Shown in pieces: positions 1-64,000 of a stretch of DNA of 64,000 nucleotides. Below the pieces are notes generated by a model, which saw nothing but the letters and a program-made list of their open reading frames with translations, did no database searches and was not told where the DNA came from. A program made the position numbers and the translations under genes. Location of the stretch: assembly GCA_040218535.1 (NCBI GenBank), contig JAVJRG010000012.1:620001-684000 (forward strand), read 5' to 3'. Every line of letters starts with the position of its first letter. Position 1 is the first letter of the stretch. Origin of the DNA: Lacipirellulaceae bacterium (GTDB taxonomy: Bacteria > Planctomycetota > Planctomycetia > Pirellulales > Lacipirellulaceae).

Positions 1-106
1 TCGCTCCGGGGCCGATCATCTCCGCAGCGATCTGATGCGCACGCCAAACTGCCAGGCCAGCGCGCCGCATTTTTTTGAGTTCGCGTTTGGATTTCAGTTC
101 GGCCAT
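1..106 (-). CDS. map: Methionine aminopeptidase, N-terminal fragment (cut by window edge)
   Basis: Only the first 35 codons are present; the gene continues beyond the left edge. The translation begins MAELKSKRELKKMRRAG, which matches the start of type I methionine aminopeptidases (a lysine/arginine-rich helix with the K-M-R-x-A-G signature). The enzyme removes initiator methionine from nascent proteins in the cytoplasm. It lies 107 bp after adk in the same direction, the classic secY-adk-map order, which supports the call more than the short fragment does. The metal ligands are outside the window. No clear Shine-Dalgarno sequence precedes the ATG at 106. Confidence 0.85.
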   Translation of the reverse strand, partial: MAELKSKRELKKMRRAGLAVWRAHQIAAEMIGPGA

Positions 107-213
107 CGGAGGCAGTTCAGATTCGCTTGTTGTTCAGGCCAGATCGATAGACTGCTGGCAAAAGGTGCAGGGTGTCGCGAGCAACTGCGAAACGAACCCT
201 ACAAAGTATTTCT

Positions 214-786
214 CTACTCCGTTGCTCCATGACTTTCCTGTCCCACGGCAGCCACGATGCGGCCGAACACCTCATCCGGTGTGCCGTGGCCATCGATCAC
301 GTGCAGCACATCACGCTGCTGGTAATATTCCAACAGCGGACGGGTTAAGTCGTTGTATTGCTGCAATCGCTTTTTGATAATCTCCAGGTTGTCATCCTCG
401 CGGCCTCGATCTGATAGCCTCGCAAGGAGAATCAACTCTTCGACTCGAATCTCGACAGCCAGATCCAACGGCATGCCATGCTCTTCGAGCATTTCATCAA
501 GCGTCTCCGCTTGAAACTCCGTCCGTGGGAATCCATCCAGGATGTATCCGCCTTGGCAGTCGGGTTCCTCGACGCGGGCGACGAGAATCTCGCGAACGAG
601 ATCATCGGGCACCAATCGCCCCGTCTGCATGAACTCTTCGGCCTGCTTGCCGATGGGCGTTCCTTGACGACATGCTTCGCGGAGCAGGTCGCCGGTAGAA
701 AGGTGTGGAACTTTCAGCTTCTCGGCAAGCCGAACTGACTGCGTCCCCTTCCCGGCACCGGGCGGCCCTATGAAAACAATCCGCAT
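214..786 (-). CDS. adk: Adenylate kinase, short-LID form
   Basis: Adenylate kinase (190 aa) interconverts ATP plus AMP and two ADP in the cytoplasm. The P-loop GPPGAGKGTQ lies at residues 7-16. A DGFPRT motif follows in mid-protein, and then a DRGREDDN segment at the lid. The lid is short, without the zinc-type or extended INVERT insert of E. coli Adk, so this is the small variant. I placed the start at the ATG giving MRIVFIGPPGAG because GAGAG lies upstream; a longer reading adds 21 residues unlike the family. It sits between secY and map, as in many bacteria. Confidence 0.95.
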   Translation of the reverse strand: MRIVFIGPPGAGKGTQSVRLAEKLKVPHLSTGDLLREACRQGTPIGKQAEEFMQTGRLVPDDLVREILVARVEEPDCQGGYILDGFPRTEFQAETLDEMLEEHGMPLDLAVEIRVEELILLARLSDRGREDDNLEIIKKRLQQYNDLTRPLLEYYQQRDVLHVIDGHGTPDEVFGRIVAAVGQESHGATE

Positions 787-870
787 AACTCTCGCGTCGC
801 TGTGCCCATTGCTACTGACTTCCCTGAGCAGGTCAGCTGAATACAGCAACCAACCCAGTACGCCTCGGCT

Positions 871-2229
871 TTAGGATTCCAGCAGTCCTTTGTAATTCCG
901 CATCACGAGGTGACTGTCGATCTTCTGCACGAGGTCGAACGCAACACTAACGGCAATCAGCAATCCTGTTCCACCGAAGAAGCTCGATACCAAGTAGGAA
1001 ACACCAACCGAGGCAGAAATCAAAGTAGGAATAATTGCTACCAAAGCCAGGAAGCCTGCACCCACGTAGGTAATGCGGAACATGACTTTTTCCAAATAGT
1101 CCGAGGTACGCTTCCCGGGACGATAGCCTGGAATGAACGAGCCGTAATTCTTCAAGTTGTCCGAGACGTCTTTTGGATTGAAGGTGATCGCTGTCCAAAA
1201 GAAGCAGAAGAAGTAAATCAAGGCGATGTATGCGATGACATACAGATAGGAGTTCGCCTGGAAGCTATCGGCAAGTGACCGCATGATCGCGCCAAACGTG
1301 CTGTCTGGGTCTTCGCTAAGCTTGGCGAGCTGCCCGAAAAGCAACGCGGGAATCATCATCAAACTGCTGGCGAAGATAATTGGCATCACGCCAGCTTGGT
1401 TCACCTTGAGAGGCAAGTATTGGCGTGCCCCGCCGAAGACTTTACGACCCCGGACGTGCTTAGCGCTCTGCATGGGAATGCGGCGTTGGCCAAGGGTGAT
1501 GTAGACCACGCCAACCACCACGGCCAGGAACATCGCTGCCAACAGGAGCAATTGCTCAATGCCGTATTCGCCTTTGCCGCCTTCAAGAGAAATCGAAGCG
1601 TTGCCCAAAAGCTCAGCGGCTGCCGCCGGCATGGAAGCGAGAATACCCGCCATAATCAAAAGGCTGATACCGTTGCCGATGCCGAACTCGTCGATCTGCT
1701 CGCCGATCCACATCAGGAACACGGTTCCCGCTGTCATCGTTAGGACGCTGATCATGATCCAACTGAACGGCAGCGAACCGTCAACGAGATAAGTCTCTTT
1801 GACTAATCCCTGGGGAATCACAAAAGCCGTCACGTAGAGATAGCTTTGGATCAAGCAAATCGCCACCGTCGCGTAGCGCGTGTACTCGTTGATTTTCTTA
1901 CGGCCCGCTTCACCCTCTTTCTGGAGGGCTTCCAGAGGAGGATAAACGCTGCCGAGTAGCTGAAAGATAATCGACGCCGAAATATACGGCATGATTCCCA
2001 GACCGAAGATTGTGACTTGGGTCAATTGGCTAGCACTGAGCATCGCCACCTGTTGGAGACCCTTGGCGAAGTCGCTTCCACTTTTACCGAAGGCTTCGAT
2101 CGCGTTAGGGTCGACAATTGGCAGCGGGACCTGAAAGCCAAGTCGGTAAACGGCCAACAGACCTAAGGTAAGAAGGATCTTCTTGCGAAGTTCCGTAATC
2201 TGCCAAACGACGCGGAGCTTTTCCCACAT
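871..2229 (-). CDS. secY: Preprotein translocase subunit SecY
   Basis: SecY (452 aa) forms the protein-conducting channel of the Sec translocon in the inner membrane with SecE and SecG. The protein is hydrophobic throughout, with about ten membrane segments. It carries family landmarks: the N-terminal LRKKILLTLGLLAVYRLG helix, an early segment with GLGIMPYISASII, and a C-terminal SYLVSSFFGGTGLLIAVSVAFD region. An AGGA sequence sits 8 nt before the ATG. It lies between rplO and adk in the spc operon; its partner secE is at 38.5 kb. Confidence 0.98.
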   Translation of the reverse strand: MWEKLRVVWQITELRKKILLTLGLLAVYRLGFQVPLPIVDPNAIEAFGKSGSDFAKGLQQVAMLSASQLTQVTIFGLGIMPYISASIIFQLLGSVYPPLEALQKEGEAGRKKINEYTRYATVAICLIQSYLYVTAFVIPQGLVKETYLVDGSLPFSWIMISVLTMTAGTVFLMWIGEQIDEFGIGNGISLLIMAGILASMPAAAAELLGNASISLEGGKGEYGIEQLLLLAAMFLAVVVGVVYITLGQRRIPMQSAKHVRGRKVFGGARQYLPLKVNQAGVMPIIFASSLMMIPALLFGQLAKLSEDPDSTFGAIMRSLADSFQANSYLYVIAYIALIYFFCFFWTAITFNPKDVSDNLKNYGSFIPGYRPGKRTSDYLEKVMFRITYVGAGFLALVAIIPTLISASVGVSYLVSSFFGGTGLLIAVSVAFDLVQKIDSHLVMRNYKGLLES

Positions 2230-2313
2230 ACAACAATCCTGCTTGGTTGAATCCTACCTAGTTTGTGAAATCAGCTCAGGTGATGAATCGTAGGTCGCAA
2301 GATGAAAGGTGGG

Positions 2314-2811
2314 TTAGGCCTTGGCAGCCTTCTTCTCCCGCTTCTTTTCTTCCACGGGAATCTTGGCAGCCAGGACGACCATTTCCGCACCAGCTTTTTC
2401 GATCTTCTCTGCCGCACTCTTGCTGAAACGGTGTGCTTGGATGGAAACCTTCTTGGTCAGCTCGCCATCGCCCAGCACTTTGAGAATGTCGAAACGCCCG
2501 CGAGCCAAGTTCTTCGCCGCCAGAGCCCTCAGGGAGACTTCCTCGCCTGCCTCGAAATTGTCGTTGATCTGGCCAACATTGACCACAGCAACTTTCAAAG
2601 CCCAGCGATTGTTGAAACCACGCTTGGGGACGCGGCGTACCAGTGGCATTGCACCACCTTGGAACGTTGGCTTGCGAGAGTGACCCGAGCGCGAGCCCTG
2701 CCCCTTATGACCGCGACCGGAGGTCTTGCCATGGCCGGAGCCGGAGCCTCGACCGATACGTTTTTTCTTTTTATGACCGCGTATGCCGCGGTGGACGTCG
2801 CTTAAATTCAT
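2314..2811 (-). CDS. rplO: 50S ribosomal protein L15
   Basis: L15 (165 aa) binds 23S rRNA and acts late in large-subunit assembly. The N-terminus has the expected glycine/lysine-rich stretch ([20 protein letters not shown]) that threads into rRNA, and the C-terminus ends in a basic tail. The ATG overlaps the rpsE stop codon by four bases (ATGA), which implies translational coupling. L30 (rpmD), which separates S5 and L15 in many bacteria, is missing here. Confidence 0.97.
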
Positions 2812-3380
2812 GAGAGGTTTACTCCACGGAGGCGCTCGACCTCGATTTTTGGCCGTAGTTGCTTGAGCCCCGCGATGGTCGCTTTCACTAGCGAAACGGG
2901 ATTATTCGATCCGAAGCTCTTCGTGAGAATGTCGTGAATACCAGCCGCCTCGCACACCGCACGTACGGCTGCGCCGGCGATGACACCGGTACCGGGACCC
3001 GCGGGAACCAGCACCACACGAGCGGCACCGAATTCGCCAACCACTTGGTGAGGAATGGTGGACTCATCCATGGGGATTTCCACCTGGCTACGCATTCCTT
3101 CTTTGACGGCTTTCTCGACACTGGGCGGCACTTCGTTGGCCTTGCCATAACCCCAGCCGACTTTGCCCTTGCCGTTACCGACCACGACCATGGCGGCAAA
3201 GCTAAAGCGACGACCGCCTTTGACAACGGCAGCACAACGCTTGATCTTGACGACCTTCTCTAAGAGTTCGCCGCGTTGCTTCTCTTCGTCGGACTTCTGC
3301 GGGCGACGACGGCGCTTGCCGCCTTTACCGTCGGACTTGCCGTCTTTTTTCGAATTGCTGGGGGGGGCACCAGTGGACAC
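2808..3380 (-). CDS. rpsE: 30S ribosomal protein S5
   Basis: S5 (190 aa) contributes to decoding accuracy and mRNA entry on the small subunit. The double-stranded-RNA-binding fold is visible from [21 protein letters not shown], followed by the S5 C-terminal domain. I chose the GTG at 3380: it has a GGAG five to six bases upstream and begins after rplR ends, whereas the open frame runs 40 codons further into rplR. The first 45 residues form a basic, disordered-looking extension (KRRRRPQK) longer than in E. coli. Confidence 0.96.
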
Positions 3381-3420
3381 GGTTACTCCAGTGAGTTTGC
3401 TAATGCTTGTTCTGTGTTTT

Positions 3421-3786
3421 CTAGAAATCGAGGCCTGCTTCACGGGCAGCTTCGGCAAGGGCGGCGACTCGACCGTGGAACTTTGCAGCTCCGCGATCAA
3501 AGCGAACTTGCTTCACACCTGCGTCGGCCGCACGTTGGGCGATGATCTTGCCAACTTCCGAAGCGGCAGCAACATTACCGCCGTACTTGATACTGGAAAG
3601 ACCTTTGTCGGTAGTCGAAGCAGAAACAAGCGTCTTGCCTTGCTCGTCATCGATAATCTGTGCTGTGATGTTCTTATGGCTGCGTGTCACACAAAGGCGC
3701 GGACGCTCAGCATCGCCGCGTAGTCGCTTGCGGACGCGGTACGTGCGACGTTGACGTTGTTTGCCGATGGCTTTGGCGTGTTTCAT
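3421..3786 (-). CDS. rplR: 50S ribosomal protein L18
   Basis: L18 (121 aa) carries 5S rRNA into the large subunit together with L5 and L25. The protein has the basic N-terminus ([15 protein letters not shown]), the [12 protein letters not shown] strand and the family C-terminal helix with [24 protein letters not shown]. The ATG at 3786 follows a GAGAG sequence; upstream codons in frame look non-coding. It lies between rplF and rpsE. Confidence 0.97.
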
Positions 3787-3844
3787 GGCTTTTCTCTCAT
3801 AACGACATCCGGTTGATGTCGGCAATTTTTGTTCTACTCAACAA

Positions 3845-4387
3845 CTACTTGGCAGTCTTACCGGCCTTGCGACGGACTTGCTCGCCTTCGTAGCGGACGC
3901 CCTTCCCTTTGTAAGGCTCTGGCTTGCGGACGGCACGGACTTCAGCGGCAAACTGTCCGACCTTTTGCTTGTCGGTACCTTTGACAACAACGTGTGTTTG
4001 ATCAGGGCAGCTGACATCCAATTCTTTAGGAATCTTCTTGTGGATCTCGTTGGCGAAGCCGACACGCAGTTGAAGTGTGTCACCTTGAATTGCGGCCAGG
4101 TAACCTACGCCGTGGATTTCGAGACGCTTCTCGTAACCGTTGGTGACTCCTTCGACCATGTTGGCAATCAAAGCGCGAGTCAAACCGTGCAAAGCACGGC
4201 CTTCGCGATCGTCCTTCTTGCGAGTGACGACGACCTCCTTCGCCTCATCATCGACTTTCACTTCGATTTCAGGACGGTGCGTAAAGGAAAGCTTCCCGAG
4301 CTTGCCTTCAACATTCACATCGTTGCCTGCGACGTTAACTTTAACTCCGTCGGCGATCGCAACAGGTTTTTTTCCAATACGGGACAT
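3845..4387 (-). CDS. rplF: 50S ribosomal protein L6
   Basis: L6 (180 aa) sits near the factor-binding site of the 50S subunit. The start MSRIGKKPVAI and the C-terminal KGKGVRYEGEQVRRKAGK block are the standard L6 signatures, and the length is normal. The 102-bp gap between rpsH and this gene is filled by a hairpin-forming repeat that ends 13 nt before the start codon. Confidence 0.98.
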   Translation of the reverse strand: MSRIGKKPVAIADGVKVNVAGNDVNVEGKLGKLSFTHRPEIEVKVDDEAKEVVVTRKKDDREGRALHGLTRALIANMVEGVTNGYEKRLEIHGVGYLAAIQGDTLQLRVGFANEIHKKIPKELDVSCPDQTHVVVKGTDKQKVGQFAAEVRAVRKPEPYKGKGVRYEGEQVRRKAGKTAK

Positions 4388-4399
4388 TGCTTAGGGCCC

Positions 4400-4487
4400 T
4401 TGGCTACTGGCTGTTAGCTCTTGGCTGATTTGTTGTTTCTGTTTCTCTAACTGAAAGCCAATAGCCGATAGCTATCAGCCAACAGCC
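4400..4487. repeat. Hairpin-forming intergenic repeat upstream of rplF
   Basis: The left arm (4400-4430) consists of TGGCT/TTAGCT units and the right arm (4451-4487) of the complementary AGCCAATAGCC-type units, so the transcript can fold into a long imperfect hairpin. It starts 2 nt after the rpsH stop and ends 13 nt before the rplF start. Related copies lie at 5779-5840, 8381-8453, 25746-25860 and 40611-40711. Confidence 0.75.
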
Positions 4488-4489
4488 GC

Positions 4490-4891
4490 TTACCATAATT
4501 CGCACAAAACTTCGCCACCGAGCTTCTTCTGACGTGCTTCGCGGTCGCTGATCACACCTCGGCTGGAACTGATAATCGAAATGCCCAACCCGTTGAGGAT
4601 CGGACGCAATTCGGTCGCTCGGCTATATACACGGCAACCTGGCTTGCTAACTCGTTTAATGTGACGAATGACCCGCTCGCCATTGGGACCGTACTTCAGG
4701 TCAATGCGTAAGTGTTTGACAGGCTTGCCTTCGACGGCTTCTTCGGTCCAGTCCCAAATGTAACCTTCGCGCTTGAGCACCTCAGCCACGCCGCGCTTGA
4801 CCTTGGACAGCGGAATCGCTACCTCGGGTTTTTCTACGCTAACGGCATTCCGGATGCGGGTGAGCATATCGGCGATCGGGTCGGTCATCAT
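4490..4891 (-). CDS. rpsH: 30S ribosomal protein S8
   Basis: S8 (133 aa) is a primary 16S rRNA-binding protein and, in E. coli, the translational repressor of the spc operon. The N-terminus MTDPIADMLTRIRNA and the C-terminal SSRGVISDREARQKKLGGEVLCELW are diagnostic. Two adjacent ATG codons (4891 and 4888) are possible starts; the longer is given. It is followed by the 102-bp repeat-filled gap before rplF. Confidence 0.97.
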   Translation of the reverse strand: MMTDPIADMLTRIRNAVSVEKPEVAIPLSKVKRGVAEVLKREGYIWDWTEEAVEGKPVKHLRIDLKYGPNGERVIRHIKRVSKPGCRVYSRATELRPILNGLGISIISSSRGVISDREARQKKLGGEVLCELW

Positions 4892-4995
4892 TGCGGGTTC
4901 ATTCCCCTCGCGGGGACGCTTGCGTTGTTGCTAATACGGCAGTCGTGGGTGACGCCGGTTAACGAATCTCTATTAGGATAAATAACTTGTCGGAA

Positions 4996-5181
4996 CTACC
5001 AGCTTGCCTTCTTCACACCAGGGATCAGGCCCTTGTCGGCAAGGTTGCGGAAGCAGATTCGGCAAATGCCAAACTTGCGATAAACGGCACGAGGGCGTCC
5101 GCAGAGCTTGCAACGCGACTCGCGTCGCGAGGAATACTTGGGCGTTCGGTTCGCCTTCGCGATTTTTGACTTGCTTGCCAC
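4996..5181 (-). CDS. rpsN: 30S ribosomal protein S14, zinc type
   Basis: A 61-residue S14 of the short zinc-binding (type Z) form. It has two CxxC pairs (CKLCGR and CRICFR) that would bind one zinc ion, and the usual SW C-terminus (KKASW). It helps assemble the 30S head. The position between rplE and rpsH is canonical. Confidence 0.97.
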
Positions 5182-5208
5182 GTTGGGCTCCTCAAACTTT
5201 CTAAATCG

Positions 5209-5766
5209 TTAGGTTGCTGACTCGGGAGTCTTGAACGGCATTCCAAAGCCGCGGAGCAGTTCACGAGACTCGTCATCCGATCCGCCGGTGCAGCAGATGG
5301 CGATGTTCATGCCCTGCGGGCGGGTGTACTTGTCTGGGTTCAACTCAGGGAAAACCAATTGTTCAGTCAAACCAAGGCTGTAGTTTCCGTTGCCATCAAA
5401 GGCTGTGGGCTTCAAGCCGCGGAAGTCGCGGACACGAGGCAGCACCAGCGAGATCAAGCGATCCAGGAATTCGTACATCCGTGGGCCGCGGAGCGTGACC
5501 TTGCAGCCGATGGCTTGACCTTCGCGTAGCTTAAAGCCGGCGACACTCTTGCGTGCCTTGCAAACCATCGGCTTTTGGCCGGTGATTTCTGCCATTGCTG
5601 AGACTGCCTCTTCGATGTGCTTCTTGTCGCTGATCGCCGAGCCGACGCCCATGCTGACCACGATCTTTTCGATCTTGGGCAGATTCAAGCGATTGTCCCG
5701 ACCAAGCTTCTCCTTGAGAGCCGGCAGCACTTGGTTTTCAAATTGTTCTTGAAGTCGTGGAGTCAT
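5209..5766 (-). CDS. rplE: 50S ribosomal protein L5
   Basis: L5 (185 aa) binds 5S rRNA and contacts the P-site tRNA. Typical blocks are visible: PKIEKIVVSMGVG near residues 30-42, KARKSVAGFKLREG, the LRGPRMYEFLDRLI segment and the C-terminal CTGGSDDESRELLRGFGMPF. Length is normal. The upstream junction with rplX carries another copy of the hairpin-forming repeat. Confidence 0.98.
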   Translation of the reverse strand: MTPRLQEQFENQVLPALKEKLGRDNRLNLPKIEKIVVSMGVGSAISDKKHIEEAVSAMAEITGQKPMVCKARKSVAGFKLREGQAIGCKVTLRGPRMYEFLDRLISLVLPRVRDFRGLKPTAFDGNGNYSLGLTEQLVFPELNPDKYTRPQGMNIAICCTGGSDDESRELLRGFGMPFKTPESAT

Positions 5767-5778
5767 TGTTTTGGGCTC

Positions 5779-5840
5779 GTGGCTGTCGATTGTCGGCTGA
5801 CGGCCCTGGCTAATAGCCGAAAGCCGATAGCTAATAGCCT
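5779..5840. repeat. Hairpin-forming intergenic repeat upstream of rplE
   Basis: This copy fills the gap between rplX and rplE: it begins 1 nt after the rplX stop and ends 13 nt before the rplE start. The left arm has GTGGCTGTCG and GTCGGCTGACGG. The right arm has CTGGCTAATAGCC, AAGCCGATAGC and TAATAGCC. The arms are mutually complementary in part. It belongs to the same family as 4400-4487. Confidence 0.7.
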
Positions 5841-5841
5841 T

Positions 5842-6189
5842 TTACTTCTTTGCGTATTTTTCTTTCGCGGGGGCAATCTCACCGGCGCTGGCGTCGCAGC
5901 TTTTGCAGAAACGCTCTTTTGCACCGTCGTCTAGGTAGCGGGCACCCAATCGTGTCTTCTTGCCGCAGCTCTCGCAGATGTAGGCGAGGTTCGACAGCTG
6001 GATGGGCATTTCCTTACTCAGACGACCACCTTGGGGATGCTTCTGGCTACGTCGGACGTGCTTGTAAACACGATTCACGTTCTCAACCAACGCTTTTCCC
6101 GTGGCGCGATCAACCTGGATCACACGGCTTTGCGTGCCGCGATCAGCACCGGTCGTCACTTCGACGGTATCGCCTGTTCTAATGAGCAT
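5842..6189 (-). CDS. rplX: 50S ribosomal protein L24 with zinc-ribbon cysteines
   Basis: L24 (115 aa) is one of the assembly-initiating proteins of the large subunit. The KOW motif region ([20 protein letters not shown]) occupies residues 4-23. The C-terminal half has two CxxC pairs (CESCGKK and CKSCDA), the zinc-ribbon form found in part of the family. A short lysine-rich tail follows. It lies between rplN and rplE as usual. Confidence 0.97.
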
Positions 6190-6223
6190 GGTTACAGGGC
6201 CTCACTACTTATACGACTTCGCG

Positions 6224-6592
6224 TTATACAACTTCACTGGCAAGACTGACGATCTTCATGAATCGACGCTCGCGTAATTCACGGGCAACAGCACCAAAGA
6301 TGCGTGTTCCCCGCGGGTTATTATCTTTGTCAATCAGCACAATCGCGTTGCTATCGAAGCGAACGTAGCTGCCGTCGGGACGACGCGTGGGTGCTTTGGT
6401 TCGCACGATCACGCCGCGGATGACGGATTTCTTTTTCACTTCGCTGCCTGGGATGACGCTTTTCACGCTGCAGACGATCACATCGCCAATCTGTGCGAAA
6501 CGGCGTCGGCTACCACCAAGCACCTTGATGCACATCACTTCTTTCGCACCGGTGTTGTCCGCGACAGCTAGGCGGGATTGCATTTGGATCAT
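6224..6592 (-). CDS. rplN: 50S ribosomal protein L14
   Basis: L14 (122 aa) lies at the subunit interface and forms bridges with 16S rRNA. The start [20 protein letters not shown], the [19 protein letters not shown] middle block and the [20 protein letters not shown] end are standard. Length matches the family exactly. It follows rpsQ by 48 bp. Confidence 0.98.
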
Positions 6593-6640
6593 GGGTAAAC
6601 TCGAAAACTTCTTTTATGGCTAAACCGGCAAGCGTTGCGG

Positions 6641-7051
6641 TTAATCTTCTGTTGTTTCTTGGGAGTCAGCTTCAGCCGACTCAGGAGCTTGGGCCTCTTC
6701 TTGCTTCACTTCCTGTGGCTTGGGGTCTTTGGCGCGGGCCTCTTCAATTTCTTTCTGGCGAGCCTCTTCAAGCTTCGCTGCGGCACGCATCGCAGTGATG
6801 TCGACCAATTGACTCTTCTCTACCACCCGAAGCAAATCCCAACGCTTCGTCTTACTCTTGGGTGGGCACTCGATGATCTCGACGGTATCGCCGATGCCCG
6901 ACTCGTTATTCTCGTCATGCACGTGGCAGATCGTTTTACTGCGGACAAACTTGCCGTACTTGGGATGACGCTTGAGACGCTTGATTTCCACGCGACGTGT
7001 CTTGTCGCACTTATCGCTCATCACGACGCCGGTTAGTTGTTTCTTTGGCAT
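6641..7051 (-). CDS. rpsQ: 30S ribosomal protein S17 with acidic C-terminal extension
   Basis: The first 85 or so residues are ordinary S17 ([22 protein letters not shown], then [12 protein letters not shown]), an early 16S rRNA-binding protein. The total is 136 aa, about 50 longer than E. coli S17. The extra tail is rich in Glu, Ala and Lys ([20 protein letters not shown]) and ends in Asp/Glu; it is probably a charged helix on the ribosome surface. The reading frame and stop are clean, so the tail looks real. Confidence 0.95.
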
Positions 7052-7099
7052 GCTGAGTTTCTGGGATAGGGGCTCTTGCTACTGAATGAGCTGCTCGCG

Positions 7100-7306
7100 T
7101 TACTTTGCGGCGGCCGCTTTTTGTCTTTCGGTTTGGATCGTTTTCACGCGAGCAATCAACCGACGCTGACGACGCAACTCGCTTGGGGCGTCGAGCTTTT
7201 CCGTCTGGGACTGCACACGGAGGCGAAATAAGTTTTCGGCCGCATCCTTGAGCGTCAACTCAAGTTGCTCGTCACTCATGTCGCGTAATTCGCTGTTGTT
7301 GGCCAT
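7100..7306 (-). CDS. rpmC: 50S ribosomal protein L29
   Basis: L29 (68 aa) is a two-helix protein near the peptide exit tunnel. It carries the family pattern ELRDMSDEQLELTLKDA, then LFRLRVQ, then RRLIARVKTIQTER. It sits between rplP and rpsQ as expected. Confidence 0.96.
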   Translation of the reverse strand: MANNSELRDMSDEQLELTLKDAAENLFRLRVQSQTEKLDAPSELRRQRRLIARVKTIQTERQKAAAAK

Positions 7307-7325
7307 TGTGCTTCGCTGTTTCGTT

Positions 7326-7736
7326 CTAGGTACGTTTCACCATGCGGACGCGAACGGGCATCTTATGAGCCAAGCGGGCAAAGCAAATTTTAGCCGCCTG
7401 CTCAGTCACGCCGCTCACCTCGTACAAAATCGTGCCTGGCTTGACCGTTGCGGCCCAGTAGTCAGGCTCTCCCTTACCCTTACCCATACGGGTTTCAAGC
7501 GGAATGGACGTAATCGACTTGTGGGGAAAGATGCGAATGTACAACTTTCCTTCACCACGGACGTATTGCTGGGCAGCGATACGACCCGCCTCGATCGTCG
7601 CGGCGCTGATCCATCCGCCCTCCATCGACTGGAGACCGTACTCGCCGAAGACGACCGTGTTGCCACGGGTCGCGTTACCTCTTATACGACCTCTTTGGCT
7701 TTTTCTGTGTTTGACCCTCTTCGGCATCAGCGCCAT
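7326..7736 (-). CDS. rplP: 50S ribosomal protein L16
   Basis: L16 (136 aa) helps position the A-site tRNA. The start [20 protein letters not shown] is the typical L16 N-terminus. The ATG at 7736 has GAGGA nine bases upstream. With this start the gene overlaps the end of rpsC by 62 bp in a different frame; using the ATG at 7727 would still leave 53 bp of overlap. The overlapped part of rpsC is its non-conserved tail. Confidence 0.96.
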
Positions 7737-8370
7737 CGGCTTGGTCCTCGAACATACCCTGGTTAATCCAAACTTGAATGCCAATGTGGCCTTGGGCCGT
7801 CTTGGCTTCGACAATGCCGTAATCGATCTTCGCCCGCAAAGTGCTGAGCGGAATCGATCCGGAAATCTGCTTCTCACGACGGGCCATCTCGGCACCGCCC
7901 AGTCGACCCGCGAGCTGAATCTTGATGCCCTTGGCACCTGCTTCCATGGTTTGTTCCATGGCTCGCTTCATCGTGCGGCGGAAACCGGCACGCTTGACGA
8001 GTTGTTCAGCGATGTCTTCTGCCACCAACTGAGCTTGCAGCTCAGGGCGGTTAATCTCTTCGATCTTGATGTTGATGCGCCTGCCCACCAGGGCCTGCAA
8101 CTCATCTTGCAACTGCTCAACCTCGGTACCTTTGCGCCCGATGATCACACCAGGACGGGCAGCATGGAGGATGACTTTCACTTCATCACGTGTCCTCTCG
8201 ATTTCCACTTTGGGGATGCCGGCGAACTTGTACTTCGAATGGACGTAATCGCGAATCTTCTTGTCCTCGACAAGCAGATCGGCAAAGTCCTTCTTCGAGG
8301 CGTACCAGCGGCTCTTCCAGTCGAGCATAACGCCCGTGCGAAAACCAATTGGATTGACTTTTTGACCCAT
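7675..8370 (-). CDS. rpsC: 30S ribosomal protein S3
   Basis: S3 (231 aa) lines the mRNA entry channel. The start [14 protein letters not shown], the KH-domain block [20 protein letters not shown] and the C-terminal domain with [20 protein letters not shown] are all present. The last 25 residues are acidic and then basic, and are encoded by the segment shared with rplP. A hairpin-forming repeat fills the gap before its start. Confidence 0.98.
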
Positions 8371-8380
8371 AAGTTTGGGG

Positions 8381-8453
8381 CTTTCGGCTGCTGGCCTTTG
8401 GCTATTGATTGAAGGAACTCCGCCAATAGCTAATAGCCAAGAGCTAATAGCCT
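8381..8453. repeat. Hairpin-forming intergenic repeat upstream of rpsC
   Basis: The repeat lies between rplV and rpsC, from 3 nt after the rplV stop to 10 nt before the rpsC start. The left arm contains TTTCGGCTGCTGGCC and TTGGCTATTG; the right arm contains CCAATAGCTAATAGCC and AGCTAATAGCC. It is the same family as the rplF and rplE junction repeats. Confidence 0.7.
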
Positions 8454-8456
8454 TTC

Positions 8457-8783
8457 CTATTCAATGGCAATATGGATGTGTGAAAAACGTTTCTTGATGA
8501 TGTGAGCCATGCCACGGGCACGGGGGCGAACTCGCTTGAACATGGGGCCACCATCGACGCGGGCTTCGATCACTCGCAGGCCACCAATGTTGGTAGCACG
8601 TTGATCTTCGGCGTTGCCCAACGCGCTTTTGAGCACCTTCTCCAACATCCGAGCGCCACGCTGTGGCTGGAACTTCAAGATCGCCAGTGCGTCATCGACT
8701 CGCTGACCACGAATCAGCTTCGCCAAGGGGCGAACCTTCGTCGCGCTGATTCGTGCGTGTTTATGGTGTGCTGTGTATGCCAT
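8457..8783 (-). CDS. rplV: 50S ribosomal protein L22
   Basis: L22 (108 aa) lines the peptide exit tunnel with a long beta hairpin. Family landmarks are [18 protein letters not shown], the [13 protein letters not shown] helix and the hairpin with [18 protein letters not shown] chose the ATG at 8783 ([13 protein letters not shown]), with AAGG upstream, over a start nine codons earlier. Confidence 0.96.
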
Positions 8784-8833
8784 AGTTAAAGCCTTCGTTT
8801 GGCGAACCATTGCTGCGGCTAAGCCGCGGGCGG

Positions 8834-9103
8834 TTATTTTTTGCCTTTGCCGCCGTGACCACGGAAGTTGCGAGTTGGCGAGAACTCGCCCAACTTGTGG
8901 CCGACCATATCTTCGGTGACCTGAACCTTCAGGTGCTGCTTGCCGTTGTGGACCATGAAGGTGTGGCCAACAAACTCAGGGACGATCGTGCAGGCACGTG
9001 CCCAAGTGGTGATTGGCTCTTTCATCCCCGCCTCGTTTTGCTTCTCTACCTTGAGATAGAGCTTCAAATCGACGTAAGGTCCTTTTTTAAGCGAACGGCC
9101 CAT
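8834..9103 (-). CDS. rpsS: 30S ribosomal protein S19
   Basis: S19 (89 aa) sits in the 30S head and contacts the A-site tRNA. The start [12 protein letters not shown] and the C-terminal block [22 protein letters not shown] are diagnostic, and the length is normal. It lies between rplB and rplV. Confidence 0.98.
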
Positions 9104-9149
9104 AGTTAGTTTTCAGTGTGCAGTTTTCAGTTTTCAGTTACGGACGCAA

Positions 9150-10010
9150 CTACTTGATCAATTTCTGTGTGCCGTAGCGTTTGCTGCGGCGACGGCGGAT
9201 GATGGCCTTGTTTGATGCCTTGCGACGCTGGCGTGTCGAACCACCCTTAGCGCTCTTGCCCTCGGGACTCACGGGGTGACGGCCACCCTTGGTGCGACCT
9301 TCGCCGCCACCGTGCGGGTGGTCGATTGGGTTCATCGCGGTTCCGCGAACATGCGGGCGACGCCCCATCCATCGCTTACGGCCTGCTTTGCCGAGAACGA
9401 TCATCGAGTGATCACCGTTGCCGGTCGCCCCAATCGTTGCGCGGCAAGCAGAAGGGACACGGCGAATTTCACCGCTGGGCAAAGAAATCTGTGCCCACTC
9501 AGCTTCGCGAGCCATCAGCGTGGCGCTGGTCCCCGCACCACGGCAGAGGACGCCACCGTTTCCGGCACGCAGTTCAACATTGTGGATTTCAGTCGCTAGC
9601 GGGATCTTCGCTAGTGGCAAGCAGTTGCCCAACTTCGCGGGAGCTTCGGGACCGCTCATCACCTGATCGCCTGCCTTCAATCCGGCAGGAGCCAGAATGT
9701 AACGCTTCTCGCCATCGGCATAGTGGAGCAAAGCGATGCGAGCAGAACGATTGGGGTCGTACTGAATCGAATCGACCTTCGCGGGGATTCCGTCTTTATT
9801 GCGGCGGAAATCGACCACGCGATAACGCTGCTTGTGTCCACCACCACGGTGGCGGGCAGTGATTTTGCCTTGATTGTTGCGGCCGCCGGTCTTGGTTTTC
9901 GAGCGGAGCAAGCTTTTCTCTGGCTTGGCTCCTGGAGTCAAGTCAGCGAAGTCGCTCACCGAGGCGCCGCGACGGCCCGGAGTGGTCGGTTTGTATTTTC
10001 GAATACCCAT
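9150..10010 (-). CDS. rplB: 50S ribosomal protein L2
   Basis: L2 (286 aa) is a core large-subunit protein close to the peptidyl-transferase centre. It has the basic N-terminal block with [20 protein letters not shown] and the C-terminal [20 protein letters not shown] segment; the latter contains the conserved histidine needed for peptidyl-transferase activity in E. coli. Gene order rplW-rplB-rpsS is standard. Confidence 0.98.
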
Positions 10011-10060
10011 AGTCGGTGGCTTTCAGCTATCGGCTGTCGGCGATCAGTTTCTGTGGTGGC

Positions 10061-10375
10061 CTAGAAGAAGTTGATGCGATGCTCGGCATCGAGCGTGACG
10101 ATCGCTTTCTTCCAATCAGCAGTCTTGCCCATGCGGGCTCTTGTGCGGCGATACTTGCCCTTGCGATTCTGCGTGTGAACCTTCAGGACCTTCACCTCGA
10201 ACAACTCTTCAACGGCTTTGCGGACGTCGGTCTTCGTCGCCAAACGATTGACCTCGAAGGCGTAGGCATTATTGCGAGTCGATTTATGCATCCCCTTCTC
10301 CGTGACCAATGGCTTGATGATCACCTGATGGGGCTTTAGCTCGAGGCTCGTCTTTTGGGGGATATGTCTTGGCAT
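10061..10375 (-). CDS. rplW: 50S ribosomal protein L23
   Basis: L23 (104 aa) sits at the tunnel exit and docks trigger factor and SRP. The VIIKPLVTEKGMHKSTRNNAY block near the N-terminus and the VNRLATKTDVRKAVEELFEV helix are typical. The junction with rplB has a short GGCTGTCGG-type segment, a weak relative of the intergenic hairpin repeats. Confidence 0.97.
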   Translation of the reverse strand: MPRHIPQKTSLELKPHQVIIKPLVTEKGMHKSTRNNAYAFEVNRLATKTDVRKAVEELFEVKVLKVHTQNRKGKYRRTRARMGKTADWKKAIVTLDAEHRINFF

Positions 10376-10424
10376 GGCTGTTGATCCATTTCACGGCTAA
10401 GCGACAAGTCGCTTGCCGAGGGGC

Positions 10425-11081
10425 TTACTCGGCGGCTCCATTGCTTTCCGGGGACTTTGCCACTCTCGCCTTTAACGCGTCCATGGCCTCGGGAGTGAAT
10501 AGCAAACGATCAGCGGAAAGCACATTAAGGGCGTTCAGCTCACCGGCAGGTGAAACCGAAACCTTCGCAATATTGCGAGCGCTCTTATAAACATTTGGAC
10601 TGTAGGCTGGCGTCGTGACCAACAGCGAACCTTTGTCGCAGTCAAGCGTCTTGATGATGCCGGCCATGTCCTTGGTTTTGGGCTGCTCGAACTCAAGCTT
10701 ATCAATCAGCGTGACTTCTTCATCCTGCAACTTCGCAGCGACCGCCATCCGCATTGCCAACTGCAGTGCTTTGCGAGGCAGCGAGTACGAGTAGTCGCGA
10801 TTACGGATATTGTGGATGTGACCACCGCCCCGACGAATACCCGAACGACGCGAACCAGCACGAGCATTACCGGTGCCCTTCTGGCGGTACATCTTCTTCT
10901 TCGCGCCAGCCACTTTGCCGCGACTCTTGGTCTGATGCGAACCCTGGCGAGCGTTCGCCTGGTACATCACCACTGCGTCGTGCAGCAACTGCTTGTTGAT
11001 GTGCGGAGCGAAATCGGCAGGCTCGACATTATAGGTGCCGACCTTTTTGCCCTTCGCATCGTGTACTGTAAGTTTCGACAT
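10425..11081 (-). CDS. rplD: 50S ribosomal protein L4
   Basis: L4 (218 aa) lines the exit tunnel and in E. coli also regulates the S10 operon. The extended loop is visible around KSRGKVAGAKKKMYRQKGTG followed by ARAGSRRSGIRRGGG. I chose the ATG at 11081 (MSKLTVHDAKG), preceded by GAGCG; a GTG six codons earlier has no properly spaced ribosome-binding site. Confidence 0.96.
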   Translation of the reverse strand: MSKLTVHDAKGKKVGTYNVEPADFAPHINKQLLHDAVVMYQANARQGSHQTKSRGKVAGAKKKMYRQKGTGNARAGSRRSGIRRGGGHIHNIRNRDYSYSLPRKALQLAMRMAVAAKLQDEEVTLIDKLEFEQPKTKDMAGIIKTLDCDKGSLLVTTPAYSPNVYKSARNIAKVSVSPAGELNALNVLSADRLLFTPEAMDALKARVAKSPESNGAAE

Positions 11082-11130
11082 AATTCGCTCGAACTGCACC
11101 CCTGAGACAAGCCTCTGCTCGCCAGAAGCC

Positions 11131-11820
11131 TTATCTCAATTTGTTAGTTTCCTGAACCACTACGTAGCCGCCGTTAGGCCCTGGAATACCACCCTGAATC
11201 ACAAGCAGGTTTTGCTCTGCATCAATGCTGACCACCTTCTGATTCCGCAAGGTGCAGCGGGCATTGCCATATTGGCCTGGCATCCGCACACCTTTGAAAA
11301 GGCGGCTCGGATAAGCACTACAGCCAGTACCACCCATGTGACGGTGGCATTTCTTGACACCGTGTGAAGCACGCTGGCCGGCAAAGTTGTGCCGCTTCAT
11401 CGCCCCCGAGAAGCCGCGACCCTTGCTGATGCCGACGACATCAACTCGCTCGACCCCCTCGAAAGCACCAACCTTGACCTCGCCACCAACCTCAAGCTCA
11501 CCCGCTCCCCCGCGAATTTCGCGGACGAAACGCTTGGGCTCGCAATCAGCCTTAGCGACTGGTTCAATTCCGCCGGCAGCACGGCGCTTCGAACGCTTGC
11601 TGTCGAGCTTGGCGACCTGACCACGCTCGCTGCGAGAAGCCAACCGACGGGGCTTATCAAGATAGCCAAGCTGGACCGCTTCATAGCCGTCACGTTCAGG
11701 AGTGCGGACCCGCAAGACACTACATGGGCCAGCTTCGACGACCGTCACGGGAACGACTTTCCCTGACTCGTCATACACCTGCGTCATGCCGACCTTACGG
11801 CCCAAGATACCAATAGCCAT
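11131..11820 (-). CDS. rplC: 50S ribosomal protein L3
   Basis: L3 (229 aa) starts 50S assembly and reaches towards the peptidyl-transferase centre. The start MAIGILGRKVGMTQVYD, the block SKGRGFSGAMKRHNF and the segment ASHGVKKCHRHMG are diagnostic. The ATG at 11820 has GGAAA upstream. It lies between rpsJ and rplD. Confidence 0.98.
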   Translation of the reverse strand: MAIGILGRKVGMTQVYDESGKVVPVTVVEAGPCSVLRVRTPERDGYEAVQLGYLDKPRRLASRSERGQVAKLDSKRSKRRAAGGIEPVAKADCEPKRFVREIRGGAGELEVGGEVKVGAFEGVERVDVVGISKGRGFSGAMKRHNFAGQRASHGVKKCHRHMGGTGCSAYPSRLFKGVRMPGQYGNARCTLRNQKVVSIDAEQNLLVIQGGIPGPNGGYVVVQETNKLR

Positions 11821-11982
11821 CGTTGAGTTTTCCTGTGGTCGGCACGCCCAGCGGGAGAAATCACCTGTCGCGTATCCCCCGAAGAGGAAGGCAGTCGGCA
11901 AAACTTACCCGCGGAACTTCCGCAGCATAGGTTCAAACCTGATATAAAAGTGAAAGACGTCTACCTAGAGACGCAAAGGTTC

Positions 11983-12300
11983 TTAGGTGGTAGTCGCCTT
12001 GATTTTGATGTCAACGCCCGCCGGCAAGCTCAGCTTATTCAGAGCCTCGATTGTCTTGGCCGTGGCCTGGACAATATCGATCAGCCTTTTGTGCGTGCGG
12101 ATTTCAAATTGCTGCCTGGCTTTCTTGTCGACATGCGGACCCGAGAGGACCGTATATCGCTCAATCCGCGTCGGCAGCGGAATGGGGCCATGAACTTCTG
12201 AGTTGGTTCGCTTGGCGGTGTCCACGATCTCGGCACAGCTCAAATCGAGCACCGAATGATCGTAAGCTTCCATACGGATACGAATGACGTCTTGAGCCAT
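11983..12300 (-). CDS. rpsJ: 30S ribosomal protein S10
   Basis: S10 (105 aa) is a small-subunit head protein that also binds NusB in antitermination. It has [20 protein letters not shown] at the N-terminus, then [19 protein letters not shown] and the C-terminal DIKIKATTT. The ATG at 12300 ([10 protein letters not shown]) has GGGAAAA upstream. It is the first gene of this operon, behind a promoter at 12416-12444. Confidence 0.98.
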
Positions 12301-12415
12301 AGTTCGCTTTTCCCAGATGCTCCGGACTGCCAAGGCAGCCACGGCCAGGAACCAATTCTTGAAGTTTCAAAGAGCCTGAATACAGTGAACCCCACGAAAT
12401 AATGGGGAATCGAGG

Positions 12416-12444
12416 ATTCTAAGCCGATTGCGAAATTCGGTCAA
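12416..12444 (-). promoter_or_regulatory. Promoter of the S10-spc operon
   Basis: On the minus strand TTGACC (12444-12439) is followed by a 17-base spacer and TAGAAT (12421-12416), close to the sigma70 consensus. Transcription would start near 12410, giving a leader of about 110 nt before rpsJ. The leader has two small stems: CCCC/GGGG close to the start site and CTGCC/GGCAG nearer the gene. Confidence 0.75.
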
Positions 12445-12510
12445 CTGCTCACTCGTGAGTTTTTTGAAAAACTCGAAGCATGACCCGTGAGCCAAACATG
12501 CACGATCTAT

Positions 12511-12605
12511 GAGCCGAGAAGCGTCAGCTCTCGGGTCGAAGCGGAGATGAAGATGGAACGATCATGAGAGCGCAACCCGACGGCTTACGCCTGTCGGCTC
12601 TTGAG
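12511..12605. repeat. REP pair (BIME-like), left of the RAYT gene
   Basis: Two palindromic units face each other. One begins GAGCCGAGAAGCGTCAGC and ends TCTCGGGT; the other begins ACCCGACGGCTTACGCC and ends TGTCGGCTC, which is the first unit inverted. Each unit can also fold alone. A near copy of the whole pair lies at 13273-13365, on the other side of the transposase gene. Confidence 0.85.
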
Positions 12606-12715
12606 CTGGTTGCTCTTGCTTCGATTCACTTCGAATATTCTTGACATACAAAATAGCTGTGAGTATACATGCGTTCACATTTGCTCTTTGCTCATCCTCA
12701 CTGGAAACGCTTCTG

Positions 12716-13255
12716 ATGAACCTGCACTGGCTCCTCACTTGGACCACTCACGGGACTTGGCTTCCTGGTGACCAGCGTGGTTTCGTGGGGAATGCCGTCG
12801 ATGGCCACGGAGTGCGGCGCTCGAACAACCACTACGGAGTTCCCTGCGACCGCGACTTGCCCAAGCTTCATCGCGCGATTCAATCGAGTTTGAAGGAGAA
12901 GCCCGTGTGGCTGAAACGCGAGCAAGCCACCCGGCTACTCCAGCAATTTCAAGAGACGGCTACCTATCGAGGGTGGCAGCTCGCTGCGGTGGCTGTCATG
13001 GCTAATCACGTGCATTTGATTGTAGGCGTTGCCGAAGCGATCGACCCGGAAAAACTGCTTGGGGACTTCAAAGCTTATGGGAGCCGAATATTGAACCGCT
13101 CTTGGGGGAAACGCGACTGGTGGACGCGGTCGGGCTCGAAGCGGAGAAAAAGCGACGCACGCGCTGTGGCAACAGCAGTGCGCTATGTTGCGCGTCAAGA
13201 GCGACCACTGGCCTTGTGGATCGCACCCGAGTGGCGAGAGGAGTTGGGGCTTTGA
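12716..13255 (+). CDS. REP-associated tyrosine transposase (RAYT, IS200/IS605-like Y1)
   Basis: A 179-residue single-stranded-DNA transposase domain of the Y1 HUH class. The HUH motif is H98-V-H100 within VMANHVHLIVGV, and the likely catalytic tyrosine is Y121 in DFKAYGSRILNR. RAYT proteins recognise and are thought to spread REP palindromes. Flanking BIME-like pairs on both sides, and a single unit near tuf, fit that role. I chose the internal ATG (MNLHWLLTWTTHGTWLPGD) because it matches how the family starts; the frame is open 25 codons further upstream. The gene looks intact. Confidence 0.9.
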   Translation: MNLHWLLTWTTHGTWLPGDQRGFVGNAVDGHGVRRSNNHYGVPCDRDLPKLHRAIQSSLKEKPVWLKREQATRLLQQFQETATYRGWQLAAVAVMANHVHLIVGVAEAIDPEKLLGDFKAYGSRILNRSWGKRDWWTRSGSKRRKSDARAVATAVRYVARQERPLALWIAPEWREELGL

Positions 13256-13272
13256 CCAAGATAACTACTCCT

Positions 13273-13365
13273 GAGCCGAGGTGCGTAAGCTCTCGGGTCG
13301 AAGCGTCGAGAAGATTAAGCGAGTGTGAGAGTGCAACCCGACGGCTGACGCCTGTCGGCTCTTGA
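13273..13365. repeat. REP pair (BIME-like), right of the RAYT gene
   Basis: This is the same inverted pair as at 12511-12605, in the same overall orientation: GAGCCGAGGTGCGTAAGC and TCTCGGGT at the left, ACCCGACGGCTGACGCC and TGTCGGCTC at the right. The two pairs bracket the transposase gene as direct repeats. The right end lies against the stop of the ANTAR gene. Confidence 0.85.
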
Positions 13366-13371
13366 AGGCTT

Positions 13372-13959
13372 TCAGTCGCTCAGGGCTTCTTGGGCGGTGA
13401 TGATCGCGTTGGCGATATCGACCAGTTTCCGCCGTTTTTCGCTTGCTAGCTTCTGCAGGCGGCGGAAGGCATCCCCCTCGTCGAGTTGGCTTTGGCTCAT
13501 AAGGATGCCTTTGGCTCGCTCGATAATTTTACGGTCCGCAAGGGCTTGCCGTAGGTCCTGAACTTCTTCATGGAGAGCTTCGAATTGCTCAAATCGCCTT
13601 AATACCAAGTAGATGGTCGGCTGGATATGCTCACTCTCGATCGGCTCAAGGAGATAAGCCATAACGTGATCTTGCAGAGCCCGTTCGACATCGTGGAGCG
13701 AATCGTTATCAGTAACCACGATGGCGGGGATTGGGTCTTCCTTGCTAACCTCGATTAGCACGCTTACGGCGTCGCCGTCGGGCATGTCCACGCCGCTGAT
13801 GATTAGCTCAGGTCGCTCGCGTTGGCACTGCTCAGTGATCCCACCGCAGGTCTCAACGGTTGCTTGGATCTCGTAGTCGAGACTCTTGATCGCATCAACA
13901 AGCGTCTTTCGAACAAGCGCATCGTGATGCGCGATCAGAATCTTAATTGCTTCGGCCAT
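13372..13959 (-). CDS. ANTAR-domain regulator with a degenerate receiver domain
   Basis: A 195-residue protein: receiver-like fold (about 5-120), coiled-coil linker, and an ANTAR RNA-binding domain (about 135-190). The latter has the signature ERAKGILMSQ, then DAFRRLQKLA and KLVDIANAI. ANTAR proteins act by transcription antitermination, binding paired hairpins in leader RNAs. The receiver lacks the usual chemistry: the acidic pair is H11-H12, the phospho-acceptor position is G56 (SGVDMP), and the K-P pair is E105-P106. It is therefore probably not phosphorylated and may respond to a partner, as AmiR does. It is divergent from a promoter feeding a long structured leader (14174-14536), a plausible target. 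Confidence 0.88.
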   Translation of the reverse strand: MAEAIKILIAHHDALVRKTLVDAIKSLDYEIQATVETCGGITEQCQRERPELIISGVDMPDGDAVSVLIEVSKEDPIPAIVVTDNDSLHDVERALQDHVMAYLLEPIESEHIQPTIYLVLRRFEQFEALHEEVQDLRQALADRKIIERAKGILMSQSQLDEGDAFRRLQKLASEKRRKLVDIANAIITAQEALSD

Positions 13960-14173
13960 AGCTTCGCATGCAACGACACCCGCAGCGCGTCGTCATTACC
14001 TTCTTAGATATAGAGCGAGAGGGAAAGTATCGACTAGCCGAGTGCCGAATTGTCCCGCCGAGAGTGCCTAACCTTTGCAAGCCCTATGTAGCTAAATGCC
14101 GGCTTGGAGACACTAGTTTGGCGATCTTGGGGCATCCCGTACAGTGGATTTCTACCTGAAATCGAAATTTTGC

Positions 14174-14201
14174 TTGACAGCTCATCGCCGAACGTTACTA
14201 T
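14174..14201 (+). promoter_or_regulatory. Sigma70-type promoter of the structured leader
   Basis: TTGACA at 14174-14179, a 16-base spacer, then TACTAT at 14196-14201. The predicted start is near 14208. It is about 215 bp from the ANTAR gene start, on the opposite strand. Confidence 0.7.
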
Positions 14202-14257
14202 TGTCCACGTTGCGACCGCGATTTGGTCGGAACACTATTATTGTCGGTCTACGAAAG

Positions 14258-14313
14258 CCCGGCTGCGAAGCTGGTTTCCCCCTGGGAGCCTCTCCGCAGG
14301 CCGGGTTTTTTTT
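14258..14313 (+). terminator. Intrinsic terminator 1 in the leader
   Basis: CCCGGCTGCG (14258-14267) pairs with CGCAGGCCGGG (14295-14305), with one bulged G, and is followed by eight T residues (14306-14313). The 5' arm can also form the alternative stem CCGGCT/AGCTGG with a GCGA loop, so the terminator could be switchable. Confidence 0.8.
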
Positions 14314-14471
14314 GCGCCTTGGCCAGAGGGAGACTGAGCGTGAAAAGAGCCGGGCCGACTAACTCATTTCAACGCACCCATTTGGCCTTCGGGCCAGATG
14401 TGGCTGAACCGCGGGCCGGGTGAGTGCCGAGACGCACTCGGTTTCGCGGGGAGGCCACTTTAGACAGGAGT

Positions 14472-14536
14472 GTGCTGGACGAGTTTCGTGTTGTTTCCGC
14501 CTGACCCAACACGCTCGCCAGCACGCTTCTTTTTTG
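14472..14536 (+). terminator. Intrinsic terminator 2 before the small-gene pair
   Basis: The 5' arm GTGCTGG-A-CGAG-TTT-CGTGTTG pairs with CAACACG-CTCG-CCAGCAC, giving 18 bp with two bulges and a 13-nt loop. TTCTTTTTTG follows. It ends 35 bp before the gene at 14571, so unregulated transcription should stop here. Confidence 0.75.
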
Positions 14537-14570
14537 TTTCTTTCAATTGCAGGCCTGAGCCAGCCTACTC

Positions 14571-14873
14571 ATGAGCGACTCACGGGAGCAAACCCAGGAC
14601 ACAAATAGTGTACCCCGAAGTACACGAGACAAGTTCGAAGCTCTACTGGCGCGGGGCGTCGGCGAGGAAGAGGCGATGCGTTTATCAGGGTACAACGATT
14701 ATTCAAAAGGTGCTTTGCCGAAGGCTCCTTTACCGCTTTGGACGCGTGAGGAATTGCTTGAATTGGCACGGCGCAGCGGCATCCGAAACCCAAAAACGCT
14801 GAGCCGCGATGAGCTCATCGAATTGCTAGGCAAACAAGTTAGTTCCTCAAATCCGAAAGGAGACTCAGAATGA
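14571..14873 (+). CDS. Small protein with SAP/Rho-N-like helical motif, function unknown
   Basis: A 100-residue hydrophilic protein with no signal peptide. The C-terminal third, WTREELLELARRSGI then LSRDELIELL, resembles the two-helix SAP or Rho N-terminal-like fold that often binds nucleic acid. The first half (DKFEALLARGVGEEEAMRLSG) looks like a short helical repeat. The stop overlaps the CsbD start (ATGA), so the two are translated together. I know no function; nucleic-acid binding is inference from the motif alone. No obvious ribosome-binding site is seen. Confidence 0.7.
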   Translation: MSDSREQTQDTNSVPRSTRDKFEALLARGVGEEEAMRLSGYNDYSKGALPKAPLPLWTREELLELARRSGIRNPKTLSRDELIELLGKQVSSSNPKGDSE

Positions 14874-15073
14874 ACTGGGATCAAATCGAAGGGAAATGGA
14901 CCGAGGTGAAAGGGCAAGCTCAAGAAAAGTGGGGTGAGCTGACCGACGATGAGCTCGACCAAATCGCCGGCAAGAAGGACCAACTCGTCGGCAAGCTGCA
15001 ACAGAAGATGGGGCTGGCCAAAGAAGAGGCTGAAAAGCAAGCCGACGAGTTTGCTGCATCGTGCAACTGCTAA
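14870..15073 (+). CDS. CsbD-family stress-response protein
   Basis: A 67-residue protein starting MNWDQIEGKWTEVKGQ, with WGELTDDELDQIAGKKDQLVGKLQQKMG, the CsbD / YjbJ pattern. Members accumulate in general stress in other bacteria; the biochemical role is unknown. AAGGAG lies eight bases before the ATG, much stronger than for the upstream gene. The C-terminus ends in two cysteines (SCNC), not a general family feature. A GGCTCTTG/CAAGAGCC hairpin spans 15090-15125 downstream, overlapping the end of the convergent cytochrome gene. Confidence 0.88.
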   Translation: MNWDQIEGKWTEVKGQAQEKWGELTDDELDQIAGKKDQLVGKLQQKMGLAKEEAEKQADEFAASCNC

Positions 15074-15117
15074 AGGCAGTATTGTGCTGGCTCTTGGGTG
15101 GCTGCTGCCCTCGCTAC

Positions 15118-16434
15118 TCAAGAGCCGGCATTCTCAGTTTGCGACTCGAACGCCGCGTGTGACTTCAGCGTCTCCACGAGGATTTGCTGAATCGATTGGC
15201 GATCCTTTGAACTGAGGTGCGCGAAGGCTTCCGACTGATCTTCGCCACTGAGGATCTCGTGAAGTCGCTGATCGACGATGGTTCGGATTGATTCCGGCAG
15301 TGCCGCGAACGAGTCGGAATAGATCAGATAGCTGCACGGATACTTGAAAAGACGCGTCTTTAAGTCGAACTCTCGTAGCGTACGGCCCTGAGCGTCCCGC
15401 GGGCCGAGCTTCTCGAACTGCTCGGCAAAATCGCTCGTCCCCGCCACGGGCGACTCGAGCTGGTATTCGCTGGAGAACAGCAGACACTCGACGAGCTCTT
15501 CCGCTGCTTTGCGAAGCCTTCTCTGTGAAACGTCATGCACATGATCCGCTGGCTTCTCCAGGATTTTATTCCAAATGGCATCATAGTGAGCCGCCTGCCG
15601 TGCTTCGTAAGAGGCCCGCGTGATCGCGTTGTGCATCTGCGACTGATGTTCAAGGACCATCAGGGCCACGACATCGCTGTGCGGCGTGAGATAGGCCCGT
15701 GTGCTCACTCGCTTTTTCAGCGAGAGGAGATTCGAATTCTTCTGAGTGTCGATTTCGCCCTCTTCATCAAGCAGCGTTGCGTTGCCGCGGTGCCTCATCT
15801 GACCGTGCTCGCCAGTGACGTACCAGCCGCCGAAACGCTTCTCCAGCGGCGTCGTCGCATCCGTGGTATCCGAACCAAGAGACAACAAAGGATGGCCCCG
15901 GCGATCGGGAAAAACGCTGCGAACCAGATAGCCCGGGACATCCCGCGTGCGGTCGCCATGATGGCAAGCGAGGCACGCCCCCGTGTCGCGGATGAATTTG
16001 GGGCGTTCGGTTTCTCGCTGCTCGAGCGAGTAAAAGATTGCCCCCTGCACCGGATCAACGGCTGAAACTTCCAGGATATCGCCCCGCTGCACGTAGCCCA
16101 CGTAAGCGTCGTCGTTGTAATAGAGCGCTCGGGGTGTCTGCGGCGAGATCTCATGCACCTGCAGGCTGGTCTTGGAGAACACCAATAGCTGCGAGTGCTG
16201 AGAAATGCCTAGTTCTTCGAGTACTGAAGGTAACCAGCCCCGCCGCTTATCCCATTGGAGCTTCACCTCACCAGCGTCGAGTCTCGCTTGCAACTGAGCG
16301 ACCGAATCGTTGACTTTCGCAGTGCTGTAGTGGATGGGTGCTTGGTCAATATCGTCATTGGCACCAACGACCGGACACCGCGCACAACAGAGCAGCAGAA
16401 AAACGCACAACAGAGACTTGAAGCCGTTAGGCAT
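15118..16434 (-). CDS. Exported c-type cytochrome-like protein, single haem motif
   Basis: A 438-residue protein with an N-terminal hydrophobic export signal (SLLCVFLLLCCARC; a lipoprotein cysteine is possible). It has one CxxCH haem-attachment motif, C154-L-A-C157-H158, in the block FIRDTGACLACHHG. A sequence around FPDRRGHPLLSLGS follows. The rest is mostly polar and helical. It should act in the periplasm as an electron carrier or haem sensor; I do not recognise a precise family. It starts 2 bp after the protoglobin gene ends, so the two form one operon facing the Rrf2 regulator. Confidence 0.75.
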   Translation of the reverse strand: MPNGFKSLLCVFLLLCCARCPVVGANDDIDQAPIHYSTAKVNDSVAQLQARLDAGEVKLQWDKRRGWLPSVLEELGISQHSQLLVFSKTSLQVHEISPQTPRALYYNDDAYVGYVQRGDILEVSAVDPVQGAIFYSLEQRETERPKFIRDTGACLACHHGDRTRDVPGYLVRSVFPDRRGHPLLSLGSDTTDATTPLEKRFGGWYVTGEHGQMRHRGNATLLDEEGEIDTQKNSNLLSLKKRVSTRAYLTPHSDVVALMVLEHQSQMHNAITRASYEARQAAHYDAIWNKILEKPADHVHDVSQRRLRKAAEELVECLLFSSEYQLESPVAGTSDFAEQFEKLGPRDAQGRTLREFDLKTRLFKYPCSYLIYSDSFAALPESIRTIVDQRLHEILSGEDQSEAFAHLSSKDRQSIQQILVETLKSHAAFESQTENAGS

Positions 16435-16436
16435 TT

Positions 16437-17018
16437 CTAGGTCGTCGAGTTGAGATAGTGACGGTTGATCAAATCATTTTGAAGCCAAAGCAGCTTGCTT
16501 ACCGCCCGTAAGGTCTTCACTTCGGTATCGCGGTCAAGATTCAAGCCAAGGATGGTGGCATTCAAGGCGTCGGCAACGAACCCCATCAGTGCGTTCATCT
16601 GCACCAATGGGACGTTGATCTTCGTGCTTCCCTGCCCTGGCGTGTGCATGGCGCCAACCCGGTCGAGGTACTCAACCATACTCCCGTCGTAAGGCTTCGT
16701 GACCAAGTTGACCAAATAACGACCGAGGTGTTGCTTGCGGAACTCGATCGTCGCGGCATCCATCGCCAAATTCTCAACAGAGCTGGCTGTCTCTCCTTCG
16801 AATCCATGTTGCCTCGGGACGAAATGCCGCCAGGTGGCATCCTGCTGAAACAGCTTATCGTAAACTGCGTCGACGAGCCCAGGCACCAATGGAGCCAGCG
16901 CCTGGGCTGCCCCGTGCAAGGCAGAGATGTCGTCTTCACCAAAGCCGATGAAGCCGGCTAGATACTCAAAACGGTACCCAAGGTCCAATTCGAGTCTGGG
17001 CTCGTCAATCTTTTGCAT
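16437..17018 (-). CDS. Protoglobin-domain protein (single-domain haem sensor-like globin)
   Basis: A 193-residue cytoplasmic protein of the protoglobin / globin-sensor type without an attached signalling domain. The likely proximal histidine is H125 in the segment RVGAMHTPG, at the place where globin-coupled sensors have their conserved G-x-x-H. The N-terminal part (YRFEYLAGFIGF) resembles the family's pre-A segment. Such globins bind O2, CO or NO. It heads a two-gene operon with a cytochrome c and is divergent from an NsrR-like regulator, so a role in NO or O2 response is a reasonable inference. The start is uncertain: ATG codons at 17018 and 17027 are both possible. Confidence 0.82.
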   Translation of the reverse strand: MQKIDEPRLELDLGYRFEYLAGFIGFGEDDISALHGAAQALAPLVPGLVDAVYDKLFQQDATWRHFVPRQHGFEGETASSVENLAMDAATIEFRKQHLGRYLVNLVTKPYDGSMVEYLDRVGAMHTPGQGSTKINVPLVQMNALMGFVADALNATILGLNLDRDTEVKTLRAVSKLLWLQNDLINRHYLNSTT

Positions 17019-17084
17019 GGAAATCATCCGAGAAATCAAGGGATTTGCGAGGGACTGGCTCGCCAGAACGTGCCTTGCGAACTA

Positions 17085-17106
17085 AATTGGATGAGATCAT
17101 CCAATT
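17085..17106. promoter_or_regulatory. Palindromic operator 1 (Rrf2-type)
   Basis: A perfect inverted repeat: AATTGGATGA, two bases, TCATCCAATT. It shares its core TTGGATG/CATCCAA with operator 2, whose centre is 45 bp away. It lies in the divergent region between the protoglobin and Rrf2 genes, nearer the protoglobin side. Confidence 0.8.
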
Positions 17107-17126
17107 AACCCCAAATCTAGTCTCGG

Positions 17127-17154
17127 CTGAATTGGATGTCAACATCCAATTCAG
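17127..17154. promoter_or_regulatory. Palindromic operator 2 (Rrf2-type)
   Basis: A perfect 28-bp inverted repeat with 13-base arms (CTGAATTGGATGT and its complement) around a two-base centre. It ends 23 bp before the Rrf2 start codon, suitable for autorepression. Confidence 0.82.
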
Positions 17155-17177
17155 TCTGCTCTTCGACGAGTCTGAAC

Positions 17178-17639
17178 ATGCTTTCCCAATCGGTCGAGTA
17201 TGCCCTCCGGGCAATGGTCCATCTGGCAGCGGAAACTCCTGCCAGTTGCACGACCGCGGAGCTGGCAAAAGTCACTCAAGTGCCTGCTGCCTACCTAGCG
17301 AAGATCATCCAGGGGCTTTCGAAAGCTGGCTTGGTGAAGTCACAACGCGGGGCAGGCGGTGGTGTCGCGTTGATCGGATCACCAGAAACAGTCACCATCC
17401 TCGACGTGGTCAACGCGGTCGATCCTCTGCAGCGCATTCACACCTGCCCGCTCGACTTGAAAACCCACGGCACGCGACTCTGCCCATTACACCGACGGCT
17501 CGACAATGCCATGGCTGAGGTCGAACGTGCCTTCGCCAATACATCGCTCGCCGAGGTACTGGCGGACCCAAGTCAATCGAAGCCGTTGTGCGACGGAGAA
17601 GAGCAAGTCATTGGGTTGACGGATACTCCCCTGCGTTGA
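17178..17639 (+). CDS. Rrf2-family transcriptional regulator, NsrR-like
   Basis: A 153-residue winged-helix regulator. The start MLSQSVEYALRAMVHLA and the recognition region VPAAYLAKIIQGLSKAGLVKSQRGAGGG are typical of Rrf2 proteins. C90 and C102 fall at the positions of C91 and C102 of E. coli NsrR, which hold the NO-sensitive iron-sulfur cluster. The middle cysteine (C96) is absent, with T96 and H97 there instead. A two-cysteine cluster or a different ligand is therefore likely. Two matching palindromes in the divergent region are its probable operators, controlling itself and the protoglobin-cytochrome operon. The ligand (NO, O2 or redox) cannot be settled from sequence. Confidence 0.88.
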   Translation: MLSQSVEYALRAMVHLAAETPASCTTAELAKVTQVPAAYLAKIIQGLSKAGLVKSQRGAGGGVALIGSPETVTILDVVNAVDPLQRIHTCPLDLKTHGTRLCPLHRRLDNAMAEVERAFANTSLAEVLADPSQSKPLCDGEEQVIGLTDTPLR

Positions 17640-17666
17640 TCCGACAGATGTCAGTCGCCTCGCGGC

Positions 17667-18839
17667 TTAGGAGATCGCCTCTTCTTTCTGAATCGGCAAT
17701 GGCTCTTTGAAGGTCAACGTGCGATAGGGGAACGGAATCTCAACGCCGGCATCATCAAGGGCACGCTTTACGGCGGCGACAACTTCGTCGCGGCTTTTGC
17801 GTTCTGCTACCGGCGTCGATCCAGTCCACCAGGTCACTTCGAAGTTGATGCTCGACGCGCCGAATTCTTGGGCGAATATTTGGATCGGTTTTTCTTTGGT
17901 AACCGACTCACAGGACTCGACTGCCTTAGTGATGATCTCGCGACACTGATCAACGTCCTCGTCGTACGCCACGCCTGCGATGATTGTCGTCCGGCGATAC
18001 CGTTGGCTGGTGATTACGTAGACGGCATTCTTAAACAACTGGGCATTGGGCACGACGATCAGTTGGCCATCGACCTGGCGAATCGTGGTCATGCGTATCG
18101 TCGTGTCCTCGACCTTGCCTTTGATGCCGTTGCATTCAATGAAGTCGCCCGTCTCGAAGGGGAATCCCCACAGAATGAGGATGCCGGCGAAGAAGTTCTC
18201 GACAATGTCCTTAAACGCGAAACCGACAGCGATCGAACTGAGGCCCAGCACTGTAAGAATCTTCGCCGCGTTGAGCCCCGGAAAGATCACCCCCGCAGCA
18301 ACCGTCAAACCGGCAATCCAGATACCGATGTAAAGGAACTGGCGAATCAGGTCCTTGAGGCTGCCGCGGATACTCACGCCACGGAGCATTCTTCGGGCAA
18401 GTCGCTGCGCTAGCGAGGCGATGAACCAAGTCAGCACCAGGACGGCAAACGCCAGAATGAACAACGGCAGGCGACCGAGAAAACTGTTCCACATTTCCCA
18501 GACGCTTTTCCAAACTTTACTGAGTGCTTCGTTCACATCCTCAGGCGGGTCGGCCATTTTAAGGGAGTCGACATCATCGGCGTTAGCGTTGTCTTCTTCG
18601 GTTTGCTTGTCGCTGTTCTCTTGGTTGTCGCCCGTGGATGCATCCTCATCGGAATTGTCATTCCCATCCGCGGCGTCCCCATCATTGTCTTGTTCGTTAG
18701 CCTCTTCGGTTTCCTCGCTCGCTGACTCGTCCGTCGTGGTCTGCTCAGGGGGCGCAACCGCTTGCCCTAGAGCGGCTGGGCTCGATAACAGGAAATTGAA
18801 TGGAACAACTAGCACGCAGCAGAAAAGTAGTGCACGCAC
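17667..18839 (-). CDS. MscS-family mechanosensitive ion channel with acidic N-terminal region
   Basis: A 390-residue channel that would open on hypo-osmotic stress. After a signal peptide (residues 1-25) comes a very acidic region of about 70 residues rich in Asp, Glu and Asn, presumably periplasmic. Then there are membrane segments (LPLFILAFAVLVLTWFIA, FLYIGIWIAGLTVAAGVI) and the MscS pore and beta domain with LGLSSIAVGFAFKDIVENFF and GDFIECNGIKGKVEDT. The C-terminal domain ends PFPYRTLTF. The start is GTG with GGAG upstream. It is convergent with the Rrf2 gene; no operon partner is evident. Confidence 0.92.
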   Translation of the reverse strand: MRALLFCCVLVVPFNFLLSSPAALGQAVAPPEQTTTDESASEETEEANEQDNDGDAADGNDNSDEDASTGDNQENSDKQTEEDNANADDVDSLKMADPPEDVNEALSKVWKSVWEMWNSFLGRLPLFILAFAVLVLTWFIASLAQRLARRMLRGVSIRGSLKDLIRQFLYIGIWIAGLTVAAGVIFPGLNAAKILTVLGLSSIAVGFAFKDIVENFFAGILILWGFPFETGDFIECNGIKGKVEDTTIRMTTIRQVDGQLIVVPNAQLFKNAVYVITSQRYRRTTIIAGVAYDEDVDQCREIITKAVESCESVTKEKPIQIFAQEFGASSINFEVTWWTGSTPVAERKSRDEVVAAVKRALDDAGVEIPFPYRTLTFKEPLPIQKEEAIS

Positions 18840-19042
18840 GGAAGATTCTCCCCTCGTCGATTTTCATCTAATGGTGGCCTGCCTGACCGTTACCTATTAG
18901 ACCACTTCCTCTGCAGGGCTCGAAGGCATGATCTTGACGATCTCTTCACATGAAAACGCTTGAGAACGGGGATCAGAACGCCTATGTTTAACCGAATCTG
19001 GTTTCTTCTCAGCCGCCGCATTGCTATCTCTGGGAATGAGTT

Positions 19043-20116
19043 ATGTCTGATGCACCTGAACAAAAGAGTTTCTCGCTCCTGCGAATCCTTCTGATCGCTG
19101 TGCCCGCCGCCGCGATCGCCTGGGGCGTGAAGTCATACTGGGACGGCCAACAACAAGCTGCGGAAGCGAATACCCAGCAGAACACCGTGCGAAATCTTCT
19201 CGGTACGGAATCTGCCAACGCCTTAGCGAAGGACTTTCAAGACGCCGACGAAGACCTGCTGGCTGACCCGCCTGAGGATGCTGAGAAGCTGCAAGACCCT
19301 GAGGAGCTGGTGTTCTCTTACTATGCATCGCTGGCCGAAGCGGGCGATGAAGCGACTGAAGAGCAAAACTGGAAAGCCTTCACGGACGCCCTCTCCAAAG
19401 CGACCAACAAGCCGGTGAAATACGTTCACTTTAATGACGTGAACGAACAGCTCCGGGCACTCAAGGACGGCAGCCTTCACATTACCGCTTTCGGTACGGG
19501 TGCCGTGCCCACCGCGGTGAACAAAAGCGGCTTCACCCCGCTTTGCTGCTTCGCCGACGCGGAAGGCAACTACAGCTACACGATGAAGATCATCGTCCCC
19601 GCCGACAGCAAGATCGAGAAAGTCGAGCAGCTGCGCGGCAAGCGCGTGACGTTCACCCGACCGCGTTCCAACAGTGGTTACAAGGCAGCACTTGCGCTGC
19701 TGCTGGATGAACACGACATGCAGCCCGAGCGCGACTACAAGTGGGGATTCTCCTACGGGCACGAAAACTCAATCAAAGGCATTGCTGATGGCAAGTTCGA
19801 AGCGGCAGCCGTAGCGAGCGACATTCTCGACCGCATGATCGCCGGTGGAGAAATCGAAGAAGGAAGCGTCCGCGTGATTCACGAATCGAAACCCTTCCCG
19901 CCCGGCGTGCTAGGTTACGTCTACAACCTCAAGCCCGAGCTCCGCGATGCCATTCGCGAAGCAGTCGCCGACTTCCAGGTCGAGGGGACGCCGCTGATCG
20001 AAGCCTACGGTGCCGGCGAGCCGCTCGCCCTAGCAATGGTCAACTACAAGGAAGATTGGGGCCCCGTGCGTGCGATCAACGAAGCGGTTGAGGCAGCACG
20101 GGACGAGGTGAAGTAG
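19043..20116 (+). CDS. PhnD-like phosphonate/phosphite-type substrate-binding protein (orphan)
   Basis: A 357-residue periplasmic-binding-protein fold tethered by an N-terminal membrane segment (LLRILLIAVPAAAIAWGV). The body has the PhnD / transferrin-like layout: INEQLRALKDGSLHITAFGTG-type block at the ligand site, IIVPADSKIEKVEQLRGKRV, then RSNSGYKAAL and a C-terminal hinge region. PhnD relatives bind phosphonate, phosphite or similar oxyanions for ABC import. No permease or ATPase gene is adjacent, so the ligand and partner are unknown; it might serve a sensor instead. GGGAATGAG precedes the ATG. Confidence 0.82.
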   Translation: MSDAPEQKSFSLLRILLIAVPAAAIAWGVKSYWDGQQQAAEANTQQNTVRNLLGTESANALAKDFQDADEDLLADPPEDAEKLQDPEELVFSYYASLAEAGDEATEEQNWKAFTDALSKATNKPVKYVHFNDVNEQLRALKDGSLHITAFGTGAVPTAVNKSGFTPLCCFADAEGNYSYTMKIIVPADSKIEKVEQLRGKRVTFTRPRSNSGYKAALALLLDEHDMQPERDYKWGFSYGHENSIKGIADGKFEAAAVASDILDRMIAGGEIEEGSVRVIHESKPFPPGVLGYVYNLKPELRDAIREAVADFQVEGTPLIEAYGAGEPLALAMVNYKEDWGPVRAINEAVEAARDEVK

Positions 20117-20211
20117 GGGTAGCTTTCAGCGGTCGGCTCTCAGCTTCTCCTAGTGAAGGTACTCGAACTCCCCAGTAGCCGCGGCTCTACGAGCCGCCGG
20201 AGCTCAGCTTG

Positions 20212-20225
20212 AAAGGTCGACCTTT
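20212..20225. promoter_or_regulatory. Perfect 14-bp palindrome upstream of the broken DUF1559 gene
   Basis: AAAGGTCGACCTTT lies 15 bp before the start codon of the next gene. It may be a protein-binding site or a small hairpin; there is no direct evidence for either. Confidence 0.35.
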
Positions 20226-20240
20226 TCAGAGGCTTCCACC

Positions 20241-21280
20241 ATGCGATTCCGCCTCCTCACGGTGCTGTACGTCTTCGCCCTGCTGGCGGCGGGGATGGCG
20301 GTGTTTGGGGGGTGGGGGATTCTGATTGTATTGGGTCTACTGTCTTCTTACTGGATTCCCAACGAGCGTCTTGTTGGTAGGCTGTTGAGTTCTTGCCTGG
20401 CCTTTCTCAGCCTCATTAGCCTTGCAGTTTCGATCAACGTACCACGCGACCTCGCTCATCACTCGGGAGCTAGCAAGGTGTGTGGGAACCACATGCGACA
20501 GCTCGCTTTAGCACTTCGAGACTACCGAGTAGCCAACGGTAGGTTTCCTCCCACAGTGGCGACGGATTCTAGCAAACTGCCGCTCTACTCATGGCGCGTT
20601 AACGCTCTGCCATTCTTCGAGGAAGAGAAAACCTGGGAACTGTGGCGAAAAGATCTTCCTTATACGGACGTTGCCAACTTAGCTCATTCTAAGAAGCGCG
20701 TTGGCTACTTCTGCTGCCCTAGCGACTCATTGGCTTCCTCCACAACCGGACCCCATACAAGTTACTTCGCGATCACAGGGCCAGACACCGCTTGGTCGAA
20801 CCCTGAAGGTACTAAGGTTAACGAGATCGGTGACCGCGAGAGTGAAACGATTCTCTTCTAGAAGCAGCGAACATCGCCTGCGGCTGGGCAGAGCCTCATG
20901 ATCTGAGTTTTGAAGAGGCGATCGATCTGCTGACTAGCATTGATGACGAACGTTTCGCCCACTACCACTGGAATGAAGGCCACTTTCTCTACAAAGCCTA
21001 TCGTGAGTTTCGTGGAATTCATGTAGCGTTCTGTGACGGCTCAGTCCGCTTCCTTAGAGTTCCGCTGGACGAAGGACTCGCCCAAGCACTGCTCACCGCC
21101 AACGGCGGCGAAGTGATTCCGCCGGGGACGCTCGACGCGCTGACCGAACCGCAGTTGAACTACCCGCGCATCTAGGGATTGAGCGTATTCGTGGTGCTGG
21201 CATTGCTGCCAGGGTTTGTGCTGTGGCGGCGACGAAACCGGCCAAACAAATCAGAGGCAGCCGCAGGCCCACCTTCCTAA
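20241..21280 (+). pseudogene. DUF1559-like membrane protein, frameshifted and with an in-frame stop
   Basis: The first frame (206 codons to a TAG at 20859-20861) has two or three membrane segments and then the DUF1559 pattern: CGNHMRQLALALRDY, RFPPT, the YSWRVNALPFFEE block, FCCPSD and TSYFAITG. The family continuation, EAANIACGWAEPHDLSFEE and later HVAFCDGSVRFLR, lies in another frame from about 20858 to a TAG ending at 21175. A one-base deletion near 20855-20860 explains the break. After that TAG the same frame stays open for 34 more codons, encoding a hydrophobic segment and a basic tail, to TAA at 21280. The gene looks decayed, unless the deletion is a sequencing error. It lacks the usual prepilin N-terminus of DUF1559 proteins. 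Confidence 0.75.
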
Positions 21281-21345
21281 TACTGTGGGGCTCGTCGGAG
21301 AATTGACTGGGTCGGTTAGTCGTCGGTAAGGTTCGGTCTTGGAAA

Positions 21346-22707
21346 CTACCACCGAGCCTCAACCCCTACTTGCAAACCTTGGGCCCAGAAGTCGGATTCG
21401 CGCCACCGGAAAGCAGGACGCTGGGCTCCTGCGGGGGGTGAGCTGCCGAAGGCGAAACCGTCGGGGTTCAAGCCGCGGTCGATCAAGTCGGCCGGGCGGG
21501 TCACGTTGCTCCAGTAGAACAAAGAATAGCCGACCGATGCACTGAGCCAATCCACCATTTGCCAACGCACCCGCGCGGCGAACTCGCCCTGCATGCTGAA
21601 GATGGTGTCGCGAAACAAGCCGCTGTTGGTCGAGGCCCCGAAGAGTCCTACGTCGTCGAAAGTCGCTCCAGTAGGAAACGTGGCCGCCGTGCCAACGCCC
21701 GTCCTGCCTTCAACAATCGCTCGGCGGCGGTTTGAGCCGATGGCGGTACGTCCCTCCAACTCGAAGGTCCAGCGATCGCGATTCCAAGAACGCACCAAGC
21801 CCAGATCGACTCCGTGGAAGAGGTTTTTCGCTTGGAACGAATCCCACTGCTCGATACCCATTAGCGGCGGACCATTGAAGAACGCTGCGGTGACATACTC
21901 AAACCGCTCATTCAGTCCACCGAATCGGTAGCCAGCATAGATGTCAAACCGATTTCCGGTTTCCACCGTTTCGAGCCGATCAAACAGGTTCTGTCGTATC
22001 GCCAATCCAATGAGGCTAAAGAAACTCTGCGAAACAGCCTTGGCACCTCCGACCCTCGCGCCCGGATAAGCCAACACGACGGAGCTTTCTTCATCGCTCG
22101 AAACGTCATAGAAGGGCACTGCCAGTACACTGCTTCCATCAAGTCGGAGGATTTCCTCCGTTCCATCTTGTTCTCCAAAACCCAGAACGTCGACTTGAAG
22201 ACCAAATTGATTCGCGACCGACCACTCGTCGTAGCTTGTCAGCCGATAGCCGTGACGGGCTGACTCAGCAAAGGATTCATCGCCTAAGAGGACTGAAGTC
22301 GTCGGAAAACCGAGTACCCCAGCGTCACCAATCGGCACCGTGGGGTCGCTCGTCGTAAGCAACGGCGGCAAATCCAAGCCATCCGTCCACCAAGCCACGT
22401 AACCGGCGCGGAACCAATGCTCTCGGCTTCGCACGGCACTTGGATGTTCAGTCACATAAACGATCGACTGCTGTGCCTGGTGCTGTGAGTAAGCCGTCGG
22501 CGTGACCGTTGCGTTGAGATCGTCCGCTACGGCGAAGTATTGCTCCGTGGGCACGGCTGCATCGCTTTGCGCGACTGGTGGCACCGACTGTTGAGGGTAT
22601 TGGGCATGCGACGAACGGGTATTCACCAGAATAAGTGTGAGAACCACTGCAAGGCAGTGCTGCCATAAAGCTGAAGCCGTTAACGAGTTCGAGTTCTTCA
22701 CAGACAC
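21346..22707 (-). CDS. BBP7-family outer membrane beta-barrel protein
   Basis: A 453-residue exported protein with a signal peptide ending at SSHAQ (about residue 36). The low-complexity linker is rich in Gln, Ala and Pro. The barrel region starts near WFRAGYVAWWTDGLDLPPLLTTS, a pattern I recognise from planctomycete BBP7 outer-membrane proteins. The C-terminus ends in aromatic residues (VGVEARW), as barrels do. Alternating hydrophobic strands such as NRFDIYAGYRFGGLNERFEY support the fold. The start appears to be GTG. Its cargo or function is unknown. Confidence 0.85.
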   Translation of the reverse strand: MSVKNSNSLTASALWQHCLAVVLTLILVNTRSSHAQYPQQSVPPVAQSDAAVPTEQYFAVADDLNATVTPTAYSQHQAQQSIVYVTEHPSAVRSREHWFRAGYVAWWTDGLDLPPLLTTSDPTVPIGDAGVLGFPTTSVLLGDESFAESARHGYRLTSYDEWSVANQFGLQVDVLGFGEQDGTEEILRLDGSSVLAVPFYDVSSDEESSVVLAYPGARVGGAKAVSQSFFSLIGLAIRQNLFDRLETVETGNRFDIYAGYRFGGLNERFEYVTAAFFNGPPLMGIEQWDSFQAKNLFHGVDLGLVRSWNRDRWTFELEGRTAIGSNRRRAIVEGRTGVGTAATFPTGATFDDVGLFGASTNSGLFRDTIFSMQGEFAARVRWQMVDWLSASVGYSLFYWSNVTRPADLIDRGLNPDGFAFGSSPPAGAQRPAFRWRESDFWAQGLQVGVEARW

Positions 22708-22891
22708 CGGTCACCACGAAACAGAATGCACACCACCACAGTGGGGTGGCGGACTATAAGAGTCACGCGCTACTGTGGCAAGCCGAAACGGCTGTCTTAG
22801 GTTCCAATGAAGCTTGCTAGCAGCAGGCAATCCGGCCAGTCTAGTGTTGAACAGTTGTCCCAACTGTTTTGAGAACCACCAGCATATGCCA

Positions 22892-22919
22892 AACACAAAA
22901 AGCAGTAGGGACAACTGCT
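22892..22919 (-). terminator. Intrinsic terminator of fusA
   Basis: On the minus strand AGCAGT, a 7-nt loop and ACTGCT form a stem followed by TTTTG, 5 bp after the end of fusA. A second small stem, CAGTTG/CAACTG, lies just beyond at 22854-22868. Confidence 0.6.
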
Positions 22920-22924
22920 CTGCC

Positions 22925-25057
22925 TTACATGAACCGCCCCATCACGTCCGGCGGAGCCGGGGCGAATCCATTTGGCTCGAGCGAGCAACTTGCACGGCCT
23001 TGGCTCGAAGAACGCATCGCGCTGGAGTAGCCGAACAGTTCAGCCAGCGGGGCATCGGCGTGCAAGACCGTGAGGCTGCCGCGTTGTTGGGTTTGGTGGA
23101 TGATGGCGCGGCGTTGTTGGAGGTCGCTCACGAGGTCGCCGACGTGTTCGTCGGGTGTGCTAATTTCTAGCCGCATGATCGGCTCAAGCAGAACGGTGCC
23201 TGCTTTGCGTAACGCTTGGTCGAACGCTTGAGCGGCGGCTGTGCGGAAGGCGATCTCGGTGCTGTCAGTCTCATGCATTTCCCCCGAGAGGAGCCGCGTC
23301 TTGATACGCATCAGCGGGAAGCCGAGCGTGCCGCCGCCTTGCCCTGCGTTTTCGAGTTCTTCGAGAACGACCGTGAGCATTTCATTAGGCAACCCGTGAT
23401 CGAGCGAATTACCAACGACCACTCCAGTGGCGGATTCCATCGGCTCGACGGACAGTTTTAACTTGGCCGCATGGGGAACGCCGTTGATCAAACGATTCAC
23501 GTCCACCTCGACTTCGGCCGGGCCAGCAATCGTTTCACGGTAGCTAACCCGTGGGTTGTGGACTTTGACGTTCAGCTTGAAGTCGCGTTCGAGACGGTGC
23601 TGGATCACCTCCAGGTGCAGCTCGCCCATGCCGCTGATGAGGGTCTGGCCGATTTCCTCGTTCTCATCGGCGGTGAACGTTGGGTCTTGCTTGCGAAGCA
23701 TTTCCAAGGCTTCGGCCAACTTCTTCTTGTCGGTGGTGCTCTCCGGCTCGATCGCCATCGAGATGACCGTCTCAGGGAATTCGATCGATTCTAAGAGAAT
23801 GGGATCGCGCGTGTCGCAAAGTGTGTCGCCGGTGACCGATTCGCGCAGTCCGATAATACCGACGATGTCGCCCGCTTGAGCAGACTCAAGCTGCTCGTCT
23901 TTTTTGCTGGCGTGGATCTTCCAAAGTTGAGCGACGTTTTCCTTCGTGTCTTTCCCAGGATTCAAAACGCGGCTGTTGCCTTTGAGCGTTCCCGAGTAGA
24001 TCCGCACCCAGTAAAGGTCGCCCGTCTTATAGGGCAAGATCTTGAAGACCAAACCGCAAAAAGGCTCCTTGGGATCGGGCTTGCGGATAATTGCTGGAAG
24101 TTGGTCCTCGTTTTCTTCTCCGCCCTCACCCTTCCGCTTTCCGCCTTTCTTCCCCTTCGCCTTACCGCTCGGATCGACACCTTCAACCGGCGGCATTTCC
24201 AGCGGATTAGGCAAGTAAGCCGCCACCGCGTCGAGCAATGGCTGGATGCCAACACCATGAAGGGCGGAACCACACAGCAACGGCTGAATCTGCCGATGAA
24301 CCGTCGCGTCGCGGATGACTTCATGCAACAGCTTTTCAGGGATATCCGCCTCTTCGAGAGCCAACTCCATGAGCTTGTTGCTGTAGTTGCAGAGGTCCTC
24401 GATCATCTGCTCGCGGTAGAGCGAGGCATTCACCTGCAGATCTTCGGGGATGTCCGCGGTCACCACTTCGCGGCCTTCCTTCCCTGCGGGGAAGGTGAGC
24501 ATCTTCATCGTGACGAGATCGATGATCCCCCGGAACGGATCGTCCACGTGTGCGGGGCCTAGTCCCACGGGAATTTGCAGGGCGACCGGCGTGGCGTTCA
24601 ATCGCTCTTTGATCTCTGCTAGCACTGCCTCAAAGTCGGCCCCTTCGCGGTCGAGCTTGTTAATGAACGCCAGTCGGGGGACGCCGTACTTATCGGCTTG
24701 CCGCCAGACGGTTTCGCTCTGTGCTTCAACGCCCTCACGCGCGCTGAAGACAATCACCGCCCCATCGAGAACTCGCAGGCTGCGTTCGACTTCCGCCGTG
24801 AAATCAACGTGACCTGGTGTGTCGATCAGGTTGATTTGCACGTCGTTCCAGGGGAACGCCACACAAGCGGAGTAAATCGTGATCCCTCGTTCCGCCTCTT
24901 CGGCATCGTCGTCGGTCGTCGTGGTGCCGCGATCGACCTCACCGGCGCGATGCTTCGCCCCGGAGACGTACAGCATCCGTTCGGTGACGGTTGTCTTGCC
25001 GGCATCGATGTGGGCGATGATGCCGAGGTTACGGAGTTTGGTTAGGTCAGTGGGCAT
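22925..25057 (-). CDS. fusA: Elongation factor G
   Basis: EF-G (710 aa) drives GTP-dependent translocation on the ribosome. GTPase motifs are intact: AHIDAGKT (15-22), ERGITI in switch I, DTPGHVDF (79-86) and NKLD (133-136). The sequence before switch I reads TTTTDDDAEEAERG instead of the usual M-D-W-M-E-Q-E version, and a Lys/Gly/Glu-rich insert sits at about 297-318. Both suggest the EF-G lineage reported from spirochaetes, planctomycetes and deltaproteobacteria; which subtype is not certain. It is third in the rpsL-rpsG-fusA order, but a strong terminator lies between it and rpsG. The tuf gene is elsewhere. Confidence 0.95.
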   Translation of the reverse strand: MPTDLTKLRNLGIIAHIDAGKTTVTERMLYVSGAKHRAGEVDRGTTTTDDDAEEAERGITIYSACVAFPWNDVQINLIDTPGHVDFTAEVERSLRVLDGAVIVFSAREGVEAQSETVWRQADKYGVPRLAFINKLDREGADFEAVLAEIKERLNATPVALQIPVGLGPAHVDDPFRGIIDLVTMKMLTFPAGKEGREVVTADIPEDLQVNASLYREQMIEDLCNYSNKLMELALEEADIPEKLLHEVIRDATVHRQIQPLLCGSALHGVGIQPLLDAVAAYLPNPLEMPPVEGVDPSGKAKGKKGGKRKGEGGEENEDQLPAIIRKPDPKEPFCGLVFKILPYKTGDLYWVRIYSGTLKGNSRVLNPGKDTKENVAQLWKIHASKKDEQLESAQAGDIVGIIGLRESVTGDTLCDTRDPILLESIEFPETVISMAIEPESTTDKKKLAEALEMLRKQDPTFTADENEEIGQTLISGMGELHLEVIQHRLERDFKLNVKVHNPRVSYRETIAGPAEVEVDVNRLINGVPHAAKLKLSVEPMESATGVVVGNSLDHGLPNEMLTVVLEELENAGQGGGTLGFPLMRIKTRLLSGEMHETDSTEIAFRTAAAQAFDQALRKAGTVLLEPIMRLEISTPDEHVGDLVSDLQQRRAIIHQTQQRGSLTVLHADAPLAELFGYSSAMRSSSQGRASCSLEPNGFAPAPPDVMGRFM

Positions 25058-25094
25058 GGTTTGTTGTATGACGCGAAGCGAAGACTTGTGTTCA

Positions 25095-25205
25095 TGTCAT
25101 TCCGACAGTCGTCTCAGCGACGGAGGAATCCGGTTTGCGCTGTTGTTGACTCAACATTTCTTCAAACCGGATTCCTCGGTCGGCGAGCCTCCCGTCGGAA
25201 TGACA
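25095..25205. repeat. Long dispersed palindrome (CATTCCGAC type), copy 1
   Basis: The outer ends TGTCATTCCGAC and GTCGGAATGACA are complementary, and inner arms GGAGGAATCCGG and CCGGATTCCTC pair as well. The loop is about 30 bases. A second copy lies at 36894-37012 with nearly the same arms and a different centre. It sits between rpsG and fusA, downstream of the terminator. Confidence 0.85.
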
Positions 25206-25220
25206 GAATATAGTTAGCGC

Positions 25221-25258
25221 AACAAAAAACGCCGCGCTTATGTTAGAAGCGCGGCGTT
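25221..25258 (-). terminator. Intrinsic terminator between rpsG and fusA
   Basis: On the minus strand a perfect 12-bp stem, AACGCCGCGCTT / AAGCGCGGCGTT with a 7-nt loop, is followed by TTTTTGTT. It begins 14 bp after the rpsG stop. It should end or attenuate rpsL-rpsG transcripts before fusA. Confidence 0.85.
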
Positions 25259-25272
25259 GGATTGATCTCTTC

Positions 25273-25743
25273 TTACCAACCGAAGTGAGCAAACGCCTTG
25301 TTCGCGTCGGCCATTCGGTGGACGTTTTCGCGTTTGGTCATCGCGGCGCCTTCGCGATTGTAGGCTGCGGTCAGTTCGTCGGCGAGCTTAAGTGCCGTGG
25401 GGCGGCCCTTCTTGTCGCGGACGGCGGCCAGAATCCAGCGGAAGGCGAGTGCTTGCTGGCGGGAGCGATTCACCTGCATCGGCACCTGGTAAGCAGCACC
25501 ACCAACACGCTTCGATCGCACTTCGATCGACGGCTTTACGTTCTCAACCGCTTGGGTGAACGCTTCGATCGGTTCGACGTCGTCGATCCGCTCTTTCAGC
25601 ATGTCGAGAGCATCGTAGAACACCTTCTGCGCGGTGGCTTTCTTGCCATCGAGCATGAGGCAATTGATGAACTTCGCAGCGAGTAGCGAATCGTGAACCG
25701 GATCAGGCTTAAGTTGTTTGCGACTTGCGGTAATGCGGGCCAT
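25273..25743 (-). CDS. rpsG: 30S ribosomal protein S7
   Basis: S7 (156 aa) nucleates the 30S head and lies at the E site. It has [20 protein letters not shown], then [20 protein letters not shown] and a C-terminal [20 protein letters not shown], all typical. It is followed by a strong terminator and preceded by a 119-bp gap filled with a hairpin repeat. Confidence 0.98.
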
Positions 25744-25745
25744 GA

Positions 25746-25860
25746 GTTGGCTTTCGGCTGTTGGCTATTGGCTTTTGGCCTTATAGCGATATTCGTTTCT
25801 ACAAAAATGAAATGGAAAGAGCGTCTTCAGCTAAAAGCTAACAGCCATTAGCCAAGAGCC
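25746..25860. repeat. Hairpin-forming intergenic repeat upstream of rpsG
   Basis: The left arm TTGGCTTTCGGCTGTTGGC plus TATTGGCTTTTGGCC pairs with the right arm AGCTAAAAGCTAACAGCC plus ATTAGCCAAGAGCC. A 50-nt A/T-rich centre separates them. It begins 2 nt after the rpsL stop and reaches to within 3 nt of the rpsG start codon. It is the longest of the family in the window. Confidence 0.78.
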
Positions 25861-25862
25861 TT

Positions 25863-26234
25863 TTACTGCCCCTTCTTCGCGCCGTAGCGGCTGCGGGATT
25901 GTTTTCTGCCGTTGACGCCCAGGGTATCCAAGGCACCACGGACCACTTGGTAACGCACACCAGGAAGGTCGCGGACACGTCCGCCGCGGACCAGCACGAT
26001 GCTGTGTTCCTGCAGGGTATGGCCTTCGCCGGGGATGTAGACCGTCACTTCCTTGCCGTTGGATAGCCGGACACGCGTGATCTTACGGAGTGCGGAGTTC
26101 GGCTTCTTGGGAGTCATGGTCCGAACCTGGAGGCAGACGCCACGCTTTTGCGGGCAGCGCTCCAGCACGGGTGACTTGCTGAACTTCCGCTTCTTCTTGC
26201 GGTTCTTCCGGACGAGTTGGTTGATCGTTGGCAT
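25863..26234 (-). CDS. rpsL: 30S ribosomal protein S12
   Basis: S12 (123 aa) monitors codon-anticodon pairing. The start [20 protein letters not shown], the [11 protein letters not shown] loop with the lysines at the streptomycin-sensitivity positions, and the KKGQ end are normal. It has its own promoter at 26301-26329 rather than depending only on rpoC read-through. Confidence 0.98.
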
Positions 26235-26300
26235 AGGTATCTAATATCTTTCACAGGCTGCTGCCCCTCTGTCGGAGCAGCTTTATCAGTGGAACCTCAC

Positions 26301-26329
26301 AGTGTATCGCACCCACTGCCGTAGGACAA
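26301..26329 (-). promoter_or_regulatory. Promoter of rpsL-rpsG
   Basis: On the minus strand TTGTCC (26329-26324), a 17-base spacer and TACACT (26306-26301) form a good sigma70-type promoter just after rpoC. The leader of about 60 nt contains a GCTGCTCC/GGGGCAGC stem. Confidence 0.7.
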
Positions 26330-26351
26330 TGGGCTAGAAACGCAGGTCTTT

Positions 26352-29300
26352 TTAGGCTTCGTCGCCAGTTTCGGGTGGCTTCTCTTCAGCGGCAGCGTCT
26401 TCACCGCCGAGCAATGCATCGAGGCTTGGAGCTGATTCAGGCAACGGCGAGTCGGCTGGAGCACTTTCGCCATTGGAAGCACTTTGCTCCTGCAACGCGC
26501 TGTCCAACAGCGGGAACGAACGTTCCAAGATGCTTTCTTTCTCGGCAGCCAAGGCTTCCAGGGCGGCTGGTTGGATACGTACTTCCGAATCCTGCACCGT
26601 GTGGAAACCGGTACCCGCGGGGATCAAGTGACCGAGGATCACGTTCTCCTTGAGGCCGACCAAGTTGTCCGTCTTGCCTGCCAACGCTGCCTCGGTGAGC
26701 ACTTTCGTAGTCTCTTGGAAGCTTGCGGCGGAGATAAAGCTGCTCGACTGGACCGAAGCCTTTGTGATACCAAGCAGTTGCGTGCTGCCGGTTGCCATCG
26801 AAGGCTTCTTGCCCTTGGCGATGTCGCCACCGAGTGCTTCGATCTGAGCGTTAGCTTGCTCCAAGGCGTCCTTGGGAACGATCGTGCCTTCGGCAAAATC
26901 GCTGTCGCCCTTGTGGCTAATCTTCAAGCAATCGGCCAGCTCTTCGTTGGCGGTGCGGAAGTCGTGCTTATCCATCACGGCACCCGGCAGCAGATCGGTA
27001 TCGCCAGGCGATTCGATCATGATCTTGCCAAGCATCTGGCTGACAATGATTTCGATGTGCTTGTCGTTGATCTCCACACGTTGGCTGCGATAGACGTTTT
27101 GGATCTCGCGGGTGAGATACTGCTGCACGGCCTCTTCGCCAGAAATGCGAAGAATGTCGTGTGGCACCAACGGTCCATCAACCAACGCTTCGCCAGCACG
27201 AATCGTGTCACCAGCATGCACGCGAAGATGCTTCGAGTGTGAGACCAAGTGCTCGCGCTCGACGCCCGTTTCGCTGCGGACGATGATCGAACGCTTGCCG
27301 CGCTTCTTCTCGCTGAGCAGCTCGACCACACCGTCGATCTCGGCGATGACCGCTGGGTCTTTCGGTTTGCGAGCCTCGAAGATTTCGGTGACACGAGGCA
27401 GACCGCCCGTGATGTCTTGCGTACCGGAAGCTTCACGTGGGGTTTTCGCCAGGAGCGAGCCTGGGCTAATGGTCTGGCCCTCTTCCACTTCGATGTGGGC
27501 CTTTTCAGGCATGTAGGAGAACTCAAGGATTTTTCCATCGGCAGGATCTTCGATGATGATCTGCGGATGGAGGTCGCCCTTGTGCTCCATAATGACAAAG
27601 CGAAGTTTACCCGAGGGGTCTTTCTCGCCACGCATCGTTTCGCCTTCGACCATATCCTCGAAGCGAATCACACCACCCGTTTCGGCAATGATCGGAATGC
27701 TGTGGGGGTCCCACTCGCAGATCACGCCGCCGGCTTTGATCGTGTCGTTCTCGCCCGCCTGCAAAATCGCACCGGTGGGGACTTCGTACTTCTCCACCTC
27801 GCGACCTTTTTCATCGACAAGAGCGATCTCGCCGTTGCGCGAAAGAACAACTTGTTTGCCCGAATCGTTGGTCACGACTTTCAAGCGAGCCGTCTTCACG
27901 ATACCGCCGATCTTCGCTTTGATGTCGGAGTCCTCAACATTGTGCTGACCGGTACCACCGATGTGGAAGGTCCGCATCGTGAGCTGGGTTCCCGGCTCAC
28001 CAATACTCTGGGCACCGATGATACCGACGGCCATTCCTTCTTCGACCATCGAACCGGTCGACATATCCATGCCGTAGCAGGTGCGGCAAATGCCGAGCTT
28101 CGCATCGCATGTCATCGGACTGCGTACCTGGATCTTCTCCAAGCCCAGCTCCTCGATCTTGCGAGCCGCTTCACCGGTGATCATGCCATTTTCAGCAACG
28201 ATCTTCTCGTCGGTGATCGGGTTGACAATGTTCGAGCGACTCACGCGACCACGGATCGAGTCAGCGAGGCTTACCTCGACCTTCTCACCACGGTAAATGA
28301 TTCCCTTGGTGATGCCCTTGGTCGTGCCGCAGTCGTCCATGGTGATGACCACGTTTTGGGCGACGTCGGCCAGCTTACGCGTGAGGTAACCACTGTCAGC
28401 CGTCTTGAGTGCCGTGTCCGCCAGACCCTTACGTGCACCGTGGGTCGAGCTGAAGTACTCCAGCACAGTCAGGCCTTCGCGGAAGTTCGCTTTAATCGGC
28501 GTCTCGATGATCTTTCCGGACGGCTTGGCCATCAGACCACGCATACCGCCAAGCTGACGCATCTGCTCGACACCACCACGGGCACCGGAGTGAGCCATCA
28601 AGTAGATCGGATTGACGTAGCCATCGGTACGGAAGTCGTTCTCGAGGCCGGTCATCATTTCCGCGGTGATTTGCTCGCGGGCATGCGTCCAAGCGTCAAG
28701 CACCGAGTTGTAGCGTTCTAGTTCGGTGATCACACCACGTTGGAACAGCTTGTTGAACTTGAGAACCTGCTTCTCGGCATCGCCGATGATCTTGGTCTTC
28801 GTTTCCGGCGTAATGAGGTCGTCGGTGCCGAAGGAAAGACCGCTGAGCGTGCTTTGACGGAAGCCAAGCTGGTTCATGTCGTCGAGCAACTCTATCGTTT
28901 GGCGACGCCCAAGGAATTCGTAACAGTCGCTAATCACCTTGGCGAGTTCGCTCGAACGCAAGGCGACATTATAGAACGGCATGCCTTCAGGCAGGATCGC
29001 GTTAAACATCACGCGACCAACGGTCGTCTCGATCCGCTTGCCAGACTCCGTCTCCTTGCGATCAAAGTCTTCGCGGAGGCAACGATTCTCGGGCAGACGA
29101 AGTTTGATCTTCGAATGCGTGACAACTTTGCCGGCGGCGTAGGCGGTTTCGACTTCCTCAGGCGAGCTGAATGCCATGCCATCGCCGACGTTGTCGGGGA
29201 CATTCATCGTCAGGTAGTAGCTACCCATCACCACGTCTTGCGACGGGCTAATAATCGGGGCACCATTCGACGGGCTGAAGATGTTATGGGTGCTCATCAT

Positions 29301-30746
29301 CAGCGTATGAGCTTCAACCTGAGCTTCAATCGACAGTGGCAGGTGGACCGCCATCTGATCGCCATCGAAGTCGGCGTTGAAGCCCTTACAGACGAGCGGA
29401 TGCAGGTTGATTGCGTTCCCCTCGACGAGCGTTGGCTCGAACGCTTGGATACCCATACGGTGAAGCGTTGGGGCACGGTTGAGCAACACGGGATGATTCG
29501 TGATCACCTCTTCGAGGATATCCCAAACCTCTTCATCCTTGCGCTCGAGCATCTTCTTCGCCGACTTGATCGTATCGGCGTGGCCGAGTTCTTTCAGGCG
29601 ACGAATGATGAACGGCTGGTAGAGCTCCAGGGCGATTTTCTTGGGCAGGCCGCATTGGTGCAGCTTGAGTCGCGGACCGACCACGATCACCGAACGGGCC
29701 GAGTAGTCGACGCGCTTGCCAAGCAGGTTTTCGCGGAAGCGACCCTGCTTACCTTTGATCATGTCGGTAAGCGACTTGAGCGGACGGTTCGAAGAACCAA
29801 GCACGGGTCGCTTGCAGCGGTTGTTGTCGAATAGTGCATCGACCGACTGCTGGAGCATTCGCTTCTCGTTGCGAATGATCACCTCAGGAGCGTTCAAGTC
29901 GACCAGCTTCTTGAGACGGTTGTTGCGGTTGATGATACGGCGATACAGGTCGTTCAAATCGCTCGTCGCAAAGTTGCCAGAGTCCAACAACACAAGCGGG
30001 CGTAAGTCAGGCGGGATCACGGGGATCACATCGAGAACCATCCACTCCGGCTTGTTGTCCGAGTCGCGGATCGATTCAACGGTCTTCAAGCGGCTGATAT
30101 AGTCCTTCGCCTTTTGCTTCGAGCCTGTCTCTTTCAATTCCTGGCGAAGCTGTTCGCTCAAGGAAACGAGATCAAGTCCGGCGAGCAGCTTGCGAATCGC
30201 TTCGGCACCCATGTCGGCGTCGAACGCGCCTTCCCCGTACTCTTCACGAGCGGCGCGGAACTCTTCTTCGGTAAGCAGTTGACCCGCTTCCAACGGCGTG
30301 TCGCCCGCATCGCAGACGACGTAATCCTGGAAGTAGATCACCTTCTCGAGCGAAGTGGTCTTCATCGCCAGGAGCGAGCCCAAGCGTGAAGGCATCGCCT
30401 TGAAGAACCAGATGTGCACGATCGGTGCGGCCAACTCGATGTGGCCCATTCGCTTACGACGCACACGGCTGTGCGTGACTTTCACGCCGCAGCGGTCGCA
30501 GATCATGCCCTTGTACTTCATGCCGCGGTACTTACCGCAGGCACATTCCCAGTCCTTTTCAGGGCCGAAGATACGCTCGCAGAACAGACCGTCCTTTTCA
30601 GGGCGGTACGTTCGGTAGTTGATCGTCTCCGGCTTCTTCACTTCACCGAACGACCAACTACGAATGTCGTGCGGACGAGCCAAGCTAATTTTGACCGATC
30701 CGTAGTCGTTCACGCGATCGTAGTTTGCACCTTCAAGAATGCTCAT
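26352..30746 (-). CDS. rpoC: DNA-directed RNA polymerase beta-prime subunit
   Basis: RpoC (1464 aa) is the catalytic clamp subunit of RNA polymerase. The zinc site 1 cysteines (CACGKY and CDRCGV) are near residues 67-86. The catalytic magnesium motif [12 protein letters not shown] is in mid-protein, and zinc site 2 is [13 protein letters not shown]. The C-terminal 50 residues are an acidic, Ala/Pro-rich tail beyond the conserved end. It follows rpoB after a 161-bp gap containing a dispersed palindrome. Confidence 0.98.
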
Positions 30747-30790
30747 TCAGTTCTCCTGACTTCGCCTAGCGGGGATGACGTCGCCGATAT

Positions 30791-30890
30791 GTTTTTTGAA
30801 CCACTAAGGACATGGAGATCACGGAGAGAAGCAATTCGCAAGTATCTCTCGACTAGACTCTGTGTCCTCCGTGTTCTCTGTGGTGAAAAA
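30791..30890. repeat. Dispersed palindrome between rpoB and rpoC
   Basis: The left arm includes TTTTTTGAACCACTAAGGAC and GGAGATCACGGAGAGA; the right arm includes TCTGTGTCCTCCGTG and TTCTCTGTGGTGAAAAA, its imperfect complement. It occupies most of the spacer. Only one copy is seen in this window. Confidence 0.65.
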
Positions 30891-30907
30891 TATTATGTTA
30901 GCAGTGC

Positions 30908-33900
30908 TTAGAGAGTTCGTTTCTCAAGCTGCATGTTCAAACCAAGACCGCGAATTTCGTTGGTCAACACATCGAAGCTTGCTGGCGTGCCGGCCTGCAG
31001 GGTGTTCTCTCCCTTGACCATCGATTCGTAAATCTTTGTGCGACCTTCGACATCGTCGCTCTTGACGGTCAAGAGTTCTTGCAAGATGTAGGCAGCACCG
31101 TAGGCTTCGAGCGCCCAAACTTCCATCTCTCCGAAGCGTTGGCCACCGAAGCGAGCCTTACCGCCGAGCGGTTGTTGGGTGATCAACGAGTAAGGACCGG
31201 TACTACGTGCGTGCACTTTGTCGTCGACCAAGTGATGCAACTTGAGCATGTAGATGTAACCGACGGTCGTCTCCTGCTCGAACGGCTCACCCGTGCGTCC
31301 ATCCAACAAGCGTGCCTTACCGTGACGCGGGAGACCTGCTTCGTCGAGGGCATCGTTAATCTGCTCTTCTTCAGCACCATCGAACACAGGGGTGATCGCA
31401 CGGAAGCCAAGCTTTGCACCGGCCCAACCGAGGTGGGTTTCGAGGATCTGACCCACGTTCATACGGCTAGGAACACCCAGCGGGTTGAGCATGATCTGGA
31501 TTGGCGTGCCGTCTTCCAGGAAGGGCATATCTTCGATCGGTAGGATCTTAGAAATGACACCCTTGTTTCCGTGGCGGCCAGCCATCTTGTCACCGACGGA
31601 AATCACCCGCTTGGTGGCAATGTAGACCTTCACCATTTGCAGCACACCGCTGCGAAGCTCGTCACCACGCTTCATGGAGTTAAGCTTGCGATCGCGAGCA
31701 TCAATGGCCTCTTCCACAGCAGGCCAAAGCTGACGATGGAGCGACTGCACCTCTTTCTGGCGTGCTTCGCTGCGGATGTCGAGTGCTTCGAGCTTGAACG
31801 CCACCGCCTGATCGGCCACGAATTGCGGCTCTTGGTTGTGGACGATCTCATTGCCATCCTCGTCGGTGAGCTTCTTGGACAGCACGCTTTCGATTTGCGT
31901 CACCATGTCCGTGAAGGCGGCAGCGATTGCTTCGTTGCTTTCCTTCTCCGCATCTTTCAGCGACTTCTCGAACAACTTGCGTTCGTCTTCCGATAGGCTC
32001 ATTCGACGAGAGAACTTCTGCGTGTCGATGACAATACCTTCGACGCCCGAGGGGACTTCCAAGGAGTCGTTCTTCACGTCCTCACCAGCACGTCCGAAGA
32101 TCGCGTGAAGCAGTTTCTCTTCAGGGGTCAGTTCGGTTTTGCTCTTCGGCGAAACCTTACCGACAAGAATATCGCCAGGCTGGACATAGGTGCCGATTTG
32201 CACGATACCGGTCTCGTCAAGATTGCGAAGAGCCTTCTCGCTGACGTTGGGGATGTCGCGAGTGAACTCCTCGCGGCCGAGCTTGGTTTCGCGAATCTCG
32301 ACGTCGAACTCTTCAATGTGGATCGAAGTGTACGTGTCGTTGTGAACCAACTCCTCAGAGATGATAATCGCGTCCTCGAAGTTGTAGCCCATGTAGCTCA
32401 TAAAGGCGACCAACACGTTGCGACCCAAGGCCAAATCACCCTGGAAGGTCGCAGCACCATCGGCAATGATGTCGCCCTTCTCAACCTTGTCGCCTGGTTT
32501 GACGATAGGCTTTTGGTTTTGGCAGGTTCGCTCGTTGAGGCCAACAAATTTACGCATGTGGTGGACTTCGGGACCGATCTCGATGCGGTTCGCATCCACG
32601 TAGGTCACCGTGCCTTTGTGTCCAGCACGGGCAATCATGCCCGAGTGACGGGCGACGTCGGTTTCCAAGCCGGTGCCAACCACAGGAGGTTCAGCAACCA
32701 ACAGCGGCACGGCTTGTCGCTGCATGTTCGAGCCCATCAACGCACGGTTGGCGTCGTCGTGCTCAAGGAATGGAATCAGGCCGGCCGAAACGCCAATCAT
32801 CTGGCTAGGTGCTACATCGGTGTACTCGATCTTGTCCGTGGGCACGAGTACGAAGTCGCTACGGTAACGAGCAACCACCGTATCGCCGTCGATCTTGCCA
32901 TCTTTAACCGGTACGTCGGCCGAAGCCACATAAGCATCGGACTCTTGATCCGCACGAAGCCAAACCACTTCGTCGGTCAGCTTCTTGTTCTTCACCACAC
33001 GGTAAGGCGTGACAAGGAAGCCGTAGTCGTCGACGGTCGCGTACATCGCGAGGCTTGAAATCAAGCCGATGTTTGTGCCTTCGGGGGTCTCAATCGGGCA
33101 GATACGACCGTAGTGGGAAATGTGAACGTCGCGAACTTCAAATCCCGCACGCTTCCGATTCAAACCACCGGGGCCAAGTGCAGACAGACGACGCTCGTGC
33201 GTGAGCATCGAGAGTGGGTTCGTCTGGTCAACCACTTGCGACAACTCGCCGCGACCGAAGAAGTATTCGATCGCTGCACTGATGCTCTTCGGATTGATCA
33301 AGCTGCGAGGAGTCATGTCCTCAGCATCCTTGAGACTCATCCGCTCCTGCACCGTACGGCGGAGCTTCAAGAAGCCTTTGCGGATTTCGTCGCAAGCCAA
33401 CTCATCGATCGTGCGTAGACGACGGTTGCCGAGGTGATCGATGTCGTCAACGTATGCCTCGGGATCGCTCGCCACGAGTTTTAGCAGGTATTGCAACGAG
33501 GCGATGATGTCTTCCTGGCGAAGAACCATCTCGTTCTCGGAGACTTCCAGACCGAGCTTGCGGTTGATGCGGAAGCGACCAACTTGACCAAGACGGTAAC
33601 GGTTCGAGTCGAAGAACTTCTCGTTAAACAGTGTGCGAGCTTTTTCCAACTGCGGAGGGTTGCCCGGACGGAGGCGTTGGTAGATCCGCAACAGAGCCTC
33701 TTCGTGGCTCGACGTATTATCGTCGGCCATCGCGTTCAAGAGGTGCGGCGTTGGCGGCGGATCCATCACCTCGATCGTCTTCACATCTGAAGTGCAGATG
33801 ATCTCTGCCGTGTTCTTGGTGATCCGCTGGCCGGCTTCGATAATGATCTCGCCAGCTCGCTCGCTACCGACGGGGTAGACGACATCCTCAACGGCGATCT

Positions 33901-34621
33901 TGTTTTCGATCTTCGTCGCGCTGCGACCGTCAGCAACTTTCTCTTTGCTAACGTCGTAGAAGGTGCGAAGAATGTCGGAGTCCATCCCCATGTCGGGCGT
34001 CATCGCGCGCAACAGCGTGATGGCCGAGAACTTGCCGCTTTGATCGATGCGAACGGTGATCGAATCCTTCTTCGTCGTGTTCAGCTCGATCCAGCTCCCA
34101 CGCTCAGGGATCACGCGGCAACTGTGGAGGCGGCGATCGCCTGCGTCGAGCTCCGACACGAAGTCGATGCCAGGGCTGCGATGCAACTGACTGACCACGA
34201 CACGCTCAGCACCGTTGATGATGAACTCGCCACCACCGAGCATGATGGGCAGGTCGCCTAGGTACACTTCTTCCTCGATCGGCTCATCCTTGACCAAACG
34301 CAACCAGATGCGGAAAGGCCGACCGTAAGTCAGCCGCAACTGACGGCATTCATCCGTTGTGTAACGGGGCTTGCCGAGTTCGTAACGGAGATACTCAAGT
34401 TGGATGGTCTTGTCGTAGCTCTCGATCGGAAAGATTTCCTGCAGTACGGATTCCAAGCCATCGATCTTGCGCTTGGCGTTTGAACCGTTGTTGTACTGGA
34501 GAAAACGTTCGTAGCTTTCGGTTTGAATCTCGGTCAGATCAGGGATGGCGAAAGCTTCTCTTCCGCTGCCGAACTGGCGAATCTCAGGGGTAACTAAGCG
34601 GCGTGTTTCCGTGACTGCCAT
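30908..34621 (-). CDS. rpoB: DNA-directed RNA polymerase beta subunit
   Basis: RpoB (1237 aa) forms the pincer opposite RpoC and holds part of the active site. The start [19 protein letters not shown] was chosen at 34621, with GGAG upstream; the frame is open 30 codons further with unrelated sequence. The rifampicin pocket ([19 protein letters not shown]) has wild-type residues at the commonly mutated Asp, Ser, His and Ser positions. C-terminal landmarks [20 protein letters not shown] and [13 protein letters not shown] are present. Confidence 0.98.
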
Positions 34622-34816
34622 AGAGCCAAATACTCCGTCGTCTAATGAATGTGGAGTGGTGTAAGTCGCTCTCGCCGCAACGCACCGCAAACTACCTGGC
34701 TGGGTCACCAAGGGCAGTTGCCATGATTCTCGCTGGGGAGGGCTCCTTATGAGCGGGGTAACGCTGGCCGACGCGCATTACCAACTAGCTGTGGCAATAG
34801 CGCGGCAACCCGCGTT

Positions 34817-34842
34817 CAGGCGGCCCGGGTTCGGGCCGCCTG
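34817..34842. promoter_or_regulatory. GC-rich hairpin between rplL and rpoB (possible attenuator or processing site)
   Basis: The 333-bp rplL-rpoB spacer (34622-34954) contains a perfect 11-bp stem, CAGGCGGCCCG / CGGGCCGCCTG with a GGTT loop. There is no T-tract on either side, so it is not a simple terminator. E. coli has an attenuator and an RNase III site at the same place. The remaining spacer shows no gene; one weak promoter candidate is listed separately. Confidence 0.55.
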
Positions 34843-34863
34843 GCGGGAAAGGGATTCGATCAA

Positions 34864-34893
34864 ACTGTAGTGAGCGTATTGAATATGCATCAA
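34864..34893 (-). promoter_or_regulatory. Weak promoter candidate for rpoBC
   Basis: On the minus strand TTGATG (34893-34888), an 18-base spacer and TACAGT (34869-34864). The match is moderate and the spacer long. It lies upstream of the rplL-rpoB hairpin. Confidence 0.3.
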
Positions 34894-34954
34894 AAGGGGG
34901 CCAGCCACACAAAAACGTGCAGCAAAGCCGCGTAACCAAGGAAGCTACAAGGAA

Positions 34955-35365
34955 CTACTTGATAGAAACGGTGGCACCCGCTTCTTCCAAATCGGCCTTG
35001 GCTTTCTCGGCATCTTCCTTCGATACGCCTTCTTTGATCTTGCTTGGGGCACCTTCGACCATTTCCTTGGCTTCCTTCAAGCCAAGACCGGTCAAAGCAC
35101 GGACGACCTTAATCACGCCGATCTTCTGATCGCCGAAGCTGTCCATAACGACGTCGAATTCGGTCTGCTCAGCAGCACCGCCTTCGTCACCGCCACCACC
35201 ACCGCCAGGCATGACGACAGCGCCGCCACCGGCAGCAGGCTCGATGCCGTGAACGTCCTTCAGGTAATCGCTCAGCTCTTTGGCTTCCTTCAAGGAAAGC
35301 TCAACGATCTTGTCGCCAAGTTCTTTGGCGGTGTCAGAAAACTCTGCTACAGCTGCATCGCTCAT
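34955..35365 (-). CDS. rplL: 50S ribosomal protein L7/L12
   Basis: L7/L12 (136 aa) forms the flexible stalk that recruits translation factors. It has the N-terminal dimerisation helices, an Ala/Gly hinge with six consecutive glycines ([11 protein letters not shown]), and the C-terminal factor-binding domain with [20 protein letters not shown]. The order rplJ-rplL-rpoB is canonical. Confidence 0.97.
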
Positions 35366-35504
35366 TTTAATTTCCCCTCATCGAGGGGCCCTTTCTACTA
35401 GTTGGGACCGAAGCGGTCCGCGAATCGAATCTGAATTTGGTACGTTAGTTCCGAAGCTTCTTGTATCAATAAATTGCGAGCGAATCGCAATGTTGTATCT
35501 CTTT

Positions 35505-36020
35505 CTACTCTTCACCCTTCTGCTTGATCTGGCCACCGAGCGTTCGACCTGGGCCAAGCAATTGACCTGACAGGGTCGCACCTGGTCCAAGAATCTGACC
35601 GACCAGCATGCTGAGCTGCTCGGTACGGCTTGGCCACTTGCTCACACCGGTGACCTCCTCCGGCGAGAGGGCTGCTCCGTCCATGACACCACCCTTGGCG
35701 GTGAAGTTCTCGTACTTCTCGTCCTTTGCGAGCCGTACGACTTCCTTAGCGAGCGAGACAATATCCTCGCTTCCCCAAACAACCGCGGCAGAGCCTTCAA
35801 CACCCTCAAAAGCGGGAGCGAGCGCTGTTCCTTCGGTGGCTCGTCGCGCGAGGCTATTCTTGACGACTAGCATGCTGATGTCTTTTTCGCGAAGTTCGCG
35901 ACGAAGCTCCACGCAAGCGTTCGCCTCGACGCCAAGGCAATCGACAACCAGCATGTTCTCAACGCCTTCGAGCTTTTGCTTGAGGTCTTCGGTGATCAGG
36001 TTTTTCAGGTATTTACTCAT
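35505..36020 (-). CDS. rplJ: 50S ribosomal protein L10
   Basis: L10 (171 aa) anchors the L7/L12 stalk to 23S rRNA. It begins MSKYLKNLITEDLKQKLEGV and has VVKNSLARRATEGT in the rRNA-binding domain. The C-terminal stalk helix carries repeated GQILGPG / GQLLGPG units, which read like a small tandem repeat (three units between about residues 139 and 166). It follows rplA. Confidence 0.95.
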   Translation of the reverse strand: MSKYLKNLITEDLKQKLEGVENMLVVDCLGVEANACVELRRELREKDISMLVVKNSLARRATEGTALAPAFEGVEGSAAVVWGSEDIVSLAKEVVRLAKDEKYENFTAKGGVMDGAALSPEEVTGVSKWPSRTEQLSMLVGQILGPGATLSGQLLGPGRTLGGQIKQKGEE

Positions 36021-36122
36021 TGCTCAGGCTCTAGGTAATGAGGCTGTAGGCTATAGGGTCTTTCGATGGAAAGCCGTGTGATGTGACTCACCCTCGGCTT
36101 GAAGTCCTCAAATCTTCTATGA

Positions 36123-36800
36123 CTAAACCGCCAGGCGAACGCTGGGGCTCATCGTTGCGCTGATGTGGGCGCTTTTGACATAAGTGCCTTTGATCGTATT
36201 TGGCTTGAGGCTCATGATGCGATCGACGAAAGCCTCAATGTTCTCAGCCAGCTTCGCAGCGTCAAAGCTCATCTTGCCGACGGGGGCCTGGACGTTGCCA
36301 CCTTTGTCATTGCGAAACTCAACCTTACCCGCCTTGTACTCCTCGACCGTCTTCGCAACGTCAGGCGTCACGGTACCGGCACGAGGCGAAGGCATGAGAC
36401 CACGGGGGCCGAGGACACGACCCAACGGGCCGACGACCTTCATCATGTCGGGCGAGGCAATACAGGCATCGAAGTCGGTCCAGCCGCCGAGGATCTTCTT
36501 GGCGAGATCGTCGTCACCCACTTCGTCAGCACCTGCCTCACGGGCAGCATCGGCTGCGGCGCCTTTGGCAAAGACAACGACGCGGAGTTCCTTGCCAATG
36601 CCATTGGGCAGTACAATCGAACCGCGGACAATCTGATCCGCTTGGGTGTGATCGACGCCAAGGCGGAGAACAACTTCAACCGTTTGGTCGAACTTGGTGC
36701 CGTCGTATTTTTGCAGTGCTTCGACAGCATCTGAGACGGGGAGAGCAGCCTCGGGCCGTTTGGCAGCCGAGGATTTCATACGCTTTGCTAGTTTTGGCAT
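36123..36800 (-). CDS. rplA: 50S ribosomal protein L1
   Basis: L1 (225 aa) forms the mobile stalk at the E site and in E. coli represses its own operon. Family blocks [21 protein letters not shown] and [19 protein letters not shown] are clear. It follows rplK after 255 bp, an unusually long spacer that holds a dispersed palindrome. Confidence 0.97.
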
Positions 36801-36893
36801 CGTTACCTTCTTTCGAGTGCTCCTGTTCGCACCAAGCTCTTCGCGTTGGGAAACGGGAGTTTTACCTCTGACTCTTGTGTCTCTTCACTATTC

Positions 36894-37012
36894 TGTCATT
36901 CCGACAGCCGTCTCAGCGGCGGAGGAATCCGGCTCAAACTCTAGTTCGGATTGAGTACTGAATCGCATCCAAACCGGATTCCTCGGTCGGCGAGCCTCCC
37001 TTCGGAATGACA
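36894..37012. repeat. Long dispersed palindrome (CATTCCGAC type), copy 2
   Basis: It has the same arms as at 25095-25205: TGTCATTCCGACAG, GGAGGAATCCGG, CCGGATTCCTCGGTCGGCGA and TTCGGAATGACA. The central 35 bases differ. A further lone half-site, CGGAATGACA, lies at 37033-37042. It fills the rplK-rplA spacer. Confidence 0.85.
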
Positions 37013-37055
37013 CTAATTATGGTCACTGCGACGGGACACTCGGAATGACAAATCA

Positions 37056-37481
37056 TTAACCCTCGACCTCAATTCCCATGCTCCGGGCGGTACCGGCAAT
37101 CATTCGCGAAGCGTGTTCGACATCGCGAGCGTTGAGATCGGCCATCTTCATCGTGGCGATCTCTTCTAATTGTGCCTGAGTGACCTTGGCAACTTTATTC
37201 TTGTTCGGAACCCCAGAACCCTTGGCAATGTTCGCCGACTTTTTCAGCAAGACAGCCGCTGGTGGGCTCTTGGTGATAAAGTCGAAGGAGCGGTCGTTAT
37301 ATACGTTGACGATCACGGGAATCATCATCCCGTTGGCGTCCTTGGTCTTGTCGTTGAACGCCTGGACAAACTGGCCCAAGTTCACGCCGAATTTACCGAG
37401 CGCGGTACCAACCGGAGGGGCCGGGGTGGCCTGGCCGCCGGGGATCTGGAACTTCGCGCTGCCTGTGAGTTGTTTTGCCAT
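37056..37481 (-). CDS. rplK: 50S ribosomal protein L11
   Basis: L11 (141 aa) lies at the GTPase-associated centre. The proline-rich N-terminal block [20 protein letters not shown] and the C-terminal rRNA-binding domain ([20 protein letters not shown], then [10 protein letters not shown]) are normal. It sits 47 bp downstream of nusG. Confidence 0.98.
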
Positions 37482-37528
37482 GACTAAATGTATGCTTTGA
37501 TGGAACGGCTAAGCCGCAAGCGGTTGGT

Positions 37529-38491
37529 TTAAGTTGCTTCGATTTGCCAGTATTCGAGTTCGACGGGGGTACTGCGGCCGAAGATGTTGATCATCACAAT
37601 CACCTTGCCGCTCTGGTCGTCGATTTCGCTGACATTGCCTTCGAAACCTTCGAACGTGCCTTCCTTGACCTTGACGGCTTCTTCCAGCTTGAACGGGATG
37701 TTCAGCTTTGGTGCTTCGTCGGTCTCTTCCTCTTCGGTCTGAACGATGCGAGCGACTTCGCTGGGCAACATCGGAGTTGGTTTTCCGCCGGAGCCGGTGA
37801 AGTCGCCGATGCCGGAGGTCTCACGAACGGCAAACCAGGTGTCGTCGTTAATGTGCATGTGCACGACGATGTAGCCTGGGTAAAGCTTCCGCTGGACAAC
37901 CTTCTTTTTACCGCCCTTGAACTCAGTGACTTTCTCTGTGGGGACGATCACCTCGCCGAAGTAGTCCTCAAGGCCTTCGATCGCAATCTTCCGCTTCAAA
38001 GCCGCTGTGATCGACTTTTCGCGATTGCTCTGGACCTTAAGGATGTACCAGTCCATTTTGATGGTGCCACTATCATCCTCGTCATTGGCCTCTTCGGCGA
38101 CTTCTTCCTCGTCCTCTTCTTCGTACTCGTATTCGGCTTCTTCCTCAGCCTCTTCTTCGTATTCTTCTTCCGCTGCTTCCTCAGCTTCTGGCTCGCCAGA
38201 GACTTCCGTCTCGCTGGCTTCCTCGGTCGTTGCCTCCGCTTCGACCGGTGACTCTGACTCGGTGGACTGCTCTTCTGGCTCCACCACCGCAGCTTCATCC
38301 GACGATGCCGCTGACTCCTCGGACGCTGGCCCCTCCGTTGCTGGCTCCTCAGCCGCTGGCTCAGGCTCCGCTGGGGATTCTGCAGGCGCAGATTCATCAA
38401 CGATTGCTTGACTTGCAGTCGTCGAGTCCTCTTCGATCGGTTTTTCGAGTTCGTCGCTCAAGTGCCCAATCCCAGGTAGCTTAAATGCCAA
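37529..38491 (-). CDS. nusG: Transcription factor NusG with a long acidic N-terminal extension
   Basis: NusG couples RNA polymerase to ribosomes and Rho. The conserved NGN domain begins at M146 (MDWYILKVQSNREKSITAAL, 38056) and the KOW domain covers about 265-318 (VKEGTFEGFEGNVSEIDD). Before it are 145 residues made mostly of Glu, Ala, Ser and Asp (for example EEEYEEEAEEEAEYEYEEED). The upstream start overlaps the secE stop by 11 bp, as expected for coupled genes, which favours the extension being translated. An internal start at M146 is the alternative. The NGN domain also has an insert of acidic residues (QTEEEETDEAP). Confidence 0.93.
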   Translation of the reverse strand: MAFKLPGIGHLSDELEKPIEEDSTTASQAIVDESAPAESPAEPEPAAEEPATEGPASEESAASSDEAAVVEPEEQSTESESPVEAEATTEEASETEVSGEPEAEEAAEEEYEEEAEEEAEYEYEEEDEEEVAEEANDEDDSGTIKMDWYILKVQSNREKSITAALKRKIAIEGLEDYFGEVIVPTEKVTEFKGGKKKVVQRKLYPGYIVVHMHINDDTWFAVRETSGIGDFTGSGGKPTPMLPSEVARIVQTEEEETDEAPKLNIPFKLEEAVKVKEGTFEGFEGNVSEIDDQSGKVIVMINIFGRSTPVELEYWQIEAT

Positions 38492-38885
38492 TAAACTTGT
38501 CGAGCACGATGTCGAGGATAATGTCGTAACCGAACAAAACGGCCACCAACACGAAAATCACCACGATCACCACCAGCGAAGCTCGGTACAGCTCGCCCCG
38601 CGATGGCCAGGACACCTTGTTCATTTCCGCTTCAACCGAAATCAAAAAATCGGCAAAGCGAGGAATATTCACAATGCGGTGAGCGATCCAAGCCCCGGCA
38701 GCAAAAATGCCCATGGGGATGAAGTACTGCCAGACAGGTTCGCCACCACTATTACGTTCGCTCATCAACCACGCGCCAGCACCAATAATCAGCACCATCG
38801 CGTAAAACGTGACTTGGCGGGCAACCTTGCCCTGGCTTCGCTTGTAGCGCGAAGTGTTGAACATTCCTGCGATAAGTTCAGCCAC
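38481..38885 (-). CDS. secE: Preprotein translocase subunit SecE, extended form
   Basis: SecE (134 aa) clamps SecY. The conserved part is the amphipathic helix and last membrane segment: ISVEAEMNKVSWPSRGELYRAS then LVVIVVIFVLVAVLFGYDII. Two further hydrophobic segments precede it (VTFYAMVLIIGAGAWL and IPMGIFAAGAWIAHRIV), so there are three membrane spans, as in E. coli rather than the minimal one-span form. GTG is the likely start, with GGAAAGAAG upstream. Confidence 0.94.
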   Translation of the reverse strand: MAELIAGMFNTSRYKRSQGKVARQVTFYAMVLIIGAGAWLMSERNSGGEPVWQYFIPMGIFAAGAWIAHRIVNIPRFADFLISVEAEMNKVSWPSRGELYRASLVVIVVIFVLVAVLFGYDIILDIVLDKFIGI

Positions 38886-38976
38886 GGGGCTTCTTTCCTC
38901 AACAAAACTGCCAACAAAACTCAGGAACCCAGCCCAAACGAAAATTCGCCAAACACTTTAGAATGTCGAATGTAAG

Positions 38977-39049
38977 CAGGGGCGGTGGGATTCGAACTCA
39001 CAACCCCCGGTTTTGGAGACCGGTGCTCTGCCAATTGAGCTACGCCCCT
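38977..39049 (-). tRNA. tRNA-Trp (CCA)
   Basis: A 73-nt cloverleaf. The acceptor stem AGGGGCG pairs with CGCCCCT, and the D arm has GCTCAATTGGCAGAGC. The anticodon loop CTCCAAA gives anticodon CCA, and the T loop is TTCGAAT. The 3' CCA is not encoded. It lies between tuf and secE, a common place for this tRNA. Confidence 0.97.
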
Positions 39050-39069
39050 TTGACAAGGAAGAAGGCTGA

Positions 39070-39138
39070 GGGATGAAGGATGAAGTCGAGCATACGGCTG
39101 ACTTCGCTCCTCATCCCTCATCCCTCACCCCTCATCCT
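39070..39138. repeat. GGATGA-type inverted repeat between tuf and tRNA-Trp
   Basis: GGGATGAAGGATGAAGTC on the left is complementary in part to GACTTC and the CTCATCCCTCATCC series on the right. The right arm is a short tandem of CTCATCC/CTCACCC units. It fills the spacer, ending a few bases after the tuf stop. Confidence 0.55.
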
Positions 39139-39143
39139 TTTAC

Positions 39144-40343
39144 TTATTCAACAATCTTCGTTACAACACCCGAACCAACGGTCTTGCCACCTTCGCGGAT
39201 AGCGAAGCGGACACCGTCGTCCATGGCGATTGGCTTCATCAGCTCGACGGTCAGCTTGGCGTTGTCGCCAGGCATGCACATTTCGGCATCACCCACCAAG
39301 TTGGCGGTGCCAGTCACGTCGGTGGTACGGAAGTAAAACTGCGGACGGTAACCGCTGAAGAATGGCGTGTGACGGCCACCCTCTTCCTTGCTCAAGACGT
39401 AAACCTCTGCCTCGAACTTGGTGTGCGGCGTGATGCTGCCCGGCTTGGAAAGCACCTGACCACGCGTGATGTCTTCACGCTTCACACCACGGAGCAGACA
39501 GCCGACGTTGTCGCCAGCGTAGCCTTCGTCCATCGTCTTGTTGAACGCTTCAACACCGGTGCAGGTGGTCTTGGTAGGAGCTTCGGTCAGACCGATGATC
39601 TCAACCTCTTCACCAACCTTGATCGTGCCGCGCTCGATACGACCAGTAGCCACAGTACCGCGACCTTCGATCGAGAAGACGTCTTCAACGGCCATCAGAA
39701 ATGGCTTGTCGTTCTCGCGAACAGGCTCAGGAATGTAGCTGTCGATCGCGTCCATCAACTCGCTGATACACTTGCTGTAGGTTTCGTCACCAGGATTATC
39801 GATTGCACCCTTAGCGTTACCACGAACCAACGGGATTTCATCGCCAGGGAAACCGTAGGTGGTGAGTAGCTCGCGAATCTCAAGCTCGACGAGCTCCAAT
39901 AGCTCTTCGTCGTCGACCAAGTCGCACTTATTCAGGAATACGACGATCTTAGGTACACCCACCTGACGGGCGAGCAGGATGTGCTCGCGCGTCTGAGGCA
40001 TCGGGCCGTCAGCAGCGGAAACCACCAGAATGGCACCATCCATTTGGGCGGCACCGGTGATCATGTTCTTGACGAAGTCGGCGTGGCCTGGGCAGTCAAT
40101 GTGAGCGTAGTGACGGTTGTCGGTCTCGTACTCAACGTGCGAGACGGCAATCGTCACGGTCTTGGTCTCGTCACGCACGGTACCGCCCTTGGCGATATCC
40201 GAGTACGACTTAGCCTTCGCGAAGCCCTTTTCAGCCTGGACGGCCAAAATGGCGCCGGTGGTGGTGGTCTTACCGTGGTCGATGTGACCGATGGTGCCTA
40301 CATTGACGTGCGGCTTTGACCGCTCAAAAGTATCCTTAGCCAT
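39144..40343 (-). CDS. tuf: Elongation factor Tu
   Basis: EF-Tu (399 aa) delivers aminoacyl-tRNA to the ribosome. GTPase motifs [16 protein letters not shown] and NKCD are intact, and the domain 2-3 block [20 protein letters not shown] is normal. It lies downstream of four tRNA genes and upstream of tRNA-Trp and secE, apart from rpsL-rpsG-fusA. Only this tuf copy is in the window. Confidence 0.98.
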
Positions 40344-40471
40344 TTTTCTTACCTAACTCCGGTCGTAAATCCAGTGTTTGTTAAGGACAACCGTAAAACA
40401 GTTTATAAACCAGCTTCAAACCTTATGGGAGCTGAAGCACGAATCTCAAAATTTGCGTTTCCGAGAGTACA

Positions 40472-40498
40472 ACCCGACGGCTGACGCCCGACGGCCCT
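40472..40498. repeat. Single REP unit related to the RAYT-flanking repeats
   Basis: ACCCGACGGCTGACGCCCGACGG, preceded by GAGAGTACA, matches the right-hand unit of the BIME-like pairs at 12.5 and 13.3 kb (GAGAG-n4-ACCCGACGGCTKACGCC). It lies between tRNA-Thr(GGT) and tuf, 27 kb from the transposase gene. Confidence 0.7.
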
Positions 40499-40532
40499 AC
40501 TCTCACCTTTCGACTCTCTACTATCTCTTAAG

Positions 40533-40604
<72 letters not shown>

Positions 40605-40610
40605 GTTGGG

Positions 40611-40711
40611 AGCTATTGGCTATTAGCGGTTAGCTATTAGCTGCCTGCTCGCATACCTTACTCAAACTCCATCAGTTCCGACCGATAGCCAAAAGCCGTC
40701 AGCCAACAGCC
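40611..40711. repeat. Hairpin-forming repeat between tRNA-Gly and tRNA-Thr(GGT)
   Basis: The left arm AGCTATTGGCTATTAGC, then GGTTAGCTATTAGCTGCC, is complementary to the right arm GATAGCCAAAAGCC, then GTCAGCCAACAGCC. It is the same family as the ribosomal-junction repeats and would lie in the tRNA precursor. Confidence 0.75.
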
Positions 40712-40718
40712 TCAAAAA

Positions 40719-40789
40719 AGCGGGTGAAGGGAATCGAACCCTCGTCTTCAGCTTGGAAGGCTGTGGCTCTACCATTGAGCTACACCCGC
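40719..40789 (-). tRNA. tRNA-Gly (TCC)
   Basis: A 71-nt cloverleaf: acceptor GCGGGTG / CACCCGC, D arm GCTCAATGGTAGAGC, anticodon loop CTTCCAA (anticodon TCC), T loop TTCGATT. The outermost anticodon-stem pair appears to be an A-A mismatch. Confidence 0.95.
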
Positions 40790-40896
40790 AAGGTGAATCC
40801 GGATTTTGGAATTCGGATTGCGGAATTTTGGGCCGCAAACCTCACTCTCTATTTCAATTCCGCATTCCGCATTCCTACTTCCGCATTTCTCCTCAG

Positions 40897-40978
40897 TGGG
40901 GGGTACAGGATTCGAACCTGTGAAGGCATAGCCATCAGATTTACAGTCTGACCCGTTTGACCGCTCCGGAAACCCCCC
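40897..40978 (-). tRNA. tRNA-Tyr (GTA)
   Basis: An 82-nt class II tRNA with a long variable arm: acceptor GGGGGGT / ACCCCCC, anticodon stem-loop CAGACTGTAAATCTG (anticodon GTA), T loop TTCGAAT. Confidence 0.97.
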
Positions 40979-41090
40979 GGTGCTCGATTGATTTCTGGGG
41001 TAATGTTATGGGCACCGGTTACGGCTAAGCCGACGAGCGGCTGCTTCCTGCGTTTCGTTTCTTTTCCCTCGTAGCTCGTGATATAAAATG

Positions 41091-41163
41091 AGCTAGCGGA
41101 GGGACTTGAACCCACAACCTGCGGTTTACAAAACCGCTGCTCTGCCAATTGAGCTACGCTAGC
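41091..41163 (-). tRNA. tRNA-Thr (TGT)
   Basis: A 73-nt cloverleaf: acceptor GCTAGCG / CGCTAGC, D arm GCTCAATTGGCAGAGC, anticodon loop TTTGTAA (anticodon TGT), T loop TTCAAGT. It is the first gene of the tRNA-tuf operon. Confidence 0.97.
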
Positions 41164-41193
41164 CTGGGTCCGCTAAAGTTGTGCGAATCAACC

Positions 41194-41221
41194 AATATAC
41201 CCAGCCGCGGAAACAGGGCAA
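41194..41221 (-). promoter_or_regulatory. Promoter of the tRNA-tuf operon
   Basis: On the minus strand TTGCCC (41221-41216), a 16-base spacer and TATATT (41199-41194), with a predicted start near 41187, about 24 bp before tRNA-Thr(TGT). The rest of the 228-bp spacer up to 41391 has a GGGCAATTTGCCC palindrome (41304-41316) but no gene. Confidence 0.65.
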
Positions 41222-41391
41222 GGCGGGTGTTTTGATTTTCAGGGGCGAATTTCGGGCCAAAGTTGCCCCCGGGAAGAGCCCGGCTCCCCATTAGTGAAAA
41301 TGGGCAATTTGCCCTACTTGCCCTAAAATCGGGGGGCGACCTGCCGGCAAAAAAGACGTGATTCTCTGGCGTTTGGTTCGCGGAGCTTTGC

Positions 41392-44300
41392 CTAGCCGCG
41401 TTGGCGGAATTTGGGGCCAGCCGCCACGGCGAAGACGCAAGCGAGGAGTATCGCGGTGTTGGGCTCGGGGACCGTGGCCAGTGACGAGGGGCCATCGCCA
41501 GTGAATTGCTGCTGCCAGGCGAGGAAATCGAGCCCGTTGGAGGACTGATCGCCGTTGGCGTCGGCGGCATCGCTCGTGCCATAGGCGGTCTGCCACTCCA
41601 TCAGGTCCCAGCCATCGACGGTGCCATCGGTGTTGAAGTCGGCTGGTAGGGCTCCCGCTGCAATCACGTTCAGGGAAACCACTTGGGGCAGGTACTCAAT
41701 TTGCCAGTCCAGACCGTCACTCAGTTCTGGCAAGTCGAGCGTCTCGAACTGGCCAGCAATCTGCCCAGAAGACCCGGGATTGTACTGGATTATGTCGAAC
41801 GAATCGCCCAATTCGGGCTCAAAAAGCCCTTGGCCCAGACTTAGATCGATAAATAATACTTCAAGTGCACCTGCTAATTCAACTTCGCCACCCATAGAGA
41901 TGGTCAGAATATCATACTCACCAAAACCATTACCTCCAATTTGTAATTCAAGCACTCCGCTCTCGCTTTGAGTGAAATTGCCGAAAACCCCAAAACTGCT
42001 GACCAGACGATCGGGCAAATTACTTCCAGGAGAAACAATGCCGTGGGAAATAAGACCGCTACTATTCCCCAAAAACATCATTAGTCCCGAGCCATCAATT
42101 CTTGCCCCTAATAGGTTGATGAAGTCCGTATCAACAAACTTCATGCGCCCATCAATGACAGCGAGGGAACTTGCTTGATTGACAACAACCTCTTGTTGGC
42201 TTGAACCGAGCAGCCCATCAAACCTTAGAGTGCTATCCGCTTGGACGTCTAGGACACCGTCATTGGATAGAAATTCTGAGACTTCGATAAACATGGTAGA
42301 GCCTAACTCGGTTTTTATGAGCCCTTGATTGCTCCAGTTGCGAACATCCGTGATGCTGAACTGACTATTGTTCCGTGCGATCAGTTCCCCCTGCTGAAAG
42401 AACTGATGCGCGATCCCCGTCTGCGTTACGCTGATCTCAGCGACTGAGCCTTCCGCAGATTCGATTCGTCCCTGATTGAGCAAGGTCGAGCCAGCCATCA
42501 AGACCCTGCCCTGGATGGTATGCCCCGAACCATTGATCAGGGTTTGCCCCGGTTCGACCGTCAGTCTGCTAGCAAGTTGCAACCTCCCGTCACCCAGGAA
42601 TTGGACGATACCGCCCTGGAGCCGCGTATTGTCATTCGTTGTGAGCAGCCCCTCGTTCCGAATGACTCCGGCGATGTTGAAGCCTCCGAACTCGACTGTG
42701 CCGAGGATCTTTAATTCGGACTCTGAGAAACGCGGAGTCTGCCCCGAATCGTCATAGTTGAGGTCTTGGTTCACTCGGAGAGATCCATCTCCGGCGGTCT
42801 GCAGGGTGCCGCCGAGGACGCGATCAACCTCGACTTGCGAGCCGCTTCCAGCTTGAATCTTGCCGGGCACGAGGTTGCCTAGCTGGTCGAACTCGTAGTT
42901 GTCGACCGTGCTAAAGATTTGCAGATTGCTTCCGCCGATGGCGCGGATGACGCCGCTGTTGGTGAGACGGTTTCCATTGGTGTTCGCAGAAATCTGCCCG
43001 AAGGAGTTTGGTTGGGTGGTTTCTACGGTCCCTCGATTGGTGAAGGCGACATCAGAGAACGAGAGATCGTTGACGACACTGAATGTATTGTCGAGGTTAA
43101 TCAGTTGGGCGTCAGCGCTAGAGCTTTGAACGCGTTGGATTTCGGAAGAACTGACCACGCCACTCCCTCCAAGAACCACATTGCCAATCAGCCCAAGAGG
43201 TCCACTAAGGTTCCCCGTGTTCTCAATACTTCCCAAAAGCTGTATTTGATCGGCCTGAACGAAACCCTCGAGACGAACCCCATCAAGTGTCGTCAGTCCT
43301 TCAAAAAGGAGTCCTGGATTGAATGGAGCAGGCCCGACATTAGGTCCGCGGAGGGTTCCACCACGAATAACGACATCGCCTAAATTCATGCGAGAGCCAA
43401 ATCCCAATTCAATGACTCCACCTGCGTTGTCAACCTCGGCACCTCTGCCGCGAGGTATGGTGATTTGCCCGCCATTGATGGCGCGGATGACACCCGAATT
43501 CTTCCAGGCAGGCTGACCCTCCGGATGATTCTGCGGAGGGGTAAAGTCGAGGAATAAGCTTGCATCGCCCTGCGGAGACAGCCCGTTCGCTTCGATGATA
43601 CCTTGGTTCAGAACCTCAAGATTTCTGCCGAAAGACACGGCACCATCGACCGTCCTGCTAATTGCGGGCGAGATGGTGTTGTCGACGTTAATGAGCTTCC
43701 CGGTCGTGAAAGAAAAATTCACGCCTTGGACCGCGCTTCCCGTCGAGAGTTCCAACCGCCCGCCTCCAGAGAGCACGACGGTCTCCGAGATCAGGGCGGA
43801 CTCCCCGCGAGCGGTAATGAGCAATCTTCGATTCATCAGGGAACTATTGGAAATTATTGTTTGTGTCGAGGCATTCGTCTCGCCAACGATTACGTTCCCA
43901 TCCAACTCGACTCCCGCCAACGAGACTGATTCCAGCAACCGAATCGTCCCTTCCTCAACACCCCCTGCAGTCGAAGTGGTGATCCGCCCCCCGACAATTC
44001 GCGAGTTGCGAATTTCAACGATGGAGTCGCCGAGTGCTTGAATCGTTCCGGCAACGCCGGCATCGGTGTTGAACAAGGGTGACCCTGAGAAGTTATTCAG
44101 CTGCAACGTCCCCTCGCCACTGGCTTGCATGATGCCGCCGTTGGAGTGTGTCCCGCCGCTTGGATTAGCAAAGCCGTTGAAGGGGTCGTGGATTGCCAGA
44201 ACCTCCCCGGCACGATTGGCGTCGATCAAGCCGTTGTTTCTGATCGAGATGCCGTCGAAGTTTTCATCGATCCCACCGCTTCCTTGGATGGTGCCCTGGT

Positions 44301-44778
44301 TCCAGAGCAAGCCGGCATTGTTTCCTCCGAAGTTGAGATTCGCGCTGATTGAACCCTGCTGCATTTCGATGATACCGCCGGTTTGATTATGCAGTAGCGA
44401 GAAAAAACGCAGCCCCAAGGGACCCGTCCCTTCAAGCCCAGTAATAGACAAGGTGCCAGAGTTGTTCACCGAGCCAAGGTAAAGCTCCGTCTCCGACGCC
44501 ATGCTGAGCGAGTCACCCGCGTCAATGGTTAGCGTAAGAACTTCACTGGTCTGCTGCGGCCCAGGAAAGCCGTAGCTGACGGCTGTGTTCTGCGCCGGGT
44601 CGCTATCGATACGCACATCTTGGAACATGCTTGGTGCCACGCCGAGTGACCAGTTGGCACCGTCAAACCAATCGCCCGTTGGGGGGCCAATCCACGTGTT
44701 GGTTTGGGCACGTAGCGAACAGGGCAACGATGCTATCAAGAAAGCTGCGGCAAGAATCGTTCTTGTAAGAGCAGACAT
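41392..44778 (-). CDS. Giant exported beta-strand-repeat protein with dockerin-like loops and PEP-CTERM
   Basis: A 1128-residue protein with a signal peptide (LTRTILAAAFLIASLPCSLRAQ region). An N-terminal module contains WIGPPTGDWFDGANWSLG. Hundreds of residues follow of short strands rich in N-x-G and G-G turns (right-handed beta-helix or autotransporter-passenger style). A conserved pre-anchor domain (LELQIGGNGFGEYDILTIS) precedes a double dockerin-like unit (DFNTDGTVDGWDL and DANGDQSSNGLDFLAWQ) and the sorting signal VPEPNTAILLACVFAVA ending in basic residues. It should be exported and processed by an exosortase, which is not in this window. It is a tandem paralogue of 45895-49206. I chose the ATG that gives a signal peptide; no good ribosome-binding site is seen. 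Confidence 0.85.
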   Translation of the reverse strand: MSALTRTILAAAFLIASLPCSLRAQTNTWIGPPTGDWFDGANWSLGVAPSMFQDVRIDSDPAQNTAVSYGFPGPQQTSEVLTLTIDAGDSLSMASETELYLGSVNNSGTLSITGLEGTGPLGLRFFSLLHNQTGGIIEMQQGSISANLNFGGNNAGLLWNQGTIQGSGGIDENFDGISIRNNGLIDANRAGEVLAIHDPFNGFANPSGGTHSNGGIMQASGEGTLQLNNFSGSPLFNTDAGVAGTIQALGDSIVEIRNSRIVGGRITTSTAGGVEEGTIRLLESVSLAGVELDGNVIVGETNASTQTIISNSSLMNRRLLITARGESALISETVVLSGGGRLELSTGSAVQGVNFSFTTGKLINVDNTISPAISRTVDGAVSFGRNLEVLNQGIIEANGLSPQGDASLFLDFTPPQNHPEGQPAWKNSGVIRAINGGQITIPRGRGAEVDNAGGVIELGFGSRMNLGDVVIRGGTLRGPNVGPAPFNPGLLFEGLTTLDGVRLEGFVQADQIQLLGSIENTGNLSGPLGLIGNVVLGGSGVVSSSEIQRVQSSSADAQLINLDNTFSVVNDLSFSDVAFTNRGTVETTQPNSFGQISANTNGNRLTNSGVIRAIGGSNLQIFSTVDNYEFDQLGNLVPGKIQAGSGSQVEVDRVLGGTLQTAGDGSLRVNQDLNYDDSGQTPRFSESELKILGTVEFGGFNIAGVIRNEGLLTTNDNTRLQGGIVQFLGDGRLQLASRLTVEPGQTLINGSGHTIQGRVLMAGSTLLNQGRIESAEGSVAEISVTQTGIAHQFFQQGELIARNNSQFSITDVRNWSNQGLIKTELGSTMFIEVSEFLSNDGVLDVQADSTLRFDGLLGSSQQEVVVNQASSLAVIDGRMKFVDTDFINLLGARIDGSGLMMFLGNSSGLISHGIVSPGSNLPDRLVSSFGVFGNFTQSESGVLELQIGGNGFGEYDILTISMGGEVELAGALEVLFIDLSLGQGLFEPELGDSFDIIQYNPGSSGQIAGQFETLDLPELSDGLDWQIEYLPQVVSLNVIAAGALPADFNTDGTVDGWDLMEWQTAYGTSDAADANGDQSSNGLDFLAWQQQFTGDGPSSLATVPEPNTAILLACVFAVAAGPKFRQRG

Positions 44779-44862
44779 GGTGCAAAACTCAGAGGAGCAG
44801 GGAACAAGCAAGGAATGACGAGAAATGAATGTCCCCATTATGACGGTGGCGGTGAAACGCGT

Positions 44863-44898
44863 CAAAAAAAACCGCCTGCAGCTTAGCCACAGGCGGTT
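44863..44898 (-). terminator. Intrinsic terminator after the 44943-45773 gene
   Basis: On the minus strand AACCGCCTG, an 11-nt loop and CAGGCGGTT are followed by a run of T residues (TTTTTTGAC). It separates the small PEP-CTERM gene from the giant gene downstream. Confidence 0.85.
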
Positions 44899-44942
44899 CT
44901 CAAAAAATGAAGCACTTTCGATAAACAAGTTTGAAGTGGCCC

Positions 44943-45773
44943 TTAACGACGGCCGCGTCCTAACAGGGCAAAACTACCCAGTGCCATCAACAGGGCCGAT
45001 GTCGGCTCGGGCACTAGGGTGTTGGCAAGTTGACCTCGCTCGACGAGTGTGCCAGTCAGACCGGTGACTTGAAATGGACTGCCGTTGTACGTGCCATCCA
45101 AATCAATGGTAATTCCCACCGCGTGTTCAATATCGCCGTTGGGAAGAGTCTTGTAGTTGTCGGTTCCGGGTAGCAATTCGACCGCCATGCCGTCGGCCGC
45201 CAAGTCGATATCACCACCTCCGCCACCAAAGGCGATTTTCAGGACGGTAACATGTCCGCGAAACCGTTTCTTTGGCGGACCTGCCGCCTTAAGCATGTTG
45301 AAGTCGGGCTCCATCTTATCGAAAACAAACGTGGCCCCTTGCTCTAGCTCAAGGATGGCATTGCTATCTGTTTCAGCGATTGGCGTGTCGCCCAGAGCCT
45401 GAGCAAAGTCAACATTGGGATCGTTGTCGATGAAACTCAGACTGAACTCCACATCAATCGAGCTGAAGAGCGGAAACGTCTTCCCGTCTTCCTCATCGGG
45501 ATCGATGTCGTCGGGTGAGACCGCATTTGAAGAAGTCTTGTTTGATCGTGAAGAGTTGTGATCAGTCGCTCTTGTTAAGGTGATCCCCGTAATCATATCG
45601 GCCCCACCCTGCCCCAGTGGCAATGTTGCCGTGCCGGTGAGATCCATCGAAACGATTTCCGTATCGAACACGATATTCTGTGCCGAAGCATCAGCCGACT
45701 CCAACAAAAACGACAAACCCAGTACTGCAGTGCACACCAAACTAGCACGCAGTCTCATCTGAAAGCGAATCAT
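44943..45773 (-). CDS. PEP-CTERM protein without dockerin loops
   Basis: A 276-residue exported protein: signal peptide ending near ADASAQ, a central region with alternating strands (VEFSLSFIDNDPNVDF, FRGHVTVLKIAFGGGGGDID) and a C-terminal VPEPTSALLMALGSFALLGRGRR sorting signal. GGGAGG seven bases before the ATG fixes the start. It sits between two giant paralogues but has its own terminator, so it is probably transcribed separately from the downstream one. The function is unknown. Confidence 0.85.
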   Translation of the reverse strand: MIRFQMRLRASLVCTAVLGLSFLLESADASAQNIVFDTEIVSMDLTGTATLPLGQGGADMITGITLTRATDHNSSRSNKTSSNAVSPDDIDPDEEDGKTFPLFSSIDVEFSLSFIDNDPNVDFAQALGDTPIAETDSNAILELEQGATFVFDKMEPDFNMLKAAGPPKKRFRGHVTVLKIAFGGGGGDIDLAADGMAVELLPGTDNYKTLPNGDIEHAVGITIDLDGTYNGSPFQVTGLTGTLVERGQLANTLVPEPTSALLMALGSFALLGRGRR

Positions 45774-45894
45774 TAGCAAACCTCCCGCGAATAATGGAAA
45801 TCGATCCGCACGAACTGGCGGACCCTGAAGAGTGCTCGCACTATACCCGGCACTGAGCAGGCTCGCAAATCTCCCGAAGTTTGAAGCTTCAGAC

Positions 45895-48800
45895 TCAACT
45901 GCGGCACCTAGTAGCCGACCCAATCATCACAACGAAGACGCAAGCGAGGAGCAGCGCGGTGCTTGGCTCCGGCACTGCAACCACCGGCGGCATAGGCGTC
46001 GGCACTGTTTGCGTGACCTCCCGTTGCCAAGCAAGAAAATCAAGACCGTTAGTCATACCGTAATCGGCTTGCCACTGATCGAGATCCGACGCGTTGATGG
46101 TGCTGTTGCCATCGAAATCACTGGCAAGGGGCTCGGTGATGCTCAGGATGACCTGCGTATCGTTGTAGAACAGACGGAAATCGAGGCCCGGATCAAGCGT
46201 TGGTGCATCGACTGAATCAAACACTCCCGAGAGAAGTGTCCCTGAGATGGTGGTCTCTAAAATGACGAACTGGTCGCCCAGCTGTGGCTCGTAGATTCCG
46301 CCGCCCAAATCCACCAACTCGATGGCCAACTCACCAGCGAGTTCTGCGAAGCGGGCGATGCGGAGCGTATCGAATTCGCCCTGCGCGGTGCCACCAATTC
46401 CGATTTCAAGGCGACCTGAGGCGGTTTGCTCGAAGAAGCTGCCACCAATGGAGAGACTGCCTATGCCGCCTGGTGCAGTCAAGCTACCGGGGGCAATGAC
46501 GCCTTGGTTGATGAAATCGATTGGCGAACTTGATGTATCGCTTCGCGGTTCGAAGTCTAACGACCCGTCACCGAAAACAACGCCACCGTCGCGATTGAGA
46601 AATCGAGCGTTAATAAAACTTAGCGTGCCGTCAAGAGAAACTTCTCCTCCGTCGTTCTCAACCAGTTGGGAGGGACCTGGGGCGGCGGCAAACGTGATAC
46701 GACCGCCCGCTTCGACTCGAATAGTTTCATGGTTTTCAAAGCCGTTCTGCATCTGTACTTGAAGCATGGAGAGCGGTCGACTTTCAATCAGGCCATTGTT
46801 GGTCAAGTTCCCGAATCCTTCGACTCTTAGAACTGAAGCATCTCCGGCGATAAGACTGCCAACTTGCACGAATTGTGATGGGTTGGTACCGGTTTGGCCC
46901 TGTAAGGTGAGCGTGCCATTCATGCTTGATTGAATGCGCCCCTCGTTGAGTAGGGTGGTCTGGTCGACGGTAATGGTGCCTCGCCCCACGATCGAATGGG
47001 TGCTATCGTTCTGCAAAAAAGCATTCCCCCCAATCAATAGAGTTCCTGGGCGATCTCCGAAGCCTAGCTCAAAAGTGCCTGGCCCTGAAAGGACAGCACT
47101 CGAGATGACGCGCGTAGTTCCCGCGGCACGCAGGCGTCCCGCGTTAACGATCTCACCAGTAAAGCCGAGATTTTCCGCTACGATGATTCCAGATAATTCC
47201 AACGGCACCGGAAGGCTGGTCGAATTGAAAATTGAATCAATCGCTCGCAAACTGCCGCCGGGTTCAGCGACGAGCCTACCGCCAAAAACATCGCCGACCA
47301 AGACGGTCGATCCCGCCCCGGCCAGAATCGTTCCGGGGAACAAATCGCCGTTGGTGCCTCGCTCGTGGCTCTGCACAACAACACTCGTCAGGTTGAGTTG
47401 GTTGCCGCCCAGAGCGCGCATCGTGCCGCTGTTGATCACCCGACGGGGTTGAGCCCTAGAGGAGACAAGTTGATTCGACGGACTTGCGCTGACAGCCTCG
47501 ACGATGCCCCGATTCACTAGCTGCACCGTATCCAACGAAACGGGTCCGTCTACTTCAATGGTGTTGTCTTCATTGATCAGCTCAACAAACTGATTGGTGT
47601 TCACACGAGCAAAACGCTCCACGGCTACCACTCCGCCGCCTCCTAGCTTGACCTCGGGTGTCGAGATCTCCACTTCGCCAAAGAGCATCCCCGTGTTCTC
47701 AATCGTCCCAACAAGCTCCAGCGGTTCAGGGGAACCGACGAAGCCTTCCAGCCGCACGTTCTCCAAGGTAGCCCGCTCTTGAAAGCCGTTGTTCGCACTC
47801 GGCATAGCGGCGGGACCACGTAGCGTGCCGCCCAGGACGTGCGCGGCGTCGAGTTCGAATTGCGAGGCGGCATCGACTTCAAGAACGCCTGTCGGCCCGT
47901 TGGCAATCTTCCGGCCAGGACCCACCAGACTGATTTTCCCACCGCTAGTGGCGTTGATCGATCCTGAGTTCATCCAGGCAGGCTGCTGCGGAGACTGCCC
48001 GCTCGGACCAGTGAGATTCAACGAGAGCTGACGGCCTGGACCGTCCGCCTCGATCAGCCCGCCGTTCTCGACCAGCATCCCCGCTCCAATGGCGGCAGTA
48101 CCGGTCGTGTCCATGAACAGGCGATTATCCACGTTGATTAAGCGCGGTGGGGAAGGTGCACCAAGACCATCGCCGCGGATTTGCCCCCCCGCAGCCAGCC
48201 GCATTTCCCCTCCGCCAGCAATGCGGACGGTCTCGTTGATGAACAACTGGTTGCTGCCCAGCTGCAAGGTCTGCAAGTTTTCGAAATCGCTGTCGTACAA
48301 ACTTGCATTGAAATCGAAATCCACTTGGCCATCGACTTCCACCCCAGCGAGCGAAACTTGACTGCCGATCCGCACGCGTCCCTCCGCAAGGCGTCCGCCC
48401 CGCCTGGTAGCAAGATTTCCACCTTCGAGACGCACATTGAGCAGAGTAACGGTGGAACCACCCAAGGCTTCAATCAGCCCTCCGTCATTAACAAGCGGTG
48501 TAGTGCGTTGAAAACCGGAAACCCTCAACGTGCCTCCTGAGGATGCACGCAACGTGCCTGAATTCGAATAAGTGGGCAGCGGAAGATTGAGAATTCCATC
48601 ACCAATTCCCGTAAAGAACAAGGTGCTGCCAGCCCGGTTAGCGTCGACCATTCCCTCGTTCGCGATGCTCATCGCGCGGTTGCTCAGCCCGATTCGACCG
48701 TTCCCTTCCACGGTGCCCAAGTTGTGCAGCCACGCACCGCCCACAGCCGACGGACTCAACGCGGTCAACAAACCGCCTTCCAATTCCACATTCCCGCTAG

Positions 48801-49206
48801 CCTCATTCTCGAAGAGGCTGGCAAACTCCAGGCCGCCGGTGTTGTTCACCCGTACCAGAATCGACCCGGAGTTCTGCACATCGCCATTGGCCTGCAAACT
48901 GACTGCGGGCTCGACAATCAGACCGTCTCCAAGATCAATGATCAGGCTGCCAATCGTTTGCGTTTGATTAACCGTGACCTCAGAGTCCATGATCGGATTA
49001 TCATCAATCCGAACATCATTTGACGGGGTATTTGGCACCACCCCGAGTGACCAATAAGAAGGAACCTCCCAATCGCCAATGCCGTTGGCTCCAGGCGGCC
49101 CTACCCAAAAATTTACTTGGCTACGGACTGGGTTTGCGAAACACGCAGTGAGTAGAAGTAGTACCGCAGCAGCAGCTCGGGTACCGCAAAGGTGTCCTGA
49201 ATTCAT
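45895..49206 (-). CDS. Giant exported beta-strand-repeat protein, paralogue of 41392-44778, PEP-CTERM
   Basis: A 1103-residue protein with the same plan as its neighbour: signal peptide, FWVGPPGANGIGDWEV...YWSLGVVPNTP module, long run of N-x-G/G-G strand repeats, then the pre-anchor domain (LEIGIGGTAQGEFDTLRIA). The dockerin-like region has one intact calcium loop (DFDGNSTINASDLDQWQ). The second is shortened to YGMTNGLDFLAWQ, with its Asp-rich loop lost. The sorting signal is VPEPSTALLLACVFVVMI plus basic end. The role at the cell surface is inferred only from architecture. Confidence 0.85.
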   Translation of the reverse strand: MNSGHLCGTRAAAAVLLLLTACFANPVRSQVNFWVGPPGANGIGDWEVPSYWSLGVVPNTPSNDVRIDDNPIMDSEVTVNQTQTIGSLIIDLGDGLIVEPAVSLQANGDVQNSGSILVRVNNTGGLEFASLFENEASGNVELEGGLLTALSPSAVGGAWLHNLGTVEGNGRIGLSNRAMSIANEGMVDANRAGSTLFFTGIGDGILNLPLPTYSNSGTLRASSGGTLRVSGFQRTTPLVNDGGLIEALGGSTVTLLNVRLEGGNLATRRGGRLAEGRVRIGSQVSLAGVEVDGQVDFDFNASLYDSDFENLQTLQLGSNQLFINETVRIAGGGEMRLAAGGQIRGDGLGAPSPPRLINVDNRLFMDTTGTAAIGAGMLVENGGLIEADGPGRQLSLNLTGPSGQSPQQPAWMNSGSINATSGGKISLVGPGRKIANGPTGVLEVDAASQFELDAAHVLGGTLRGPAAMPSANNGFQERATLENVRLEGFVGSPEPLELVGTIENTGMLFGEVEISTPEVKLGGGGVVAVERFARVNTNQFVELINEDNTIEVDGPVSLDTVQLVNRGIVEAVSASPSNQLVSSRAQPRRVINSGTMRALGGNQLNLTSVVVQSHERGTNGDLFPGTILAGAGSTVLVGDVFGGRLVAEPGGSLRAIDSIFNSTSLPVPLELSGIIVAENLGFTGEIVNAGRLRAAGTTRVISSAVLSGPGTFELGFGDRPGTLLIGGNAFLQNDSTHSIVGRGTITVDQTTLLNEGRIQSSMNGTLTLQGQTGTNPSQFVQVGSLIAGDASVLRVEGFGNLTNNGLIESRPLSMLQVQMQNGFENHETIRVEAGGRITFAAAPGPSQLVENDGGEVSLDGTLSFINARFLNRDGGVVFGDGSLDFEPRSDTSSSPIDFINQGVIAPGSLTAPGGIGSLSIGGSFFEQTASGRLEIGIGGTAQGEFDTLRIARFAELAGELAIELVDLGGGIYEPQLGDQFVILETTISGTLLSGVFDSVDAPTLDPGLDFRLFYNDTQVILSITEPLASDFDGNSTINASDLDQWQADYGMTNGLDFLAWQREVTQTVPTPMPPVVAVPEPSTALLLACVFVVMIGSATRCRS

Positions 49207-49351
49207 AGCTGGCCAATCACATGAAGCGTAGGAAACGTGAATACAATGGAATCCGCTCTGGGATTCTCGACGTCTACTTGCTCCGTTCCGGTACTCTCTA
49301 GAGCTATGAATCCGCCCCTTTTCGCATTATGTCGAGCGGTTACCGCGAAGT

Positions 49352-49389
49352 CAAAAAGAAGGTTTCGGGGCCACTTGTGGCTTAGCCCC
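49352..49389 (-). terminator. Probable terminator after the matrixin-type gene
   Basis: On the minus strand GGGGC...GCCCC, with an inner CCAC/GTGG alternative, is followed by CTTCTTTTTGAC. The stem is short and the T-run is interrupted, so confidence is moderate. Confidence 0.45.
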
Positions 49390-49394
49390 AGAAC

Positions 49395-52300
49395 TTAACC
49401 AAAGTAGCTAAGCCGCGAGCGGCGGTTGGCGAACGTTAATGCGAAGAGTGCGAGGATCGCCGTGCTCGGTTCGGGGACGGCTGCGAGCGAGCTTGGTGAA
49501 GAGCCCGTGAACTGACGCTGCCATAGGAGGAAATCGGAACCGTCGACGACGCCGTTTTCATTCGCGTCACCGTCGGTACGGATGACATTCAAGTTATCGC
49601 CGTAACCGCTGTTCCAAATGCCTAGGTCGATGCCATCGACCGTGCCACTGTTGTCGAAATCGGCTGCGATGGTGGCTGCCGAAACGACATTCAATGAGAC
49701 GGCAATCCCGCCTGGGTTGATCTCCCAATCAAGCCCCGCGCCGAGGTCTGGCAGATTGAGCGTATCGAACACGCCACCGGCTCCGCCATCCACGGAAAGC
49801 AAAGCGAAAGAATCGCCAAGCTGCGGATCGTAAACTCCGCCACCAAGGTCGACAAGCTCCACGGTCAGCGTGCCGTCAAGCATTGCCGTCCCGTCAACGA
49901 GAAGCTGATCGAACTGACCGACGGTGGTGCCTCCGATTTCGAAGATCAGCTCGCTGGTCGAAGTCAACGTGAGATTGTCACTGAGGCTCAGCGAAGCAAT
50001 CGAATCCGTCAAGTCCGCGTCGCCAGGAGCGATACGTCCGTTGGTAGTCAGGTTGCCGTTGACCGTGCCGTTGCCGGCAAGGGTTGAACCGGACTGCCAA
50101 CTATGCGTACCGGTCAGCGTCAGGCTTGCACCGGCATTCACCTCAACGATACCGGAGATCGTACCACTGCCTGAAAGCGTGGTCGCGCCCGCTTCGAGCC
50201 GCACAGGGCCCTGCGAACTGAGAGTGCTCGTAATGTTGAGCGTGCCAGCTTGGCTCATTCGCAGTCCACCGCTGCCTAACTGCAACGGGCCATTAAAGTT
50301 GACAGTCCCTACGGGGCTGAGCAGCACTTCACCTATTCCTGAAGTTGAGTTCACTGAACCTGAGAAATTGGTGATGGCGGAATCCTCGTTCTGAATAGTC
50401 GTTGCCGCGGCGATTGTCACGTCGCCGGTGAAGTTCGCCACCACGCCCTGCTCGACTAGTAACAGGCTATTTGTAGATCCGCTCCCGGTATTCGAAAACT
50501 CAAGATCATCCGCAAGCGTAGCGCCCGCTTCGACTTGAAATGTGCCATCGCGTTCAATCACGGTATTGCCGACCGCACTTCCCAAGGCGGTACTATCTTC
50601 AGCAATCGCGATAGCCCCTGAACGAACGATCGTCTGTCCTGTATAGGTGCTTCCACCACCGAGGAACGCTGTGAGTTCTTCGGCGATTACCGTCCCCGAG
50701 CCGCTCACGTTACGAACGGCTTCAAAGTCGAAAATTCGGATGGTTCCGTTGTTCACCACGGATGTCGGCGCATTGGGAAAGGTGTCCGCATTGGTCGATA
50801 CGCCCTGATCCCCCACATGCAGTTCACCGCCCGATTGGATCTCGAACGTACTGCTCATCGCCCCGGCGAGCGACGCGTTCATGACCAGCGTCCCTCCGTT
50901 GGCAACGGTAATGGCAGACTGCATCGCGGAGAGGTTGCCAGTCAGCTTAAGGGTCCCGGAGTTGATTTGCGTTGGCCCGGAGTAGCTGTTGCCATCACTC
51001 TCAATCACCACGGTGCCTGTGCCGTTGAGTATCACACTCCCGCCGGAGATCGCCCCACCGCCGGTGATCGTGTAGTCGCCGCTGGCGTCAAAGACAATCG
51101 CATCCGCGTTGACCAATCCGTTCACCTCGACAGTACGCCGATTGAGCGGCGAGGTATCGTCGAAACGAACGTTATCAAGGTTCGCAAATGCAATGGCTCC
51201 TGAAGTTGACGAAAAATTCGCGTCTCCGTTGGTGCTCCAAACAGAACTGACCTGCCCTGTCCACGTTAAGTCCAACGGATCGCGACTGGTGAAGATCGAC
51301 AGTTGGTAAAGCTGAACGTTGTTATTCGTACCGGTGACCCGGGCAAAGTAATCGCCAGGGGTTAGTTCCGTGGTGATCGTCTCGCTCTGACCGGCGGCTG
51401 CCGAGTTACTGTTGGCGAGCTGGGTAACACCGTTACTTGCAAATAGGGTCAACCCGAGATTGCTCAGGGCGCGTGAATCGAAACTGCTTTGCGTGCCGCC
51501 CTCCGGTCCAACTTGGTAGACCGCTCCGCGAGGTACGAGGTCGAGCCGAATGTCGGCGGTCTCCGTGACGGTAAAGCGGAAGTAGTCTTGATCGCCATCG
51601 TCGTCGATACTCACGAAGTCTGTTTCGGCAGGGCCAACGGAGGTGCCGCTGCCTGAAGTCCCGACACTTGCGACGGTCGAGGTGTTGACGATCCCCAATG
51701 AAGTTGCGGTTCCGCTCGTATCGTTGCCGCCATTCTTTTCGAGCACGTCACCGTAACTTCGCTGCATCCCAAGAATGTCATCGTGTTGCGGGCCATCGAA
51801 CGAGGTATTCAGCGTCGGTTCGATAAGGAAACTGGCGTTACTGCTTTCAACGTGCTCGAAACCCAGTCCGTGCATCGCTTCGTGCATAATCGTATTGCGC
51901 AGAAAGCGAGCGTTATTCGTCGTGCTGCCCAAGTCGGTACGGTCTGTGTTGAAGACCATATCGCCATTGTTGGGAAAGGAATTGTAAGCCAGCGTGCCAC
52001 CCACGCTGCTGCCGAAGGAGTTGCCGCCGATGCGTACGTCCCCGCGAACTGAATTGCCGGAGGCTGTTCCGATCGTCGGGCCATCGTCGTTGGGCTGGTA
52101 AACGTAGCTAACGCCGGACAGCGAACTAAGCCGGCTGAACGAATCTTCAAAGTAGATGAACCAGGGACGAAGCGTATAGTCCGATCCGCCCGGCCCGGCG
52201 CCAAACTCCGAATCAAGGAACGAAATAAAGTCGCTCGGACCTGCGTCGGTAGAAGAACCACCGCCGAAGTTCACCGAATTGATAAACGTTCCGTCATCCA

Positions 52301-52472
52301 CCAAGCTCCAGGTGACCGTCGTGGGAACACCTTGGGAGGCCGCCTGGGATCCAATGAAGCCATCGGTGGCTGTCGTGGTCCAACGATTGAAAATCTCGAA
52401 TCCGTACACGCTGGTGCGCGGAGCGATCACACTGCAAGCGCAGACCAATACTAAGACGAACAATCGTCGCAT
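49395..52472 (-). CDS. Matrixin-like zinc protease fused to beta-strand repeats, dockerin loops and PEP-CTERM
   Basis: A 1025-residue exported protein. After the signal peptide comes a metzincin-type domain: the zinc motif HEAMHGLGFEH (residues 197-207, ligands H197, H201, H207, catalytic E198), with a likely Met-turn in DDILGMQRSYG. A pre-peptidase-like beta domain (DYFRFTVTETADIRLDL) follows, then autotransporter-type repeats (SGPTQINSGTLKLTG and similar). The pre-anchor domain shared with its neighbours is next, then a double dockerin-like unit and VPEPSTAILALFALTFANRR. It should cleave proteins outside the cytoplasm while held on the surface or in the envelope. The ATG at 52472 gives a clean signal peptide; a GTG 14 codons upstream is less likely. 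Confidence 0.87.
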   Translation of the reverse strand: MRRLFVLVLVCACSVIAPRTSVYGFEIFNRWTTTATDGFIGSQAASQGVPTTVTWSLVDDGTFINSVNFGGGSSTDAGPSDFISFLDSEFGAGPGGSDYTLRPWFIYFEDSFSRLSSLSGVSYVYQPNDDGPTIGTASGNSVRGDVRIGGNSFGSSVGGTLAYNSFPNNGDMVFNTDRTDLGSTTNNARFLRNTIMHEAMHGLGFEHVESSNASFLIEPTLNTSFDGPQHDDILGMQRSYGDVLEKNGGNDTSGTATSLGIVNTSTVASVGTSGSGTSVGPAETDFVSIDDDGDQDYFRFTVTETADIRLDLVPRGAVYQVGPEGGTQSSFDSRALSNLGLTLFASNGVTQLANSNSAAAGQSETITTELTPGDYFARVTGTNNNVQLYQLSIFTSRDPLDLTWTGQVSSVWSTNGDANFSSTSGAIAFANLDNVRFDDTSPLNRRTVEVNGLVNADAIVFDASGDYTITGGGAISGGSVILNGTGTVVIESDGNSYSGPTQINSGTLKLTGNLSAMQSAITVANGGTLVMNASLAGAMSSTFEIQSGGELHVGDQGVSTNADTFPNAPTSVVNNGTIRIFDFEAVRNVSGSGTVIAEELTAFLGGGSTYTGQTIVRSGAIAIAEDSTALGSAVGNTVIERDGTFQVEAGATLADDLEFSNTGSGSTNSLLLVEQGVVANFTGDVTIAAATTIQNEDSAITNFSGSVNSTSGIGEVLLSPVGTVNFNGPLQLGSGGLRMSQAGTLNITSTLSSQGPVRLEAGATTLSGSGTISGIVEVNAGASLTLTGTHSWQSGSTLAGNGTVNGNLTTNGRIAPGDADLTDSIASLSLSDNLTLTSTSELIFEIGGTTVGQFDQLLVDGTAMLDGTLTVELVDLGGGVYDPQLGDSFALLSVDGGAGGVFDTLNLPDLGAGLDWEINPGGIAVSLNVVSAATIAADFDNSGTVDGIDLGIWNSGYGDNLNVIRTDGDANENGVVDGSDFLLWQRQFTGSSPSSLAAVPEPSTAILALFALTFANRRSRLSYFG

Positions 52473-52635
52473 GAGTTTCTTCGTTTCTGTTCCACTGAGG
52501 ATGTCCTCGTCCACACTAGACGTGGGCGGTTGGGGAGAATGCCAAGAGAGGCATAGGACATCGCGACTTATATTATGGTCAAGAACTACGGCTGGGGCAA
52601 AGATCAGGTTCTGCCGGTTGTGGCCGTCCTACGGT

Positions 52636-53181
52636 CTACCACAGCAAGCTCGCTATCACAGAAACCATCATCAGCGTGGCGACCATTGCCTTCACGCCAG
52701 TGCCGAAAATGCGGCCTTTGAACGCCGCTCGCCCTACCCGCAATGACCGACGCGAGTCTTCTCCGCGAGTCATTTCGGCCAGAGTCGCTCCGCCGAAAGC
52801 CCCGGTCGCGCCCCCAAGGATCGCCCCCACGAGGGAACCGATGACAGGAATCGGAATTCCCATTCCCGCCCCACCAATCGCTCCGACAATCGAACCAACC
52901 AAGGCAAACCAACTCGCTCGACGGCTCCCTCCGGCCCGTTTCGTACTCCACATGCCTGCCAAGGTTTCTAACGCTTCCCCGGCAATCGCTTCCGCCAAGA
53001 ACAGTGCAACGCCCGCCCAACCAATAGCCATCACCCCGGCTTGGGGACCGAACGCCGCATAGACCGCCGCGGCAATCACCATGAGCCAAGTCCCAGGCAT
53101 ACCAAACAGTGTGAGAACCCAACCAACAACGGCAGTCAGGGCGAGAGCAATTGCGGCGAGATAGGGGAGTAGTTCTTGCAC
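52636..53181 (-). CDS. DUF456-family small membrane protein
   Basis: A 181-residue protein with about five hydrophobic, glycine-rich segments, such as LTAVVGWVLTLFGMPGTWLMVI near the N-terminus and the repeated GSIVGAIGGAGMGIPIPVIGSLVGAILGG region typical of DUF456. No biochemical role is known. I chose the GTG at 53181 because GAGG lies six bases upstream; a TTG four codons earlier is the alternative. It is monocistronic as far as can be seen. Confidence 0.82.
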   Translation of the reverse strand: MQELLPYLAAIALALTAVVGWVLTLFGMPGTWLMVIAAAVYAAFGPQAGVMAIGWAGVALFLAEAIAGEALETLAGMWSTKRAGGSRRASWFALVGSIVGAIGGAGMGIPIPVIGSLVGAILGGATGAFGGATLAEMTRGEDSRRSLRVGRAAFKGRIFGTGVKAMVATLMMVSVIASLLW

Positions 53182-53222
53182 GAGTGACCTCAATAAACCA
53201 CAGAAAACTCACCAACGAAACC

Positions 53223-53295
53223 TAGCCCCTGGCGCAAGCCGGGGGTTGAAGTCTGTGCGAATACGCAACAACCCCGCGGCTTGCGCCGGGGGCTA
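53223..53295. repeat. Dispersed-type palindrome (TAGCCCC...GGGGCTA)
   Basis: The left arm TAGCCCCTGGCGCAAGCCGG plus GGGTTG pairs with the right arm CAACCCCGCGGCTTGCGCCG plus GGGGCTA, around a loop of about 20 bases. It lies between two divergent genes (DUF456 and the ion channel). One copy is seen here; REP-like elements of this kind are common in planctomycete genomes. Confidence 0.75.
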
Positions 53296-53345
53296 GATGT
53301 AATACTCTGTCGCTCAACTTTTCGAATCCCGTTACACTATCTTGC

Positions 53346-54236
53346 ATGTCTGACGAAGACCTTCTCATCGAACCCAATAAGCAGCGACCGGCAGCGGAAT
53401 CTTCCGCGGGACTCACCGGCTGGCAACGTCGTTGGCACGACATCATCTTCGAGGCAGACACGCCCGCGGGCAAGGCATTTGATGTCACGCTATTGATCTT
53501 GATCTTGATCAGCGTCCTCGACGTGATGATTCAAAGCCTGCCAGCTTACCAAGAACACTACGAACCGCGCTGGGGTCGCACGCTTAAGCTCGTTGAGTGG
53601 GGCATCACGATCCTGTTCACCCTTGAGTACCTCGCCCGCCTCGCCTGCGTCGCCCGTCCCTGGCGTTACGCATTTAGTTTTTTTGGCATCGTCGATCTGC
53701 TTGCTATTCTGCCAACCTATCTCGCTCCTTTCATTAGCGGCACTCAAGCGCTGGCAACGATTCGCACACTGAGACTGCTTCGTGTCTTTCGCGTTTTCAA
53801 ACTGGGAGATCACGTCGCCGAAAGCCAAACCCTTCTGAGAATCGTCAAACGAACACGTACCAAAATCACCGTGTTCCTTTCGGTGATCTCCGTCGCGATC
53901 GTGGTGCTGGGGACCATGATGTACGTGATCGAACATGAGGAACCCGACAGCGGCTTCACGAGCATCCCCATCAGTATCTATTGGGCGATCGTGACGCTGA
54001 CGACCGTCGGCTATGGGGATATCGCCCCCGTGACCGTGCTGGGGAAAACCTTGGCCGCGGTGATGATGCTCATCGGCTACAGTATCACGGTCGTTACGAT
54101 CGGCATCTTCGCCGCGGTGGTGTTGGGTAAAGACGAAAGCAAGGCGAAGATCGGCAGCCGCAGTTGCCCCAATTGTCTCAGTGAAGATCACGCGGCAGAC
54201 GCGCGGTTTTGCAAAGCGTGTGGGACGTCGTTATGA
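53346..54236 (+). CDS. Voltage-gated-type potassium channel with C-terminal zinc ribbon
   Basis: A 296-residue six-span channel. The voltage sensor is S4 at about 138-152 (TIRTLRLLRVFRVFK, arginines every third position). The potassium selectivity filter is T220-V-G-Y-G-D225, followed by the S6 helix. After the membrane part comes a short linker and a zinc-ribbon-like end, CPNC (274-277) and CKAC (289-292). A C-terminal ribbon is unusual for this family and might bind a metal or a partner. TACACT lies 8 bp before the ATG, so the transcript could be nearly leaderless, but no -35 element is evident. Confidence 0.92.
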   Translation: MSDEDLLIEPNKQRPAAESSAGLTGWQRRWHDIIFEADTPAGKAFDVTLLILILISVLDVMIQSLPAYQEHYEPRWGRTLKLVEWGITILFTLEYLARLACVARPWRYAFSFFGIVDLLAILPTYLAPFISGTQALATIRTLRLLRVFRVFKLGDHVAESQTLLRIVKRTRTKITVFLSVISVAIVVLGTMMYVIEHEEPDSGFTSIPISIYWAIVTLTTVGYGDIAPVTVLGKTLAAVMMLIGYSITVVTIGIFAAVVLGKDESKAKIGSRSCPNCLSEDHAADARFCKACGTSL

Positions 54237-54371
54237 ATCTCCTACCAACGGACTCAAATTCTGCTGAAGCGATTGTTAGATCAGCGACGATAACTCCCTG
54301 AGTAGGCTCAATCTGTTCCCGCACAAGAGCCGGCAAAACACCTTCTCTGCCACTCATCGTTTGCTAGCATC

Positions 54372-55661
54372 ATGCGCGGGAACTCTCCACTGCGGCGTTT
54401 GCCGTTACGTAATCTCTATGTATTCGTGACAGTGGCTGTTTTCTTAGCCGCTTCCGGAACCTACGCCCAGGAATCCATCCTTGGTAAGCCACCCTTGAAA
54501 ACGGGTAGCTCGCCAAGCATCGAGGTCCGCACGGATACCGAGCTGTTTCGCTATATGCTCGATTTTCAGAATCGGCAGAACTCCAAAGAAGTGGCTCTCC
54601 TGCTGAATCATGAGAACTGGGATGGCGACCAACTTCGCGTTGTGCTTGGTGGGCAGGGGCGGTTCTCCTTGCTAGCAGCCGGCACGAACACGGCTGACAA
54701 GTTTCCTTACCTGGGTCGCTTCCCGACCGACTTTGCCGGCAACAGCGCGACCGACGCTCGCTTGCTGCAAGCCAACATGGGGGCCGCGGTGCATGCCGGT
54801 TCGTGGGTGAATCTCTACGGCGAGTTGCTCTTTTCTGACGTGTTCACGTTCCCTTCATTCAACCAGGGGAGCTTGCAAACACGCCAAGCGTACGCAGTGA
54901 TTGGCGATCTCTCGCAGACTCCTTGGTATGCGTTTATCGGTAAGAAGAATCTCTCGTTCGGCGACATGGGCACCCTCAGCCCTTTTACCCAAGCGGTGCC
55001 TTGGCATTACTTCGGTGCACTGTCGGAAGGGATCGGTGTCGGCTACGCGGGCGAGCGATTCCACATTGCGGCCCAGGCCGTTAATGGAAGTCGTGGGATT
55101 CGAGTGGCTGACTCGAAAGAAAAAGGGAAGCTCGACAATCTGGCCACCAACATCATCTACACACTTCCCTTCAGCGATGAAGTGCAGCTGCAGTTGGGTG
55201 GCGGTTTTCTCCTGGGCACTATCTACGATGGCAATGTGGCAGAACACATCGACGCCACCGTCGTGGGTGATCGCAACTCCGCTTACGACTTAAATGCGCT
55301 CCTGCAAATCGGCGCGTTCACCTTCGCGGGGGAGTTCGTCTCGACGGTGGATGACTGGCCAGTCACCAACCACGAAGTACGAGCCTACCGCACCGAGGGG
55401 GCCTACGATACAACTTGCCTCGGAGTGCCCAGCCGCTTCTCCGTGAGTTGGAGCGAAGGCATCCAAGGCGACCGCGGCACCGAGTTCGAGTTCAACCGAC
55501 AGTTGGTGATAGGCCTCGGGATGCAGGTCAGCAACAATGCCCTCTGCACCTTTGAATACGTGCGCAGCAGCGGCTTTGCCCCGCTGATCAACATCACCAC
55601 GGTCAGCGATCGGAACGTCGTTCAAGACAGCGCTGTTCTAGGGCTTACGCTCGTTTTCTAG
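54372..55661 (+). CDS. Outer-membrane porin, LbtU-like
   Basis: A 429-residue exported protein: signal peptide ending near SGTYAQ, then a beta-barrel with alternating strands (WVNLYGELLFSDVFTFPSFN, FHIAAQAVNGSRG, AFTFAGEFVST) and a C-terminal phenylalanine (LGLTLVF), a typical barrel end. The pattern resembles the LbtU family of siderophore-related porins, but no uptake genes are adjacent, so the substrate is unknown. Its stop shares the tetranucleotide CTAG with the stop of the convergent PEP-CTERM gene. Confidence 0.75.
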   Translation: MRGNSPLRRLPLRNLYVFVTVAVFLAASGTYAQESILGKPPLKTGSSPSIEVRTDTELFRYMLDFQNRQNSKEVALLLNHENWDGDQLRVVLGGQGRFSLLAAGTNTADKFPYLGRFPTDFAGNSATDARLLQANMGAAVHAGSWVNLYGELLFSDVFTFPSFNQGSLQTRQAYAVIGDLSQTPWYAFIGKKNLSFGDMGTLSPFTQAVPWHYFGALSEGIGVGYAGERFHIAAQAVNGSRGIRVADSKEKGKLDNLATNIIYTLPFSDEVQLQLGGGFLLGTIYDGNVAEHIDATVVGDRNSAYDLNALLQIGAFTFAGEFVSTVDDWPVTNHEVRAYRTEGAYDTTCLGVPSRFSVSWSEGIQGDRGTEFEFNRQLVIGLGMQVSNNALCTFEYVRSSGFAPLINITTVSDRNVVQDSAVLGLTLVF

Positions 55662-56485
55662 CGTCGACGCGCGTAACTCCCCGTCAGAATCAACAACACT
55701 CCGGCTATTACCAAAGTCCCCGGCTCGGGCACCGCAGTAATCGAGGCCGATGCCGCGGCCAATGTCGCGTCGAGCACTGCCATATCGGGCACGGCTTCAC
55801 CCTGTTGGCGTTGGAGCGCGAGAAAATCGCTGCCGGCTGTGCTGCCATCCTCATCGAGATCGCCCACGGTATCTTGGCCGAAATGGTCGCGCCACATCGT
55901 GATGTCCGCACCGTTGACCAGGTCGTTACCGTCGAGATCAGCGAACGGGCGGATTCTGGCCAGGGCGCGAATATCGTACTCAAAGAAATCCGCCGTGCCG
56001 GGACCCGGCTCGTTCTCGCCGCGCATGTAGAGCCAACGGCCGATCTTCGCAGCGAATAAGCTCATCGGCTGACCCTGACCTTCAACGCCTTCAAACTTGT
56101 AAACGTCGAAAGGCGCACCCACGGGTAGCGGCGTTCCATCCAGCCCGCTCAAGTTAAGCGTGGCATCAAGATCAATCCCTGGAAAGGCCGCGGGGTGCAG
56201 CCAGAGCGCATCGACGTTCGCGAACTCAGCGTAAGGTTCGAACGCTGGCAACCAAGGACCCAAATCGCGCCAGCCCTCGATGAAATCGAACGTGCCGTAG
56301 ATGGGGGCTTCGATTTCCCAGCCAGCAAAACCGCCGGTTTGTCGGAGCGTGCTATGCCGCGGCAAGAAGCGGTAGCTCGTTAATCGGTCGGGCGGCTGCG
56401 CCTCAGCTCGCGGTGCCGAAACTAGAGAACTGCTGACCAGAACGGCCAACACCACAACCCAAGAAAAGCGCTTCATGATCTTCAT
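55658..56485 (-). CDS. PEP-CTERM protein with double dockerin-like unit
   Basis: A 275-residue exported protein: signal peptide (SWVVVLAVLVSSSLVSAPRAEA), a body with FLPRHSTLRQTGGFAGWEIE and LDATLNLSGLDGTPL, and two calcium-type loops (DLDGNDLVNGADITMW and DLDEDGSTAGSDFLALQRQ). The sorting signal is VPEPGTLVIAGVLLILTGSYARRR. The ATG at 56485 is used; another lies three codons in. The function is unknown. Confidence 0.83.
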   Translation of the reverse strand: MKIMKRFSWVVVLAVLVSSSLVSAPRAEAQPPDRLTSYRFLPRHSTLRQTGGFAGWEIEAPIYGTFDFIEGWRDLGPWLPAFEPYAEFANVDALWLHPAAFPGIDLDATLNLSGLDGTPLPVGAPFDVYKFEGVEGQGQPMSLFAAKIGRWLYMRGENEPGPGTADFFEYDIRALARIRPFADLDGNDLVNGADITMWRDHFGQDTVGDLDEDGSTAGSDFLALQRQQGEAVPDMAVLDATLAAASASITAVPEPGTLVIAGVLLILTGSYARRR

Positions 56486-56811
56486 CCCACAGCACGACGC
56501 CCCTCGATGCTGGCCCTGATTTCCCATCCGCAGGATAGCAAATGCGACCTTCTCCAAGCAAGCCTTTTTCGACACCCCCCAATAGAAGGAATTCTTTGTT
56601 GACAGTGCCGTCACGCGAATAACCGAACGGATTCTTAAGAATCAAATCAAGAAACTCTATCCCGTTGATCCTGTAAATCCTGTCCAAGAATTCCGCTCAG
56701 TCGACGGCATGTCGCGTTTCTGCATCACCGTGGTTGCCTCTCAAGAACGATTCCTGACCTAGACTTCATTATGCTACGCTCACTCCTCGTTCTCATGGTC
56801 TAGAGGAATCG
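56486..56811. other. Intergenic region between divergent genes (326 bp)
   Basis: No gene is visible. It contains the segment TTGATCCTGTAAATCCTGTC (56673-56692), which resembles a short repeat scattered in many bacterial genomes. The minus-strand leader of the PEP-CTERM gene and the plus-strand leader of the 56812 gene must lie here, but no convincing promoter was found. Confidence 0.5.
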
Positions 56812-57645
56812 ATGACTTCAATGTCCTGCAAAGTCTTTCAACTTCTGTTCGCTACGTTTCTTGTATTTGGCGTGGCGAAGTGCGTCCACGCCGCACCGAA
56901 GGTTGGTTCGCCGGAGTGGAAGCGAGAGCACGAGCGAAAGATGGCGGAACACAAACAGAAAATGGCGGAGCACAAACGGAAGTTCTCCTCGAGTAGTTCG
57001 TCGAGTCGTAGCTTTGAAAAGGGAGCGGCAGCCGCTCGCAAACGGTACGAGAAGTTTCACGCCGAACTCGAACGCGAACGTGCCGCCAAAGCCGCGCGTC
57101 AGCCCGTCGCACCAAAGTTCAACGCAGCCGCAGCTCCTTCGCCGCTGCACTGCCTGCTGGCCTTCCGCAAAGCAGCCAGCCGGGCAACTTCCGCTGAACA
57201 ACTGCTTCCTTATCGAGCGAAGGTACTTCGCGACAACTATCGCACCTCACAGAGTTGGGGTTCCGACTACGATCACCTCCAGCACGATAAAGACATGCTC
57301 CTGGGGATCGTCCGCATCGACGACATTCGCATCAATGACGACATCGCAAAAATCCAGGTCGTCAACCGCTGTAAGCTTGGTAGCTACACCGAAGGTACCT
57401 TCACAATGAAGGGCGAAGGCAATCGCTGGCGGATGGAGGCCTACACTTCTGGCAATCTTTTCTACTCTCGCCTGCCAAACCCACCCAAGCACAAGAGCCG
57501 CGAGAAACGGGACTTTCCGATCTACGTAGAAAACTATCTCGCGAGGCTCAAGTCCGCCGACGGGCAGCAACTGCCGCAAGACCAGCAACAAGAAGAATCA
57601 GAGCCGACGGTTCCGGAACCACCTGAGCCGCAGCCTGAGAGCTAA
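56812..57645 (+). CDS. Exported protein of unknown function with charged helix and Pro/Glu-rich tail
   Basis: A 277-residue protein with a signal peptide (VFQLLFATFLVFGVAKCVHA). A highly charged helical stretch with a small repeat (KMAEHKQKMAEHKRKF) follows, then a serine run and a region with YRAKVLRDNYRTSQSWGSDY. A compact domain follows (KIQVVNRCKLGSYTEGTFTM, then GEGNRWRMEAYTSGNLFYSR) that may be an all-beta fold. The tail reads SEPTVPEPPEPQPES. GAGGA precedes the ATG closely. The last 98 bp overlap the 3' end of the convergent PEP-CTERM gene. I do not recognise the family. Confidence 0.75.
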   Translation: MTSMSCKVFQLLFATFLVFGVAKCVHAAPKVGSPEWKREHERKMAEHKQKMAEHKRKFSSSSSSSRSFEKGAAAARKRYEKFHAELERERAAKAARQPVAPKFNAAAAPSPLHCLLAFRKAASRATSAEQLLPYRAKVLRDNYRTSQSWGSDYDHLQHDKDMLLGIVRIDDIRINDDIAKIQVVNRCKLGSYTEGTFTMKGEGNRWRMEAYTSGNLFYSRLPNPPKHKSREKRDFPIYVENYLARLKSADGQQLPQDQQQEESEPTVPEPPEPQPES

Positions 57646-58309
57646 GCGCTCCGTAGTCCGTTTGCCACTCGAGAATCATCTCAGGATCTACTCGTTGTAG
57701 CCCCAGCAAGTCGAGTCCGTCGACTTCGCCATCCAGGTTGAAATCCACGCCTGCCGACTGGGCATCAAGTTGGCTCCGGCCCTCGATGATTAGACTCGCG
57801 TTTGCAATCTGCACCTCTGGATCGGACACGATATATGTGGTCGCGAACAACGGCGGCGAGATAAAGCTCAACTGGAACTCGGCAGTTCCTTCGAGCCAAC
57901 CAGAGTAGTCAGGCCCTTCATTGGCGAACCGACTCGTGCGGAAAGTTTGCTCATAGGTAAACTCCCCTCCAACCGACGGCAGAATCTCTTCGACGAAAGC
58001 CCACTCGCCGGTGGTTTCGCCTTGAAAACTACCGAAGATGTCCGCGGGCAGGGGAAACTGTCCGGGCTCATTCAGATCGCCATAGAGCCCCGGCGTGTGC
58101 GTCCCTGTGATTTGCACCGTCGCTTCGTCGATCTCTTGAAACGCTTCTCCCAGATCAATCGAGAGGGTGAAGAAGTCGTTCGAAGCGTTGACCCCTGTGA
58201 GCTCCGTAATCGGTATCACGTACTGCACCGCGAGAGCCCGCTGGCACGCGGCCACCAGCACTATCGACAAGAAGCAGATACTGACAAAGAGATGACGAAG
58301 TGGAAGCAT
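57548..58309 (-). CDS. PEP-CTERM protein with single calcium loop module
   Basis: A 253-residue exported protein. A signal peptide (FVSICFLSIVLVAACQRALA) is followed by a beta-rich body (ITELTGVNASNDFFTLSIDL). Next comes a module DFNLDGEVDGLDLLGLQR...W-Q-T-D-Y-G just before the sorting signal VPEPSALILLVAGLAAVAARRR. The same 30-residue module occurs in three other genes here (58489, 59458, 62419). Its PEP-CTERM segment is encoded opposite the Pro/Glu-rich tail of the convergent gene. Confidence 0.83.
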   Translation of the reverse strand: MLPLRHLFVSICFLSIVLVAACQRALAVQYVIPITELTGVNASNDFFTLSIDLGEAFQEIDEATVQITGTHTPGLYGDLNEPGQFPLPADIFGSFQGETTGEWAFVEEILPSVGGEFTYEQTFRTSRFANEGPDYSGWLEGTAEFQLSFISPPLFATTYIVSDPEVQIANASLIIEGRSQLDAQSAGVDFNLDGEVDGLDLLGLQRVDPEMILEWQTDYGALSSQAAAQVVPEPSALILLVAGLAAVAARRRT

Positions 58310-58355
58310 GGTAGGAATGACTTCTCGCAAGGAATATTGGAAGCCTTCTCAAAAT

Positions 58356-58419
58356 ATCAGCCGCAACGCGTTAGCGTCCGGTTTTCCAGGTAACCGGGGG
58401 CTAACGCCCGGCGGCTGAT
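58356..58419. repeat. Dispersed-type palindrome (ATCAGCCGC...GCGGCTGAT)
   Basis: The left arm ATCAGCCGCAACGCGTTAGC then GTCCGG pairs with the right arm CCGGGGGCTAACGCCCGG then CGGCTGAT. It lies in the 179-bp spacer between two PEP-CTERM genes. This class of GGGGGCTAACGCC palindrome is, to my knowledge, common in Pirellulales genomes. Confidence 0.75.
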
Positions 58420-58488
58420 GCGCTATTGAAACTGCTTCTAGCCAGTTTCAGAGTCTAGCGAAACCAGACCGAAGAACGCAAGAAAGGT

Positions 58489-59430
58489 TTATTTGCACCC
58501 GCGATAGATAATACGTCGCCGGGCTACTCCGCAACACATTCCAACGAGAAGGAGCAAAGCCCCCGCGGGTTCCGGAATCGGCTGAGTCGCAGCCTGAGAG
58601 CCGGCGGTGCCGTAGTCGCTCTGCCATTGCGGAATCAGCGAAGAATCGTCCCGCTGAATTTGCACAAAGTCCGACCCGTCGATCGTGCCGTCATTGTTGA
58701 CGTCAGCAGACGGAGAAAGATTTACCATGAAGCTGCTGATAGCAAAGACAGTGCCGTCAACATCGAGCGTTACAATCTGTCCATCGACATCGACATCCTC
58801 AATGAACTGGATTGGTAATTCCAAAAGAGCATCGATCATGGTTAGCGCCCCCGCCATTCCGGTTGGCGTCAAGGTAATCGTCCCTAAGGTTCCAGGCGAT
58901 GCATTACCGATCACCGGTGAGTCTGCCAAATTGATCGTTTGATTCACGGCACCCGTGGAAACCACGGTTCCTTGATTGAGAGTAATGTCAAACTCCGAGG
59001 CATCGAACTCATACTGAATCGCGCTGGTGGCGAGCATCGTCAAGGTGGCTGGCGGATTCGGCGTTGTCACATCGGCCACCGCATCATTCACTGAAACATT
59101 GACACCAAAAGTGGGAGGTGATCCTAAAGTGAACAAGAAAGGACTGAGCGGCGAGACTTCCGCCCCCGTGACAGTAAAGTCCGCCATCGCAGGAAACCCA
59201 CCCGCGGTTCCGAAGTCGAGAGTCGTATCAATCGTCCCGCCCAACATTTGCGTATCGGTATCGCTGAAAGGAACGATAAAAACCGTGGAAGCTTCAATCG
59301 TGAGGCTCGACTGCTGCTCGTCGATCGTGAAGACGGTATCGACAGCAGTTGCAGAGCCGCAGAGAGCGAGGATAAAGGAAGGGGCAAGAAAAAGCTGCGT
59401 TAGTCGGAAAATATTCATACCCATCAGCAT
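58489..59430 (-). CDS. PEP-CTERM protein with single calcium loop module
   Basis: A 313-residue exported protein: signal peptide (LFLAPSFILALCGSATA), a beta-rich body (SSLTIEASTVFIVPFSDTDT), the module DVNNDGTIDGSDFVQIQRDD...W-Q-S-D-Y-G and the sorting signal IPEPAGALLLLVGMCCGVARRR, followed by seven further residues. Three in-frame ATG codons (59430, 59424, 59418) are possible starts; none has a clear ribosome-binding site. The function is unknown. Confidence 0.82.
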   Translation of the reverse strand: MLMGMNIFRLTQLFLAPSFILALCGSATAVDTVFTIDEQQSSLTIEASTVFIVPFSDTDTQMLGGTIDTTLDFGTAGGFPAMADFTVTGAEVSPLSPFLFTLGSPPTFGVNVSVNDAVADVTTPNPPATLTMLATSAIQYEFDASEFDITLNQGTVVSTGAVNQTINLADSPVIGNASPGTLGTITLTPTGMAGALTMIDALLELPIQFIEDVDVDGQIVTLDVDGTVFAISSFMVNLSPSADVNNDGTIDGSDFVQIQRDDSSLIPQWQSDYGTAGSQAATQPIPEPAGALLLLVGMCCGVARRRIIYRGCK

Positions 59431-59457
59431 AGTTACTAAATCCAGAATCGCCTAACG

Positions 59458-61161
59458 TTATGAATGCGAGCGTCGTCCGAGGATTACCGTGGCAAAGACT
59501 GCGAAAAGAAGCCTCCAGCCGCTCGGTTCAGGGACAGCCTGCGTTTCAGCGACTGAATTGGCCCCGCTACCGTATTCCGTCAGCCAAGTAGGAATCAGTG
59601 GCGGATCGTCTCTCTGGAGCGAAAGGAAATCGAGGCCGTCGACATCGCCATCGTTGTCCGTATCCGTTGAAGAAGAACCCGACAGGTCAGCCACAAAGAC
59701 GCCTGACGTGAAGTCGCTGAAGAAAAGCGTGAAGGCAAGCTGCCCCGCATCGTTGAAGCTGGTGCTGGAACCGCCCGTGCCAGCACTATTGAGAATTGGC
59801 GCAATGGCGGTAATCGTCCGGAGTTCTTCGGTGTTCGAATTGTCGTCCACATCAAACTGGTCGCCCTTGCGAACCACCATCTGCAGATCGCCGTTGAGGT
59901 CGGTCGCCCACAGGGCTTCATCATTCTGCGAAAAGTTCACGCCGGGACCGGAAAGATGCGACTTAAAAGCAACTTGGTTCTGATCGTTGAACGCTGGAAA
60001 CGCGATCTGCGTCATAACGACCCCAGGATCGAGCCCGGGCGCCTGCTGTCCATTGTGCCCAGCGAGGGTTAGTGTTCTGCCTGTGTCTTCATACCAAACT
60101 CCGTCGACGAAACCGCCCCCCAGTTCTTCTGCTGTAGCAACTAGGATCACGTCACCCGACTCGTTCGCATCAAAGACACTGAAGAAACTGAAATCGTGAT
60201 TGACCAAGCCCGGGGCCGGATCTCCTGTCTTGGCAATCGACCGTCCGCTTGAAATACTTGTGTCGTCGATTTGAAACTGATGAACACTCGTGCCGCTGAC
60301 GAAGCCTTGGTATTCGGTAAATACAGTCACTTGGCCAGCATCGTTGACCTTCGGAACGAATAGGTCTTTTACCGTCGTCCCCGCAGGCAAGCCGAAACCG
60401 CTGTCGCCGGATTCGACTAAACCGGTGGTCGTAGGAAGAATGCGACCAGCCAGATCAAGTGCCGCGGATCCCGTGACGACAGGGGCCCACTTACGGAGAT
60501 AAAGAGCCAACCGTCGACTAGCATTGGTGGTCACGGAATTGACTTCGACGACCTGGTTCGAGTCGACCGTGACCCCCGTTTGAGTAATCAATTGCTCAGG
60601 GCTGCCGCCCGATTGCGGAAGGTAGGAAATTGACGTTTCTCCCGAGGATGCAAGCGTGCAACGAAAGGTGCCATCGCCGGCGGAGTCGTAGCTCATTAAG
60701 CTGAGCGAATCACAGGTATCGCCGGTGCCAGCCACGGAGTCCCCCTTCTGAATGGCAAGGTCGGAAGTGCCGCCCTCACGGATGACGATGCCACGATCGT
60801 TTGCCGAGCTAATTGGTGCGCCATCAAACAAACTGAGAAGGGCCTGATCACCCTGATCGTTCGCGATCAGGGTGCCAAACACGTCGTAGGTGACCCCTGG
60901 GGCGGCGCCGGGAACTTGAGAACCGGTGAGGAAAGCGATCTGGTTTTGAGCAACAATCGCCTGTTCGCCCCCGGCCGTGTTCGCCGTGAAGACCGTCTGG
61001 CCATTTGTCAGAATCTGCGGCGCGACGAATTGCGAGAAATTGGTTAAAGTTTCCCCTTCGACAACGTCCCCCGTAAGAGCCGAAGTTGTGAATATCTGTG
61101 CCCGAGCTACGACAGACGTCAGTAGGAATAACGTAGTCAATAATAATGTGATACGTTTCAT
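59458..61161 (-). CDS. PEP-CTERM protein with repeated N-x-x-G strand units
   Basis: A 567-residue exported protein: signal peptide (ITLLLTTLFLLTSVVARAQ), then roughly eight degenerate units of the form I-x-x-N-D-x-G-x-x-x-F (for example VPKVNDAGQVTVF, FPAFNDQNQVAFKS, STSFNDAGQLAFTL). This is the choice-of-anchor tandem-repeat type seen in many secreted bacterial proteins and likely forms a propeller or solenoid. The module DTDNDGDVDGLDFLSLQRDD...W-L-T-E-Y-G and VPEPSGWRLLFAVFATVILGRR follow. The ATG at 61161 was preferred over a TTG three codons upstream. Confidence 0.84.
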   Translation of the reverse strand: MKRITLLLTTLFLLTSVVARAQIFTTSALTGDVVEGETLTNFSQFVAPQILTNGQTVFTANTAGGEQAIVAQNQIAFLTGSQVPGAAPGVTYDVFGTLIANDQGDQALLSLFDGAPISSANDRGIVIREGGTSDLAIQKGDSVAGTGDTCDSLSLMSYDSAGDGTFRCTLASSGETSISYLPQSGGSPEQLITQTGVTVDSNQVVEVNSVTTNASRRLALYLRKWAPVVTGSAALDLAGRILPTTTGLVESGDSGFGLPAGTTVKDLFVPKVNDAGQVTVFTEYQGFVSGTSVHQFQIDDTSISSGRSIAKTGDPAPGLVNHDFSFFSVFDANESGDVILVATAEELGGGFVDGVWYEDTGRTLTLAGHNGQQAPGLDPGVVMTQIAFPAFNDQNQVAFKSHLSGPGVNFSQNDEALWATDLNGDLQMVVRKGDQFDVDDNSNTEELRTITAIAPILNSAGTGGSSTSFNDAGQLAFTLFFSDFTSGVFVADLSGSSSTDTDNDGDVDGLDFLSLQRDDPPLIPTWLTEYGSGANSVAETQAVPEPSGWRLLFAVFATVILGRRSHS

Positions 61162-61182
61162 CGATCTCAACTTTCAAAAAAC

Positions 61183-62376
61183 TCAGTCGACTCTGAAACT
61201 CCGAGCCTCTGCCGCAAGCTGCGAATGAACGATACTAGCAACCCGGGGCTTGCGTTGAGGGCAAATAAAAAGTGCGAGGGCCGCTAGACAAAGCAGCAAG
61301 CTCGCCGGCTCCGGCACACCCACCTCGGGAGTTGCTACAACAACGTGCTCGCCGTCAATGCAGTCGCCGTTGACCGAGCCGGCGAGGACTTCGATCGTTC
61401 CCAAGTTCTCGAACGTGCCGCTGGGGTGGTGGAGCAGTTCGATTCGTCCCGCACCGCCGCAGCCTCCGACATTCACTCCGCTTCCGCCATCGCCACCGTT
61501 GGCTTGCATGAGAGTCGCCGCATCAAGAGCAATCGACTGTCCGTGGACGAGGATTCCGCCGCCGCTACCTGCGCCGCCATCAGAAAAACCGTTCGCTCCG
61601 TCGCCACCGTTGGCGAGAATGGTTGCACCGGCGAAGTCCAGCGTTGAGAGCGCGCCGATTTCGAGCGCGCCGCCCCCGGCTCCACCGCCACCTCCCAGCC
61701 GAGTTGTACTTTGTCCGCCGCCCCCACCGCCGCCACTGCCAGCGAACAATAAGTCGCGTAGCGGATCACCATAAGGCAAACCGCCCGGGCGTTCGGTCAC
61801 CGCAACGCCACCGCGACCTCCGCCCGTGCCGAAACCGGCCCCGGAACCTGAACCAACGCCGCTGACCGACGCACTGTTCGACCCATTCACGCCGTGCCCT
61901 GGACCGATCCCGTCGCGTTCCGAACTAAACGGTCCGCCATTGCCACCATCTCCTCCACCCGCAACGCCCAGTCCCCGCAAGCCGGTAACGACGTTGGGCA
62001 CCGGTTCCGAGCCATCACTACCACTAACGTCGATCGTCCCCGAGAGCATCGCCGAGCCTTGAAACAGAATCGCGAGCGCCTTATCGCCAACAACCGTGAT
62101 CGAATCTCCGCTGGCGAAAGTGCTCCCGCCGTTGAAAGCAAACACAGCAATGTCTGGCGCGTCCCCACCTTGCGGAACGACAATGCCTCCTGGAATCCCG
62201 TCGAAAGTCAGCGCATCGGTATCGATCGTAAAATCACCCGAAGGAAAAGCACCCAAGGATGAAAAGTCCCGCGGGTCGAGCGGTGCACTTTCAGCATCCG
62301 CTACGACGAGCATCGTTGCCGCCGCAACGACAAAAGTTACCTTCACCTTGAAGTGTGATAGGTTGGAAATACTCAT
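61183..62376 (-). CDS. Glycine-rich PEP-CTERM protein
   Basis: A 397-residue exported protein. After a signal peptide and a DFTIDTDALTFDGIPGG region comes a long glycine-rich domain (GVAGGGDGGNGGPFSSERDG, GSGGGGGGGQSTTRLGGGGG). It has the spacing A-N-G-G-D-G repeated, as in bacterial proteins thought to form polyglycine or beta-helix sheets. The sorting signal VPEPASLLLCLAALALFICPQRK is followed by an unusual 20-residue hydrophilic tail. It lacks the dockerin-like loop of its neighbours. GGAG lies ten bases before the ATG. Confidence 0.82.
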   Translation of the reverse strand: MSISNLSHFKVKVTFVVAAATMLVVADAESAPLDPRDFSSLGAFPSGDFTIDTDALTFDGIPGGIVVPQGGDAPDIAVFAFNGGSTFASGDSITVVGDKALAILFQGSAMLSGTIDVSGSDGSEPVPNVVTGLRGLGVAGGGDGGNGGPFSSERDGIGPGHGVNGSNSASVSGVGSGSGAGFGTGGGRGGVAVTERPGGLPYGDPLRDLLFAGSGGGGGGGQSTTRLGGGGGAGGGALEIGALSTLDFAGATILANGGDGANGFSDGGAGSGGGILVHGQSIALDAATLMQANGGDGGSGVNVGGCGGAGRIELLHHPSGTFENLGTIEVLAGSVNGDCIDGEHVVVATPEVGVPEPASLLLCLAALALFICPQRKPRVASIVHSQLAAEARSFRVD

Positions 62377-62418
62377 GAGACCAACACTCCTCTAGGGTTG
62401 CCGAGGGAGGAAAACTGC

Positions 62419-64000
62419 TCAGAGATGTCGTGCTATGCGTAAGGGAGAAACAACAGCAAACATTAAAAGGATGAAGACGACCGGCGCTGGTTCAGGCACA
62501 TTCTGTGAAGATGCAAGCGACGGCGTCGTCCCATATTCGGTTTGCCATGCAGAAATCAGCGACGGGTTATTGCGCTGCAACGTCAAGAAGTCTGCCCCGT
62601 CGACATCGCCGTCCGGTTCGGTGTCGGCGGCGAGTGCGGCGAGCACTTCCAGCACGACGTTGTTGGTGCCGTAGAGTATGTTCCACTCGAGGTTGCCGCT
62701 AAGTGCGGGAAGAATTTCTTGAACAAAGGTCCCTGTAATGCCGCCGTCTGCAGCGAGGATTTCAAAGCTATCGCCGTTGGTCGGATTGAAGCCACTCAGC
62801 AGTGACACGTCAAGCGTTCCATTGAGCGTCGCCATACCGGAAATGTCGAGCGTGTCGAATTCGCTCCCAGAAGTGAGGCCTTCGATCTCAATTTCTAGTA
62901 TTGAGAGTATGCCGAAATGAACATTGCCGCCAAAAGTTTCCAATCCGGGACTACTTCCGGGGGTCACATCGGCTTCAAAAAAGACATCGCCACCGCCAGA
63001 AATACCAAAGCCCGCACTGCCGAAGAACGTAGCGCTCGAGCCGGCTGAAACATTGAATAATGTCCCCGTATTAGCCACGTCGTCCCAGAAAGTCACGTCC
63101 GCATTACCGCTGACGATAACGCGTCCGGTGGTTTCGTTATTCAGGTCACCGAACACGTCAGTCTGTCCGTTGGAAAGAGCGAGATCGCCTTGGTTGGTGA
63201 GCCCTGCTCCGCCGACATTCAGAGCACCGCGACCCACGATGTTACCGGCTGCCGCGTTGGTTAGCGAACTGGACGTTTCCAGGGTTCCGCCTTGAAGGCT
63301 GATTAAACCTTGGTTGTTGCCGAGGGCGCCGGTGAGCGAGAGCGTCTTGCCAAATGCAACTCGAATTTCGCCGCTGGAGAAGTTGGACAACGGCATGTCG
63401 ATCTGGCCGTCACCTGTGATTAAGCCAGCATTGTTCAGCGAACTACTTCCCTGCAGTCTCGCACCACTACCTAGGAGTTCGATGCGACCGCCGTTGTCAA
63501 TATCTACTGGCGACACCAAGCTACGCGTTTGCTTGACGAAGATGCGACCACTTGATTTCACGTCAATGAGGCTGTTGATATTGAGTTGGCCTCCATCGAA
63601 TGAGAAATGGCCAAACAATTCAAAATTGTCGGCCGCGAATGAGCCTCCTTCCATGTCGAGCTGCCCTTCGGCGTTGAGAAATGCATCCCCGCCAACAGAC
63701 AAGGTCTTGTCGGCACCCAGAGTAACTGTCGCACCGAGTAATCCGCCAGCGCCAACCGTGATGTCCGAACCCGTTAGATTGAGCGTCCCGGCGTTGAACT
63801 CGAGAATGCCATTGGTCCCAACACTCAGGTTGCTGGTTGTGAGACTGCCGCCGTTGAGCGTCAGCGAACCAATCGAACTGACAATTGTGCTACTCGTCGT
63901 GGCAAGGTGCTTGTCGTCGGTAAGATCAACCACAGGACCGAGAAGTTCCGCGTTATCAATGCGTAGCAAGTTAGTCGTGGAAAGCGTGCCACTATTAAAA
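62419..64000 (-). CDS. Beta-strand-repeat PEP-CTERM protein, C-terminal part (cut by window edge)
   Basis: At least 527 residues; the frame stays open to the right edge (TLSTTNLLRIDNAELLG), so the N-terminus lies outside. The body is a run of strand repeats (SLTLNGGSLTTSNLSVGTN and similar), then the pre-anchor domain (LEIEIEGLTSGSEFDTLDIS) shared with the three giant proteins. The module D-G-D-V-D-G-A-D-F-L-T-L-Q-R ... W-Q-T-E-Y-G and VPEPAPVVFILLMFAVV plus a basic end complete it. It combines the body type of the giants with the single-loop module of the smaller proteins. Confidence 0.84.
   Translation of the reverse strand, partial: FNSGTLSTTNLLRIDNAELLGPVVDLTDDKHLATTSSTIVSSIGSLTLNGGSLTTSNLSVGTNGILEFNAGTLNLTGSDITVGAGGLLGATVTLGADKTLSVGGDAFLNAEGQLDMEGGSFAADNFELFGHFSFDGGQLNINSLIDVKSSGRIFVKQTRSLVSPVDIDNGGRIELLGSGARLQGSSSLNNAGLITGDGQIDMPLSNFSSGEIRVAFGKTLSLTGALGNNQGLISLQGGTLETSSSLTNAAAGNIVGRGALNVGGAGLTNQGDLALSNGQTDVFGDLNNETTGRVIVSGNADVTFWDDVANTGTLFNVSAGSSATFFGSAGFGISGGGDVFFEADVTPGSSPGLETFGGNVHFGILSILEIEIEGLTSGSEFDTLDISGMATLNGTLDVSLLSGFNPTNGDSFEILAADGGITGTFVQEILPALSGNLEWNILYGTNNVVLEVLAALAADTEPDGDVDGADFLTLQRNNPSLISAWQTEYGTTPSLASSQNVPEPAPVVFILLMFAVVSPLRIARHL

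Follow-up and report, generated by a model that had tools for sequence, protein, structure and literature searches.

Related Rrf2 and protoglobin systems

NsrR is an NO sensor of the Rrf2 family with a [4Fe-4S] cluster, and the cluster cysteines of the S. coelicolor protein are Cys93, Cys99 and Cys105 (PMC5411485). The regulator described here has the Rrf2 fold and the Glu/Asp-Arg pair of helix 1 in common with NsrR, together with two correctly spaced cluster cysteines out of three, and NO reductase and globin genes lie behind the operator in some genomes of either system. The target of NsrR is flavohaemoglobin, whereas the target here is a protoglobin. In Legionella pneumophila, an Rrf2-type NO regulator likewise stands over a globin and a redox gene, the GlbN-ferredoxin reductase operon under NsrR (PMC3820574), but that operon encodes a truncated globin and a ferredoxin reductase rather than a protoglobin and a probably exported cytochrome. 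The [2Fe-2S] protein RsrR of Streptomyces venezuelae resembles the present regulator in having two inverted-repeat operators between its own gene and a divergent repressed target; its sites are of the form 11-3-11, and its class 1 targets belong to NAD(P)H and glutamate metabolism (PMC5015018).

The protoglobin of Methanosarcina acetivorans has been studied in vitro and its biological role is called unknown (PMC3680402, PMC4020757); it belongs to the same single-domain family but is archaeal. In Nitrosococcus oceani, the locus tag of the protoglobin Pgb adjoins that of nitrosocyanin, with NsrR elsewhere in the same table, and the table passage gives neither an adjacent Rrf2 gene nor an operator for Pgb (PMC3772326). 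No paper in the literature searched connects protoglobin with Rrf2, and the first-pass annotation likewise knew of no described system with such a gene pair. A putative Rrf2 switch with twin operators over protoglobin is found here across many planctomycetes. The dedicated conserved regulator, the defined operator and the apparently co-regulated genes, which include NO reductase in some genomes, make the role of protoglobin testable in cultured planctomycetes.

Genes, operators and promoter of the locus

The window, which is the whole 64-kb stretch of DNA that was analysed, carries globin and cytochrome genes on the minus strand, separated by 2 bp, and an rrf2 gene on the plus strand, as the first-pass annotation had them. 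The pgb gene (16437..17018, minus strand) encodes a single-domain protoglobin of 193 aa, and cyt (15118..16434, minus strand) encodes a probably exported monohaem c-type protein of 438 aa that belongs to an unnamed family and has CLACH at residues 154-158. The regulator gene rrf2 (17178..17639, plus strand; PF02082 4.6e-30) encodes a protein of probably 153 aa. Its likely start is ATG 17178 and not the alternative ATG 17136, judging from relatives that start at the equivalent of 17178, and the likely globin start is ATG 17018. With these starts, both palindromes fall within the 159-bp intergenic region.

Operator O1 (17127..17154) is a perfect inverted repeat with 13-nt arms (17127-17139 and 17142-17154) and a 2-nt spacer, situated 24-51 bp before the point where rrf2 probably starts. 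Operator O2 (17085..17106) is also perfect, with 10-nt arms (17085-17094 and 17097-17106) and a 2-nt spacer. The centres at 17095.5 and 17140.5 are 45 bp apart, so positions, spacing and matching cores are all as first described. The matches listed for the 64 kb include nine short-range repeats of at least 12 nt, with the 13-nt pair of O1 among them; the distinctive feature is two like palindromes together, not palindrome length. When up to two mismatches are allowed, the pattern TTGGATGN4CATCCAA is found twice, each time without a mismatch, where shuffles give an expectation of 0.25; two or more matches (mismatches allowed) arise in 4 of 100 shuffles. In the whole 5,355,217-base genome, TTGGATGN(2-10)CATCCAA occurs at these two places only (control 0). 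The 22-bp family consensus likewise has two sites in this genome with no mismatches and, among the matches listed, none with one; sites with two or three mismatches are numerous, as they are in the reversed control (173 versus 102 per strand). A wide regulon was not found by this whole-genome operator scan.

A sigma-70 promoter for the globin-cytochrome pair is predicted at 17114..17142 on the minus strand (TTGACA at 17142-17137, a 17-bp spacer and TAGATT at 17119-17114), with 10 of 12 matches where shuffles give 0.2 expected. The predicted -35 box sits inside O1, the distal operator, and O2, the proximal one, is predicted to lie over the point where globin transcription starts, an arrangement that would have the geometry of a repressor. 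In 55 of 70 relatives there is a site with a central TTG. The 56 rows of the promoter-region alignment (these 55 and the window) were selected for that feature, so TTG conservation is by itself uninformative; TA..TT is weakly conserved 20-26 bp from the O1 centre.

We consider it fairly probable that the locus is an autoregulated two-operator repressor switch that is released by NO, with protoglobin removing NO and the cytochrome separate in the periplasm. In the resting state, an Rrf2 dimer, probably with an iron-sulfur cluster, would occupy O1 and O2 and block RNA polymerase both at the globin promoter and at rrf2 itself. Damage to the cluster by NO, or by an accompanying redox change, would release the repressor and allow protoglobin and the exported cytochrome to be produced. 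The globin might then clear cytoplasmic NO, either with O2 to nitrate or by binding, while the cytochrome would work separately in the periplasm. What the sequence shows is the gene content, the operators and their overlap with the predicted promoter, how far these are conserved, and which other genes lie behind the operator. We infer that the regulator represses, that it carries a cluster and by which ligands, that the signal is NO, and what the globin and the cytochrome do.

Conservation in related genomes

Ninety-eight loci were gathered, of which 94 remained after removal of the duplicates L026, L033, L034 and L045; a further identical pair (L004 and L024, both without a divergent Rrf2) brings the counts to a total of 93. 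One of the two locus searches kept the best 80 of 120 relatives, which biases the set towards close ones. A divergent Rrf2 gene is present at 71 of 93 protoglobin loci. In a cross-validation that scored each half of the loci with a matrix built from the opposite half, 67 of 70 divergent rrf2-globin regions carry an operator above the 99th percentile of shuffles, and these 70 exclude the window's own locus, which seeded the matrix. A second site follows at 41-48 bp in 33 of the 34 loci with two clear sites, and conservation is near zero immediately beside the sites. Among the 22 globin loci without a divergent Rrf2, some of which are on short contigs, four have a site of at least 15 bits. The globin is absent from 41 of 59 related genomes.

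Loss of the palindromes from orthologous loci, which the first-pass annotation named as grounds for abandoning its proposal, is not what the 67 regions show. Of the combination for which it proposed a search, protoglobin next to a CxxCH protein with the palindromes upstream, the operator is conserved, but the cytochrome adjoins the globin at just 17 of 93 loci, and the minimal conserved unit is the rrf2-globin pair. Chance, or a structural (hairpin) role with no regulatory meaning, is an extremely unlikely explanation of the palindromes. Palindromes this long are not unique in 64 kb, but the cross-validated count, the fixed spacing, the near-zero flank conservation and the copies in trans described below all speak against this explanation.

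The Rrf2 regulator

Membership in the Rrf2 superfamily is clear from PF02082 (104.9 bits, cut-off 30) and TIGR00738 (107.7 bits, cut-off 73.3). The regulator has invariant C104, H111, C116 and H119 (167-aa numbering) in a C-x6-H-x4-C-x2-H arrangement. The first and third NsrR cysteines are kept as C104 and C116 in 68 of 68 sequences, the middle one is absent, and invariant H111 sits one position after the place of that missing cysteine. The spacing of NsrR Asp8/Arg12 is kept as Glu21/Arg25; among 38 sequences, R25 is invariant and at least 90% have E21. The earlier assignment as NsrR-like does not extend to NsrR membership, given the absent middle cysteine and a score of 58.9 bits with the NCBIfam NsrR model NF008240, below its cut-off of 182. 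The IscR ligand set (Cys92, Cys98, Cys104 and His107) is incomplete here, with no equivalent of Cys98; by spacing, C104, C116 and H119 correspond to the other three ligands, H119 matching His107. The nearest solved relative by sequence is the redox sensor RsrR. The RsrR cluster has a Cys/Glu/His ligand set that includes His33. By alignment, the Glu and two Cys are kept in the window's regulator and the histidine is not, its position being occupied by an invariant Thr47.

Tentatively, and with the odds against the full set of claims, the regulator may be a new Rrf2 subclass with a Cys2His2-type Fe-S ligand set (C104/H111/C116/H119, possibly with the partner's Glu21). It would sense NO and control a regulon for NO defence in planctomycetes, with protoglobin as the principal enzyme of NO removal in the cytoplasm and a new family of exported monohaem cytochromes guarding the periplasm. 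If true, protoglobins would gain a role in physiology, and a new ligand chemistry would be added to the Rrf2 sensors. The regulator is also a naturally occurring variant at the cluster site of the Rrf2 family, and can help to ask how ligands set the signal, be it NO, redox or iron.

The protoglobin and the cytochrome

The protoglobin match is strong (PF11563, 129.6 bits against a cut-off of 25, 1.4e-37), and the length of the single domain is close to the family's typical 195 aa. In all 91 of the sequences compared, a count that includes the identical pair L004/L024, H125 is present and aligns with the proximal His that globin-coupled sensors have, although the alignments with these sensors are weak (E 0.06-1). 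Solved relatives of the globin were not found at E 0.1 and 0.01, and appear at E 0.06 to 1 when the search is relaxed; the M. acetivorans protoglobin family gives no significant profile match (3zjj, E 1).

Neither Pfam nor NCBIfam gives a match for the cytochrome at E values of up to 1. It contains one CxxCH, and this motif, H215 and H263 are invariant in 17 sequences. Its N-terminal hydrophobic stretch (by eye) and CxxCH suggest that it should be periplasmic, and the globin shows no such signal. Electron supply from cytochrome to globin, as proposed in the first-pass annotation, was consequently rejected as the leading idea, both for this predicted separation and for the rarity of adjacency. 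Solved relatives were not found with the cytochrome's own sequence, and its profile gives only chance-like matches (E 0.055 upward). The comparison with cytochrome P460/c'-beta is mixed: PF16694 matches none of the 17 members, the fold comparison gives VIA Z 3.5 over 95 residues (rank 17) with a model of moderate confidence, and hhalign gives 87% for the profile match, which column-shuffled decoys that keep CxxCH nearly equal (49-79%). The best Foldseek E for the cytochrome model is 0.17, and the middle of this model is poorly predicted.

Operators in front of other genes

Of 37 cytochrome genes that do not adjoin the globin, 8 are preceded within 300 bp by an operator of at least 15 bits, against a background of 2 such sites in 911,083 positions. 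These sites are in 8 of 16 unlinked loci from genomes with a close Rrf2 and 0 of 21 from genomes without one (p = 0.0003 by genome), where the line between close and distant Rrf2, 225 bits, was placed in the gap from 211.6 to 228 once the scores were known. Three of the eight come from one genus and three from another, and the same contingency by genus is 4 of 9 versus 0 of 20 (p = 0.005). The remaining 29 loci have no 15-bit site within 300 bp; eight of them are in close-Rrf2 genomes, and in two of these (G117 and G038) a site is further upstream, before a local rrf2. Judged by its operators, the cytochrome is a regulon member in some lineages, including cases in which it lies in trans.

Operators also precede genes for qNOR, a nitric oxide reductase. 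In G117, a protoglobin-qNOR operon has twin operators of 26.5 and 16.9 bits in front of it. A 24.4-bit site in G146, which has a close Rrf2 and no protoglobin match, precedes an unrelated globin and then qNOR. G004 has a site of 17.9 bits ahead of a gene that is followed by qNOR; the TTGAC of this site points in the opposite direction. The total is 3 of 13 qNOR loci, excluding the fragment matches G206 and G227 and including two (L343 and L348) with less than 250 bp of contig upstream of qNOR. Among the ten without an operator, four are beside a MerR-type gene and one is beside an NsrR-type gene (by eye). A search with PF22085 did not find qNOR in the window's own genome. Tll0287-like c-haem genes are behind the operator in four genomes, and G004 has a 19.0-bit site at a cbb3-like oxidase cluster and another site by a gene resembling a haem-biosynthesis oxidase (by eye). 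The operators at the cytochrome, qNOR and Tll0287-like genes favour an NO-responsive regulon, though 10 of 13 qNOR loci are without the operator.

Three further sites were recorded. One of 27.2 bits in G146 (L314) has a PSCyt2/PSD1 protein and an antiporter-like gene (by eye) as neighbours and fits no explanation. A site of 11.3 bits (L320) looks like chance. One of 17.9 bits in G017 (L347), at an Rrf2 paralogue about 5 kb from qNOR, was excluded from the count.

The signal

The small NO/O2-responsive unit of the first-pass annotation is supported in part, as an Rrf2-controlled unit with conserved operators and a link to NO through qNOR in G117 and G146; NO sensing by the regulator we infer. 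Several observations run against the NO-released switch. The nearest solved relative by sequence is a redox sensor, the middle cluster cysteine of NsrR and IscR is missing, most qNOR loci and most unlinked cytochrome loci are without the operator, some globin loci are without a divergent Rrf2, and many related genomes are without the globin. The window's own genome, without qNOR by PF22085, has O1 and O2 as its only strong sites. The same repressor switch might instead respond to cellular redox state or O2 through [2Fe-2S] oxidation, as in RsrR, with haem-protein targets for redox or O2 handling. We regard this as possible but somewhat unlikely. In its favour, no solved protein matches better than RsrR, which itself has a pair of sites ahead of a divergent target, and c-haem proteins and the cbb3-like oxidase cluster are behind the operator. 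The stand-alone Tll0287-type protein tested in a preprint did not bind NO strongly, which also counts against the NO-released switch, and such proteins are judged redox-related there (PMC12889525). Against the redox reading, the invariant Thr47 replaces RsrR His33 (by alignment), and the occurrence of the operator before two different globins, each followed by qNOR, points to NO.

It is improbable that the regulator senses iron, haem or Fe-S supply in the manner of IscR or RirA, so that haem proteins are made when supply allows. Such a role is suggested by His119 at the position of IscR ligand His107, by the haem proteins that most genes behind the operator encode, and by the G004 site near the haem-biosynthesis-oxidase-like gene, but no suf/isc or iron-uptake genes were seen among the neighbours inspected by eye, and the window's own genome has this one strong target only. 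Very unlikely is a globin that lies in the signal path itself, binding O2 or NO and setting the signal that reaches Rrf2 as a feedback sensor rather than a detoxifier. Protoglobins are placed in the sensor-globin branch (PMC4648194), and the pairing of globin with rrf2 as the minimal unit would suit such a role, but a close Rrf2 persists in G146 and G079 with no protoglobin match, and in G032 with an apparently broken protoglobin, with operators before other genes.

Operators at the rrf2-protoglobin locus

The region at 17018-17178 contains two perfect palindromes, O1 (17127-17154) and O2 (17085-17106), that share the core TTGGATG-N4-CATCCAA and have centres 45 bp apart. With spacers of 2 to 10 allowed, this core occurs only at these two places in the whole genome. 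On one side lie a single-domain protoglobin gene (16437-17018, minus strand; PF11563, 1.4e-37) and, across a 2-bp gap, a gene (15118-16434, minus strand) for a 438-aa cytochrome with one CxxCH motif; on the other lies an rrf2 regulator gene (17178-17639, plus strand; PF02082, 4.6e-30). The palindromes, spacing and domains described by the first-pass annotation are confirmed, and the case is stronger than its reader could know. Control through the two operator sites is very probable, and this regulatory architecture is well supported.

Protoglobin relatives came from 59 related genomes (a match in 18, own genome included); a species-level collection supplied more, of which the best 80 of 120 were kept. 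Duplicate removal left 93 loci, the window's own among them. An rrf2 gene is divergent to the globin gene at 71/93. Conservation of the palindromes at orthologous loci, the check named by the annotation, holds: when a symmetric matrix was built from one half of the intergenic regions and scored on the other, 67 of 70 rrf2-globin regions rose above 7.6 bits, the 99th percentile for dinucleotide-shuffled sequence, the exceptions being those of loci L023, L030 and L077. Operators score at least 12 bits in 65/70 regions and at least 15 bits in 59/70 (best score over all shuffles, 16.7 bits), with the consensus AAYTGGAY-N6-RTCCARTT. Two sites of at least 12 bits occur at 34 loci, and 33 of these pairs are spaced 41-48 bp; four loci lacking a divergent Rrf2 carry a site of at least 15 bits. 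A cytochrome gene lies downstream of the globin gene on the same strand at 17/93 loci.

The protoglobin of L020 (genome G032) seems broken, with an internal stop and a match to part only; G032 keeps the Rrf2 gene, its operator and an operator at a distant cytochrome gene. Locus L056 has two protoglobin genes (5001-6501; 68% and 39% identity to the query).

At 55/70 relatives, TTG stands at the centre of a site, reading towards globin. In a promoter alignment of 56 rows picked for this central TTG (55 relatives and the window), this TTG is followed by A (93%), C (84%) and A (80%), the operator GA and TC are invariant, and a TA..TT box follows 20-26 bp downstream (50-62% per base); positions 12-19 and 27-32 hold at most 0.22 bits. 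The predicted globin promoter in the window is TTGACA-17-TAGATT (10/12 matches), which would place O1 over the -35 box and the start of O2 at about the expected transcription start. O1 also sits upstream of rrf2, at 24-51 bp from its probable start. As read from sequence, this is the layout expected for an autoregulated repressor. For RsrR, two sites between the regulator and a divergent repressed gene are documented (PMC5015018).

Regulator and target proteins

The regulator has C104, H111, C116 and H119 invariant in 68 sequences and C152 in 90% of them; in a set of 38, E21 occurs in 90% or more and R25 in all. E21 and R25 are spaced like Asp8 and Arg12 of Streptomyces coelicolor NsrR. The regulator lacks the middle cysteine that NsrR and IscR have; among solved structures, RsrR is the best relative, with NsrR and IscR lower. 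From family knowledge, we infer that the C104/H111/C116/H119 set may hold an Fe-S cluster. Rrf2 paralogues that are more distant, in these genomes, also have the His of this pattern, and the pattern therefore marks a larger Rrf2 subclass. A structure model gives a confident monomer (pLDDT 86.5) and no information on a cluster.

Globin H125, found in 91/91 sequences, lines up with the proximal haem His of globin-coupled sensors. In the cytochrome family (n = 53; alignment numbers run two higher than those used here), CxxCH and H215 are invariant, and H210 and H263 occur in 98%. No Pfam or NCBIfam family matched the cytochrome; a Pfam scan of 17 family members listed two weak matches (E 0.028 and 0.07), one member each and to different families, and a weak similarity to cytochrome P460 is not clear of decoys. 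Because the cytochrome's N-terminus has, by eye, a hydrophobic stretch ending VGA, and the attachment of c haem takes place outside the cytoplasm (also stated in PMC12889525), the globin and cytochrome should reside in different compartments.

Targets elsewhere in the genome

The cytochrome family is found in 65/146 genomes of the order. Away from globin, 8/37 cytochrome loci have a site of at least 15 bits within 300 bp upstream, seven scoring 18.0 or more to one decimal; background loci gave 2 and 0 such sites in 911,083 positions. With close Rrf2 defined by a 225-bit line set after the scores were seen (gap 211.6 to 228), these operators occur in 8/16 genomes with a close Rrf2 versus 0/21 without, and in 4/9 versus 0/20 genera. 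By this distribution, the same regulator targets the cytochrome in several lineages, although the cytochrome gene often lies elsewhere in the genome. Genome G117 has a second Rrf2 gene with a cytochrome gene after it on the same strand; twin operators, 45 bp apart, precede the two, and a Tll0287-like gene is divergent.

The operator pattern matched in 24 of 30 genomes (reversed control, 5), and we inspected ten operator places away from globin and cytochrome. Three genomes (L311-L313) have a pair of sites, spaced 48 bp, in front of a small CxxCH gene that is Tll0287-like by Pfam at L312 and by 80-84% mutual identity at L311 and L313. A fourth genome (L317) has sites spaced 41 bp in front of a tandem pair of Tll0287-type genes, one typed by Pfam and the other by eye. 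In genome G004, a 19.0-bit site stands ahead of genes for a dihaem cytochrome and a subunit of a cbb3-like oxidase. At L318 and L319 (G004 and G017), Rrf2 paralogues have their own related site (~18 bits), and a c-type cytochrome gene is divergent from them. A strong single site at L314 (genome G146; 27.2 bits) lies beside PSCyt2/PSD1 protein and antiporter-like genes, neighbours that do not match the regulon, and the L320 site looks like chance.

The signal

A search of 35 genomes for nitric oxide reductase (qNOR) matched in 15, and 3 of 13 usable loci (G117, G146 and G004) have a site of at least 15 bits upstream of the qNOR operon; the other ten have none. In G117, twin operators of 26.5 and 16.9 bits precede protoglobin and qNOR, which lie ~44 bp apart on the same strand and face an Rrf2 gene. 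G146 has a close Rrf2 and no protoglobin match; there, at another of the ten inspected places, the operator stands ahead of an unrelated globin (PF00042, 23.3 bits, cut-off 22) and then qNOR (PF22085, 2.6e-68), and a dihaem EB_dh cytochrome lies on the opposite side. The G004 site scores 17.9 bits. At L342 (genome G337), an NsrR-type gene (C-x6-C-x5-C) is divergent from qNOR, and Tll0287-like CxxCH genes resembling those of L311-L313 and L317 flank both sides. NO is the best reading of this target set, and we lean towards it as the signal; the main rival is a redox signal. In a preprint (PMC12889525), Tll0287 domains carry c haem, those joined to signalling modules reportedly act as NO sensors, and the sole stand-alone Tll0287 protein tested had no strong NO binding.

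We found no paper joining protoglobin with Rrf2, or Rrf2, planctomycetes and globin, in a search of mainly open-access literature. In the passages sampled, papers on NsrR with protoglobin, or on Rrf2 in planctomycetes, do not report regulation of a protoglobin. As far as searched, an Rrf2-protoglobin switch is not in print.

Other features of the window

The longest repeat from a short-range scan of the window (25095-25205) is a 43-nt inverted repeat, 84% complementary with a 25-nt loop, that lies immediately 5' of the start of a gene resembling EF-G by eye. An open reading frame at 12641-13255, which by eye resembles a REP-associated transposase, has the ribosomal protein cluster on one side and a gene for a small response regulator (13372-13959) on the other.
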